A stretch of 39,026 bases of DNA from Anaerolineae bacterium (GTDB lineage: Bacteria; Chloroflexota; Anaerolineae; UBA4142; SHND01). Within the stretch, counting starts at the first letter, position 1; the number at the start of each line of letters is the position of its first letter. Under the pieces are notes generated by a model that worked only from the letters and a program-made list of their open reading frames with translations, made no database searches and had not been told where the DNA came from. Below are positions 1-39,026 of the stretch, piece after piece. Made by a program: the position numbers and the translations under genes. Location: positions 1-39,026 of the forward strand of contig JAJTXZ010000046.1 of NCBI GenBank assembly GCA_021463195.1, in the 5' to 3' direction.

Positions 1-1
1 T

Positions 2-1018
2 GCCCAGTTCCTCAAGGATTACGCGGCGGCTGGCGGCGACCCCAAGAATATCGTCTTTTCGCCGCAAACGTATGACGCGGTGAACGTCCTCTCCGATGCT
101 TTGAAAGCCGTCGCCAAGACTGACGCCGATGGCAATCTCGTTATCGGACGCAAAGCGTTGGCGGAAGCCGTTCGCAAAGTCAAGATTGATGGCGTGACCG
201 GCGCAATTTCGTTCGATTCCACCGGCGACCGTCCGCCTGAATCCACCAACGTCATCATCAACCAAGTTCAAGGCGACAAATGGGTCCAGGTTTATCCGAA
301 ACCCGAATCCAGCAGCGGCACGATGCCCGATCTCGGCGGCAAAGAAATTACCATCGCCGTCGAAAATGCGTATCCGCCCTTTAATGCGATTGATACCACT
401 ACCGGCAAAGGCGTGGGCTGGGATTACGATGCTCTCGCGGAAATTTGCAAGCGCATCAACTGCAAGCCCGTGTTCAAGGAAATCGGTTGGGACGGGATGC
501 TCGCCGCGGTCAGTCAAAATCAATTCGACATGGCAGCCGATGGCGTCACGATCACCGACGAACGCGCCAAGACAGTTGATTTTTCGGACCCATATCTCGC
601 CGTAAGTCAGGTGGTTATGGCGCGTACAGACGAAACCCGCTTCAAAACACTCGCCGAAGCCAAAGCGATGAAAGATTTGAAAGTGGGCACCCAAAAAGGC
701 ACGACCAATTACGACGAAGCGGTCAAAGTTTGGGGCGAAGCCAATGTCGTGGGCTTGGACCAATTCCCGGAAGCGGTCAACGCGCTCATTACGAAACAAG
801 TTGATATCGTCGTCGCGGATGATTCATTCGCCAAAGAATACTTGACTGCCAACGCCGACAAAATCAAAATTCTCGACGAACCATTGGTGACACAATATCT
901 CGGTTTCGTATTCCCCAAAGGATCGAGTCTCGTAGCGTCCGTGAACGCCGCCATTGCCGCAATGAAAGCGGACGGCACGCTCGATGCGCTCGCGAAAAAG
1001 TGGTTCGAAAATCAATAA
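2..1018 (+). CDS. Fused ABC-transporter substrate-binding protein (type I LivJ-like domain + type II GlnH-like domain), 5'-truncated
   Basis: The reading frame is open from base 2, so the N-terminus, including any signal peptide, lies outside the window. The first ~95 visible residues match the C-terminal part of a LivJ-type (Peripla_BP_6) binding protein: a tract around YDAVNVL, then a helix and strand region ending DKWVQVYP. The complete LivJ paralogue at 4973 has a comparable C-terminus. After a short Pro/Ser/Gly linker ([10 protein letters not shown]) a complete SBP_bac_3 domain of about 225 residues follows, with typical features: [19 protein letters not shown], the [21 protein letters not shown]-type hinge and a final LAKKWFENQ. 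Two unrelated binding folds in one chain is unusual. The next two genes are a polar amino-acid permease and ATPase, so the second domain probably serves them in uptake of an amino acid. The ligand is not predictable from the sequence. Confidence 0.85.
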
Positions 1019-1048
1019 AGCGAACCGCAACGTAACACTGGATTGAAC

Positions 1049-1080
1049 GAGGGCAAAGGGCTTGCGAGTCCTTTGCCCTC
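1049..1080 (+). promoter_or_regulatory. Perfect stem-loop between binding-protein and permease genes
   Basis: GAGGGCAAAGG (1049-1059) is exactly complementary to CCTTTGCCCTC (1070-1080), with a 10-nt loop. No T tract follows and the permease ATG lies 9 nt downstream, where no Shine-Dalgarno motif is visible. It is therefore more likely an mRNA stabiliser or attenuator than a terminator. The same arrangement recurs after the LivJ gene at 6226. Confidence 0.65.
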
Positions 1081-1089
1081 CCTTCCGAC

Positions 1090-1935
1090 ATGACTGTCAA
1101 CACAGAGACACCACAATCCGCCCAAGTCAAGTTTGTGGACCGCCTGGCGCAGCTCCCTTGGTGGTTCATTCTCATTCTGTTACTCAGTGTCATTTTAGCG
1201 TATCAGTTTGCGTCCAATGAAACGTATCAGCAATTATTCCGCCGCATTCTCAATGGCGTTCTAGTCACCCTCTCGATTACCGCCGTCGCCTATAGCATGG
1301 CAATCTTTATCGGCTTGTGCGCCGGACTGGGGCGGATTTCAAAAAATATTTTTATCTTTAATCTTGCGACGTTGTACGTGCAAATTGTGCGCGGCATTCC
1401 GATGCTCGTTCAGATTTTTTATTGGGCATTTGTCATTTTCCCCCTCGCGATTACATTTTTTAATTGGGTTGGCGGCGCCATGACGCCATTCTTGGGCGCC
1501 GATAACGCGCTCGCCAAAATCAAACCTTCCGACATCAATCTGTATTGGGCGGTCGTATTGGCGCTAGCATTTGCGTACGGCGGCTACGAGGCGGAAACGT
1601 TTCGCGCCGGCATCGAATCTATTGGCAAAGGGCAAATGGAAGCGGCGCGCTCATTGGGGATGAGCTACTTTCAAGCGATGCGCTATATCATTTTACCCCA
1701 AGCGATTCGCCGCGTGCTGCCGCCTTTGAGCAATGATTTAATCTCAATGCTCAAAGATTCATCGCTCGCTTCGGTGTTGGGCGTGCGCGATATTACGCAA
1801 GAGGCGCGCTTGTATGCCTCAACCACGTTTCGTTATATCGAAGCGTACAATTCGCTCGCCTTTATCTATCTTATCTTGACCTTGAGTTTGTCGCTGGTCA
1901 CGCGCTGGATTGAAACCCGTTGGAAACAGCTCTAG
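1090..1935 (+). CDS. Polar amino-acid ABC transporter permease (HisM/GlnP family)
   Basis: This 281-residue integral membrane protein has the architecture of the His/Glu/Gln/Arg permease family. It has an N-terminal membrane segment near residues 24-40, further segments near 52-80, 90-120 and 152-165, and a last one near 255-272. The conserved RGIPMLVQ is at 101-108. The EAA loop that contacts the ATPase is clear: YEAETFRAGIESI, then GQMEAARSLGMS (about 166-192) and LPQAIRRVLPPL. The segment around 120-150 between membrane helices is longer than in compact family members. The gene lies between the fused binding protein and a GlnQ-type ATPase, 6 nt upstream of the latter, so the three form one transport unit. 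Substrate is probably a polar or charged amino acid. A homodimeric transmembrane domain is inferred because only one permease gene is present. Confidence 0.92.
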   Translation: MTVNTETPQSAQVKFVDRLAQLPWWFILILLLSVILAYQFASNETYQQLFRRILNGVLVTLSITAVAYSMAIFIGLCAGLGRISKNIFIFNLATLYVQIVRGIPMLVQIFYWAFVIFPLAITFFNWVGGAMTPFLGADNALAKIKPSDINLYWAVVLALAFAYGGYEAETFRAGIESIGKGQMEAARSLGMSYFQAMRYIILPQAIRRVLPPLSNDLISMLKDSSLASVLGVRDITQEARLYASTTFRYIEAYNSLAFIYLILTLSLSLVTRWIETRWKQL

Positions 1936-1941
1936 CCGCTT

Positions 1942-2691
1942 ATGAACTCTGCTCCAAATCAAGCGATTATTCAAGTTCAAGACGTTCACAAACATTTCGG
2001 CAGCGTGCATGCGCTGCGCGGCGTCACCGCGCGCGTTGACAAAGGCGAAGTGTTGGTCATTATCGGGCCCAGCGGCTGCGGCAAATCTACGCTTCTGCGT
2101 TCCATCAACGGACTCGAATACATTGACAGCGGACGCATCCTGGTGGATAACAATACCATTGACGCCAAACATCAAAATATCAATGCAGTGCGCGCCGAAG
2201 TGGGCATGGTCTTTCAACAATTCAATCTCTTTCCGCATCTGACAGTTTTGGAAAATCTGACCATGGCGCAAATCCAAGTCCGCAAGCGCGCCAAAGCGGA
2301 AAGCATTGATATCGCCCATGACCTCTTGAAAAAAGTTCGCATTCCGGAGAAAATAAACATGTACCCGGGGCAGCTTTCTGGAGGGCAACAACAGCGCGTC
2401 GCCATCGCGCGCGCGCTGGCGATGAATCCCAAAGTAATGTTGTTTGACGAACCGACCAGCGCGCTCGACCCGGAAATGATTAACGAAGTTTTGGATGTGA
2501 TGCTTGACCTTGCCCGCGACGGCATGACCATGTTGGTGGTCTCGCACGAGATGGGCTTTGCGCGCAATGCCGCCTCACGCGTGATTTTTATGGACGCGGG
2601 CTCCATCGTCGCCGAAGGCACACCCCAAGACATGTTCGACAATCCAACGAATGACCGGATGAAGCAATTTTTGAGCAAAATCCTGCACTAG
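1942..2691 (+). CDS. glnQ: Polar amino-acid ABC transporter ATP-binding protein (GlnQ family)
   Basis: This 249-residue cytoplasmic ATPase powers amino-acid import with the adjacent permease. All nucleotide-binding motifs are intact: Walker [10 protein letters not shown] at 42-50, Q-loop Gln92 in FQQFNLFPH, signature LSGGQQQ at 145-151, Walker [15 protein letters not shown] from 165, and the switch His in VVSHEMGFA near 202. The MGFAR motif and overall length are typical of the GlnQ/HisP/ArtP group. It starts 6 nt after the permease stop and is probably translated from the same mRNA. A hairpin related to a dispersed repeat follows at 2708-2762, before the Liv-type genes. Confidence 0.95.
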
Positions 2692-2707
2692 AGCGAATTC
2701 CTGTTTA

Positions 2708-2762
2708 GTCTAGGGTAAAAGACCCTTTGGGTTTCCAAAAATCCAAAGAGTCTATCCCCCAG
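2708..2762. repeat. Imperfect hairpin related to the AGACCCT dispersed repeat
   Basis: AGACCCTTTGGGTTT (2720-2734) pairs with AAATCCAAAGAGTCT (2739-2753) except for one mismatch and one G-U pair. Flanking TCTAGGGTA and TATCCCCCAGA extend the stem. The core resembles the two longer copies at 24591 and 30193 (AGACCCTNNGGGTTT). There is no T tract, so terminator activity between GlnQ and LivG is uncertain. Confidence 0.5.
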
Positions 2763-2787
2763 ATCAAATCGGAAACTGGTCTAACCG

Positions 2788-2853
2788 CAGATTGCAGATT
2801 GCAGATTGCGCGACGCGCCCCTGTTGAATACATCTGAAATCTGAAATCTAAAC
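2788..2853. repeat. Two short heptanucleotide tandem arrays
   Basis: GCAGATT occurs three times in tandem at 2788-2808. After a short GC-rich spacer, TCTGAAA, TCTGAAA and TCTAAAC follow at 2833-2853, ending 4 nt before the LivG start codon. The period of 7 is shared with arrays at 17668, 18030 and 30893. The array occupies the position where a ribosome-binding site would be expected, and no clear Shine-Dalgarno motif is present. Confidence 0.75.
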
Positions 2854-2857
2854 TTTC

Positions 2858-3634
2858 ATGCCAACCATTCTCCAAGCTCAAGGCGTCACCAAACGATTCG
2901 GCGGTCTGACCGCCGTGGACAAGGTTGACTTTACCATCGAAGAAGGTTCGATTATCAGTCTCATCGGACCCAACGGCGCGGGCAAGACGACCTTTTTTAA
3001 TTGCATCACCGGCTATTACACGCCCGAAGAAGGCAGCATCCAATTTCAAGGCGTTCCAACCGTCGGACTCAAGATGCACCAAATCACCAAACTCGGCATC
3101 GCGCGCACATTTCAAAATATTCGTCTGTTCGGAAATATGACCGCGCTTGAAAATGTAATGGTCGGTCAAGACCCGACAATGAAAGCGGGCGTCATCGGCG
3201 CGGTAATGAAAAATAAAAACACGCGTCAAGAAGAAGAACGCGTCACGACGCGCGGCCAAGAGCTGATGAAGTTCACCGGTTTGCGCGGCAAAGAAAATAC
3301 TCTGGCGAAAAATCTCGCCTATGGCGATCAGCGCCGTTTGGAAATCGCGCGCGCGCTCGGCACCAACCCGAAACTTTTATTGCTCGACGAACCAACCGCC
3401 GGCATGAATCCGCAAGAATCGCTGTCCATGGTGGATTTCATTCGCAAACTGCGTCAGGAAATGAATCTCACGATTTTACTCATCGAACATCACATGCGCG
3501 TCGTTATGACCATCTCTGAACGGGTGACGGTGCTCGATTTCGGCGTCAAGATTGCGGAAGGTTCGCCGCAACAAGTGCAGCAAAACCCGCGCGTCCGCGA
3601 AGCGTATCTCGGCACTTCGGAAATGCATATCTAA
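2858..3634 (+). CDS. livG: Branched-chain amino-acid-type ABC transporter ATPase LivG
   Basis: This 258-residue ATPase is one of two nucleotide-binding subunits of the Liv-type importer. Walker A GPNGAGKTT is at 37-45. The Q-loop is FQNIRLF near 86-91. The signature is the variant LAYGDQRRLEIARAL (153-167) typical of LivG rather than the canonical LSGGQ. Walker B LLLLDEPTAGMNPQE begins at 173 and the switch His is in LLIEHHMRVVM. AGMNPxE and the EAYLG C-terminus also point to LivG. LivF follows 81 nt downstream and the binding protein and permeases beyond it. The order G-F-J-H-M differs from the enteric one but all five parts are present. Confidence 0.95.
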   Translation: MPTILQAQGVTKRFGGLTAVDKVDFTIEEGSIISLIGPNGAGKTTFFNCITGYYTPEEGSIQFQGVPTVGLKMHQITKLGIARTFQNIRLFGNMTALENVMVGQDPTMKAGVIGAVMKNKNTRQEEERVTTRGQELMKFTGLRGKENTLAKNLAYGDQRRLEIARALGTNPKLLLLDEPTAGMNPQESLSMVDFIRKLRQEMNLTILLIEHHMRVVMTISERVTVLDFGVKIAEGSPQQVQQNPRVREAYLGTSEMHI

Positions 3635-3648
3635 AGAAAGGCAGCACG

Positions 3649-3699
3649 AAAAAGGAGGAAGGATCAAGCGCTTGCCGCGGTTCATTCTTCCGCCTTTTA
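3649..3699 (+). promoter_or_regulatory. Imperfect stem-loop between LivG and LivF genes
   Basis: AAAAAGGAGGAAGGAT (3649-3664) can pair with the downstream ATTCTTCCGCCTTTT (3684-3698) with two mismatches. The left arm contains a Shine-Dalgarno-like AAGGAGG with no start codon at working distance, so the purine run is probably structural. The LivF ATG is 17 nt beyond the right arm. Confidence 0.35.
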
Positions 3700-3715
3700 T
3701 CGCGACAATTCACCT

Positions 3716-4429
3716 ATGCCGCTCCTTGAAGTCAACGACATTCACACCTATTACGGTCATATTTACGCGCTCAAAGGAATTTCGCTCACCGTCGAACAGG
3801 GTGAAATTGTAACGCTCATCGGCGCGAACGGCGCGGGCAAAACCACCACGCTGAAAACGATTTCGGGTTTGCTGCATCCGCGCGCCGGCACCATCAAATT
3901 GCAGGGCGAACAAATTAGCGGACTCCCCGCCCACGTCATTGTCGGCAAAGGCATCGGACAATCGCCCGAAGGACGACAAATTTTTACGCGCCTGTCCGTG
4001 TTAGAAAATCTAGAGATGGGCGCCTATTCGCGCACGGACAAAGCCGATATTCATAAAGATCTCGACCACGTATTCAGTTTATTTCCACGTCTAGCCGAAC
4101 GCCGCACTCAAGCCGGCGGGACATTATCAGGGGGCGAACAGCAGATGCTCGCGATGGGGCGCGCGCTCATGACGCGCCCGCGCATCCTCTTGCTCGACGA
4201 ACCCTCAATGGGTCTCGCGCCCGTGCTAGTAGACACCATTTTTGACATCATCAAGGCATTGAATCAAGAAGGCGTAACGATTTTGTTGGTTGAACAGAAC
4301 GCCGCGCGCGCCCTTTCGGTGGCGAACCGCGGTTACGTATTGGAAACAGGACATATTTTTCTTCAAGGCAGCGCGCACGAACTTGCCATCAATGAACAAG
4401 TGCGTAAAGCGTATCTGGGCGAAGAGTAA
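3716..4429 (+). CDS. livF: Branched-chain amino-acid-type ABC transporter ATPase LivF
   Basis: This 237-residue ATPase is the partner of LivG in the Liv-type importer. Walker A GANGAGKTT is at 36-44, the Q-loop is GQSPEGRQIF (81-90), signature LSGGEQQMLAMGRAL begins at 137, and Walker B ILLLDEPSMGLAP begins at 157. The switch region is LLVEQNAARAL. SPEGRxIF, DEPSxGLAP and VEQNA are hallmarks of LivF, and the length is normal. The C-terminus VRKAYLGEE is also typical. No strong Shine-Dalgarno motif is visible immediately upstream. A 543-bp gene-free stretch separates it from the binding-protein gene. Confidence 0.95.
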   Translation: MPLLEVNDIHTYYGHIYALKGISLTVEQGEIVTLIGANGAGKTTTLKTISGLLHPRAGTIKLQGEQISGLPAHVIVGKGIGQSPEGRQIFTRLSVLENLEMGAYSRTDKADIHKDLDHVFSLFPRLAERRTQAGGTLSGGEQQMLAMGRALMTRPRILLLDEPSMGLAPVLVDTIFDIIKALNQEGVTILLVEQNAARALSVANRGYVLETGHIFLQGSAHELAINEQVRKAYLGEE

Positions 4430-4843
4430 TTGTCCGCCCGCGCGCGATTCATTCTGATTGCCCGCGCCACGCGCGTCGGCGCATTCAACAAACATCTAAA
4501 TTACACCGCCGCAGGACAAATTCGCGATTTATTGTCCCAGCGCGCGCCATTTTTCAATCACAGCGCGTAACGTCAAGCAATAACCCTTTCAGCCATATGC
4601 GCGTCAAAATCAAAATATATTAGCGCTTTATCATGCGTTTCTCGTTTATTTCCAATTTAGCAAAGATATAGTTCAACTCAAAAGTCTCGCAGCCGCGCGC
4701 CAGCGCAAAACTCGCGCCGCGCGCGGCATGCTAACGAAATACGCGCGCAAACGTCTCGCATACCCAAGACCTATTCTGACCGCGCCGCAAGTTGGGCGCA
4801 AATCCGTAAACTCGGCACACATTTCGTTACAGCAGAAGACGCT

Positions 4844-4858
4844 AAAAAGGAGGTGATC
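4844..4858 (+). promoter_or_regulatory. Orphan extended Shine-Dalgarno sequence
   Basis: AAAAAGGAGGTGATC contains AAAGGAGGTGATC, complementary to the usual bacterial 16S 3' tail over 13 bases. No ATG, GTG or TTG lies at the usual spacing downstream, and the true LivJ start with its own ribosome-binding site is about 115 nt further on. A GTG embedded in the motif would open only a short frame ending at 4920. Confidence 0.4.
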
Positions 4859-4909
4859 GCGCCGCTCAAATTTTTTATTTCACGTTCACCGCGCAAGTAT
4901 GGCGAACTT

Positions 4910-4929
4910 GGCGAATTCTAAAATTCGCC
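4910..4929. promoter_or_regulatory. Perfect 8-bp inverted repeat upstream of LivJ
   Basis: GGCGAATT (4910-4917) and AATTCGCC (4922-4929) are exact inverted copies around CTAA. The position, 44 nt before the LivJ start codon, suits an operator or a leader hairpin. There is no T tract. Confidence 0.45.
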
Positions 4930-4972
4930 ACGCGGTCAATCATCAATTAGGACGATTCAGGAGGAGAAAAGA

Positions 4973-6205
4973 ATGAAGTACAAGATGTTGCTCATCACAA
5001 CGTTGGTCGTCGCGATGGCATTGGTCGTCGTAGGATGCGGCGGCGCCGGCGGCGATGGAAATAACACGATCAAGATTATTTCCAGCACTCCGCTCACCGG
5101 CGGCGATTCCGCTGACGGCATCTCGATGGCAAATTCCGCCAAACTGGCGCTGGAAGCGCATGGCGCAAAATCCGGTAACTATAACATTGTTCTCGAAACG
5201 CTGGATGATGCCAGCGCGGCGCGTGGCGCGTGGGACCCTGACGTTGAAACCAGCAACGCGAACAAAGCTGTCGCCGACAAAAGCGTGATGGCGTATCTCG
5301 GCACCTACAATTCGGGCGCGGCAAAACTTTCCATCCCCATTCTCAATGCCGCCGGTCCGATGGTCATGGTTAGCGGCGGCAATACCTACGCCGGTTTGAC
5401 CAAATCGTTGCCCGGCTTGACCGAAAAAGACGAACCCGGCAAATATTATCCGACGGGCGTCCGCAACTATGCGCGCGTCGTCGCGCCGGACGATGTGCAA
5501 GGCGCAGTGGGCGCGCGCTGGGCTAAAGAACGCGGCGTCACGAGCGTTTACATTATTGACGACCAACAGTTGTACGGCAAAGGCATCGCCGATGTTTATG
5601 AAGCCACCGCCAAAGAACTGGGTATCCAAATTCTCGGACATGAAGGCACGGATACCAAAGCCACCGACTATAGCGCGCTGGCAACCAAGATTACCAATTT
5701 GAATCCGGATGCTGTATTCTATGGCGCGGTCAGTTCGAGCCATGCCGGTCTCATTTGGAAAGCGCTGCGCGCCGCCGGTTACAAAGGCGAATTGTCCGGC
5801 CCGGACGGCATGCTGTCCGAAAACTTTTTGAAAGAAGCTGGCCCGGACGCGGAAGGCACCTTCCTCACGTTCGCCGGTCTGCCGGTGGAAAAATTGATTG
5901 AACTCAGCCCCGAAGGCAAAGCCTGGTACGAAGCATACAAAAAGAAATTCAATCAAGAACCCGGCGCGTACGGCGCGTACGGTTACGAAGCCGCGCTGGC
6001 GGTCCTGAAAGCCATTGACAACTGCGTCGCCAAGAACACGGTCACGCGCGCCTGCGTGCGCGACGAAGTGTTTGCGACCAAAGATTTCAAAGGTATTCTC
6101 GGCACGGTCTGGTCTTTTGACCCCAACGGCGATACGACCGTAGTAACCATGTCCAAGAATGTAGTCGAGAACGGCGATTTCAAGTATCTCGGCATCGCGC
6201 AATAA
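4973..6205 (+). CDS. livJ: Branched-chain amino-acid-type substrate-binding lipoprotein (LivJ-like)
   Basis: This 410-residue extracytoplasmic binding protein captures ligand for the LivHMGF importer. The N-terminus is a lipoprotein signal: basic MKYK, a hydrophobic core, then lipobox VVGC with the acylated Cys near residue 22, followed by Gly/Asn-rich linker. The mature part has the Peripla_BP_6 pattern: SSTPLTGG, MANSAKLAL, a YLGTYNS/AAGPMVMVS tract, NYARVVAPDDVQGAVGA and YIIDDQQLYGKGIADV. It ends with a YGAYGYEAALAVLKAI helix. Two cysteines near the C-terminus could form a disulfide. A strong ribosome-binding site, AGGAGGAG, lies 5 nt before the ATG. The ligand could be a branched-chain amino acid, an amide or another small metabolite; family members vary widely. 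Confidence 0.93.
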   Translation: MKYKMLLITTLVVAMALVVVGCGGAGGDGNNTIKIISSTPLTGGDSADGISMANSAKLALEAHGAKSGNYNIVLETLDDASAARGAWDPDVETSNANKAVADKSVMAYLGTYNSGAAKLSIPILNAAGPMVMVSGGNTYAGLTKSLPGLTEKDEPGKYYPTGVRNYARVVAPDDVQGAVGARWAKERGVTSVYIIDDQQLYGKGIADVYEATAKELGIQILGHEGTDTKATDYSALATKITNLNPDAVFYGAVSSSHAGLIWKALRAAGYKGELSGPDGMLSENFLKEAGPDAEGTFLTFAGLPVEKLIELSPEGKAWYEAYKKKFNQEPGAYGAYGYEAALAVLKAIDNCVAKNTVTRACVRDEVFATKDFKGILGTVWSFDPNGDTTVVTMSKNVVENGDFKYLGIAQ

Positions 6206-6225
6206 CAATGCGGCTCTGATAGTAC

Positions 6226-6261
6226 AGGGACAGGTTGCGCGCGCTTGGGCAACCTGTCCCT
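6226..6261 (+). promoter_or_regulatory. Perfect 13-bp stem-loop between LivJ and LivH genes
   Basis: AGGGACAGGTTGC (6226-6238) is exactly complementary to GCAACCTGTCCCT (6249-6261) around a 10-nt loop. No T tract follows. It sits 20 nt after the LivJ stop and 35 nt before the LivH ATG. It probably protects the LivJ message or partly terminates transcription, giving more binding protein than permease. Confidence 0.75.
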
Positions 6262-6295
6262 CTGCCCGCCCAACGCCAAAGGTCACCGCCCGCAC

Positions 6296-7339
6296 ATGAA
6301 ATCAAAACTCACGATTCGTAGTATCGCTCTGTGGCTAATTCTGGCTGCCACAGCCGTGTTTCTCATCACATCGTTCCTCGCCAATCCCGCGCTGTTTATT
6401 CAACAGCTTCTCAATGGACTCGCGCAGGGTTCTATCTTTGCGCTCGTCGCGCTCGGCTATACGATGGTTTATGGCATCATCGAATTGATTAATTTCGCGC
6501 ACGGCGACGTTTACATGATTGGCGCATTCACCGGTTTGACGATTGCCAGTTTGCTCGGCGCTAGCGAGCAATCTGACCCATCCCTTAGAATCTTTACGCT
6601 CCTCTTGATGTTTATCACCGCTCCCATCGTGTGCGCCATTCTAAATGTAACGATTGACCGACTCGCGTATCGTCCGCTGCGCAACGCGCCGCGCATCGTC
6701 GTGCTAATCACCGCCATCGGTATGTCGTTCATCCTTGAACAAATCGGTCTCTGGTGGGCGCAGCTCGGCGCGCTGAGTTATTTCGGCGGCAGCGGCGCGA
6801 CCCCAAAATCTTTTCCCGCCCTTATCCCCAAGATTAATCTGCTTGCCGATACCGCAATCAACATCAATTTGACCCCCAAGATGGTTTTCGCGTTGGCGTT
6901 GGCGATTCCGCTCATGGTTGCGCTGCGCCTGCTTGTCCAACGAACGCGTATCGGCAAGGCAATGCGCGCCACCGCGCAAAACCGCGAAGCATCGAGTTTG
7001 ATGGGCATCAACATCAATCGCATCATTTCCATCACCTTTATCATCGGCGGCGCGCTCGCAGGCGTTGGCGGCGTCGCGGGCGGACTCTATTTCGAGGGCG
7101 TCCAATGGAATATGGGTTTTGATATGGGACTCAAAGCGTTCACCGCCGCCGTGTTGGGCGGCATCGGCAACATCACCGGCGCCATGCTCGGCGGTTTCTT
7201 TATCGGAGTCGTCTCGGCGCTTAGCGACCAATATTTAGCGGGACAATGGACCCGCGCTGTCGTCTTTGGTCTTTTGGTGTTGGTTTTGGTCTTTCGACCC
7301 ACCGGGCTTCTTGGCACCGGCGTCCAGCAAAAAGCTTGA
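6296..7339 (+). CDS. livH: Branched-chain amino-acid-type ABC permease LivH
   Basis: This 347-residue polytopic permease is one half of the transmembrane channel. It has an N-terminal helix (about 9-28) and then the family hallmark LLNGLAQGSIFALVALGYTMVYGIIELINFAHGD (about 38-71 as a region). Later come NAPRIVVLITAIGMSFILE, a QRTRIGKAMRATAQNREAS EAA-like loop, AFTAAVLGGIGNITGAMLGG and a final VFGLLVLVLVFRPTGLLG. ATG 6296 is preferred over an upstream in-frame TTG at 6245. The latter would add 17 residues read through the 6226-6261 hairpin and has no family counterpart. It is followed after 20 nt by LivM. Confidence 0.93.
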   Translation: MKSKLTIRSIALWLILAATAVFLITSFLANPALFIQQLLNGLAQGSIFALVALGYTMVYGIIELINFAHGDVYMIGAFTGLTIASLLGASEQSDPSLRIFTLLLMFITAPIVCAILNVTIDRLAYRPLRNAPRIVVLITAIGMSFILEQIGLWWAQLGALSYFGGSGATPKSFPALIPKINLLADTAININLTPKMVFALALAIPLMVALRLLVQRTRIGKAMRATAQNREASSLMGININRIISITFIIGGALAGVGGVAGGLYFEGVQWNMGFDMGLKAFTAAVLGGIGNITGAMLGGFFIGVVSALSDQYLAGQWTRAVVFGLLVLVLVFRPTGLLGTGVQQKA

Positions 7340-7359
7340 CCGCGAATGGAGACACAAAC

Positions 7360-8562
7360 ATGACAGCTCAATTAAGCCCGAATCGCATCGGATTGTGGCT
7401 TCGCGAACATTGGAAGCTCACAATCTTTGTGATTCTCATTGCGTTATTTCCGTTTTTTGATACTTTCCTCCAGGAAAGTTCCGATTATGTTCTGGGCGGA
7501 TATACCGGCACGCTGGTTACAGTTTTGATGTACGCGATGCTCGCGCTCGGGCTAAATATCGTCGTAGGATACGCCGGCTTGTTGGATTTGGGGTACGCGG
7601 CATTTTTCGCGATTGGCGCCTATGCCATGACGCTGATTAGCACACCGCATCCTCCTTGGGGCATTCCCGTTCCCTTCCCGTTCAACTATTTTTGGATTGC
7701 CCTGTTCTTGTCTGCGCTCATTGCAATGGTCAGCGGCGTCATTCTCGGCGCGCCCACCATTCCACTGCGCGGCGATTATCTCGCCATCGTCACGCTCGGT
7801 TTTGGCGAAATTGTCCCAGTGCTTTTTCGCAATCTGACCTGCGTCACCATCCCCTTTCTGAATATCGAATGTCTGGATTTGACGGCGGGCGAACGCGGAG
7901 TTAGTCTCGTCGCGCTGCCCGGCATCCCGGGGCTATATACCTTTAACAAGATTGACCTCGCGCCGTGGTATTGGCTGGGCTTGCTCATCATCGCCGCCGC
8001 CATTTTCATGAATCGGCGGCTAGAAGATTCGCGCTTGGGACGCGCCTGGATGGCAATGCGCGAAGATGAAGAAGCCGCCGCTTCAATGGGTATTGATATT
8101 GTGCGTACCAAGCTCCTCGCTTTCGCGATGGGCGCCACCTTTAGCGGCTTCGCGGGCGCATATTTTGCCTCATACATTCAAGCCGTCTTTCCGAGCAGTT
8201 TCGATTTTACCGTTTCCGTAACTGTATTGTGCGCCGTTGTATTGGGCGGCAGCGGCAATCCGTATGGCGCGCTGCTCGGCGGAATTCTAGTCGCAGGCAT
8301 TGACCGCATCGGTCTAAATCTAATGACCACTGGCGCGCATAAATTGGGCGAAATCATTCCCTTTCTAAGCGGCATTGATTTTCAATTATGGCGTTATGGC
8401 CTCTACGGCTTGGCGCTCGTCATTGTCATGCTCGTCCGTCCGCAAGGACTCTTGCCAAGCAAAACGCGAGCGCGCGAATTGCTCGAAGGCGCCGAACTCG
8501 ATATCGAGTCCGGCATGGAGGCGGCGGAACAAGAGGTTGGACGCGAAAGCAAAGCGGGTTAA
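7360..8562 (+). CDS. livM: Branched-chain amino-acid-type ABC permease LivM
   Basis: This 400-residue permease is the partner of LivH. Family signatures are LALGLNIVVGYAGLLDLGYAAFFAIGAY in the second to third membrane segments, LRGDYLAIVTLGFGEIV, the cytoplasmic EAA-like loop RLGRAWMAMREDEEAAASMGID, and VLGGSGNPYGALLGG. It closes with the typical VMLVRPQGLLPSK. A hydrophilic acidic tail of about 35 residues follows. The start is ATG 7360, with GGAG 8 nt upstream; longer readings into LivH are not supported. It is the last gene of the transport block, since an intrinsic terminator begins 3 nt after the stop. Confidence 0.93.
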   Translation: MTAQLSPNRIGLWLREHWKLTIFVILIALFPFFDTFLQESSDYVLGGYTGTLVTVLMYAMLALGLNIVVGYAGLLDLGYAAFFAIGAYAMTLISTPHPPWGIPVPFPFNYFWIALFLSALIAMVSGVILGAPTIPLRGDYLAIVTLGFGEIVPVLFRNLTCVTIPFLNIECLDLTAGERGVSLVALPGIPGLYTFNKIDLAPWYWLGLLIIAAAIFMNRRLEDSRLGRAWMAMREDEEAAASMGIDIVRTKLLAFAMGATFSGFAGAYFASYIQAVFPSSFDFTVSVTVLCAVVLGGSGNPYGALLGGILVAGIDRIGLNLMTTGAHKLGEIIPFLSGIDFQLWRYGLYGLALVIVMLVRPQGLLPSKTRARELLEGAELDIESGMEAAEQEVGRESKAG

Positions 8563-8565
8563 AAT

Positions 8566-8601
8566 AAAAACCTACGTGGTCAAACCCGCGTAGGTTTTTT
8601 T
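8566..8601 (+). terminator. Intrinsic terminator after LivM
   Basis: AAAAACCTACG (8566-8576) pairs perfectly with CGTAGGTTTTT (8589-8599) around a 12-nt loop. A run of seven T (8595-8601) closes the structure. It ends the Liv-type transcription unit. Confidence 0.88.
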
Positions 8602-8654
8602 ATTCAATTCGTATTCAACCTCTTTACGCCAGAAATTAAACCAGCGAGGCTCTT

Positions 8655-9158
8655 ATGAAGTTAACCGCGCAACAGCGCGCCGCGCTTGAACGCTTGCACG
8701 AAAGTGAATCTCTCACCGATAATCTCACCGACGCGGACGCGCAAGCGCTGCTGGAATGGGCGCAGCAACAAATTATCGCCGACACAGATGGCGACTTGGT
8801 GCGCGCCGCCGTGAACGCCGCAAATACAAGCGGCGCGCAAGGCGCGCAAATTCTGCTCATGCAAGCAAACGCGACTCTCGCGCAAGAACTCGCCGCGCGC
8901 GCCATGAACGCGGACAACAAACCCAACGCGACCGCGGCGCCAGATAACGTCGAACCAAACTCCGCGCCCGAATCGAGCGTTAAATCAAATCCACCCGCAA
9001 CGCGGCTCGAAGCGACCGGCGAGGTCGGCGCCGTAATCGCGCAACCCCTGCCCGCCGCGCGCGCCCAAGCCACAATTTCACCCGCGCCGCCTGCCGCCGC
9101 GGCCACGTCATCCACGCGCGGCAAAGCTAAACCGCGCGCGCGTAAAAAATCGCCATGA
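8655..9158 (+). CDS. Hypothetical protein, helical N-terminus with disordered basic tail
   Basis: This 167-residue protein was not recognised. Residues 1-100 are Ala/Gln/Glu/Leu-rich and predicted helical (LTAQQRAALERLHES, DAQALLEWAQQQIIA), with a leucine and alanine spacing that could form helical bundles. Residues 105-155 are low-complexity Ala/Pro/Ser/Thr. The last 15 are strongly basic (RGKAKPRARKKSP), which could contact nucleic acid or acidic lipid. There is no signal peptide or membrane segment. The stop overlaps the next start as ATGA at 9155-9158, so it is translationally coupled to the phospholipase-D-fold gene and probably works with it. Coding status is supported by this coupling and by the intact frame. 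Confidence 0.6.
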   Translation: MKLTAQQRAALERLHESESLTDNLTDADAQALLEWAQQQIIADTDGDLVRAAVNAANTSGAQGAQILLMQANATLAQELAARAMNADNKPNATAAPDNVEPNSAPESSVKSNPPATRLEATGEVGAVIAQPLPAARAQATISPAPPAAAATSSTRGKAKPRARKKSP

Positions 9159-10387
9159 GCAAAAAATCAAAATCCGCGCGCGGCTTGGCGCCATGGGTGA
9201 TACTCGTCGGCGCGGCGTTGGTATGCCTCATCGTCGGCGGCGGCATTCTTTTTCGCGACGCAACGCAAAACACGCCGCCGCTTACCAATCCGCCATCCGC
9301 GCCCATCACCGCGCCAGCGGCATCGAATGGCGCGCTGACCGATTTATCACGCGCCAATGTGACACAAGGCGCATGGTACACCGTCTATTTTACAAAACCA
9401 CTGTATCCGAAAAATAAAGCGGACCGAGTTGGCGGAGTGGATGCCGCAATCGTCGCCGATTTTGACCGCGCCCAAAAAACGATTGACGCCGCCGTGTTTG
9501 ACATTCGCCTTCCATCGTTGGTGGACGCGTTGACGCGCGCCGCGCAGCGCGGCGTTCAAGTGCGCGTTGTCACCGATTACGCCGCGAACAAAGACGCGAC
9601 CGATTTCACTGACGCAATCGCCGCCTTGGAAAGCGCCGGCGTTCACGTCGTCAAAGATCATCGTTCCGCGCTGATGCACAACAAATTCGCCGTGCTTGAC
9701 GGCCGCCTGCTCTGGACGGGTTCAATGAATTACACGCCAAACGGCGTTTATCGCAATAACAACAATATGCTGCGCCTTGATAACGCCGCGCTCATCGAAA
9801 ATTATATTCAAATATTCGAGCGCTTGTTTCAACTGCGCGCGCAAGAAGCCCCCTCCAAAATTATCCCCAACCCGCGCGTCACGCTCGATAACGGCATCGT
9901 CATCGAAAATTATTTTTCGCCCAACGGCGGCGCGCAAAAAGCGATTCTCGACCGCTTGAAAGCGGCGACCAAAAGCATCCGCGTCATCGCTTTTACCTTT
10001 ACCGATACCACGATGGCGAATGTGCTAAAGGCGAAACACAAAGAAGGTTTGAACGTGCAAGCGCTTTTCGAGACGCGCAATAATTCCGCCATCGGCGCGG
10101 AATACGAAACCTTGAAACGCGCGGGCATTGACATTCTCGCAGACGGCAACTGTTACACGCTGCACGACAAAGTGATCGTGATTGACGATAAAACAGTGAT
10201 TACGGGTTCGTACAATTTCACCAGCGCGGCGAATAAAACGAACGACGAAAATATCCTCATCATTGACGACCCCGCGCTCGCCAAAAATTATCTCGCCGAA
10301 TTCAAACGTCTGTACGCGCAAGCGCAGAATCCAACCCAATGCGGCAGCGCCAAAGCGCTCGACCTCGAAACCGACACGGAACAATAA
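9155..10387 (+). CDS. Membrane-anchored phospholipase-D-superfamily protein (two HKD motifs)
   Basis: This 410-residue protein has an N-terminal basic stretch and a single hydrophobic segment (about 11-34), predicted as a signal anchor. A Pro/Ala-rich linker follows, placing the catalytic part outside the cell. Two PLDc_2 domains carry complete HKD motifs: H175-x-K177-x4-D182 followed by GSMNYT, and H337-x-K339-x4-D344 followed by GSYNFT and ENILII. Cleavage or transfer of a phosphodiester through a phosphohistidine intermediate is expected. Substrate could be nucleic acid (Nuc-like) or phospholipid. The compact lobes and GS(M/Y)N(Y/F)T motifs look closer to Nuc-type and uncharacterised exported members than to cardiolipin synthases, which have more membrane segments. 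Coupled to the gene at 8655. Confidence 0.85.
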   Translation: MSKKSKSARGLAPWVILVGAALVCLIVGGGILFRDATQNTPPLTNPPSAPITAPAASNGALTDLSRANVTQGAWYTVYFTKPLYPKNKADRVGGVDAAIVADFDRAQKTIDAAVFDIRLPSLVDALTRAAQRGVQVRVVTDYAANKDATDFTDAIAALESAGVHVVKDHRSALMHNKFAVLDGRLLWTGSMNYTPNGVYRNNNNMLRLDNAALIENYIQIFERLFQLRAQEAPSKIIPNPRVTLDNGIVIENYFSPNGGAQKAILDRLKAATKSIRVIAFTFTDTTMANVLKAKHKEGLNVQALFETRNNSAIGAEYETLKRAGIDILADGNCYTLHDKVIVIDDKTVITGSYNFTSAANKTNDENILIIDDPALAKNYLAEFKRLYAQAQNPTQCGSAKALDLETDTEQ

Positions 10388-10410
10388 ACGCGCGCCATTT
10401 TTTCACTCTG

Positions 10411-10803
10411 CTATGGCGACGGCTTGACCACCACGCGTATCTTGTCCGCGACATGCACGCTGCACATCAAATCAAATGTGCCCGGCTCGGTAAAGGTTTG
10501 AATGTACGTTTGGCCCGGAGCGATTTTGACACCGCCAATCTCAATCGGATACGCGTCTTGATTGCGAATCACCAACGTATCTTGAGCGCCCATTTGCAAC
10601 TCGACAATGTTCGGCAGCGCATTCACCGCCTGCCCCGCGCCAAGCTGCGCGGTAGTGCCTTCAGGCACCACATACACCAACTGACGCGTCGCCTCACGCG
10701 CTTGCTGCCACGCCTGCGCCCAGCCCGCCGCGTTAACCGCGATAATGCCGACAATGCCCAGCGCGCCCAACGCGATTAACCCCCAACGCACTCGATTCCA
10801 CAT
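10411..10803 (-). CDS. Membrane-anchored cupredoxin-like protein
   Basis: This 130-residue protein has one N-terminal membrane segment (about 7-27) and an extracytoplasmic domain. That domain has a cupredoxin-like strand pattern: TLVIRNQDAYPIEIGG, then APGQTYIQTFTEPGTFDLMCSVH and a final IRVVV strand. C114-x2-H117 fits the Cys and second His ligands of a blue-copper site. However, the first His (expected in the IRNQDAYPIEIGG region) is absent and the usual downstream Met is replaced by Lys121 or lacking. It may bind copper differently or not at all. It is the third gene of a unit with SCO1 and PCu(A)C, which supports a copper-related role. Start ATG 10803. Confidence 0.65.
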   Translation of the reverse strand: MWNRVRWGLIALGALGIVGIIAVNAAGWAQAWQQAREATRQLVYVVPEGTTAQLGAGQAVNALPNIVELQMGAQDTLVIRNQDAYPIEIGGVKIAPGQTYIQTFTEPGTFDLMCSVHVADKIRVVVKPSP

Positions 10804-10818
10804 TTACGCCATTCCTTT

Positions 10819-10854
10819 GCGGCGCGCGCGCGATAATACGCGCGCCCGCGCCGC
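10819..10854 (-). promoter_or_regulatory. GC-rich stem-loop between PCu(A)C and cupredoxin-like genes
   Basis: GCGGCGCG (10819-10826) pairs with CGCGCCGC (10847-10854), extended inward by alternating CG runs. There is no T tract in either direction. It may stabilise the upstream message or weaken expression of the last gene. Confidence 0.4.
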
Positions 10855-10862
10855 GTTTACAT

Positions 10863-11384
10863 TCATTGTTGCAGCGAACGAATTTCGGCGACGACTTCTT
10901 TAACGCCCGCTTTTTCAAACGTCAGCTTGACCTTGAATGTCTCGCCGGGCTTGAGCTCTTGTTCGAGTCCGATGAGCATAACGTGAAAACCGCCGGGTTT
11001 GAGCTCCAACGTAGCATGCGCCGGCACATCAATGCCGCCTTCGACTTGGCGCATTTGCATCACGCCATCTTTCATCTCGACAGTGTGCAATTCCACCGCC
11101 GCCGCGACGGCGCTTTCCGCTTGAACGAGTTTGTCCGCCACGCCGCCGCCATTGATTTTCATGTACACCGCGCTGTTTGGCTTGGGCATATTCATCCCGT
11201 CAGACGCGGGCATATTCATGCTGCTGTCCGGCTTTGCCGCGGACGCACGCGCCCATACATCCGAAATCGTCAAACCTTGCGTGGGCGGATTCGTTGGCAG
11301 CGTCGGCGCGATGGCGCCGCCGCACGCGCTCGCTAAAATCGTCACGGCCGCGACGATTGCGCTAAAAGTTAGCGTATATTTCAT
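10863..11384 (-). CDS. PCu(A)C copper chaperone lipoprotein
   Basis: This 173-residue periplasmic or cell-surface copper(I) chaperone is expected to pass copper to SCO1 or the CuA site of cytochrome c oxidase. Lipobox ASAC places the acylated Cys at 21. The copper site is complete: H100 and M111, then H134-x-M136 (GGFHVML), the family HX10M...HXM pattern. An extra methionine-rich loop (M56, M58, M64, M66, with M75 nearby) follows DVWARAS and is not part of the core fold; Met-rich loops bind Cu(I) or Ag(I) in other copper proteins. The ATG overlaps the end of the SCO1 gene by 4 nt, indicating translational coupling. Confidence 0.9.
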   Translation of the reverse strand: MKYTLTFSAIVAAVTILASACGGAIAPTLPTNPPTQGLTISDVWARASAAKPDSSMNMPASDGMNMPKPNSAVYMKINGGGVADKLVQAESAVAAAVELHTVEMKDGVMQMRQVEGGIDVPAHATLELKPGGFHVMLIGLEQELKPGETFKVKLTFEKAGVKEVVAEIRSLQQ

Positions 11385-12001
11385 GATGAATCTCCTTCAT
11401 TGATTAAAAACTTGAGATCGCTCGCAATACTCTGGCGCGAGGTTCCAAACGGCAAGAGTTCGCGCAGTTGCCCGCGACGGTCAATCACATAAATAAACGC
11501 CGAATGGTCCACCGCGTATCCTAGCGCGGAATTGGCGAGCGGCGTCTTTTTATATTTCACGCCGTACGCGTCCGCGACCTGTTTGATTTCGTTCGACGTG
11601 CCGTGCAGCCCAATATTTGTCGCGTCGAACGCAGTCACATATTTTTGCAGCGTTTGCCGCGAATCGCGCTCCGGGTCCAAAGTGATAAATACGATTTGCG
11701 CGGCTTGCGCGTCCGCGCCCAAATCTTGGAGCGCCCCTGCCATATCCGCCAACGTCAACGGACACACATCCGGACAAGAGGTATAACCAAAGTACAGCAG
11801 TGTCACTTTGCCGCGCGTGCTGCTGAGCGTAAACGGCTTGCCATTATGGTCGGTCAACGTAAAATCCGCCGCCAGCGTAGGCGGGTCCAAACGTCCGCCA
11901 CGCAGCATCGGCGTCGCGCGGTCGCCTGGGCCGCAGCCAACGCTTGCCAACGCGCAAACCAACGCCAGCGCGATCATAACGCTTTGATTTTGTCCTAGCA
12001 T
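11381..12001 (-). CDS. SCO1/SenC family copper-delivery lipoprotein
   Basis: This 206-residue thioredoxin-fold protein is expected to act in CuA site assembly of cytochrome c oxidase. Lipobox SVGC gives the acylated Cys23. Copper ligands are C76-x3-C80 in FGYTSCPDVCPLTL and the distal His166 in VDHSAFIYVID. Other family features are PDFTLTD-like ADFTLTDHNGKPF, ITLDPERD and LHGTSNEI. The ATG at 12001 is preceded on the minus strand by an AAAGGAAA ribosome-binding site (12006-12013). First gene of a three-gene unit with PCu(A)C and the cupredoxin-like protein. No oxidase genes are in the window. Confidence 0.93.
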   Translation of the reverse strand: MLGQNQSVMIALALVCALASVGCGPGDRATPMLRGGRLDPPTLAADFTLTDHNGKPFTLSSTRGKVTLLYFGYTSCPDVCPLTLADMAGALQDLGADAQAAQIVFITLDPERDSRQTLQKYVTAFDATNIGLHGTSNEIKQVADAYGVKYKKTPLANSALGYAVDHSAFIYVIDRRGQLRELLPFGTSRQSIASDLKFLINEGDSS

Positions 12002-12120
12002 ATCGGTTTCCTTTGCATTTTCTGAACGCCCTCATACAGAGTATCATCAAGTCCAGCTCTGACACACGAGGCAATTATCATTCCCAAAATAGGACAAATG
12101 TCTCGCCCAGTTACATGCCA

Positions 12121-12148
12121 TTGACCCTATACGCACAGATGATATAAT
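12121..12148 (+). promoter_or_regulatory. Sigma70-type promoter upstream of the GntR gene
   Basis: TTGACC (12121-12126) and TATAAT (12143-12148) are separated by 16 bp. The start site is expected near 12155, giving a leader of about 100 nt before the GntR start codon. The 256-bp divergent region between the SCO1 and GntR genes holds nothing else recognised. Confidence 0.7.
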
Positions 12149-12257
12149 GCGAATGATTTTCACCCTGCCACTTCCGACAGCGCGCCGCCATAAGCGCGGA
12201 ACTCTTTTTATATCCTCAACCAAACATTATCGGCGCTAAACTCGATCGAAATAAAAC

Positions 12258-12986
12258 ATGGCAGAAAATTCTTTTGTCCCGCCTGTCCCGCGTTTTGCCG
12301 CTCAATCGGTCAGTCAACAGCTGTCGGACTATGTGCGCGCCGCCATCGTGCAAGGCGCGATTAAACCGGGGCAGCGTTTGATTGAAGAAACGCTCGCGCA
12401 AGAATTGGGCGTCAGCCGCACTCCTGTGCGCGAAGCGCTGCGCCGTCTCGAAGCCGAGGGCTTGATTGAATTTGAAGCGCAAAAAGGCGCGCGGGTGCGT
12501 CCGGTTTCCGTTAAAGAATTGGCGGAATTGTACGAACTGCGGATTTTATTGGAAGGACACGCCGCGCGTCTCGCCGCCAAAAAAATCACGCCGCGCGAAC
12601 TCGCCGCGCTGCGCCAAATCAACGACCAGTTTCTCGCCCTCCTCAACCAAACCGACCTGCGCGGGCAGCAAATTGAACAGCTCATCGAACTCAACAAGGA
12701 ATTTCAAACGCGCATCATCCAAAGCAGCGGCAATCGGCATTTGATTCGCATCGCCAAAAGTTTACTCGAAAGCAACGCGTTGTACGGCGTCTATTATTAT
12801 CACGACGCGCGCAAGAGTCGCGTTTCGCATCAGGACCATTGCGCCATTTTGGACGCGCTCGAAAAACATCAAGCCGCGCGCGCCGAAAAATTGATGCGGA
12901 CGCATCTGGCGCAGGCGCAGGCGACGATTCTCGCGACGATGAGCCAAATCGGCGGCGCGGCGCTAGACAACGACAAAAGGGCTTGA
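12258..12986 (+). CDS. GntR-family transcriptional regulator, FadR/FCD subfamily
   Basis: This 242-residue regulator has an N-terminal winged helix-turn-helix (about 15-85), with LIEETLAQELGVSRTPVREALRRLEAEGLI containing the recognition helix. The C-terminal all-helical FCD ligand domain runs from about 88 to 230. FCD metal ligands are partly altered: the usual NxxFH is N146-KEFQ150, so the first His is Gln, while later His residues (H191/H194 and H216 in RTHL) remain. The ligand is probably an organic acid or related metabolite. Its stop codon overlaps the -35 box of the next promoter, and a palindrome of the type recognised by FadR-subfamily proteins covers that promoter's start site. It is therefore predicted to repress the molybdenum-hydroxylase genes. 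No Shine-Dalgarno motif is visible at its ATG. Confidence 0.92.
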   Translation: MAENSFVPPVPRFAAQSVSQQLSDYVRAAIVQGAIKPGQRLIEETLAQELGVSRTPVREALRRLEAEGLIEFEAQKGARVRPVSVKELAELYELRILLEGHAARLAAKKITPRELAALRQINDQFLALLNQTDLRGQQIEQLIELNKEFQTRIIQSSGNRHLIRIAKSLLESNALYGVYYYHDARKSRVSHQDHCAILDALEKHQAARAEKLMRTHLAQAQATILATMSQIGGAALDNDKRA

Positions 12987-13010
12987 CAACTTTGCTTTTC
13001 CGGTTATAAT
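12983..13010 (+). promoter_or_regulatory. Consensus promoter of the molybdenum-hydroxylase operon
   Basis: TTGACA (12983-12988) and TATAAT (13005-13010) are both exact consensus hexamers with a 16-bp spacer. The start site should fall near 13017, inside the palindrome at 13016-13035. The -35 box overlaps the GntR stop codon. Confidence 0.85.
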
Positions 13011-13015
13011 TTTGA

Positions 13016-13035
13016 ATTGTATACAAGTATACAAT
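13016..13035. promoter_or_regulatory. GntR-type operator palindrome
   Basis: ATTGTATAC (13016-13024) and GTATACAAT (13027-13035) are perfect inverted halves around AA. They contain TTGTATACAA, matching the t-GT-AC-a pattern known for FadR-subfamily operators. The position over the transcription start implies repression by the adjacent regulator. Confidence 0.8.
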
Positions 13036-13062
13036 TCCCTTTTAACCACGGGAGTTTTCCGC

Positions 13063-15459
13063 ATGAATTATCAAATCCTCGGGAACAACTATCAGCGCAA
13101 AGACGGCATTGGCAAAGTGACCGGCAGCGAAACGTACACTTCGGACGTGATTCTGCCGCGCATGTGGCACGCGCGCGTCTTGCGTTCGCCTTACGCGCAC
13201 GCGCGCATTATTTCGATTGACCAAACCGCCGCCAAAGCGTTGGGCGCGGTGGTCTTGACCTATGCCGATGTGCCGCATTTAAAATACAACGAGCGCATCG
13301 TCAGCATTCCGCCGCATTTATTTCGCGATCGCACCGTGTTAGCGGACAAGGCGCGCCATGTCGGCGAAGCCGTCGCCGCCGTCGCCGCGCCGACCGAACA
13401 ACTCGCGGAAAAAGCGCTGCGCGCGCTCAAAATCGAATGGGAAATTTTGCCGCATTACACTGACCCCGCCGACGCGCAAAGCGAAAACGCGGAACCGATT
13501 CACGACGCGGTATTGTTGAACGGCGAAATGAAACCGATTGAGAACAATGTCGCCGTCGCGCGCACTGTAAATGTCGGAAACGTTGACGAAGGATTTGAAC
13601 ATGCGGATTTTATTTTCGAGCGCGAATATCTGACGAGCCGCATTTATCACGCGCAGATGGAAACCAAAAGTTGCGTCTGCGATCCCGCGTCCGACGGTTC
13701 GATTACGGTTTATCCCACCACGCAAAGCATTCACAACACGCGTCAACTGCTCGGCGAAATTTTTAACATTCCGCTGCACAAGGTCAATGTCAAACGCGTC
13801 GCTATCGGCGGCACCTTTGGTTCTTCGATTCAGATGAATTCGATTATTCCGATTTGCGTCGCGCTCGCGCTCAAAGCAAAGCATCCGGTCAAATTGGTTT
13901 CGACGCGCGAAGAAGATATGTACGACCATGTGCGTTATCAAACTAAATTGAAATTGAAAATCGGCGTGACGCGCGACGGCAAAATCACCGCAGGTCACAT
14001 TCAAGCGCTTGCCGATGTCGGCGGACACAACATTCAAGCGTACGCCCTGCTCTCGGTCCTCGCGGGCTGGAGCGCATCGCTCTACAAATTTCCGCATCTC
14101 CGCTTTGAAGGCAAGGCGGTGTACACGAACAAAACGCCGTCGTGCGCGATGCAAGGATTCGGCAATCCGCAAGCGACCTTTGCGATGGAATCATTGACCG
14201 ATGAAATCGCGCATGAACTTGAGCTTGACCCGATTGAATTCAAATTAAAAAATTATGTCGGACTCGGCGGCACGTTTTGGGGTCAGGGTCCTTCGGTGCA
14301 ATCTATTATTCGCAGCGACGGCGTGCCGCAGTTACTCCACGACGGCGCGCAAAAAATCGGTTGGCGCGCGCGACCCAAAGCGGGAACGCAAACAGGACGT
14401 TATCGGCACGGCATCGGCATGGCGCGTGGGTTTCACACCAGCGGCGCGGGCGCGCCGAAACCGGGCGAAGTGATTGATTATTCCGGCGCATTCATCAAAA
14501 TCAATGAAGATGGCACGGTGGATGTCGTTCACGCCATGATGGACCACGGCGGCGGGACGCTTGAAGCAATCGCCAAAATCGTCGCGGAAGAATTGGGCGT
14601 GCCGATTGAGAACGTGGGCATCTCGCCCGCCGACACCTTGACGACGGTGTACGATGTCGTCACGCACGCGACGCGCGGCGTATACGCGGGCGGCGGCGCC
14701 GCGCACAAAGCGGCGCTAAAAGTGAAACAGCAAATTTTCGAGTACGCGTCGCGCGTGCTAGAGCTGCAAGCCGATTCGCTCGTGATTGAACCCGATTACG
14801 AATTGAGGCAGGGCGTCATCTATTGCCCGAATTTTCCCGAACGACGCATCACGCTCGGCGCGCTGGCGAAACAGTTGCAAATCAATTCATGGGGCACCAT
14901 GGCAGCGGTCGAAAGTTTGCGCCAAGTGAATTGTCCGCCCGCGTTCGTCACCTATTTCATTGACCTCACCGTTGATACGGAAACAGGACACGTCACCACA
15001 AACCGCGCGGTCATCGGCAGCGATTGCGGCACGGTCGTCAATCCCGCGATGGCAATCGGACAACTCGAAGGCGGACTTTCCAAAGGAGTGGGTTACGCGC
15101 TCGTCGAAGACAATCAATGGGACGCGCAGACCGGACAACTCACGTCAAAAGGTTTTTGGATTGACGGCAAAACGCCCGCCATCAGCGAAGCCCCGTTTAA
15201 CGAAAACATTATTACGCATTTTTCTGACACCTACGAGCCGAGCGGACCGTTCGGCGCCAAAGGCATTGGCGAAGCGGCGACGAATCCCTGCGCGGCGGCA
15301 TACGCGAACGCGTTGTACAACGCGCTGGGCATTCGTTTCACGGAATTGCCGATTACGGCGGAAAAGATTTTGAGGGCGCTAAACGCGGAAGAGAATCGAG
15401 AAGCGAGAGTCGAGATGCGAGAGATGGAAGCGATGGCGGTGATGCAGGCGGCGGAGTGA
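13063..15459 (+). CDS. Molybdenum hydroxylase large subunit 1 (xanthine dehydrogenase/CO dehydrogenase family)
   Basis: This 798-residue Moco-binding catalytic subunit has the usual two-part layout (Ald_Xan_dh_C then MoCoBD) and opens with GKVTGSETYTSDV. The base-catalyst Glu is retained as E737 in GAKGIGEAATNP. The Glu equivalent to bovine Glu802 appears retained in REEDM (283-287). Two signatures deviate. GGGFGGK is GGTFGSS (249-255). The RGFG arginine (Arg880-type in xanthine oxidase) is Gln364 in MQGFGNPQ. This suggests a substrate other than xanthine, by inference from the bovine enzyme. ATG 13063 with an ACGGGAG motif upstream is preferred over TTG 13012, which would start inside the operator. 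First of six genes in the operon. Confidence 0.9.
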   Translation: MNYQILGNNYQRKDGIGKVTGSETYTSDVILPRMWHARVLRSPYAHARIISIDQTAAKALGAVVLTYADVPHLKYNERIVSIPPHLFRDRTVLADKARHVGEAVAAVAAPTEQLAEKALRALKIEWEILPHYTDPADAQSENAEPIHDAVLLNGEMKPIENNVAVARTVNVGNVDEGFEHADFIFEREYLTSRIYHAQMETKSCVCDPASDGSITVYPTTQSIHNTRQLLGEIFNIPLHKVNVKRVAIGGTFGSSIQMNSIIPICVALALKAKHPVKLVSTREEDMYDHVRYQTKLKLKIGVTRDGKITAGHIQALADVGGHNIQAYALLSVLAGWSASLYKFPHLRFEGKAVYTNKTPSCAMQGFGNPQATFAMESLTDEIAHELELDPIEFKLKNYVGLGGTFWGQGPSVQSIIRSDGVPQLLHDGAQKIGWRARPKAGTQTGRYRHGIGMARGFHTSGAGAPKPGEVIDYSGAFIKINEDGTVDVVHAMMDHGGGTLEAIAKIVAEELGVPIENVGISPADTLTTVYDVVTHATRGVYAGGGAAHKAALKVKQQIFEYASRVLELQADSLVIEPDYELRQGVIYCPNFPERRITLGALAKQLQINSWGTMAAVESLRQVNCPPAFVTYFIDLTVDTETGHVTTNRAVIGSDCGTVVNPAMAIGQLEGGLSKGVGYALVEDNQWDAQTGQLTSKGFWIDGKTPAISEAPFNENIITHFSDTYEPSGPFGAKGIGEAATNPCAAAYANALYNALGIRFTELPITAEKILRALNAEENREARVEMREMEAMAVMQAAE

Positions 15460-15555
15460 TGCCAAGTTATGCAAAACGCGAAAAACGGGAAACACAAATT
15501 AAACTCGAATAATTTCTGACCGACGAAAATCCAAATTAAAATCAAAATTTCCCTC

Positions 15556-16452
15556 ATGCTACCAACCAACACCCACATTCTCTTTCACGAATTTGATTAT
15601 CACGCGCCGACGACGCTGTACGAGGCGACGGAATTACTCGCGCAATACGGCGATAGCGCGCGCCCCATCGCCGGCGGCACCGATTTACTGGTGCAAATGA
15701 AAATGGAACGTCGCCAACCCGCGCATGTGATTTCGCTCGCGCGCGTCAACGCCTTGCAAGGCATTGCGTTAAACGGCGACCTGACCATCGGCGCGACTAC
15801 CTCAATTCGCGACTTGCATCAATATCTAACCTCCAAACTCCAGCCGCCGTTCGCCAGTCTCCAATCTCTCGGCGAAGCGTGCAACGGGTTCAGCACCATC
15901 CAAATTATGCGTATGGCAACGCTCGGCGGCAATCTGTGTAACGCGTCGCCCGCCTCCGATTCCGCGCCGCCGCTCTTGACCTTTGACGCGCGCGTCACGC
16001 TCAAATCGAAAACTTTTGAACGCGTCATGGCGCTCGAACATTTTTTCATCGCGCCCGGCAAAACGGCATTGCAAGCGGACGAATTGCTCACGCACATTCG
16101 CATCCCGCGCCCTCCGCATCAAAGCGCCAGCGCGTTTATCAAAATCGCGCGCGTCGCCGCCGACATTTCCCAAGTGTGCGCGGCGGTGCGCCTCACGCGC
16201 GATGGCAATCTCATCCATGATGCGCGCATCGCGCTCGGCTCAGTCGCGCCAACGCCCGTGCGCGCCGCCGCGGCCGAACGCGAACTCATCGGGCAAACCT
16301 TTTCAGCCGCCTTGGCGGAAAAAATCGGCAAACGCGCGGCGCAAGAAATTCAACCCATCAGCGATATACGCGCCACGCGCGCATATCGTCAACACATCGC
16401 GGCGGTCATTGTGCGCGACGCATTACTGCGCGCGTGGGAGCGAACACAATAA
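15556..16452 (+). CDS. Molybdenum hydroxylase FAD-binding subunit 1 (CoxM family)
   Basis: This 298-residue subunit passes electrons from the iron-sulfur clusters to the acceptor through FAD. FAD-binding motifs are RPIAGGTDLLVQMK (about 36-49) and TLGGNLCNASPASDSAPPLL (about 120-140). The C-terminal CO_deh_flav_C domain has ARIALGSVAPTPVRA and a final RAYRQHIAAVI helix. Length is normal for the family. A 96-bp AT-rich spacer with four AAT-hexamers (15534-15555) separates it from large subunit 1. It is expected to assemble with the subunits at 13063 and 16531, although pairing with the second set cannot be excluded. Confidence 0.9.
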   Translation: MLPTNTHILFHEFDYHAPTTLYEATELLAQYGDSARPIAGGTDLLVQMKMERRQPAHVISLARVNALQGIALNGDLTIGATTSIRDLHQYLTSKLQPPFASLQSLGEACNGFSTIQIMRMATLGGNLCNASPASDSAPPLLTFDARVTLKSKTFERVMALEHFFIAPGKTALQADELLTHIRIPRPPHQSASAFIKIARVAADISQVCAAVRLTRDGNLIHDARIALGSVAPTPVRAAAAERELIGQTFSAALAEKIGKRAAQEIQPISDIRATRAYRQHIAAVIVRDALLRAWERTQ

Positions 16453-16530
16453 ATCGCCAAGCGGACGAATAAGGCGAATAAAAATTTCCTTTGCTTATTC
16501 ATCCAATTCGCGTTATTCGCGATAAAACTC

Positions 16531-17028
16531 ATGCACAAGAAAACAATTCATCTGACACTGAACGGCGAGGCGCGCGAGTGGAGCGTGTATCCGAACGAAC
16601 TGTTATTGAACGTTTTGCGCGAGCAGGAATACCTGACGGGGACCAAATATGGTTGTGGCATCGGCGAATGCGGCGCGTGCACCCTTCATCTTGACGGCGC
16701 GCCGACGCTGTCATGCCTCACGCTCGCGATTGCGTGCGATGGCGCGGACATTTTGACGATTGAAGGTCTCGCGCGCGACGGCAAACTCGACGCGACGCAG
16801 CAAGCCTTTTTGGAACACAGCGCGTTTCAATGCGGATTCTGCACCTCTGACATGATTATGATGACCCGCGCGTTATTGAATGAAAACGCGCAGCCGAGCG
16901 AAGCGCAGGTGCGCGATTATTTGCGCGGCAATTTATGCCGCTGCACCGGGTACGCCAGCATCGTCCGCGCGGCGCTCGACGCGGCGGCGCTCGAAAAGCA
17001 GCGCGCCGAACCAAGCGCCGCCAGTTAA
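16531..17028 (+). CDS. Molybdenum hydroxylase [2Fe-2S] subunit 1 (CoxS family)
   Basis: This 165-residue subunit binds two [2Fe-2S] clusters. The plant-type cluster ligands are C42, C47, C50 and C62 (GCGIGECGAC...SC). The second, in the four-helix domain, uses C101, C104, C136 and C138 (QCGFC...NLCRCTGY). Both sets are complete. The N-terminal ferredoxin-like fold starts HLTLNGEARE. A 78-bp spacer with repeated TTATTCGC/GCGAATAA motifs precedes the ATG. Completes the first L-M-S set. Confidence 0.93.
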   Translation: MHKKTIHLTLNGEAREWSVYPNELLLNVLREQEYLTGTKYGCGIGECGACTLHLDGAPTLSCLTLAIACDGADILTIEGLARDGKLDATQQAFLEHSAFQCGFCTSDMIMMTRALLNENAQPSEAQVRDYLRGNLCRCTGYASIVRAALDAAALEKQRAEPSAAS

Positions 17029-17158
17029 AAATCGCCGCGCAACGGATAACGCCATCCAATTTTCGAGCGCATTCGTGGCGCCGAGTTCGCGCGATAATTC
17101 ACGAAACATCAAGACGCCAAAGCGCAGTGTATTACATTCCCCTGATGAAAAGAGCCGT

Positions 17159-18031
17159 ATGCGTGAATTTGATTTACTCCAACCCAAAACATTGAATGAC
17201 GCGCTTGAAGCGCTCGCTCAAAATAACGCGACGATTCGTCCGCTCGGCGGCGGCACCGATATGCTCGTGGACTTGCGCGCCCGCCGCGTCCAACCCGATA
17301 CGCTGGTGGCATTGCAAGGGGTGAACGAATTGCGCGGCGTCACGCGCGCAAACGGACACCTTCACGTCGGCGCGTCCACCACGATCGCGGAAATCTTGAA
17401 AAATCCGCTGTTCGCGCCATTCAACGCGCTGCGCCAAGCCGCGTCTGTTTTCGCCAATCCGATGATTCGTAACAGCGCGACGATTGCGGGCAATATCGGC
17501 AGCGCGTCACCCGCCGGTGACATGCTTCCGCCGCTGCTCGCGCTCAACGCGCAAATCGAACTCGTCAGTCGAAACGAAACGCGCGTAATGCCGCTGTCCG
17601 AATTTTTTCTCGGTCCGCGCAAAACGGCAAAGCGCGCGGATGAGCTGATTTCCAGTATTCAGTTGCTAGTAACCAGTAACCAGTCTCCAGTCTCTAATCC
17701 CCAATCTTCCGCCTTTTACAAACTCGGGCTTCGCCAAGCCGACGCGATTTCATTGGTCAGCGTCGCGGTCTGGCTCGAACGCGATGGCGAAAAAATCCGC
17801 GACGTGCGAATCGCGTTGGGCGCGGTTGCCCCGCGTCCGATGCGCGCGACCCGCGCCGAAGAAATTTTGCGCGGACAAATTTTTTCCGAAACGAACCTTA
17901 AAGAATCCGCGCGTATCGCTTCTACAGAATGTTCACCCATCAGCGATTTGCGCGCAAGCGCGGATTATCGGCGGCGGATGATTGCGGTGTATGTGCGCCG
18001 AATGATAGAACAAGCGTGGCAGCATTTTTGA
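17159..18031 (+). CDS. Molybdenum hydroxylase FAD-binding subunit 2 (CoxM family) with in-frame heptamer insertion
   Basis: This 290-residue FAD subunit belongs to the second molybdenum hydroxylase. FAD motifs are RPLGGGTDMLVDLR (about 27-40) and TIAGNIGSASPAGDMLPPLL (about 113-132). The C-terminal domain includes RIALGAVAPRPMRA and a final DYRRRMIAVYVRR helix. Residues about 171-184 (TSNQSPVSNPQSS region) are encoded by six tandem heptanucleotides at 17668-17709. The family normally goes straight from an ELI..I strand to a FYKLGLR-type strand here, so the stretch looks like a repeat inserted in a surface loop in multiples of three. ATG 17159 is chosen because the domain begins at MREFDLLQP; the upstream open frame overlaps the preceding gene. 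Confidence 0.88.
   Translation: MREFDLLQPKTLNDALEALAQNNATIRPLGGGTDMLVDLRARRVQPDTLVALQGVNELRGVTRANGHLHVGASTTIAEILKNPLFAPFNALRQAASVFANPMIRNSATIAGNIGSASPAGDMLPPLLALNAQIELVSRNETRVMPLSEFFLGPRKTAKRADELISSIQLLVTSNQSPVSNPQSSAFYKLGLRQADAISLVSVAVWLERDGEKIRDVRIALGAVAPRPMRATRAEEILRGQIFSETNLKESARIASTECSPISDLRASADYRRRMIAVYVRRMIEQAWQHF
17668..17709 (+). repeat. Six-unit heptanucleotide array inside a coding region
   Basis: Units in order are AGTAACC, AGTAACC, AGTCTCC, AGTCTCT, AATCCCC and AATCTTC. The total of 42 bp equals 14 codons, so the reading frame is kept. The units are graded variants of each other, as in slippage-derived arrays. Confidence 0.85.
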
Positions 18032-18106
18032 TTTTAGATTTATGATTTCTGATTTATTCAATCAAATCGCAAATCATAAATTCCAAATCCCAAATCATAA
18101 ATCCCC
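18030..18106. repeat. Eleven-unit heptanucleotide array with head-to-head symmetry
   Basis: Four GATTTNN-type units (18030-18057) are followed by a switch unit and six AATCNNN/AATTNNN-type units (18065-18106), the reverse complement of the first type. GATTTATGATTT (18037-18048) has an exact inverted copy AAATCATAAATC at 18092-18103, so the RNA can fold into a 12-bp hairpin. The array runs from the FAD-subunit stop codon to 1 nt before the iron-sulfur-subunit ATG. Confidence 0.85.
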
Positions 18107-18107
18107 A

Positions 18108-18581
18108 ATGACCCCCAAACTTGTCAAACTCAATGTGAACGGACGCGCGCATCACACCGCGCTCGCGCCCAACACAACTCTTTTGCACGCGCTCCGCGAT
18201 TTGGGTTATACCGATGTCAAAAGCGGCTGCGAAAAAGGCGATTGCGGCGCGTGCGGCGTAATAGTGAACGGCGCCGTCGTCAATTCGTGCTTGCTGCTCG
18301 CGTGGTTGGCGGATAATCAAGAAATCATCACCGTTGCGGGATTGGGCGCTGCCGCCAAGCCGCATCCGTTACAACAAGCATTCGTGGATTTCGGCGCGGC
18401 GCAGTGCGGCTTTTGCACACCCGGCATGATCATGTCCGCCAAAGCGCTGCTCGACGAATATCCGCATCCCACCGACGAACAAATGCGCGAAGCATTATCC
18501 GGCAATTTATGCCGCTGCACCGGTTACACGCGCATCTTTGAAGCGGTTCAAAACGCGGCACACGAGATAACAAGCGATTAG
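18108..18581 (+). CDS. Molybdenum hydroxylase [2Fe-2S] subunit 2 (CoxS family)
   Basis: This 157-residue iron-sulfur subunit belongs to the second enzyme. Plant-type cluster ligands are C41, C46, C49 and C61 (GCEKGDCGAC...SC). The second cluster uses C100, C103, C135 and C137 (QCGFCTPGMIM...NLCRCTGY). Both sets are complete. ATG 18108 (MTPKLVKLNVNG) is chosen over an in-frame ATG at 18042, because the 22 extra residues would be encoded entirely by the heptamer array. No Shine-Dalgarno motif is visible; the array occupies its place. It is followed after 101 bp by the second large subunit. Confidence 0.92.
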   Translation: MTPKLVKLNVNGRAHHTALAPNTTLLHALRDLGYTDVKSGCEKGDCGACGVIVNGAVVNSCLLLAWLADNQEIITVAGLGAAAKPHPLQQAFVDFGAAQCGFCTPGMIMSAKALLDEYPHPTDEQMREALSGNLCRCTGYTRIFEAVQNAAHEITSD

Positions 18582-18622
18582 AAATCGCGCCAACAAAAAC
18601 ACCAAACCCGCCTCCGCAGGTT

Positions 18623-18640
18623 AATCGCCGTAGGGCGATT
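18623..18640 (+). promoter_or_regulatory. Small perfect hairpin before large subunit 2
   Basis: AATCGCC (18623-18629) and GGCGATT (18634-18640) flank GTAG. It lies in the 101-bp spacer between the second iron-sulfur and large subunit genes, 42 nt before the ATG, with no T tract. Role unknown. Confidence 0.35.
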
Positions 18641-18682
18641 TCGTGAATTTGTTGCCGCGAATTCCATTCGCCCGAACTCACT

Positions 18683-21001
18683 ATGATTCAATTCGACCAA
18701 CCCAACATCGCCAACTTGCCCGAACTGCGTCAAATCGGCAAACCGCTGCCGCGCATTGACGCGATGGGCAAAGTCACCGGCGCGACCCAATACGCGGCAG
18801 ATTACACCATGCCCAACATGCTGCACGCGCAAGTATTGCGCGCCAAACACGCCTCCGCGCAAATTTTGCGCGTGGATGTTTCAAAAGCGCGCGCGCTGCC
18901 CGGCGTCGTCGCGGTTTTGACCGCCGACGATTTGCCCGGCGCGCAAGTGGCGACCGATATCCCCGGCGTCACCGGCACCTCAAAACGCGCCGGCACCGAC
19001 GCGCCAATTCTAGCGCGCGACCGCGTGCGTTTCATGGGCGAAGCGCTTGCGATTGTGGCGGCAGAAGAATTAGCCATCGCCGAACGCGCGTTAGATTTAA
19101 TCGAGGTGGATTACGAACCTTACCCGGCGGTGTTTACGCCGGAAGAAGCGATGCAGCCCGGCGCGCCGATTGTGACCGAACCGGATAACATTGTCGCGCG
19201 CTGGCGCATCGTCAAAGGCGACGCGGACGCCGCGCTGCGCGACGCGGACGTGATTGTCGAACGCACGTACAAAACGCAATTCATTGACCACGCCTATCTT
19301 GAACCCGAAGCGGGCATTGCGTGGGTGGATGAAAACGGCACCCTGACGATTCGTGTGAGTACCCAAGTCGTCGAACATTTTCGCAGCATCGCCGCCGCGC
19401 TGCAATTACCGCAAAATAAAGTTCACATCATGGGGACGCTCGTCGGCGGCGGTTTCGGCGGCAAAGAAGATATCACCGTCGAATTATTCATCGGTCTCGC
19501 CGCGCTAAAAACGCGCCGCCCCGTCAAAATGGTGTACTCGCGCGAAGAATCTATTCTCGCGCACTGCAAACGCCATCCCTTCACCATCACGCACAAGACG
19601 GGCGTGACGCACAGCGGGCGCATTCTCGCGTCCCAAGTCAATCTCATCGCCGATTCGGGCGCGTACGTATATTTGTCGCCCTATGTCTTGTTGTACGCCG
19701 CGTCGTCGGCAGTCGGTCCGTACAAAGTCAATCATGTCACCGTGAATGCGTACGCGGTCGCGACCAACAATACTTTTACCTCTGCGTTTCGCGGCTTTGG
19801 CGCGGCGCAAGCATGCGTGGCGTACGAACAGCACATGGACGAAATCGCGCAAGCGCTGCATTTGGACCCGCGTCAAGTGCGCCGCGTCAATTACGCGCAA
19901 GCAGGCGACACGACGCCAAACGGCCAAGCGTTTCGCGGCGCGGTATGGCTCGAAGAATGCGCGCAGCGCGCGTGGGACGCGTTGGGCGAAACGCCCCCCC
20001 CCTCCGCGCCCAATATAAAAATCGGACGCGGACTCGCGTCGTACATGCAGAGTTACGGCCGCATCACTTGGTTTCACGACACTTCGCAAGCGTGGGTTGG
20101 TTTGGAAATGGACGGCAGCATTGTGATTCGCTGCGGCGTCCCCGACATTGGCGGCGGCCAAATCAATACGCTCGCCCAAATCAGCGCCGAAGTATTGGGT
20201 GTGCCGCTCGAACGCGTTACCGTGTACAGCACCGATTCCGCCTTGACGCCGCTCGCAGGCACGACGACGGCGACGCGACAAATGTACATGTCTGGCAATG
20301 CGACGTACCAAGCCGCAATGGCAGTTCGCAAAACTCTAGCCGAGCGCGCGTCGCAGCATTTTGAATGCGAACCCGCCGAGATTGATTTTGCCGATAGCGC
20401 GGTTTTTGTAAAAAGCGACGCGTCGCAAAAGATGCCGCTCACGCAGCTAATCGCGATGTGCGCGGCGGAAGGATTGCCGCGCGCGAATCTATCTTTATTC
20501 AAAGCGCCGTTCACTGAAAAACTTGACCCCGATAACGCGCAAGGCGATATTTGGCCCGATTACACGTTTGGCGCGCAAGCGGTCCAAGTCGCGGTGGATC
20601 TGGAAACCGGCGAAGTACGCGTGCTAAAAAGCGCGGCATGTCACGATGTCGGGCGCGCGTTGAATCCCGCCGCAGTCGCCGGCCAAATCGAAGGCGGCGC
20701 GACGCAAGGTCTCGGTTACGCGTTAATGGAAGACGTTCAAATCGTCAACGGCGTCACGCTCACGCCGTCATTCGCGGAATATCTTTTGCCCACCGCGCGC
20801 GACGTGCCTGAAACCAAAACAATTATTTTAGAATCCGGCACCGGACTGGGACCCTTTGGCGCCAAAGGCATCGGCGAACCGGCGTTGACGCCGATGGCGC
20901 CCGCCATCGCGAACGCCGTCGCAAATGCGATTGGCGCGCGCGTGCCGCAGCTGCCCTTGACGCCCGAACGCGTGTTGGCGGCGATTGATTCAGCGCGTTG
21001 A
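18683..21001 (+). CDS. Molybdenum hydroxylase large subunit 2 (xanthine dehydrogenase/CO dehydrogenase family)
   Basis: This 772-residue Moco-binding catalytic subunit keeps the canonical motifs: GGGFGGK (255-261) followed by ED, REES in the position of the substrate-side Glu, FRGFG with Arg370, and catalytic E732 in GAKGIGEPALTP. It also has GKVTGATQYAADY near the start and HDVGRALNP near 655. It is therefore a better xanthine-dehydrogenase-like candidate than large subunit 1, though aldehyde or other heterocycle oxidation cannot be excluded. It lacks the AYRGAGR-type CoxL loop expected of a true CO dehydrogenase. A run of nine C (19994-20002) lies within the coding region. It is the last gene of the operon; a bidirectional terminator follows at 21206. 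Confidence 0.92.
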   Translation: MIQFDQPNIANLPELRQIGKPLPRIDAMGKVTGATQYAADYTMPNMLHAQVLRAKHASAQILRVDVSKARALPGVVAVLTADDLPGAQVATDIPGVTGTSKRAGTDAPILARDRVRFMGEALAIVAAEELAIAERALDLIEVDYEPYPAVFTPEEAMQPGAPIVTEPDNIVARWRIVKGDADAALRDADVIVERTYKTQFIDHAYLEPEAGIAWVDENGTLTIRVSTQVVEHFRSIAAALQLPQNKVHIMGTLVGGGFGGKEDITVELFIGLAALKTRRPVKMVYSREESILAHCKRHPFTITHKTGVTHSGRILASQVNLIADSGAYVYLSPYVLLYAASSAVGPYKVNHVTVNAYAVATNNTFTSAFRGFGAAQACVAYEQHMDEIAQALHLDPRQVRRVNYAQAGDTTPNGQAFRGAVWLEECAQRAWDALGETPPPSAPNIKIGRGLASYMQSYGRITWFHDTSQAWVGLEMDGSIVIRCGVPDIGGGQINTLAQISAEVLGVPLERVTVYSTDSALTPLAGTTTATRQMYMSGNATYQAAMAVRKTLAERASQHFECEPAEIDFADSAVFVKSDASQKMPLTQLIAMCAAEGLPRANLSLFKAPFTEKLDPDNAQGDIWPDYTFGAQAVQVAVDLETGEVRVLKSAACHDVGRALNPAAVAGQIEGGATQGLGYALMEDVQIVNGVTLTPSFAEYLLPTARDVPETKTIILESGTGLGPFGAKGIGEPALTPMAPAIANAVANAIGARVPQLPLTPERVLAAIDSAR

Positions 21002-21037
21002 TTTACACTATTCCATCTCAAAGTCGCTTTACAGTTT

Positions 21038-21053
21038 CAAGAAAATTTTCTTG
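21038..21053. promoter_or_regulatory. 16-base perfect palindrome in the convergent intergenic region
   Basis: CAAGAAAATTTTCTTG is self-complementary. A second short stem follows: TGCGGG at 21052-21057 can pair with CCCGCA about 20 nt later. The 263-bp region 21002-21264 otherwise holds only the terminator at 21206. Confidence 0.4.
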
Positions 21054-21205
21054 CGGGATAGGTTTGTTTCCCCGCAAAATTCTATCGCCAATGTTAAGCA
21101 TTTATGGTGAGGCGGAATAACACACAGCAAGCCGAGACAACGCACGCGCGCAAGTTTACGCGCGCGGTTGGAGCGCTACACCGCGCGTACGCATACGCTC
21201 AAAAA

Positions 21206-21233
21206 ATAAAAGCTCGCTGGCGCGAGCTTTTAT
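21206..21233. terminator. Bidirectional terminator between convergent genes
   Basis: ATAAAAGCTCGC (21206-21217) and GCGAGCTTTTAT (21222-21233) are exact inverted copies around a TGGC loop. A-rich flanks (AAAAAA at 21201-21206) give a T tract on the minus strand. It serves large subunit 2 on the plus strand and the CBS gene on the minus strand. Confidence 0.8.
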
Positions 21234-21264
21234 GCGATCTCCATTTTAAATCTCAAGCCCTTAC

Positions 21265-21675
21265 TCAACCCAACGATTCCCAACCCGCTTCTTCCACCGC
21301 CGAAAAAATGTCTGTCGCCGAAATCAAGCCGACCGCTAAACCATCGTCGTCCAAAACAGGCATATGATGAATGCCCAACTTGTGCATCTCTTCGGCGCAT
21401 TGTTGCAGCGTCCAGCGCGGCGACGCGGTATGAACCGGCGTCGTCATGATTTCGCCAACATTCGTCGCGATTGGGTCGCGTTTCGGCATCGCGATTTTGT
21501 CGCGAATATCCGTGGTAGTGATAATTCCATAGGCGACTTGGGAGCCCTCGGTTAAATCAACCACCAAGCTATGTATCCCACGCCGTTTCATAATCGAAAG
21601 CGCGCTCGTCACCGGCGTCTCTGGGTCTACCACAATGATTGGTTTACTCATATAATCGCGGACTGTGTATGCCAT
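21265..21675 (-). CDS. CBS-domain pair protein
   Basis: This 136-residue cytoplasmic protein consists of one Bateman module. The first CBS motif runs from about residue 5 to 65 (VRDYMSKPIIVVDPETPVTSALSIMKRRGIHSLVV, GIITTTDIRDK). The second runs from about 75 to 130 (VGEIMTTPVHTASPRWTLQQCAEEMHKLGIHHMPVLDDDG, GLISATDIFSAV). No enzymatic domain is attached. Such stand-alone proteins usually sense adenine nucleotides or related ligands and regulate a partner. It is transcribed convergently to the hydroxylase operon and divergently from the hydantoinase gene. An AAGGAG ribosome-binding site lies upstream of the ATG on the minus strand. The partner is unknown. Confidence 0.9.
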   Translation of the reverse strand: MAYTVRDYMSKPIIVVDPETPVTSALSIMKRRGIHSLVVDLTEGSQVAYGIITTTDIRDKIAMPKRDPIATNVGEIMTTPVHTASPRWTLQQCAEEMHKLGIHHMPVLDDDGLAVGLISATDIFSAVEEAGWESLG

Positions 21676-21724
21676 AAGCCATGCGCTCCTTGAAAAACAC
21701 TATCTTGCAAATTTAATCGTTCGC

Positions 21725-21753
21725 ATCATACCACAATCAAACTCTGACGTTAA
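21725..21753 (-). promoter_or_regulatory. Probable promoter of the CBS gene
   Basis: On the minus strand TTAACG (complement of 21748-21753) and TATGAT (complement of 21725-21730) are 17 bp apart. Transcription would begin near 21718, giving a leader of about 43 nt containing AAGGAG. Confidence 0.45.
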
Positions 21754-21791
21754 GATTGCGCGCGCGCCATGGCGCGCCCTTTGACGTCTCA

Positions 21792-21831
21792 CAGCGTTCA
21801 CCTAAACGTCAACGCGTTTGTTTGAACGCTG
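21792..21831 (+). promoter_or_regulatory. Nested leader hairpin ending 8 nt before the hydantoinase start codon
   Basis: CAGCGTTCA (21792-21800) pairs exactly with TGAACGCTG (21823-21831). Inside it AAACG (21804-21808) pairs with CGTTT (21815-21819). The right arm occupies the expected ribosome-binding position and no Shine-Dalgarno motif is seen, so translation control is plausible. A 16-base GC palindrome lies just upstream at 21762-21777. Confidence 0.5.
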
Positions 21832-21839
21832 ACTCTCCC

Positions 21840-23195
21840 ATGACCGAATTATTCGACCTTTACATCGCCAACGGCCTCGTCGTCGCCGACGGCAAAATTA
21901 CGCGCGCCAACATCGGCATTCGCGGCGAACAAATCGCGGCGTTGACAACTGACGCTGAACAGCCAACCGCGCGCCGCGTTCTCGATGCGCAAGGCAAATA
22001 TATCCTCCCCGGCGTCATTGACGCGCATACGCATCCGATTTATATGGACGACAAATATGATACCTCTGTCAGCGCGGCGTTTGGCGGCGTCACGACGCTC
22101 ATTCATTATGCCTATGTCAAGCCCGACGAAAAAATTATTTCGATTTGCGAAACATTTCGCGACGATGGCATACAAAATTCCATTCTTGATTTCGGTATGC
22201 ACGCGGGCTTGTTTGACGTTGCCAATCAAATCGCCGATGTGCCTGCCGCATTCGCTTTGGGCGTCACCTCGTTCAAGGTATTCATGACTTATGCCAAATT
22301 GAAATGGATGACAGATGATTATTGGATGGCGGCGTTGATGGATACCGTCGCGCAAGCGCGCGGCTTGGTGAACGTGCATTGCGAAAATGGCGTCGTCACC
22401 GATTATTTGGAGGATAAATACAAACGCGCGGGACTAGATTCCAAAAAAATGTTCACAGCCATGCGCCCCGCGCGCTTGGAAGCCGAAGCGACGAATCGCG
22501 CCATTAGCATCGCGCAGGTGATGGGCTGCGCGGTCTATATCGTCCATAACAGCGCGGCGGAGAATCTGGAACCGCTGCGCCGCGCGCGACAAAACGGCTG
22601 GCGCGTCGTCGGCGAAACGTGTCCGCAATATCTCACGCTGACGGATGAAACGACGCAGACACTCGGCGCGCCCGCGAAAATCGGTCCGCCGCTGCGTTAC
22701 GCGCGCGACAACGCCGCGCTGTGGCAGGGTTTGCGCGAGGGCATTCTCACGACGATAGGCAGCGACCACGCGCCCAAAGCCAAGAACACGCGCGACGATT
22801 TTTTTGACGCCGCCTACGGCGCGCCGCAAATCGAAACAATGCTGCCGATATGTTATCACGTCGGCGTGAATCAGGGCAATCTCGCGCTGCCGCAGCTCGT
22901 CGCCGCGCTGAGCGAGACTCCCGCGAAAACGTATGGCTTGTATCCGCGCAAAGGCGCCATCCGAATTGGTTCGGACGCCGACCTTGTGATTTTTGATCCG
23001 CAAAAAACGTGGACGATTACGAACGCGAATCAACATTCCAAAGCGGGGTTCACTTTATACAACGATAAAACAGTCACGGGCGCGGTGGAATTGACGATGC
23101 AGCGCGGGCGTATTGTGGTCGAAAATGGCGCGCTGCGCGCGCAGAGAGGCGCGGGACAATTTTTGAAAACCGATACGTCGCATTTCTACAAATGA
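21840..23195 (+). CDS. Dihydropyrimidinase/hydantoinase family cyclic amidohydrolase
   Basis: This 451-residue cytoplasmic zinc amidohydrolase opens cyclic ureides or amides such as dihydropyrimidines, hydantoins or allantoin. The binuclear metal site is complete: H63 and H65 in DAHTHP, the carboxylated Lys146 in SFKVFMTY, H180 in NVHCENG, H236 in YIVHNSA and D309 in GSDHAPK. The N-terminal ANGLVVADGKI and the C-terminal DADLVIFDP are typical of the family. The K-V-F-M-T-Y sequence and HCENG favour D-hydantoinase/dihydropyrimidinase over dihydroorotase; allantoinase remains possible. ATG 21840 is chosen because the family begins at MTELFDLYIANG. The next gene, an amidohydrolase that would act on the ring-opened product, starts 33 nt later. 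Confidence 0.92.
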   Translation: MTELFDLYIANGLVVADGKITRANIGIRGEQIAALTTDAEQPTARRVLDAQGKYILPGVIDAHTHPIYMDDKYDTSVSAAFGGVTTLIHYAYVKPDEKIISICETFRDDGIQNSILDFGMHAGLFDVANQIADVPAAFALGVTSFKVFMTYAKLKWMTDDYWMAALMDTVAQARGLVNVHCENGVVTDYLEDKYKRAGLDSKKMFTAMRPARLEAEATNRAISIAQVMGCAVYIVHNSAAENLEPLRRARQNGWRVVGETCPQYLTLTDETTQTLGAPAKIGPPLRYARDNAALWQGLREGILTTIGSDHAPKAKNTRDDFFDAAYGAPQIETMLPICYHVGVNQGNLALPQLVAALSETPAKTYGLYPRKGAIRIGSDADLVIFDPQKTWTITNANQHSKAGFTLYNDKTVTGAVELTMQRGRIVVENGALRAQRGAGQFLKTDTSHFYK

Positions 23196-23228
23196 TTGAC
23201 GCGAATCTTTTACGCCACTCGATATGCC

Positions 23229-24533
23229 GTGAACCGAATTCTTGCCGCGATTGACGGCGAACGCATCGCGCGTCACATTGAACAATTATCCGAAATCGGG
23301 CGCACACCGCAGGGGGGGGTGACGCGCCTCGCGTTCACGCGCGAAGACGCGGCAGGACGCGAACTATTGCGCGCGTGGATGCAAGAGGCGGGGCTGGACG
23401 TTCAGCGCGACGCAGTGGGCAATCTCATCGGCGCGCTACGCGGCAAAAATCCTGACGCGCGCATTCTGGCGTGCGGGTCGCATATTGACACGGTGGTCAA
23501 CGCGGGCAAGTACGATGGCATTGTCGGAATGTTGTGCGCGGTAGAATGCGCGCGCGTCATTCACGCGCGCGGCGGTTTGAACGCGCCATTGCGTATTATA
23601 AATTTCGCGATGGAGGAATCGGCGCGCTTTGGCGCGGGCTATGGTTTTGGCAGTCGCGTAATGAGCGGCGCGCCCATCTCCAAACAGGAATTGTTCGCGC
23701 GCGACCGTTCCAAAGTTTTGATGGCGCGCGCGATTCAGGAATTAAAGGGCTGGGAAACGGGCGCAAAAATCGCGACGGAACGCACGGCGCTGGACGCGAC
23801 ATATAAAGATATTGACGCGGCGCGTTATGATTGGACGCGCGTGCGCGCCTTTGTGGAATTGCATATCGAACAGGGTCCAACGCTGGAACGCGCAGGCAAA
23901 CCCATTGGCATCGTCACCGCCGTCGCCGCGCCGACGCGGTTGCAGATTATTTTGAGCGGCGAACAAAATCACTCTGGCACGACGCCGATGAACATGCGGC
24001 GCGACGCATTGGCTGCCGCCGCCGAGATAATTCTAGCCATCGAACGCCTTGCGAATGAATTCGCGCCACGCCAAGTCGTCGGCACCGTCGGCGTGATTCA
24101 AGCGGAACCGAATGTGATGAATTCGATTCCGGGACACGTGGAACTGCGCGCCGATATTCGCAGCGCCGACGCGGACGCGAAACGCGAATGCGTCGCGGCG
24201 ATCCAGCGCGCGCTGAAATGGATTGCGTCAAAACGCGACAGCGACATCGCCATAACCACGCTGACCGATGAAACGCCCGTGACGTTTGCCAACGAAATTG
24301 TAAACGCGTTAGAGCGCGTGTGCGCGGCGGAAAACATTGACGCCGTAAAAATGCCAAGCGGCGCGGGCCACGATGCCGCGCATATCGCGCGCGTCGCGCC
24401 CGCGGGCATGCTTTTTATTCCAAGCCGCGCAGGTGTGAGCCATGACCCGCGCGAATATTCATCGTCCGCAGAAATCGCGCGCGGCGCGCGCGTTTTATGC
24501 GCCGCGCTGATAGATTTGGACCAGACCGCTTGA
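23229..24533 (+). CDS. Hydantoinase/carbamoylase family amidase (M20 zinc hydrolase; N-carbamoyl-amino-acid or allantoate amidohydrolase)
   Basis: This 434-residue enzyme removes the carbamoyl or ureido group from the product of the preceding ring-opening step. Bimetal ligands fit the HyuC/AllC group: H85 (CGSHIDTV), D96 (GKYDGIVG), E129/E130 (AMEESARF), H212 (VELHIEQG) and H405 (GVSHDPREYSS). The dimerisation lid starts near QNHSGTTPMNMRRDA (247-260). PSGAGHDAAH is typical of the family. Substrate (N-carbamoyl-L-amino acid, N-carbamoyl-beta-alanine or allantoate) cannot be fixed from sequence. GTG 23229 is preferred because the family starts at this helix; an in-frame TTG at 23196 directly after the hydantoinase stop is possible. 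A run of eight G lies at 23312-23319, around codons 28-31. Confidence 0.92.
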   Translation: MNRILAAIDGERIARHIEQLSEIGRTPQGGVTRLAFTREDAAGRELLRAWMQEAGLDVQRDAVGNLIGALRGKNPDARILACGSHIDTVVNAGKYDGIVGMLCAVECARVIHARGGLNAPLRIINFAMEESARFGAGYGFGSRVMSGAPISKQELFARDRSKVLMARAIQELKGWETGAKIATERTALDATYKDIDAARYDWTRVRAFVELHIEQGPTLERAGKPIGIVTAVAAPTRLQIILSGEQNHSGTTPMNMRRDALAAAAEIILAIERLANEFAPRQVVGTVGVIQAEPNVMNSIPGHVELRADIRSADADAKRECVAAIQRALKWIASKRDSDIAITTLTDETPVTFANEIVNALERVCAAENIDAVKMPSGAGHDAAHIARVAPAGMLFIPSRAGVSHDPREYSSSAEIARGARVLCAALIDLDQTA

Positions 24534-24590
24534 GACTGGTTCCAACGCGATTGCGGGCGGATACGCAAGCTACGCCGGCAAATAATCGTT

Positions 24591-24680
24591 GGTGATTGCC
24601 CGGATTTCTAGACCCTATGGGTTTTCGAAAACTCTTGAGGTCTGGAAATCCGCTACGTTTTCGAGATGCGGGTAATCACC
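24591..24680. repeat. 90-bp hairpin repeat, copy A
   Basis: Ends are imperfect inverted repeats, GGTGATTGCCC (24591-24601) and GGGTAATCACC (24670-24680). Inside, GGATTTCTAGACC pairs with GGTCTGGAAATCC around a GGGTTTTCGAAAAC centre. It is about 80% identical to copy B at 30193. The heptamer ATAATCG occurs just outside both ends (24582-24588 and 24683-24689), a possible target duplication. It carries no coding potential. Confidence 0.75.
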
Positions 24681-24692
24681 AGATAATCGAGC

Positions 24693-24721
24693 TTGACGCG
24701 CAATTTATTTAGCGCTAGAAA
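24693..24721 (+). promoter_or_regulatory. Probable promoter of the secreted Ig-like protein gene
   Basis: TTGACG (24693-24698) and TAGAAA (24716-24721) are 17 bp apart. The start site would be near 24728, about 80 nt before the chosen ATG. It begins just downstream of repeat copy A. Confidence 0.45.
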
Positions 24722-24740
24722 CAATCCATGCTAACGCGTC

Positions 24741-24750
24741 AAGGAGGTGA
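24741..24750 (+). promoter_or_regulatory. Second orphan extended Shine-Dalgarno sequence
   Basis: AAGGAGGTGA matches the complement of the 16S tail but is followed by no start codon at working distance. The true ribosome-binding site of the downstream gene is AAGGAG at 24796-24801. This parallels the tract at 4844-4858. Confidence 0.35.
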
Positions 24751-24808
24751 AACATCTAGTTCTGAGTTGAGACCAGTATTTAGCAATGCTATTTTAAGGA
24801 GAATCCTG

Positions 24809-26107
24809 ATGAAACGCATCTTGTCCGCGCTCGTTGCAGTTCTTTTTCTTTTAGGACTCGCGGTCGTTCCGCATACAACCACCTATGCTGCGGCAGACGC
24901 CACGTGTTCTTCGGACCCGTCTTCGGGTCCCATCGGCACAACCTTCGTCATTACATGCTGGGGCTATACGCCTGCGAGTTATGTGTACGCCTATCTCGTC
25001 GAGCCGACTGGCGTCGCCACCCAGCTGTATGACAGTTCCGGCGCCATCAAAGTCAAAGAAGATGGCTCCGTCACCTATGTTCAACCATCGAAATACGTTA
25101 ATATTGCGCTTCAAGTTGGCGCTTGGGGTTTCGTCGCCGAAGAATTGGGGCTCGCCAAAACCGTGCTCCATCGCGGCGAGACGACCTTTACTATCACCGG
25201 CGGCACGGAAGGCGTGAGCGGCGCGTCTTTTTCCGCCAATCCTTCCACCATCAATAAACCGAAACAAGCATATCTGCATTACGATTTCCCGGGCGGCTAT
25301 GTTAGCGACGTCAACTTTAGCGACCCAGTGACGCTTGCCGGCGACAACTTTATGCCCGGCGAAGTGGTAACCATCTGGGCTGAACCTGCCGGCGGCGGCT
25401 GTCCAACTATGACACGCCATAACAGCATCCATCAAGGCATAGTTGCGCCGGGAGTTGGCGGCTTGTATGTCAAAGCGGATATCAACGCGCCCATCTATGA
25501 CGGATTAGGCGCGCAGTATTATGGCGATGTCAAAGCGAATCAAGCCGGCGAAATCACGACGCAAGTCTCTTTTACGCCGTACGCGTGCGAAGGTAATTGG
25601 CGTTTTGTCGCGCGCGGCAATAGCAGCGGCAATGGCGCAGAGACCTGGATTACTGTCATTGGCAATCCGGTGGCGACCAATGCCTGGCTGACAGCCGACC
25701 CAACAAGCGCGAGCGCGATGTTTGGCACGATCAATTTCGCCGGCTCGGGTTTCGGCGCCAATGAACACGTCACCTGCTGGTTGACTACACCGCAAGGGCG
25801 CACCATCGGCTATCCGGAAGAATACTTTGTCACGTTTTCGGGTACGACAATCTTTTACCGCGACCAACCCATTCTCGCGAATACCGCGGGCGAAATCGGA
25901 TTCTCTTTCGTTGCGGGCAATTACTATGAAAAGTACAAGCTAACGCTCATCATCGGCGGCGTAGCCCAAAGCGACAGCGTCACAACCATGGCGCCGTTAA
26001 ATAGCGAAGGCGCGCTGGGCGAATATGCCATGTCCTGTCGCGGCGATTCGACCGGCAATACCGCGATCGCGCGCTTTACTTTGACCGGCGGTTTTGTTGA
26101 CCCATAG
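24809..26107 (+). CDS. Secreted protein with Ig-like repeats
   Basis: This 432-residue protein was not matched to a named family. It opens with a clear Sec signal peptide (MKRILSALVAVLFLLGLAVV, cleavage near TYAADA). The mature part is beta-rich, without membrane segments, and has at least three related repeats. Their starts read GPIGTTFVITCWGYTPASYVYAYLVEP-like, PVTLAGDNFMPGEVVTIWAEP and GTINFAGSGFGANEHVTCWLTTP, i.e. G-x-G-F-x-x-x-E-x-V-T-x-W. These resemble IPT/TIG or bacterial Ig-like folds used in surface binding. There is no LPXTG or C-terminal anchor, so it is probably released or held by partners. AAGGAG lies 7 nt before the ATG. Its own promoter and a strong terminator indicate a single-gene unit. 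Confidence 0.85.
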   Translation: MKRILSALVAVLFLLGLAVVPHTTTYAAADATCSSDPSSGPIGTTFVITCWGYTPASYVYAYLVEPTGVATQLYDSSGAIKVKEDGSVTYVQPSKYVNIALQVGAWGFVAEELGLAKTVLHRGETTFTITGGTEGVSGASFSANPSTINKPKQAYLHYDFPGGYVSDVNFSDPVTLAGDNFMPGEVVTIWAEPAGGGCPTMTRHNSIHQGIVAPGVGGLYVKADINAPIYDGLGAQYYGDVKANQAGEITTQVSFTPYACEGNWRFVARGNSSGNGAETWITVIGNPVATNAWLTADPTSASAMFGTINFAGSGFGANEHVTCWLTTPQGRTIGYPEEYFVTFSGTTIFYRDQPILANTAGEIGFSFVAGNYYEKYKLTLIIGGVAQSDSVTTMAPLNSEGALGEYAMSCRGDSTGNTAIARFTLTGGFVDP

Positions 26108-26125
26108 AGATTTCATCGCAAGTGC

Positions 26126-26163
26126 AACGGGACATTCTCGAATGAGAGTGTCCCGTTTTTTTT
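26126..26163 (+). terminator. Intrinsic terminator after the Ig-like protein gene
   Basis: AACGGGACATTCTC (26126-26139) pairs with GAGAGTGTCCCGTT (26144-26157) with one G-U pair, around loop GAAT. A run of eight T (26156-26163) follows. Confidence 0.9.
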
Positions 26164-26191
26164 ATCGCGCCCGGCTATCCAAACCCGCGCG

Positions 26192-26205
26192 AATTGTGTA
26201 CAATT
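26192..26205. promoter_or_regulatory. Second GntR-type palindrome
   Basis: AATTGT (26192-26197) and ACAATT (26200-26205) are inverted around GT and contain TTGTGTACAA, one base different from TTGTATACAA in the operator at 13016. It overlaps TACAAT, a possible -10 box. It may place the cyclodeaminase/EamA genes under the same regulator, though the start codon is about 315 nt away. Confidence 0.45.
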
Positions 26206-26301
26206 ACAGTCGTGTGTCGCCGCGCTAATCAAGTCAACAACATGCCACACCGCGGCGCTTGCAAATCGCGGAATATGTTATTGCAAGCCACCACCCTTGC
26301 C

Positions 26302-26403
26302 AAGCAATCTCCTACATGACCAGCAAGATTGCTTTGTTCCTGCGCAGAAACTTGATTTTCTGTGACTATACATACGCAAGAGTATGCCTATCTCGCAATG
26401 ACA
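26302..26403. repeat. Remnant of a dispersed inverted repeat
   Basis: AAGCAATCT (26302-26310) and AGATTGCTT (26326-26334) form a 9-bp hairpin. CTCGCAATGACA follows at 26392-26403. These are parts of a noncoding repeat type common in many environmental bacterial genomes (AAGCAATCTC... and ...TCGCAATGACA), here degenerate. Confidence 0.5.
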
Positions 26404-26521
26404 GCTGTCGCGTCAACCTACTTGGCAACAGCTCTGTATGCCACCCGCGCGCGTGACGAGTAAAGATGTGGACGCGCGTTGGCAGATTATAAATTCGTTA
26501 TCTATTTTCAGAGGTGTCTCG

Positions 26522-27508
26522 ATGCGGATTCTTTCTCGCGCGGATGTTCAAAAAGCGCTCACCATGTCGCAAGCGATTGAGGTAATGCAAGACGCATTCG
26601 CGCGTTTATCCAATCAGCAGGCGATTGTGCCGCTGCGTTCGCAATTACCGGTGCCGCAATATAATGGCGTCGCGCTTTTTATGCCTGCCTATATTCAAGG
26701 CACCGACGCGCTCGCGATCAAAATCGTCAATGTGTATAACGATAACGCGCAACGCGGCTTGCCCTTGATTCATGCCGTCGTCGTCGTCTTGGAAGCGTCC
26801 ACCGGACGCGCGCTCGCGTTAATTGAGGGCAGCGCGTTGACCGCGCTGCGAACCGGCGCGGGCTGCGGCGCGGCAACCGTCGCGTTGGCGCGCGCCGATG
26901 CGCGCCGCGGTCTTGTATTCGGCGCGGGCGCGCAAGCGCGCACGCAATTACGCGCGTTGTGCGCGGCGCGGAAATTGGAACGCGTAGATGTGTATGACAC
27001 GACGCCGGGCAAAGCGCAAGCCATGCTGGACGCGCTGCGCGAATTCCCGGAACTGCCCGCCGATTTGCGCGTGGTGTCCGATGTATCGGACGCGGTGCGC
27101 CAAGCGGATATTATTTCTTGCGCGACGACTTCCAAGACGCCGCTCTTTGATGGCAACGCGGTGAAACCGGGCACGCATGTCAACGCGATTGGTTCGTTCA
27201 CGCCCGACGCGCGCGAGACGGACAGCGCTTTTATTAAACGCTGCGACAAAATTGTGGTGGACGCGTACAGCGGCGCGCTCGCCGAAGCGGGCGATTTGAT
27301 TCAACCGCTGGACGAGGGCATTTTGAAAGAAGCGGATTTGTACGGCGAGTTGGGCGAAATCACAAGCGGCAAAAAGGCGGGGCGCGTAAACGCGAATGAA
27401 ATCACGTTTTTCAAGTCCGTCGGCAATGCGGTGCAAGATGCCGCCATCGCGCAAGCGCTTTTGCGCCGCGCCGAGGCGCTAGGTTTGGGCAGCGACTTGG
27501 AATTGTGA
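26522..27508 (+). CDS. Ornithine cyclodeaminase / mu-crystallin family protein
   Basis: This 328-residue NAD(P)-dependent enzyme belongs to a family that includes ornithine cyclodeaminase, alanine dehydrogenase, ketimine reductase and lysine cyclodeaminase. Visible features: N-terminal LSRADVQKALTMSQAIEVMQDAF, substrate-side K67 in AIKIVNVYNDN, ALRTGAG (109-115), the Rossmann motif FGAGAQARTQLRAL (133-146) and an acidic VYDTTPGKA after beta-2. Others are ADIISCATTSKTPLF and HVNAIGSFTPDARE. Activity cannot be assigned among the family. ATG 26522 has GAGGTG upstream and starts at the conserved N-terminus; an in-frame upstream GTG reading has no support. Its stop overlaps the next start codon (27505-27508). 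Confidence 0.88.
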   Translation: MRILSRADVQKALTMSQAIEVMQDAFARLSNQQAIVPLRSQLPVPQYNGVALFMPAYIQGTDALAIKIVNVYNDNAQRGLPLIHAVVVVLEASTGRALALIEGSALTALRTGAGCGAATVALARADARRGLVFGAGAQARTQLRALCAARKLERVDVYDTTPGKAQAMLDALREFPELPADLRVVSDVSDAVRQADIISCATTSKTPLFDGNAVKPGTHVNAIGSFTPDARETDSAFIKRCDKIVVDAYSGALAEAGDLIQPLDEGILKEADLYGELGEITSGKKAGRVNANEITFFKSVGNAVQDAAIAQALLRRAEALGLGSDLEL

Positions 27509-28434
27509 TACGTGATTATTTACGCATCGTCAGCGCGGCGTGCATGTGGGGCACGATCGGCATTTTTTTTAGTGTGCTGCATTTCAACTATGGCTTGTCG
27601 GCGCTGACCATCGGCATCTTGCGCGCGGGGCTCTCAGCCGTCATGGTGGCGAGCGCGTTATTTATTTGGAAACGCGAGGCAATGCGTTTGCCGCGCGCGC
27701 TCTTGCCCGCGCTGCTGTTTTTTGGCTTGGTCGGTATCGCCGCCTTTTACGTATTAAATACCGAAGCCGTTTTTCTCACCAATGTCGCCACCGCTTCGGT
27801 TTTGTTGTACACCGCGCCCGCGTTCGTCACGCTCGTCGCGTGGCGGCTGTGGCGCGAACCATTAACCGCGCGCAAAATCGGCGCGGTGCTTGTTTCATTC
27901 GTCGGTTGCGCATTGGTCGCGCGCGTGTACGACTCGGCGGCGCTGCGCTTGAATTTATGGGGTATTTTGGTGGGCGCGGCGGCTGGTTTTACGTATGGCA
28001 TTTTTACGCTCTGCAGCAAATATCTGTCGGGGCGAACCTCGCCGTGGACAACCGTATTGTATTCGCTAGTCTTTGGCGCGCTATTTTTGTTGCCGCTACA
28101 ATTTATGACCTTGCCCGGCATCGAGCCGGTGGACTATCGCGCGCTGTGGACGCAGCCGACAATATGGTTTGCGCTATTGGGATTATGTCTCGGCCCGACG
28201 TTGGGGTCGTACGCGTTGTACAATGTCGGACTGCGCACAGTGTCGGCGAGCGTCGCGAGCGTAATTGCGACGATTGAACCAATTGTGGCGGCTTTGGCGG
28301 GGTTTTTGATTTATCAACAAACGCTTGAATTTTTACAAATCGTCGGGGGAGTTTTGATTGTGGGTTCGGCGTTAGCGCTAACCGTTGGACTGACGCCGGA
28401 TAAAAAAGAAACGCTCGCGCGACTTGACGGCTAA
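27505..28434 (+). CDS. EamA/DMT-family transporter
   Basis: This 309-residue protein has ten predicted membrane segments in two homologous EamA halves, as in the drug/metabolite transporter superfamily. The first half starts MWGTIGIFFSVLHF and includes AFYVLNTEAVFLTNVATASVLLYTAPAFV. The second begins near GAAAGFTYGIFTLCSKYL and contains SVASVIATIEPIVAALAGFLIY, a highly conserved EamA tract. Members export amino acids, metabolites or drugs; the cargo here is not known. The start is GTG overlapping the cyclodeaminase stop (GTGA), indicating coupling. It may export the product of, or an intermediate from, the neighbouring catabolic genes. A run of eight T lies at 27563-27570. Confidence 0.9.
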   Translation: MIRDYLRIVSAACMWGTIGIFFSVLHFNYGLSALTIGILRAGLSAVMVASALFIWKREAMRLPRALLPALLFFGLVGIAAFYVLNTEAVFLTNVATASVLLYTAPAFVTLVAWRLWREPLTARKIGAVLVSFVGCALVARVYDSAALRLNLWGILVGAAAGFTYGIFTLCSKYLSGRTSPWTTVLYSLVFGALFLLPLQFMTLPGIEPVDYRALWTQPTIWFALLGLCLGPTLGSYALYNVGLRTVSASVASVIATIEPIVAALAGFLIYQQTLEFLQIVGGVLIVGSALALTVGLTPDKKETLARLDG

Positions 28435-28445
28435 AGCGCGCGTAT

Positions 28446-29288
28446 TCAAAACATGCGGCGCGCGATAATAAATATCGTAAACGCCGTCACCAGCGCGAAT
28501 TCCAAAGCCGTATGCCAATTCAATTTGCGTAAAAGATATTGCTGCGCAAAGCCGGTCAAGAGATAAAACGCAATCAACAGGACGAGCGCGCCCGGCAGCG
28601 CGCCCACACTCCAATAATTGATTGTCCACAAAATTTCGCCCATCGAGAGACCAATGATCGCGGCGTATAACCAAGTGCGACGCACATCTTGCTCACCCGA
28701 GCGCAGCAGCTCCAAAGTCAATAGCGCCGCGACCACTCCAACCAACGGCGCCGACAAGAGACTACGCAATTTGAACGCGTAAATGGATTGAAACAACGCG
28801 AACGCGGCAAGATACACCGCGAGATTCAAACCGAGCCGCGCAAACGCGTACGCGCGGTCTTGTAAATCAACAGAAAGATATTCGCCCAACACGACCAAGA
28901 CCAAGAGCATGCCCGCGCCCGCAATCGTCAAAAACGCCAACAGCCCCGAAGCGCGCAGCAGCGGCAGCGTGAGCGCGGTCCCGGCGACAAGAATGCACGG
29001 CAAAATCCAAAGAATAAAAGTATATTGAGTCGCGGACAAATGAACGCGCGGATGCGCGCGCATGATAGATTCGACGCCCGCCGCCGTCAGGACGCTCAAC
29101 AGCAGCGCGAACAGCCAGGCGCCCGAAAATTCGACGGTCGCTTTAGAGCCGAAAAATGTAAACTCAAAGATGCGCGACGGCAGCGTCAATAACAACGAAA
29201 GCGTCAATCCCAAAACATTCATCCCCGCCAATAAACTCAGCTGCTCGAATGGCAGCTGCGCGCTATAACGGTTTTCGGTCGAAAGCAT
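28446..29288 (-). CDS. Polytopic membrane protein of unknown function
   Basis: This 280-residue protein has eight or nine predicted hydrophobic segments: approximately 17-40, 55-75, 90-110, 118-140, 150-175, 185-200, 208-225, 230-250 and 258-275. It has no recognised catalytic motif, no signal cleavage site and few charged residues in the membrane regions. The layout resembles uncharacterised integral membrane proteins seen in Chloroflexota, but no named family is claimed. ATG 29288 is chosen; a GTG at 29303 would add five residues. No Shine-Dalgarno motif is visible for either. It is convergent with the EamA gene (11 bp apart) and divergent from prepilin peptidase. Confidence 0.75.
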   Translation of the reverse strand: MLSTENRYSAQLPFEQLSLLAGMNVLGLTLSLLLTLPSRIFEFTFFGSKATVEFSGAWLFALLLSVLTAAGVESIMRAHPRVHLSATQYTFILWILPCILVAGTALTLPLLRASGLLAFLTIAGAGMLLVLVVLGEYLSVDLQDRAYAFARLGLNLAVYLAAFALFQSIYAFKLRSLLSAPLVGVVAALLTLELLRSGEQDVRRTWLYAAIIGLSMGEILWTINYWSVGALPGALVLLIAFYLLTGFAQQYLLRKLNWHTALEFALVTAFTIFIIARRMF

Positions 29289-29332
29289 AGCAAGATGATA
29301 CACGAAAAAAGCAAAAGTAGAAATTATTTGAC

Positions 29333-30166
29333 ATGACCGACCTTTTATTTTTTCTGCTCGGCGGCTTGAGCGGTATATTCATCAATCGCGCGGCGGACAA
29401 TTTACCCGCCGGGCGCGCTATTCTGGCGCCGCCGCAATGTTCGCATTGCAATGCGCCGCGCGCGAGCATCCAACTGAGCGGCAGCTTGAGTTTCGTTTTT
29501 CGCCGCGCGCGATGCGCGCAATGCGGCGCGCCGCTATCGCTGCGCGCGCCATTGGTCGAGTTGGGCGCGGCAGTCCTTTTTTTCTGGCTGGCGACGCGCT
29601 ATCCTTTTGGCATTTATTTGGCGCTACTCTGTTTTTTTAGCGCCATCCTATTGTTGATTGCCGTCATTGATCTCGAACACAAATTAATTCTGAATGTCAT
29701 TTCACTGCCAATGACGGCGCTGGCGTTTTTGGTCAGTCCACTTTTGCTCGGCGGTCCGAGCGCGACGCTGGCGACACTCGACTTGAAAATATATTGGCTG
29801 TCGTTTCTCGGCATCATTGTCGGCTATGGCGTGACGCTCGGCATCTATTATTTAGGCGCGTTATTTTTGCGCTTGATTAATCGTGGACGCGCGCAAAAAA
29901 TCAATACCGTCGCGTTCGGCATGGGCGATGTAAAACTCGCGGGTTTGCTCGGCGCGCTCGTCGGTTTTCCCGCCATCATTTACGTCCTGATTTACGCGAT
30001 TTTACTGGGCGGCATCGGCGCGGCGCTGGTGATTTTGATACGGCTCGCGACACGACGCGGTTATTCCGCCTACATGGCGATTCCGTACGGCCCCTATTTA
30101 ATTCTCGCGGGCGGCGCGTTTTTATATTTTGGCAATGAACTCTTCGCGCGTCTATTCGGCGCATGA
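29333..30166 (+). CDS. Type IV prepilin peptidase / methyltransferase (A24 family)
   Basis: This 277-residue membrane protease cleaves, and probably N-methylates, type IV prepilins or pseudopilins. The N-terminal cytoplasmic domain has the zinc cysteines C36-x2-C39 and C61-x2-C64. Catalytic aspartates are D113 in AVIDLEHKLI and D199 in GMGDVKLAG (GxGD). Several membrane segments follow, ending near IPYGPYLILAGG. Length and both aspartate motifs are standard for a bifunctional member. No pilin or assembly genes lie in the window, so it acts on substrates encoded elsewhere. The ATG lies 45 nt from the start of the divergent membrane-protein gene. Confidence 0.93.
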   Translation: MTDLLFFLLGGLSGIFINRAADNLPAGRAILAPPQCSHCNAPRASIQLSGSLSFVFRRARCAQCGAPLSLRAPLVELGAAVLFFWLATRYPFGIYLALLCFFSAILLLIAVIDLEHKLILNVISLPMTALAFLVSPLLLGGPSATLATLDLKIYWLSFLGIIVGYGVTLGIYYLGALFLRLINRGRAQKINTVAFGMGDVKLAGLLGALVGFPAIIYVLIYAILLGGIGAALVILIRLATRRGYSAYMAIPYGPYLILAGGAFLYFGNELFARLFGA

Positions 30167-30192
30167 GCTGCATTATCGCCCGCTATATTTCT

Positions 30193-30283
30193 GGTGCTTA
30201 CTCGAACTTTCAGACCCTAAGGGTTTTCGAAAATTCTTAGGGTCTGAAAATCCGCTACATTTTCGAGATGTGAGTAATCGTCC
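30193..30283. repeat. 90-bp hairpin repeat, copy B, flanked by direct repeats
   Basis: TTTCAGACCCTAAG (30208-30221) and CTTAGGGTCTGAAA (30236-30249) form a perfect 14-bp stem whose loop holds the palindrome TTTTCGAAAA. Outer arms GGTGCTTACTC and GAGTAATCGTCC also pair. A 16-base direct repeat with one mismatch, ATCGYCCGCTATATTT, lies at 30175-30190 and 30277-30292. Similar to copy A at 24591 and the hairpin at 2708. Confidence 0.8.
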
Positions 30284-30355
30284 GCTATATTTTTGTGGTA
30301 AAATCAGACAAATGTTCTACAAGGGATTCACCCACCCTTGAACTGGAAATACGCT

Positions 30356-30892
30356 ATGTCTTTTACAACCGAACCAACTACGCAAGCCAAACTCTATTGT
30401 GTCAATCATCCGCAAACCGAAACGCTCTTGCGCTGCAACAAGTGCGGCAGACCAATGTGCCTTAGATGCGTGCAGCGCACACCCGTCGGCTATCGCTGCA
30501 AAGAATGTCTCGGCGAACAACGTGCGGGTTATTACACCGCCACGCCATTCGATTACGCGCTTGCGAGCGTCATCGGCGTCGTGTTGGGCGGCGTCAGCGC
30601 GTTCGTCATGCTGCTCTTGAACTTTGGCTTTTTCTCTATCATCATCGCTATCTTTGCGGGACCGTTCGCCGGCGGCATTATTTCAGAGGTGATTCGTCGC
30701 CTCTGCGGCAAAAGACGCGGCCGCTATCTTGGGCTGGCGACTTGCGCGGCGATTACGTTCGGCGCGCTCGCCATTTTATTTCTACCGGCGCTCTTGTCGC
30801 AAGGGCGCTTGGGTGTGACGTTATTGAATTTGGGCTTTTGGATTTTTCTCGCGCTCGCGCTTAGCACAACCTTTGCGCGCCTGCGCGCCTAA
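30356..30892 (+). CDS. Zinc-finger (B-box-like) membrane protein
   Basis: This 178-residue protein was not assigned a function. Residues 15-51 carry a cysteine-rich zinc-binding module (C15, H18, C27, C30, C35, C38, C48, C51) of the B-box type: YCVNHPQTETLLRCNKCGRPMCLRCV, then GYRCKECLGEQ. Three or four membrane segments follow (about 67-90, 92-112, 125-148, 155-175). In other bacteria a similar N-terminal zinc module precedes rhomboid proteases, but no catalytic Ser/His motif is present here. ATG 30356 is chosen; TTG 30338 would add six residues. The upstream 189-bp gap is mostly hairpin repeat copy B. Confidence 0.75.
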   Translation: MSFTTEPTTQAKLYCVNHPQTETLLRCNKCGRPMCLRCVQRTPVGYRCKECLGEQRAGYYTATPFDYALASVIGVVLGGVSAFVMLLLNFGFFSIIIAIFAGPFAGGIISEVIRRLCGKRRGRYLGLATCAAITFGALAILFLPALLSQGRLGVTLLNLGFWIFLALALSTTFARLRA

Positions 30893-30913
30893 AAATTTCA
30901 AATTTTAAATTGC
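30893..30913. repeat. Three-unit heptanucleotide array
   Basis: AAATTTC, AAATTTT and AAATTGC follow each other directly after the stop codon of the zinc-finger protein (30890-30892). The same placement at a stop codon is seen at 18030. Confidence 0.6.
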
Positions 30914-30959
30914 GGCGAGCAGATGCAACGCGCTCACATCGAACAAGCTGCCCGCCGCA
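30911..30959 (+). promoter_or_regulatory. Leader hairpin upstream of RecN
   Basis: TGCGGCGAGCAG (30911-30922) pairs with CTGCCCGCCGCA (30948-30959) with one G-U pair. The ATG of recN is 15 nt downstream. There is no T tract; role unknown. Confidence 0.4.
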
Positions 30960-30973
30960 GTCCATAAGCCGCA

Positions 30974-32713
30974 ATGCTAGTCGAAATCACCATCTCTAAT
31001 CTCGCCATCATTGATCAATTAAATTTGAAATTCGCGCCGGGCTTTAATGTCCTCACCGGCGAAACGGGCGCGGGCAAATCCATCATCCTCGACGCGCTCA
31101 CGCTCTTGCTCGGCGGACGCGCGCAGAGCGAATTAATTCGCGCGGGCGCGACGGAAACGCGCGTCGAAGGCATTTTCCTGCCTAGTCCGCAGGTGCGCGC
31201 GCTACTCGAACCCGAATTGGAAGAAAACGGCATCACGCTCGCGGAAGACCCGCTGATTCTCGCGCGCGAATTGCATCGCGCCGGACGCGCGACGGGACGC
31301 ATTAACGGTCGCGCCGTGACGGGCGCGGTCTTGCAACAAATCGGCGACAAGCTGGTGGATATTCACGGACAGAGCGAACATCTTTCGCTGCTGCGTCCTA
31401 AAGAACATATTGATTTGCTCGACCGCTATGGCAATCTGTGGGAGCAGCGCGCCCAAGTCGCAAAACTCGCGCGGCAGCTGCGCAAGACGCGGCAAGAGCT
31501 GCGTGATTTGCATAAAGACGCGCGCGAGACCGCGCGCAAAATTGACCGCCTCACATTCATTATTCTAGAAATCGGCGACGCCAAATTAAAAGCGAACCAA
31601 GAAGCGGAATTGAAAACCGAACGCGATTTGCTCGCGCACGCGGAAACACGCGCGACCTTGGCGGATGAAGCGTATCACGCGCTATATGGCGGCGGCGATG
31701 AAGAGAATGGCGCGCTCGATTTATTAAATCAAGCGCTCCAAGCCGTGCGCGCGATGGAAAAATACGACCCTGAAATCAAAACACTGCTCGAACAGACCGA
31801 AAGCGCGGGCGCGTTAATGGATGATGTGGCGCGCACGCTGCGCGGCTATCGCGACAGCATCGAATTCAATCCGAAACGACTTGAACAAATCGAAGACCGT
31901 CTCGATCTCATCTTTCGACTGAAACGCAAATACGGCGATACGATTGAACAAGTTTTGGAATTTGGCAAAACGGCGCAGCAAGAATTGGACGCGGTGACGC
32001 ATTCCGAAGAGCGCATGAATGAATTACGCGCGCAAGAAGCGAAACTAGTTCACGACGCGGGCGCGCTCGCGGGAAAACTTTCGCAAGCGCGGCAAGCGGC
32101 GGCAGAAACGCTCGCGCGCGGCATCGAGAATGAACTGCAAGATTTGGGAATGCAAAAAGCGAAATTCGCTGTCGCGCTGAATCGCGTTGAAGACGCGAAC
32201 GGACTCGGCGTCGGCGATAAATATTTTTCATTCGATTCGACCGGCATTGACAAGGTGGAATTCATGGTATCGCCCAATCCCGGCGAACCGTTGAAACCTT
32301 TGGCGAAAATCGCGTCGGGCGGCGAGACTTCACGTTTGATGTTGGCGCTAAAGGCGGTATTGGGCGCGGCGGACCGCACGCCCACGCTCATCTTTGACGA
32401 GATTGACCAGGGGATTGGCGGACGCGTCGGCGCCGTCGTTGGCAAAAAATTGTGGGACCTTACCGCGCCGCATACTCATCAGGTGATATGTATCACGCAC
32501 TTGCCGCAAATCGCCGCGTATGGCGACGAACATTTTCATATTCGCAAACAGGTGGTGGGCGAGCATACGGTGACGCACGCGCAAGCGCTTGAAGCGCAAG
32601 CGCGTCTTGACGAACTCGCGGGCATGTTGGGCGCGGTGACGGATACGAATCGCGCGAGCGCGCAAGAGTTGTGGACCAAAGCCACTGAAAATAAAATGGG
32701 CGCGGAATTTTAA
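30974..32713 (+). CDS. recN: DNA repair protein RecN
   Basis: This 579-residue SMC-like ATPase acts in double-strand-break repair. The N-terminal ATPase half has ISNLAIIDQLNLKF and Walker A GETGAGKS (about 29-36), followed by LLLGGRAQSELIRAGA and VDIHGQSEHLSLL, all RecN-specific. A coiled-coil region spans about 150-370. The C-terminal half has the signature IASGGETSRLMLALK, Walker B LIFDEIDQGIGG and ITHLPQIAAYGDEHFHI. Length is normal. The frame is complete, and its stop overlaps the convergent UroD-like gene by 4 nt (32710-32713). A heptamer array and a hairpin lie just upstream. Confidence 0.96.
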   Translation: MLVEITISNLAIIDQLNLKFAPGFNVLTGETGAGKSIILDALTLLLGGRAQSELIRAGATETRVEGIFLPSPQVRALLEPELEENGITLAEDPLILARELHRAGRATGRINGRAVTGAVLQQIGDKLVDIHGQSEHLSLLRPKEHIDLLDRYGNLWEQRAQVAKLARQLRKTRQELRDLHKDARETARKIDRLTFIILEIGDAKLKANQEAELKTERDLLAHAETRATLADEAYHALYGGGDEENGALDLLNQALQAVRAMEKYDPEIKTLLEQTESAGALMDDVARTLRGYRDSIEFNPKRLEQIEDRLDLIFRLKRKYGDTIEQVLEFGKTAQQELDAVTHSEERMNELRAQEAKLVHDAGALAGKLSQARQAAAETLARGIENELQDLGMQKAKFAVALNRVEDANGLGVGDKYFSFDSTGIDKVEFMVSPNPGEPLKPLAKIASGGETSRLMLALKAVLGAADRTPTLIFDEIDQGIGGRVGAVVGKKLWDLTAPHTHQVICITHLPQIAAYGDEHFHIRKQVVGEHTVTHAQALEAQARLDELAGMLGAVTDTNRASAQELWTKATENKMGAEF

Positions 32714-33708
32714 TTCGCCAACACCTCATTCTGCGCCCGCAAATTTTCATGCGGCGTGCCATCGGGAATTTCGCAGCCGCCCGCGCTAAACATGCGCGGG
32801 CCGCCTATGTCAATGCAATATTTCGTCGCGCGCCGCACATCATCGGGCGTGCCTTGCAACATCACGACGACAGGGTCAAAGTTGCCGCAAATCGCGACGC
32901 GGTCGCGGAAAATCGCCGACGCCTTGTCGAACGGCACCATCCAATCCACGTCAATAATGTCCGCGCCGCACTGCGGCATCAAATCCAACAGATGCGTTGT
33001 GCGCCCGCAAATGTGCAGACGGCTCAGCGCGCCCATCTCGCGCACCGCCGCGAAAATTCGCTTTTCGTACGGCAGCGCGAATTTTTGATACATCTCGCGA
33101 TTGACCATCGAAGCCACTGCGTCGCCCAACCCCACAATATCCGCGCCCGCCTGAACTTGAGCGCGCGCGAACGCGATTTCCACTTCGACCAGCTGTTCCA
33201 ACAAATCTACCACCCAAGTCGGCTCAATGGAAACATCCACCATAATTTCATTGATGCCGCGCACATCCGCCGCCTGCGCGAACGCGCCCTCCACCCAGCC
33301 CATAATAGGCGTCTCGCCACCCACGCGTTCGCGAAACGCGCGCAGCGCCTTTAAACGATCGCTCATACGCGGACCATCCTCTGGCGCGACAAACGTCAAT
33401 TTCTTCACATCGTCATATTCGCGTATCGGCGGGACAGGACACATCGGATTGTGGTCGGGTTCAAAAAGAATCGCGCCGCCAAGATCATGTGTTTCGCGGT
33501 AGGGGTCCGAAATCGCTTGGACGATATCCAAATCAAAATTTTCCAACATCGCCATATTCGCGTCCACCAACACGCGATAATCCAAATAATACTCGCGCAG
33601 CGGTTTTTTAATATAGTGCGCGGCAAAAGTCATCATAATGTCAAAGTTCGGCACGCGATCAACCGGTTCGCCCTTGAGTCGCCGCGTCATGCGTTCCATA
33701 GCATTCAT
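32710..33708 (-). CDS. UroD-family zinc-site protein (methylcobamide methyltransferase-like)
   Basis: This 332-residue protein is related to uroporphyrinogen decarboxylase. H232-x-C234 (LHICGRTTHLL) and C312 (AGGCEIPDGTP) form the zinc motif HxC...C of MtaA/CmuA-type methyltransferases, which move methyl groups between corrinoid proteins and thiols. True HemE lacks this motif. It opens MNAMERMTRRLKGEPVDRVPNFD, a typical start for this group. No corrinoid protein, activase or CoM-related gene is adjacent, so the methyl donor and acceptor are unknown. It lies 3' of mevalonate kinase on the same strand, separated by about 50 bp, with no evident functional link. An alternative ATG three codons later is possible. 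Confidence 0.87.
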   Translation of the reverse strand: MNAMERMTRRLKGEPVDRVPNFDIMMTFAAHYIKKPLREYYLDYRVLVDANMAMLENFDLDIVQAISDPYRETHDLGGAILFEPDHNPMCPVPPIREYDDVKKLTFVAPEDGPRMSDRLKALRAFRERVGGETPIMGWVEGAFAQAADVRGINEIMVDVSIEPTWVVDLLEQLVEVEIAFARAQVQAGADIVGLGDAVASMVNREMYQKFALPYEKRIFAAVREMGALSRLHICGRTTHLLDLMPQCGADIIDVDWMVPFDKASAIFRDRVAICGNFDPVVVMLQGTPDDVRRATKYCIDIGGPRMFSAGGCEIPDGTPHENLRAQNEVLAN

Positions 33709-33759
33709 CGTGTTGATTATTGCGGCAGCAAAACATTGACCGCGCCGCGTTTGCGCTGG

Positions 33760-34707
33760 TCAATGTTTTGCGCCAACCTCCGTGACCATTACACTCGCCG
33801 CGCCTGCGTCCAGCAGCGCGCGTTTTATATTTTCCGCGTCGCGCGGGTCAATCATAAAAATCACATTGCCGCCGCGGCCGCCACCCGAAAGTTTGCCGCC
33901 CTGCGCGCCCGCGCGCAGACCCGCGTCCAATAATTTTTCAATTTCACGCGACGATACGCCTAACGCGCTCAACGCGAGTTGATTACGCGTCATCAATTCG
34001 CCCAAACGCGCGTTTTCACCGCGCGCCAACGCGCTTGACGCTTGCGCCACAATTTCGCCAATCGCGTCAAATAATTTCTCGTACGTCGCAGGATCCATTT
34101 GCCAGCCGCGGCGCACGTCGCCGACTGTGATTTTGGTCGGACTCGCGATGCCTGTATTCGCAATCATGAGCGTGAACGGGCGCGCGATGAGGAACGGCGC
34201 GATTTCATTCCGCGCGGGCGGCGGACGACGCGTAAACCGAATGGGCTGCTCGAACGCGATCACGGTATTGTCAATGCCGCTCGGCGTGCCGTGATACAGT
34301 TTTTCGGTCTCGTAGACCAGTTCGGAAATTTCGAGCGGCGTCAAAGATTTATCGAAAAACGCGGCTAGCGCGCGCGCCAGCGCGGTGGAAATCGCCGCGC
34401 CGCTGCCAAAACCGCTCGCCATCGGAATATCCGATTCAATCTCGATGCTTAGATTAGCGGATGCGTTCAGCGCGTCAAGCGTGAGTCGCGTCAGCCGCGC
34501 CAGCGCGTCGTCCGGCGTCGCGGCGCTCAATTCATATACGCGTCCGAGCTCGCGCGCGTGTATCAAAATGCCGGACTGCGCGCGCGGTTCGACGCGCGCG
34601 CGCGCGCGCAGCAACGTGAGCGGCGCGGCGAGCGCGGGACGCCCGTACACCACCGCGTGTTCGCCAAACAATATAATTTTGCCGCATGCAGACGCGCTAG
34701 TCATCAT
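33760..34707 (-). CDS. Mevalonate kinase (GHMP family)
   Basis: This 315-residue cytoplasmic kinase phosphorylates mevalonate in isoprenoid synthesis. Motif 1 is GKIILFGEHAVVYGRPALA (about 9-27), typical of mevalonate rather than homoserine or galactose kinases. Motif 2 is DIPMASGFGSGAAIS (93-107), a variant of PxxxGLGSSAA. The catalytic Asp is D146 in GTPSGIDNTV. Motif 3 is KLSGGGRGGN (about 283-292). The mevalonate route is known in some Chloroflexota, which fits the suggested host. ATG 34707 (MMTSAS) is chosen; the longer upstream reading is not homologous. A promoter at 34713-34741 places the transcript start at or next to this ATG. No other isoprenoid gene is in the window. Confidence 0.9.
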   Translation of the reverse strand: MMTSASACGKIILFGEHAVVYGRPALAAPLTLLRARARVEPRAQSGILIHARELGRVYELSAATPDDALARLTRLTLDALNASANLSIEIESDIPMASGFGSGAAISTALARALAAFFDKSLTPLEISELVYETEKLYHGTPSGIDNTVIAFEQPIRFTRRPPPARNEIAPFLIARPFTLMIANTGIASPTKITVGDVRRGWQMDPATYEKLFDAIGEIVAQASSALARGENARLGELMTRNQLALSALGVSSREIEKLLDAGLRAGAQGGKLSGGGRGGNVIFMIDPRDAENIKRALLDAGAASVMVTEVGAKH

Positions 34708-34712
34708 CCACA

Positions 34713-34741
34713 ACTGTAGTAGAATAAACGTTGATTTGCAA
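34713..34741 (-). promoter_or_regulatory. Promoter of mevalonate kinase, possibly leaderless
   Basis: On the minus strand TTGCAA (34736-34741) and TACAGT (complement of 34713-34718) are 17 bp apart. The expected start site is about 34706-34707, coinciding with the ATG. It lies in the 91-bp divergent gap shared with the CNNM/CorC-type gene. Confidence 0.45.
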
Positions 34742-34798
34742 ATCATGTCCGGCGGCAGCGTCACCCGCGCCCTTGTGACCGCGCCCGGTTTGGAAGAT

Positions 34799-36130
34799 AT
34801 GAATACTGTCCTTTTGGATTTTTCGCTGTTGGGACTTGCCGTCCTGCTCATTCTCGCCAACGCTTTTTTTGTCGCGGCGGAATTCGCGCTCGTGAGCGTC
34901 CGTAAAACGCGCATCGAAGAATTGGTCGCGCAAGGCAATGTAAACGCGCGCACGGTCAAGCATGTCATTCACGACCCCGACCGTTTCATCGCCGCGACGC
35001 AGTTGGGTATCACCATCGCTTCGCTGGCGCTCGGTTGGATTGGCGAACCCGCGATTTCGCACCTCATCGAACCGTTATTCGGCATGGTGCCAGAATCGCT
35101 GCTCTCGCACGCGACGACAGCGATTATTTCCACCATCATCGCGTTTTCGATTATCACTTTTTTGCACGTCGTCATTGGCGAACTCGCGCCCAAATCGGTG
35201 GCGTTGAGTTATCCTGAAAAATCATCGCTCGTTGTCGCGCGCCCGATGATTTTGTTTGAGAATATCTTTCGACCGGCGATTTGGCTCTTGAACGGCGCCG
35301 GCAACGGCTTGCTCCGCTTGTTCAAACTCAATCCGCCGCAGGGACATCAACTCGTCCATTCTGTGGAAGAATTAAAAATGCTTGTGAGTTCCAGCGCGGC
35401 GAGCGGCGAATTGGAGCCGGTTGAACGTCAATTCGCGGAACGCGCTTTCGAGTTTGCCGACCGTCAGGTGAACGAGGTAATGATTCCGCGCACATCCATG
35501 CGCGCGGTCGAAGAGAATGCCACCATCCAAGATTTTCTCGCGTTATTCGCGCAAGTGAGTCACAGCCGTTTTCCGGTATACAACGGCGCGCTGGATAACA
35601 TTGTCGGTTTTGTCTGGGTCAAGGACATTTTGCGCGCGATGGCAAAAGGGCCGGGCGCGCGACAGCAACCTTTGGCTAGCTTGATGCGCACCGCGCTCTA
35701 TGTGCCAGAAACCAAAGCGATCGGCGCGCTGTTTGGCGAAATGCAGCGTCAGAAAATTCAACTGGCGATTGTGTTGGATGAATATGGCGGCACGGCTGGC
35801 ATGGTGACGATTGAGGAATTGATTGAAGAAGTGGTTGGGCCGGTGAGCGATGAATTGACCGCCAGCGCGCCAGCAGTGCGCCGCCTAGAGGACGGTCAAT
35901 TCGAAGTCAATGCCATGCTCAGCGTGGACGAGGCGAACGAGATGATTAAACTCGATTTGCCCGAATCGGATGATTACGAAACGCTCGCGGGTTTGCTTTT
36001 GACGCGCTTGGGTCGCGTGCCAAAAGAAGGCGAAGTCACGCGCATCGGCAATGTGAAATTCACGATTCTCAAAATGCAGGGGCCGAAAATCGAAAAAGTG
36101 CTTTTGACGCGCGGGGTCGAGAAAAAATAA
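34799..36130 (+). CDS. CNNM/CBS/CorC_HlyC-domain membrane protein (hemolysin C/magnesium-efflux-like)
   Basis: This 443-residue inner-membrane protein has the full family architecture. A CNNM (DUF21) transmembrane domain covers about 1-190, including [22 protein letters not shown] and [18 protein letters not shown] pair covers about 205-325, with [11 protein letters not shown] and [22 protein letters not shown] CorC_HlyC transporter-associated domain lies near 345-430, with [19 protein letters not shown]. Relatives are implicated in Mg2+ or Co2+ transport and membrane integrity. ATG 34799 has GGAAG 3-7 nt upstream; an in-frame ATG at 34745 would add 18 residues. A much longer reading into mevalonate kinase on the opposite strand is rejected. 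The terminator at 36126 overlaps the stop codon. Confidence 0.92.
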
Positions 36131-36155
36131 GGCGGCGCTGGCGCGCCGCCTTATT
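36126..36155. terminator. Bidirectional terminator overlapping two convergent stop codons
   Basis: AATAAGGCGGCGC (36126-36138) and GCGCCGCCTTATT (36143-36155) are exact inverted copies around TGGC, the same loop as at 21218-21221. The plus-strand stop (36128-36130) lies in the left arm and the minus-strand stop begins at the end of the right arm. Confidence 0.75.
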
Positions 36156-37096
36156 CATGTTGTCGCTTGGTCGCGCTCTTTTTGGTTCATCGCAAGATAC
36201 GCCTCGGTCCAAACATTGGACTCGAACAACTGAAAAATTCCCTCGAGCGCGCCAACGAACAGCCACAACGGAATTAGCGCGAGCAAACCAATGACCAGCA
36301 GCGCATTCCAATTATCGCGAAAGATGCCCAACACGCCGATTATTCCAAACACGCTTAGCGGAACCATCACCAGCGCGGTCAGCATCCCATAGCCAAAGCG
36401 CGCGCCAATCAGCAAGAGATAGACAACCAACACATTGCCCGACTGCGCGCGCGTGCGCTCAATGCCGCGCCGCAAGCCCTGGCGCGTTGGCAAATCTTCC
36501 AGCACAATCGCGCGCACCGCCATTTCATATATGGGATGAATCACTACGCCCAAAATGATCAGGCATGCTATCACGCAACCGAACGGCAAGAGCGTCGCTA
36601 ACATATAGAGCATGAAATCTCTAGCTGCCATACCGCCAAAACCGCGCCGCGCGATGATTTGGGTCAACAATGGAGTTAGACCGAGCAAAATCAAAATGAT
36701 GCTGCCCAGCGCCAATGGCACGTTGATCAATAAACCCAAGCCCAATAGGCGCGCATAAAATTTTCTGCCGCTCTGCCACGCCGCGCGCAGCGTCGGTTGC
36801 ATTTGCTGTTCCGCCGCGCGCACCGTATCCACCAGCGCGCCGCGCGCGACAAAACGAAAATAAAAAATCAACCCGAGCCACATCAACGCCATGACGAGTC
36901 CGATAATGATCGCAAACACCACTAGCATCGGTTCAACGCGGAAATCGAATAGATTGTTGGAACGATTAAATTGAGACGAAAAATTCGGACCGCTTATGCC
37001 CGCGCTGGTCAAGCCCATCACCAACGCGAAAATCCATAGGAATTTATATTGCCACATCAATTCCAACGAACGCGTAAAAATGCGACCGATGTCCAT
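36155..37096 (-). CDS. Polytopic membrane protein of unknown function
   Basis: This 313-residue protein starts MDIGRIFTRSLELMWQYKFLWIFAL, a pattern found in uncharacterised membrane proteins distantly like the membrane domain of glycerophosphodiesterase-type proteins. About six long hydrophobic segments follow, near 18-35, 58-90, 115-140, 165-195, 230-255 and 262-290. A conserved-looking amphipathic tract, AIVLEDLPTRQGLRRGIERTRA, lies between segments. No catalytic motif was recognised. ATG 37096 is fixed by a good AGGAGG ribosome-binding site (complement of 37103-37108). Last gene of the minus-strand unit with Nudix, SurE and a small membrane protein; it starts 11 nt after the Nudix stop. 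Confidence 0.8.
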   Translation of the reverse strand: MDIGRIFTRSLELMWQYKFLWIFALVMGLTSAGISGPNFSSQFNRSNNLFDFRVEPMLVVFAIIIGLVMALMWLGLIFYFRFVARGALVDTVRAAEQQMQPTLRAAWQSGRKFYARLLGLGLLINVPLALGSIILILLGLTPLLTQIIARRGFGGMAARDFMLYMLATLLPFGCVIACLIILGVVIHPIYEMAVRAIVLEDLPTRQGLRRGIERTRAQSGNVLVVYLLLIGARFGYGMLTALVMVPLSVFGIIGVLGIFRDNWNALLVIGLLALIPLWLFVGALEGIFQLFESNVWTEAYLAMNQKERDQATT

Positions 37097-37107
37097 AGCG
37101 CGCCTCC

Positions 37108-37674
37108 TCAGACTTGCAAGCGCGGCGCCAGCCAACGATGCGCCGCCGCGCGAAACTTGCCCCATTCACGCCACTGTCCCGGTAAACTTTCTAGAAACTG
37201 AGCGGCCAGTTGTAGCTCAAACGCGTCCGCTTCCGCAAAGTCCGAAATTAACTCGGTCGCGTCAGTTGGCTGCGGCGTTCCGACAAACAATTCCGTCCGA
37301 AAGACAAACGACGGGTAATACAATTTCTTGTCGCGCAATTCAAAAATATTTTCCAACACCCCCAACAAGCGCAGCGATGCGGGATGAAACCCGATTTCCT
37401 CATACGTCTCGCGTCGCGCCGCGTCATCCGCCGCTTCGCCGTGATGAATGCCGCCCGTTGGCAGCCGATATACCTCTTCGGGATAATGCGGTTTCCTATG
37501 CAGCAGCGTTTGGTTCGCCGCGCGCGGCACGACCAAGATAATTTCTCCGCGACGGCGCGTCAAGCGTTTCACCCATTCGCCAAAATAAGCCGACACGTTT
37601 GAAAATTCAAACGTCATGCGCTCCGGTTCGCCATAGACGCGCGCCAAATGGGCAATCTCGCTGTCAATGTCCAT
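37108..37674 (-). CDS. Nudix hydrolase
   Basis: This 188-residue cytoplasmic hydrolase cleaves a nucleoside-diphosphate-linked or related pyrophosphate. The Nudix box is complete (about 74-96): GGIHHGE followed by AADDAARRETYEEIGF, matching GX5EX7REUXEEXGU. A strand-rich N-terminal part (RRGEIILVVPRAANQTLLHRKP) precedes it. The C-terminal region is helical and does not suggest a substrate. The ATG lies inside the SurE gene (11-nt overlap), indicating translational coupling; SurE is a nucleotidase, so both may act on nucleotides or in house-cleaning. The Shine-Dalgarno motif of the next gene overlaps its end. Confidence 0.92.
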   Translation of the reverse strand: MDIDSEIAHLARVYGEPERMTFEFSNVSAYFGEWVKRLTRRRGEIILVVPRAANQTLLHRKPHYPEEVYRLPTGGIHHGEAADDAARRETYEEIGFHPASLRLLGVLENIFELRDKKLYYPSFVFRTELFVGTPQPTDATELISDFAEADAFELQLAAQFLESLPGQWREWGKFRAAAHRWLAPRLQV

Positions 37675-38461
37675 GCGCCAACGCCTTTAAAGTGGCTCTA
37701 AACTCGCGCAGCGCCGCATGGGCGGTCAAATCATACGTCACCGGCGTCACTGAAACAACGCGGTCCACCAATACGGCGTGAATATCCGAATCGCGCTCCA
37801 ATGTTTCGCGATTGACCATAATATCATAACCGACGAGACGACCGTTCTGAACCGTCGAACGAAAATACGCTTGATGCGACGCGCGCGTCACGCGTCCGCT
37901 TGTGTCGCGGTTCGCGTCGCTCGGCACATTCACATTCACCACCGGCGCGAGACGCGCCAAATCACGCGTCAAAATTTGTTCCGCCAATTTACGCGTCCAT
38001 TGCGCCGCGATCGCGAAATCAATTTCCGCGCTGTGCGATAAATGATACTGACGGTCCATTTCCAGCGAGACCGCCAGCGCCGGCACGCCATCCGCCGCCG
38101 CTTCCAATGCCGCGCCCACCGTGCCGCTAATCGTCAAACCGCTGCCCAAATTTTCGCCATAATTAATGCCGCTTACGACCAACGCGGGACGGCGCGGCGT
38201 CTCTAGCAATAACGCATAGCGCACACACACCGCAGGCGATGCGTCCACCGCAATCGTTTGTACGCGCGTATTAGCTACGCGCAGCGTCGAGCGCGTGACC
38301 GCGCGTTGATTCCATACAAAGGAACGCCCTTTGGAAGACTGCTGCGCGCGCGGCGCCACAATCATCATCTCGCCCAAACCGCGCAGAGCGCGCACCGCCG
38401 CATACAAACCGGGCGAATCCACCCCATCATCGTTCGTCAATAAAATCAACGGCTTTGCCAT
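37664..38461 (-). CDS. surE: 5'/3'-nucleotidase SurE
   Basis: This 265-residue metal-dependent nucleotidase removes phosphate from 5'- and 3'-nucleoside monophosphates and is linked to stationary-phase survival. Hallmarks are LILLTNDDGVDSPGL with metal ligands D11 and D12, APRAQQSSKGRSF with the ligand Ser near 42, SGINYGENLGSGLTISGTVGAALEA, and VNVNVPS. Length is normal. ATG 38461 begins at the conserved N-terminus; a GTG at 38470, which overlaps the stop of the upstream gene, would add three residues. Second gene of a four-gene minus-strand unit. Confidence 0.95.
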   Translation of the reverse strand: MAKPLILLTNDDGVDSPGLYAAVRALRGLGEMMIVAPRAQQSSKGRSFVWNQRAVTRSTLRVANTRVQTIAVDASPAVCVRYALLLETPRRPALVVSGINYGENLGSGLTISGTVGAALEAAADGVPALAVSLEMDRQYHLSHSAEIDFAIAAQWTRKLAEQILTRDLARLAPVVNVNVPSDANRDTSGRVTRASHQAYFRSTVQNGRLVGYDIMVNRETLERDSDIHAVLVDRVVSVTPVTYDLTAHAALREFRATLKALAHGH

Positions 38462-38466
38462 AGCTC

Positions 38467-38871
38467 TCACATCGTCAACATTCGGGCGAGAATCACCAGC
38501 GACAACGCCACGCCGATAAATAGCGCCGGTCCAATAAACGAAAACGCGCGGCTCGTGCGTTCAATCCAGAACGCGCCGCCCGCGGCAAGCGCTGCCACAA
38601 CCAATATCGGCAGACCGAGCATTTGAAAATTCAAAAAAGCCGCCGCGCCCCATGCGCCCGCGTTGTACCACAACAGCAGCGCGGCATTTTCATTATTCGG
38701 ATTTTGCGCCAAAAACAAAAACAAGATGCCCGTCACCAGCGCGAGCAAAAAAACCGCATTAACCGGCTGCGCCAAGCCGACGCCCGACGTAATCAGCAAA
38801 AACAAGAGCAGCGTAAAAACGAGCAAGGCAGCGACCAACGCCGCCAACGGCAAACGGTCAAGCAGATTCAT
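38467..38871 (-). CDS. Small four-helix membrane protein
   Basis: This 134-residue protein was not recognised. Four hydrophobic segments are visible (about 8-30, 36-55, 65-98 and 110-132), with short polar links containing QNPNNENAA and WIERTSRA. There is no signal cleavage site or motif. First gene of the SurE-containing unit; its stop is directly followed by the SurE start region. The ATG at 38871 is only 3-4 nt from the start site expected from the promoter at 38881-38909, and there is no Shine-Dalgarno motif, so a leaderless message is likely. Confidence 0.7.
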   Translation of the reverse strand: MNLLDRLPLAALVAALLVFTLLLFLLITSGVGLAQPVNAVFLLALVTGILFLFLAQNPNNENAALLLWYNAGAWGAAAFLNFQMLGLPILVVAALAAGGAFWIERTSRAFSFIGPALFIGVALSLVILARMLTM

Positions 38872-38880
38872 ACGTCCGCG

Positions 38881-38909
38881 ATGATAACGTGAAATGAAAG
38901 CGCTGTCAA
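38881..38909 (-). promoter_or_regulatory. Strong promoter of the SurE unit, nearly leaderless
   Basis: On the minus strand TTGACA (complement of 38904-38909) and TATCAT (complement of 38881-38886) are 17 bp apart. The expected start is about 38874, leaving 3-4 nt before the ATG at 38871. Confidence 0.7.
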
Positions 38910-38949
38910 CGAATCGCGTAGGGCTGACACAAAGTCAGGGAGCAGCCAT

Positions 38950-39023
38950 TGTCATTTCGAATGCAATGAGAAATCTCGTTTGACGCGCAAGGTCGAGATT
39001 TCTCGCCTCCGCTCGAAATGACA
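38950..39023. repeat. Dispersed imperfect inverted repeat at the window end
   Basis: The left arm (38950-38978) reads TGTCATTTCGA... GAGAAATCTCG and the right arm (38994-39023) is its near-exact reverse complement, around a 15-nt centre. The ends TGTCATTTCGA and TCGAAATGACA with inner AGAAATCTCG match a noncoding repeat type seen in many environmental genomes. The 79 bp between the last gene and this repeat hold the promoter at 38881 and otherwise nothing recognised. Confidence 0.75.
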
Positions 39024-39026
39024 GTT

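Follow-up and report, generated by a model that had tools for sequence, protein, structure and literature searches.

A lipoprotein of Anaerolineae that joins LivJ- and GlnH-type solute-binding domains on one chain and may serve more than one ABC importer

A solute-binding lipoprotein that joins a LivJ (type I) domain to a GlnH (type II) domain on one polypeptide is encoded between livHM and glnPQ genes in an uncultured Anaerolineae genus (phylum Chloroflexota). This protein probably acts as a shared receptor with several heads that serves several ABC importers, each head docking on its own permease. The fusion was identified at the edge of the window, a stretch of 39,026 nucleotides that makes up the entire contig C85 of a genome in 143 contigs (G000). 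The frame at 2–1018 (+) is open from the contig edge through a TAA stop codon and has no start; it represents the 3′ portion of a gene that extends past this edge and encodes 338 residues.

Pfam analysis of the window protein placed ANF_receptor at residues 10–79 (profile positions 266–343 of 353) and SBP_bac_3 at residues 116–336 (E-value 1e-38, profile positions 1–131/132), while the genus model assigned residues 2–101 to LivJ positions 271–369 of 370 and residues 109–338 to GlnH positions 1–230 of 232. Together they confirm the proposal of an earlier note, made from the sequence alone, that LivJ and GlnH domains are fused in one frame. The LivJ-type (type I) part, about 99 residues representing only the C-terminal ~27% of the domain, is encoded at 2–298 (+), its 5′ end being cut by the contig edge. 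It is followed by a linker of about 9–10 residues without a signal peptide or hydrophobic stretch (299–325, +) and by a complete GlnH-type (type II, SBP_bac_3) domain including the stop codon (326–1018, +). The latter belongs to the type II GlnH class (PF00497), matching the profile over its full length and carrying the α-carboxylate Arg188 (563–565, +) and the α-amino Asp273 (818–820, +); its nearest solved relatives are AncQR and ArtJ. The full-length profile of the type I LivJ class (PF13458/PF01094) is matched by the relatives, whose whole LivJ domains, in proteins with one copy, give Peripla_BP_6 E-values between 1e-38 and 1e-45, the window covering profile positions 266–343 only.

Downstream of the receptor gene, all on the forward strand, lie glnP (1090–1935), encoding a polar amino-acid permease without a fused binding domain, and the ATPase gene glnQ (1942–2691), followed by the ATPase genes livG (2858–3634) and livF (3716–4429). 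The second liv set continues with livJ2 (4973–6205), encoding an unfused type I binding lipoprotein, and the permease genes livH2 (6245–7339) and livM2 (7246–8562), the true start of livM2 probably lying 3′ of 7246 and past the livH2 stop. This order agrees with the earlier reading of a glnPQ pair followed by a livG/F/J/H/M set. A 14-bp RNA hairpin is found between the receptor gene and glnP (1049–1080, +). Each of the six genomes in the genus has a strong hairpin at this position, with differing sequence, and comparable ones are present at several unfused glnH-glnP junctions of relatives. Hairpins of this kind between receptor and permease genes may raise expression of the receptor over that of the permease. 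An Rfam search of the window returned no match. A short tandem repeat of GCAGATT is located between glnQ and livG (2785–2811), and the 543 bases separating livF from livJ2 (4430–4972) contain no recognised gene or Rfam RNA.

The N-terminus of the fusion is encoded at one end of a second contig in the window genome, C56 (129,378 bp), identified by searching the window genome with the livM of a relative. The base-1 end of C56 reads livH1, livM1 and then the fusion start (MKRTLVYGLTVLALVLAIGAC...DEWGDVVVKKGDTIKASFSAAMTGDLALFGQDM, up to the contig edge), which encodes a signal peptide, a lipobox cysteine, a PTAAPAQ-rich spacer and LivJ positions 1–33; there is thus no stop just ahead of base 1 of the window, which the earlier note had named as a refuting condition. 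Because the end of C56 carries livH1, livM1 and the fusion start, C56 and C85 most likely flank one gene, but the assembly lacks at least ~237 of its residues (LivJ positions about 34–270, or these plus another LivJ). Repetition of the LivJ domain, as seen in genome G002 below, could explain the assembly break at this point. Read by pattern, the lipobox is IGAC at the C56 start and ISAC or IAAC in relatives, identifying the fusions as lipoproteins. Immediately 5′ of the fusion start (L113:286–310, −), the ribosome-binding site lies within the loop of a short palindrome (GTTCTC-GGAGGAG-GAGAAC), which is kept in five of the six genomes (also seen in L035–L038) and weaker in G001, with translation control as a possible role.

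The whole fusion gene is present at the same locus in five other, independently assembled genomes of the genus, as the earlier note had asked of related genomes, and a chance join in the window assembly, the other refuting condition of that note, is thereby excluded. The gene order livH1-livM1-fusion-glnP-glnQ-livG-livF-livJ2-livH2-livM2 is common to 6/6 genomes, livH2 and livM2 of G004 lying past the stretch read. Domain architecture varies: G001 (684 aa) and G004 (705 aa) encode LivJ-GlnH, G002 (1043 aa; JAJVIA010000031.1, Anaerolineae bacterium Bin_34) encodes LivJ-LivJ-GlnH, G003 (693 aa) GlnH-LivJ and G005 (1070 aa) GlnH-LivJ-LivJ, and linker length is 9–30 residues. In G002 a single base out of 1104 separates the two LivJ copies, which points to a very recent origin, homogenisation or an assembly effect; the G005 pair, at 85% identity and a dS of 0.75, represents an old and certain duplication. 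None of the fusions contains a permease domain, glnP being separate. The C-terminal tails of G001 and G004 (...GPGAYGPTPTPKP) were considered as a fossil of the G003 GlnH-to-LivJ linker left by circular permutation via tandem duplication. This reading was rejected: single GlnH proteins of other families align through the same tail, which therefore belongs to GlnH.

The sister family within the order has unfused glnH and livJ genes in a glnHPQ-livGF-livJHM cluster (some members missing within the stretch read), suggesting that the genus joined a second livHM(J) set to the gln set and that livJ and glnH became one gene. Within the genus, the sole LivJ beside livH1M1 and the sole GlnH beside glnPQ are the fused ones. 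In the LivJ-first forms, the GlnH half lacks an export signal of its own and is thus exportable only as part of the fusion.

As judged by sequence, both halves are ordinary members of their families. The LivJ half matches the E. coli LIV-binding protein with an E-value of 9e-35, and the GlnH half matches AncQR, ArtJ and GlnBP with E-values of 1e-34 to 1e-22. Of the three residues that hold the amino-acid backbone in the E. coli LIV-binding protein, Ser79 and Thr102 are kept in the LivJ half of G001 and Glu226 is replaced by Asp; Cys78, Asp121 and Tyr150 are kept as well. The LivJ ligand motifs are alike in all whole relatives, at positions that lie outside the window. The GlnH half retains the ligand Arg and Asp, the residues that hold amino acids. 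Pairwise dN/dS values of 0.09–0.21 for LivJ and 0.04–0.20 for GlnH indicate that both halves are under purifying selection.

Across a small sample of five genomes, divergence of the GlnH half tracks that of GlnP (r 0.93; 7 of 120 permutations as high), divergence of the LivJ half tracks that of LivM1 (r 0.74; 4/120) and LivH1 (r 0.69; 5/120), and the GlnH and LivJ halves, despite being part of one polypeptide, do not track one another (correlation −0.31). This pattern pairs GlnH with GlnP and LivJ with LivM1/LivH1, which is support and not proof, and linkage of neighbouring genes could contribute to it. Separate histories of the two halves, suggested by identity matrices, were dropped as AU tests (p 0.07, 0.14 and 0.11) reject neither a common history nor a single clade of fusions. 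An AlphaFold model of the LivJ-GlnH protein of L002, based on a five-row alignment, had a mean pLDDT of 49 and was left unused.

Fused receptors with other partners are found elsewhere in the class. Genomes G147 and G110, which share a family and genus on a different branch of the class, have a common locus whose flanks are 78–85% identical at the nucleotide level on both sides. In G147 this locus encodes LivJ-GlnH followed by glnP, in G110 LivJ-DppA (SBP_bac_5) followed by dppB and dppC, and the two LivJ heads are 91% identical. A binding domain and its permease genes thus appear to have been exchanged together behind a constant LivJ head, a natural swap. Further combinations are LivJ-GlnH-DppA followed by dppB, dppC, glnP and glnQ (G036), LivJ-DppA followed by dppB and dppC (G066), GlnH-DppA followed by dppB, dppC, glnP and glnQ (G034), and GlnH-DppA followed by dppB and dppC (G051). 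In most loci read, a GlnH or DppA head travels with its permease. No livHM was detected near the LivJ heads of G147 and G036 within the fetched flanks, which leaves these heads with no evident partner and speaks against a strict pairing, and no GlnP match was detected for the GlnH head of G051 on its short contig or near the GlnH-DppA fusion of G281. GlnH-GlnH and GlnH-GlnH-GlnH fusions are also found in the same class, several of them adjoining glnP.

Among 396 genomes of the class, matches spanning LivJ and GlnH on one chain came from the genus itself, from G147 and from G201 (a LivJ-GlnH-GlnH form interrupted close to its start by one in-frame stop), to which G036 and the reversed forms are added. 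A phylum search of 400 genomes at an E-value of 1e-80 returned no spanning match except the truncated gene of the window genome, and none spanning both domains was returned from 249 genomes in the phylum of L003 (Alphaproteobacteria). These class, phylum and other-phylum counts are lower bounds, the best two to four candidates having been scored per genome. None of 72,556 plasmids gave a match with ≥80% query coverage. No description of a LivJ-GlnH or GlnH-DppA fusion was found in open-licence full texts.

We hypothesize that each chain of the shared receptor, carrying one (or two tandem) LivJ-type domains and one GlnH-type domain, would be anchored outside the membrane by its single lipobox cysteine, with each head binding its own amino-acid-like ligand. 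The LivJ head would dock on the LivH-LivM pair encoded just upstream and powered by LivG/LivF, and the GlnH head on GlnP-GlnQ, whose genes follow directly. The linkers would serve as flexible tethers, leaving domain order and copy number free to change; the observed order reversal, change in copy number and linkers of 9–30 residues favour such tethers over a gate fixed between the heads. From genomic context, the receptor is predicted to deliver to LivH1M1 as well as to GlnPQ. The nature of the ligands and docking to two transporters are likewise predicted, and the advantage may lie in high local concentration, fixed stoichiometry and the use of one anchor. The earlier note had offered two functions, presentation of different ligands or a first domain acting as a sensor that gates the second. 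The former is the best-supported reading, each domain keeping its amino-acid-binding residues and the gene lying between livHM and glnPQ, with the upstream livHM pair seen on C56 and in relatives only. The gating proposal is not supported: the order is reversed in two genomes, a second LivJ is present in two, the linkers vary, and the fusions carry neither a signalling nor a pore domain.

In the usual description, an ABC importer has a single receptor or carries several that belong to the same class. One chain with receptors of different classes, each with its own permease, would, if true, change this picture and provide a natural test of how receptors find their permeases. Multi-receptor ABC importers are already known, and it is the joining of type I and type II receptors that is unusual. 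Each half on its own is an ordinary member of the LivJ-LivHMGF or GlnH-GlnPQ importers, whereas here both receptors are one polypeptide. GlnPQ of Lactococcus lactis has a permease fused to a tandem pair of type II receptor domains and resembles the present system in having several amino-acid-binding domains per chain for ABC uptake and short linkers (PMC8025302). However, its domains are of the same class and sit on the permease, while the present fusion combines type I and type II domains on a lipid anchor beside free permeases of two kinds, and with no receptor fused to a permease it falls outside the tandem-receptor GlnPQ group. AdcA-type zinc-binding lipoproteins also carry two binding domains on one lipid anchor and feed an ABC importer (PMC7858048); both of their domains serve one zinc importer, whereas the present fusion joins amino-acid receptors that belong to two types of importer. 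Tentatively, the same scheme might extend across Anaerolineae, where heads of three classes (LivJ, GlnH and DppA) in variable order and number could share one lipid anchor, be swapped as cassettes with their cognate permeases, and allow one receptor to serve several structurally different ABC importers.

The assembly of glutamate receptors from bacterial parts is assumed, and the fusion is a bacterial chain with the same two folds, in the same order, as the glutamate receptor ectodomain in animals and plants. Eukaryotic ionotropic glutamate receptors carry an amino-terminal domain and a ligand-binding domain, type I then type II, on one chain (PMC3483616). They also contain pore helices, whereas the fusion has an uninterrupted SBP_bac_3 domain with no Lig_chan pore match, stands beside ABC permeases and is reversed in some relatives; as no pore is present, the likeness is a resemblance in parts and not membership. 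No two-domain bacterial form (type I plus type II) of this ectodomain was found in searchable open-licence papers. The resemblance raises the possibility, which we consider unlikely, that cargo is delivered by the GlnH head alone (to GlnPQ), with the LivJ head modulating the GlnH head in an allosteric or sensory role, like the amino-terminal domain of the eukaryotic receptors. The folds and their order match the ectodomain in four of six genomes, Pfam models of glutamate receptors match both halves, and G147 has glnP nearby, with no livHM in the stretch read. Nevertheless, a fixed allosteric interface is improbable given that G003 and G005 have the reverse order, G002 and G005 an extra LivJ, and linker length varies; moreover, livH1M1 lies directly upstream in the genus with no other LivJ beside it, and LivJ can instead be joined to a DppA head.

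LivHM-type permeases (BPD_transp_2) are the known partners of LivJ-class receptors. The adjacency of such a pair, the different structural class of LivJ and the divergence of LivJ, which follows LivM1/LivH1 and not GlnP, make it doubtful that both heads dock on GlnP and that the fusion merely widens the substrate range of one importer, even though GlnPQ importers with two fused receptor domains that compete for docking exist (PMC8025302) and tandem GlnH fusions, several adjoining glnP, occur in the same class. Quite improbable, too, is a neutral fusion in which loss of a stop codon joined neighbouring livJ and glnH genes into a tolerated, possibly cleaved product without shared function. The gene occupies precisely the site at which a livJ following livHM would meet a glnH preceding glnPQ, and the near-identical LivJ copies of G002 suggest a fresh duplication, but the fusion is kept in 6/6 genomes of the genus, has been rearranged yet always remains in one frame, and recurs in other families with other partners. 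An assembly or frameshift artefact is very improbable and, for the genus, already refuted: the gene is indeed broken by a contig end in the window genome, but it is whole in five other assemblies, and its N-terminal part is found in the same genome with the same gene order. The shared receptor with separately docking heads remains the preferred reading.

Several related proteins were observed in addition. Contig C3 of the window genome encodes a 754-aa protein combining a GlnH-type domain with an Ig-like domain (N_BRCA1_IG; L115:3097–5358, +). In L057:4621–8040 (−) and L091:7673–10552 (−), the fused DppA (SBP_bac_5) domains resemble circular permutations that begin with the profile's C-terminal portion and close the protein with its N-terminal portion, and the DppA domain of L095:8002–10542 (−) may be permuted likewise. 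GlnH-DppA fusions of 797–950 aa are encoded in Anaerolineae at L049:2515–4905 (−), L058:7939–10788 (+), where a haem-binding-like match precedes the fusion, and at the L095 locus just given. Many more GlnH matches fall in frames of 780–870 aa, suggesting that GlnH-DppA fusion may be common in the class. Tandem GlnH proteins with two or three domains and no fused permease are encoded at L096:2308–4767 (−), L043:3–1457 (+), L045:9499–11046 (+) and L047:9443–11242 (+).

Follow-up and report, generated by a model that had tools for sequence, protein, structure and literature searches.

The array of six heptamers inside the CoxM-type gene studied here is, with a probability that we would put at roughly 70%, a coding copy of a 7-bp repeat that is dispersed across the whole lineage, and which would have grown by a slippage-type process in tolerant loops while being filtered for reading frame. 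Several parts of this reading can be seen directly. The unit family occurs genome-wide, in-frame arrays lie in unrelated conserved genes, the same loops carry different heptamers in different species, and the reading frame is kept.

The stretch of DNA analyzed (39,026 nucleotides, hereafter “the window”) is contig C85 of the genome that we call G000, a 4.72-Mb assembly in 143 contigs. All gene calls are our own and combine open reading frames with a codon model. An initial annotation of the window has been only partly upheld: its in-frame array and its suggestion of selection for frame are both supported, whereas its 14-residue insertion and its off switch are not, and its placement of the array in the C-terminal domain needs correction.

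The CoxM-Type Gene and Its Array

The gene (Table 1) belongs with the CoxM-type subunits, since it combines PF00941 with PF03450 and is adjoined by genes for the 2Fe-2S and molybdopterin subunits. Direct reading confirms six in-frame heptamers (AGTAACC, AGTAACC, AGTCTCC, AGTCTCT, AATCCCC, and AATCTTC; 42 bp), which in the frame of the gene encode VTSNQSPVSNPQSS, the Ser/Asn/Gln/Pro-rich stretch that had been described. The array had been placed between two strands of the C-terminal domain; by Pfam it is instead located in the linker that separates FAD_binding_5 from CO_deh_flav_C. When it is read in the YYARTNN register, the first two units double as codons for the native strand SIQL. The array is impure, with five distinct units among the six, and because its units differ Tandem Repeats Finder returns it only in pieces (17668-17684 and 17680-17694). 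A structure prediction from five sequences reached a mean pLDDT of 40.7 and was set aside.

Table 1. Coordinates of the CoxM-type gene, its domains, and its heptamer array in the window
Feature	Position	Strand	Evidence
CoxM-type FAD-subunit gene (molybdenum hydroxylase medium subunit), 290 aa	17159..18031	+	PF00941 1.6e-46, PF03450 1.8e-28
FAD_binding_5 domain (PF00941), residues 3-169, upstream of array	17165..17665	+	Pfam
Array in YYARTNN register, 8 units	17652..17707	+	
Six-heptamer array, in frame	17668..17709	+	direct reading
CO_deh_flav_C domain (PF03450), residues 186-286, downstream of array	17714..18016	+	Pfam

Immediately downstream, inverted GATTTNN/NNAAATC heptamer arrays (18024..18109) take up all the space from the CoxM stop codon (18029-18031) to the start of the following gene (18108), both of which this inverted pair overlaps. 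Elsewhere in the window, the tandem-repeat listing gives short repeats with a period of 7 or 14 at 2787-2849 and 15391-15423, and one with a period of 12 at 15526-15549.

The CoxM Linker Across Relatives

The CoxM protein of the window was aligned with 13 homologues, and 25 linkers (6 from the genus and 19 others) were then scored. Within the genus, the linker has 19 residues in G000, 22 in G005, 13 in G001, 22 in G003, and 15 in both G004 and G002; in the 19 other homologues it has 11-13. A linker of 13-22 residues in the genus as against 11-13 elsewhere means a net gain of about 6, so the pure 14-residue insertion that had been proposed is rejected, and the alignment gap relative to the solved CutM flavoprotein 1ffv_C is likewise six residues. 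On these alignments, the array would have displaced most of the native linker. We also looked among the linkers compared for an equally long one that lacks repeat character, and no homologue has it.

Period-7 scores of these linkers are 0.86 in G000 and in G005, 0.81 in G001, 0.76 in G003, 0.67 in G004, and 0.29 in G002; thus four of the six genus members score at least 0.76, compared with none of the 19 other homologues, all of which score 0.67 or less (the 0.67 being a C-rich stretch in G033). The G005 linker holds nine units of the YYARTNN family and encodes VISYQSPVSSLQSPVSS, and it has in common with G000 the order AGTAAYC then AGTCTCC. That of G001 consists of degenerate YYARTNN heptamers and is of ordinary length, G003 uses a different heptamer family (CGTCCTT/CGTCGTC), G004 has a short heptamer trace, and the linker of G002 has no heptamer array. 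Occupation of this loop is not general, since the CoxM-type linkers of heptamer-rich genomes outside the genus (part of the 19 others) hold no array in 6 of 6 cases.

Purine-Synthesis and CoxL-Like Genes

A 13-kb purine-synthesis cluster of the same genome (G000:C122:20001-33000) is a hot spot that contains about fifteen period-7 tracts, several of them in frame inside conserved genes. In-frame arrays are found in PurH (NLQSPISNPQSPISNLQSP), PurD, PurQ, PurL (at two sites), and a CoxL-like gene, the last having its insert at the same site in G000 and G001. PurH, PurD, and PurQ are named by sequence recognition; PurL alone was checked, against solved structures. At the site, the PurQ of G001 exceeds those of G000, G003, and G004 by 21 residues (nine units); these three are equal in length, with a YYARTNN loop in G000 only and AAAATCG units in G003. 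In PurD, the position of the G000 array is taken in G001 and G003 by a segment that looks native. Other in-frame repeats occur in PurH of G003 and G001 and in PurM of G001 (an NVGAxVHPRP palindrome with an 18-bp tandem; a 15-bp tandem, CACPP).

Among the matches listed, G000 has a single full-length PurL copy, the other matches being short and to the array. We compared 18 PurL genes, from 5 genus members (G003 and G004 being counted as such), 6 other heptamer-rich genomes, and 7 heptamer-poor genomes of the class; the genomes were picked by pattern counts, with 12 rich ones tried and 6 matched, and 16 poor ones tried and 7 matched. At a cut-off chosen after the scores were known, a period-7 score of at least 0.71 was found at site 1 in 10 of the 11 genus and rich genomes versus 0 of the 7 heptamer-poor ones, and at site 2 in 9 of 10 versus 0 of 7 (G005 is without site 2, as its contig ends). 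The exception at both sites is G004, and the seven heptamer-poor genes score 0.57 or less at both. Fisher's test gives P values of 0.00025 for site 1 and 0.0004 for site 2, with phylogeny ignored and orthologous sites that are non-independent. At periods 5, 6, 8, and 9, the genus and rich genomes stay at 0.62 or below; the heptamer-poor genes include one with 0.81 at period 6 (G026) and one with 0.71 at period 8 (G047).

The units at these PurL sites belong to unrelated families: YYARTNN in G000, G001, and G040, TCGAATT in G003, CAATGGT in G039, CACGCAT-like in G009 and G019, and AGTTGGA in G018, while G008 has inverted AATTGG/CCAATT units. Beyond the two sites, high scores (0.81-0.95) also occur elsewhere in the genes of G008, G009, and G019.

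Period-7 DNA Genome-Wide

Far from being private to CoxM, the YYARTNN family is scattered throughout this Chloroflexota (Anaerolineae) genome. A BLASTN search of G000 with the 401 bp that surround the array returned 24 places, and in 22 of them the match is confined to the array region. The pattern ARTNNYYARTNNYYARTNNYYART has 343 matches in the genome compared with 61 for a reversed control (overlapping matches counted). An exact 25-base search of genome_contigs was negative. Tandem 7-nt units run longer than chance, as befits a heptanucleotide simple-sequence repeat. In 433 kb of G000 (the window and 20 stretches) there are 40 period-7 tracts, versus 0 in an order-2 Markov simulation; period 8 has 9 tracts, the remaining primary periods at most 3, and period 14, a harmonic, 20. 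G001 has 27 period-7 tracts against at most 9 for any other period, G005 has 11 against at most 3, and small samples of G003, G002, and G004 have 4, 1, and 0, respectively. Many unit families other than YYARTNN are represented (AACTTTT, GAATTAC, ACGTTTG, and GCATTGT, for example).

We counted 110 arrays of at least three exact YYARTNN units in the 1,030 kb of genus DNA sampled, compared with 0 in three order-3 Markov simulations; the sample is not random, arrays having been the reason for choosing the second G000 set and most of the G001 stretches. A looser detector finds 68 arrays versus 22 in reversed DNA, and we ascribe these 22 to further period-7 families whose units match the reversed pattern.

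The pattern is present in 33 of 60 relatives (own genome included), in 46 of 201 genomes of a phylum sample, and in all but 1 of the 20 genomes that represent the order; in the rest of the class outside the order it is mostly at or near zero. That the exact YYARTNN family is genus-wide is ruled out by G002 and G004, where the pattern has fewer matches than the reversed control (8 vs. 51 and 18 vs. 49). As the control equals or exceeds the pattern in several genomes, a single pattern undercounts the other heptamer families.

Paired Arrays and the Order of Units

Among array pairs no more than 60 bp apart in the G000, G001, and G005 stretches (n = 18), 16 are inverted with one polarity, 1 is inverted with the other, and 1 is direct. 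Within long arrays the units are also ordered: A at the R position increases toward the 3′ end (z 4.7; 5.9 in the G000 and G005 subset), and a trend for NN to be CT is less consistent (z 3.4 overall and about 0 in that subset). Long arrays at unrelated loci carry TCAGTNA-like units 5′ and AATCTCC-like units 3′.

Such regularities are what gives the main rival its weight, namely that the arrays are the arms of a mobile hairpin element, similar to REP or Rickettsia palindromes, that inserts into genes, with the CoxM array as one remaining arm. The shared polarity and the internal unit order common to arrays are in its favor, as are the inverted pairs that lie in frame in PurL of G000, G008, and G009 and the few pairs that enclose REP-like palindromes. 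The arms, however, are no mirror copies of one another (0.777 vs. 0.809 when shuffled, n = 16), a result that also gives no support to template switching as their origin; REP-like motifs occur at 35 places, of which only 2 have an array within 100 bp; and a hairpin element does not explain unrelated unit sequences at one site in different species. Nor does the density of Y1 transposases clearly follow that of heptamers (rho 0.23, P 0.08 in all 60 genomes; rho 0.25, P 0.29 in the order), and we have rejected REP-associated Y1 transposase as the driver. The raw counts do correlate weakly (rho 0.33, P 0.009). We consider a mobile hairpin improbable, at perhaps one chance in five. A large REP-like palindrome (GTCATTTCGA ... 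TCGAAATGAC) is located at the right edge of the window (38951-39013), and similar elements occur in other contigs.

Reading Frame

Two of the three frames through the window array contain stops, and the sole open one is that of the gene. In the genus, the CoxM frame is open through the linker in 6 of 6 orthologues despite their differing linker lengths, and the selection for frame that the initial annotation had proposed is supported. Its statement that a change of one unit breaks the gene is also borne out, by length arithmetic: gain or loss of a unit leads to 63 or 89 wrong-frame codons and then a stop.

With a 7-nt unit, the number of units does set the frame, and heptamer phase variation is reported from elsewhere; slipped-strand gain or loss of one unit might therefore truncate CoxM after the FAD domain, reversibly. 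We regard this phase-variable off switch as very unlikely. All six genus orthologues are in frame, and the units are impure, whereas a contingency repeat is a pure tract of identical units. Linker lengths do not differ by multiples of seven (the difference between G000 and G005 is 9 bp), and similar in-frame arrays occur in PurL and the other purine-synthesis genes, where switching off would cost.

Strand and Encoded Peptide

YYARTNN arrays internal to open reading frames are sense in 22 cases and antisense in 5 (P 0.0015); within 30 codons of the 3′ end of the frame, 8 are sense versus 19 antisense (P 0.05). One antisense case (L118) resembles chance. Because 7 and 3 have no common factor, a stop-free array encodes the same rotating heptapeptide in any frame, approximately L-Q-S-P-[VI]-S-[NS] on the favored strand and R-L-E-[TI]-G-D-W on the other. 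The former is a polar reading that suits linkers, and the latter is commoner at C-termini.

This strand bias, together with the occupation of the same sites in many species, could be read as a sign that the linker peptide or its RNA is itself selected for a function, for example in docking or as a signal for translation. We hold that to be slightly less probable still than the switch, given that sequence, length, and presence vary freely among congeners, and that the bias is in part an effect of stops, of which antisense frames hold more (187 of 330 array frames, compared with 131 of 330 sense ones). An assembly artefact is hardly credible: repeats do assemble badly, and the pur-region contigs of G001 and G005 end near repeats, but in-frame arrays stand at the same positions in separate assemblies of different species.

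Interpretation

We return to the coding copy of a dispersed 7-bp repeat. Short seeds, in DNA that is intergenic or codes for loops, would give rise to heptamer tracts, which would then grow, turn over, and replace one another by slippage-like events or local duplication, with 7 nt as the favored step. Purifying selection would clear those that break the frame, contain stops, or are badly placed, with unsuitable peptides presumably also screened out. In CoxM, an array would thus have taken over, and slightly lengthened, a tolerant interdomain linker, for which no regulatory role is expected. The polarity of the inverted pairs (16 vs. 1) and the internal order of units count against this account, because simple slippage does not predict them. 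The low pattern counts of G002 and G004, and the six array-free linkers from heptamer-rich genomes, weigh against it as well.

More broadly, and at somewhat less than even odds, it may be the period that is conserved and not the sequence. In the order, and also in certain other families of its class, tandem DNA would continually be made and renewed by a process that advances in 7-nt steps whatever the sequence, so that the same essential-enzyme loops receive unrelated heptamers in each species. Coding loops would serve as long-lived homes, where selection acts on nothing but frame, stops, and the character of the peptide. The repeated occupation of the same essential-enzyme loops, with the period kept while the sequence changes, appears to be novel: a search of open-access papers with few terms returned no description of heptamer arrays in Chloroflexota coding genes, nor of heptamer DNA of changing sequence in the same essential-enzyme loops across genera.

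Why does this matter? A single orthologous site in a protein can be traced from family to family as its repeat changes in sequence but not in period, with the frame recording which changes survived, and the source of the seven-base step therefore becomes directly testable. It should also be remembered that essential-enzyme loops in such genomes can be derived from repeats, and they should not be taken for functional insertions.

Comparison with Known Systems

Several comparable repeats have been described. Among them are the TAACTGA direct repeats of Beggiatoaceae, Cyanobacteria, and Bacteroidetes, which are genome-dispersed, mostly intergenic just before start codons, and mostly peripheral when within open reading frames, where the reverse strand is tolerated and encodes LSVISYQ (PMC4679880). 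As in those genomes, the heptamers here are dispersed; the reverse complement TCAGTTA fits YYARTNN, and the CoxM linker of G005 contains VISYQ. The window array has no TAACTGA or TCAGTTA unit, and other arrays of the genus have it. Unlike the TAACTGA repeats as that text presents them, arrays here also lie in the middle of genes for conserved enzymes, and the CoxM array is internal to its gene and not before a start codon.

The GGGGA(T/C)T repeats of Nostoc and the GGGAATC repeats of Xanthomonas are degenerate and genome-wide, about a third being intragenic in Nostoc (PMC4692102). Intragenic copies are common to both Nostoc and our genome, and the window unit AATCCCC is the reverse complement of GGGGATT; most units here, however, have no G-run, so quadruplexes are not expected. 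A further difference from these repeats, as described in that source, is that here a single protein site keeps the period while its unit families are unrelated. Heptamers also occur in the trnL intron of Nostoc, where one site in the P6b stem is occupied by either of two families, one class having supplanted the other on several occasions (PMC4476775). Replacement of the unit family at a single site is thus common to both systems, in an RNA stem there and in a protein-coding loop here.

Rickettsia palindromic elements are dispersed repeat DNA found in frame in unrelated functional genes (cited in PMC3733652), and in this respect the present arrays are similar; unlike those palindromes, the array in CoxM consists of one arm, and inverted pairs are formed by only some of the other arrays here. 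Finally, Mrazek and others (2007, in PMC4679880) are reported to have found heptamers to be the commonest long simple sequence repeats, to have proposed polymerase slippage, and to have found that coding regions are likeliest to hold units whose length is divisible by three. The length of DNA held by the polymerase has been proposed as one cause of the seven-base preference (reported in PMC4679880 and PMC4692102). The period-7 preference seen here agrees with those long repeats, whereas the presence of 7-nt units in coding loops sets the present genomes apart.
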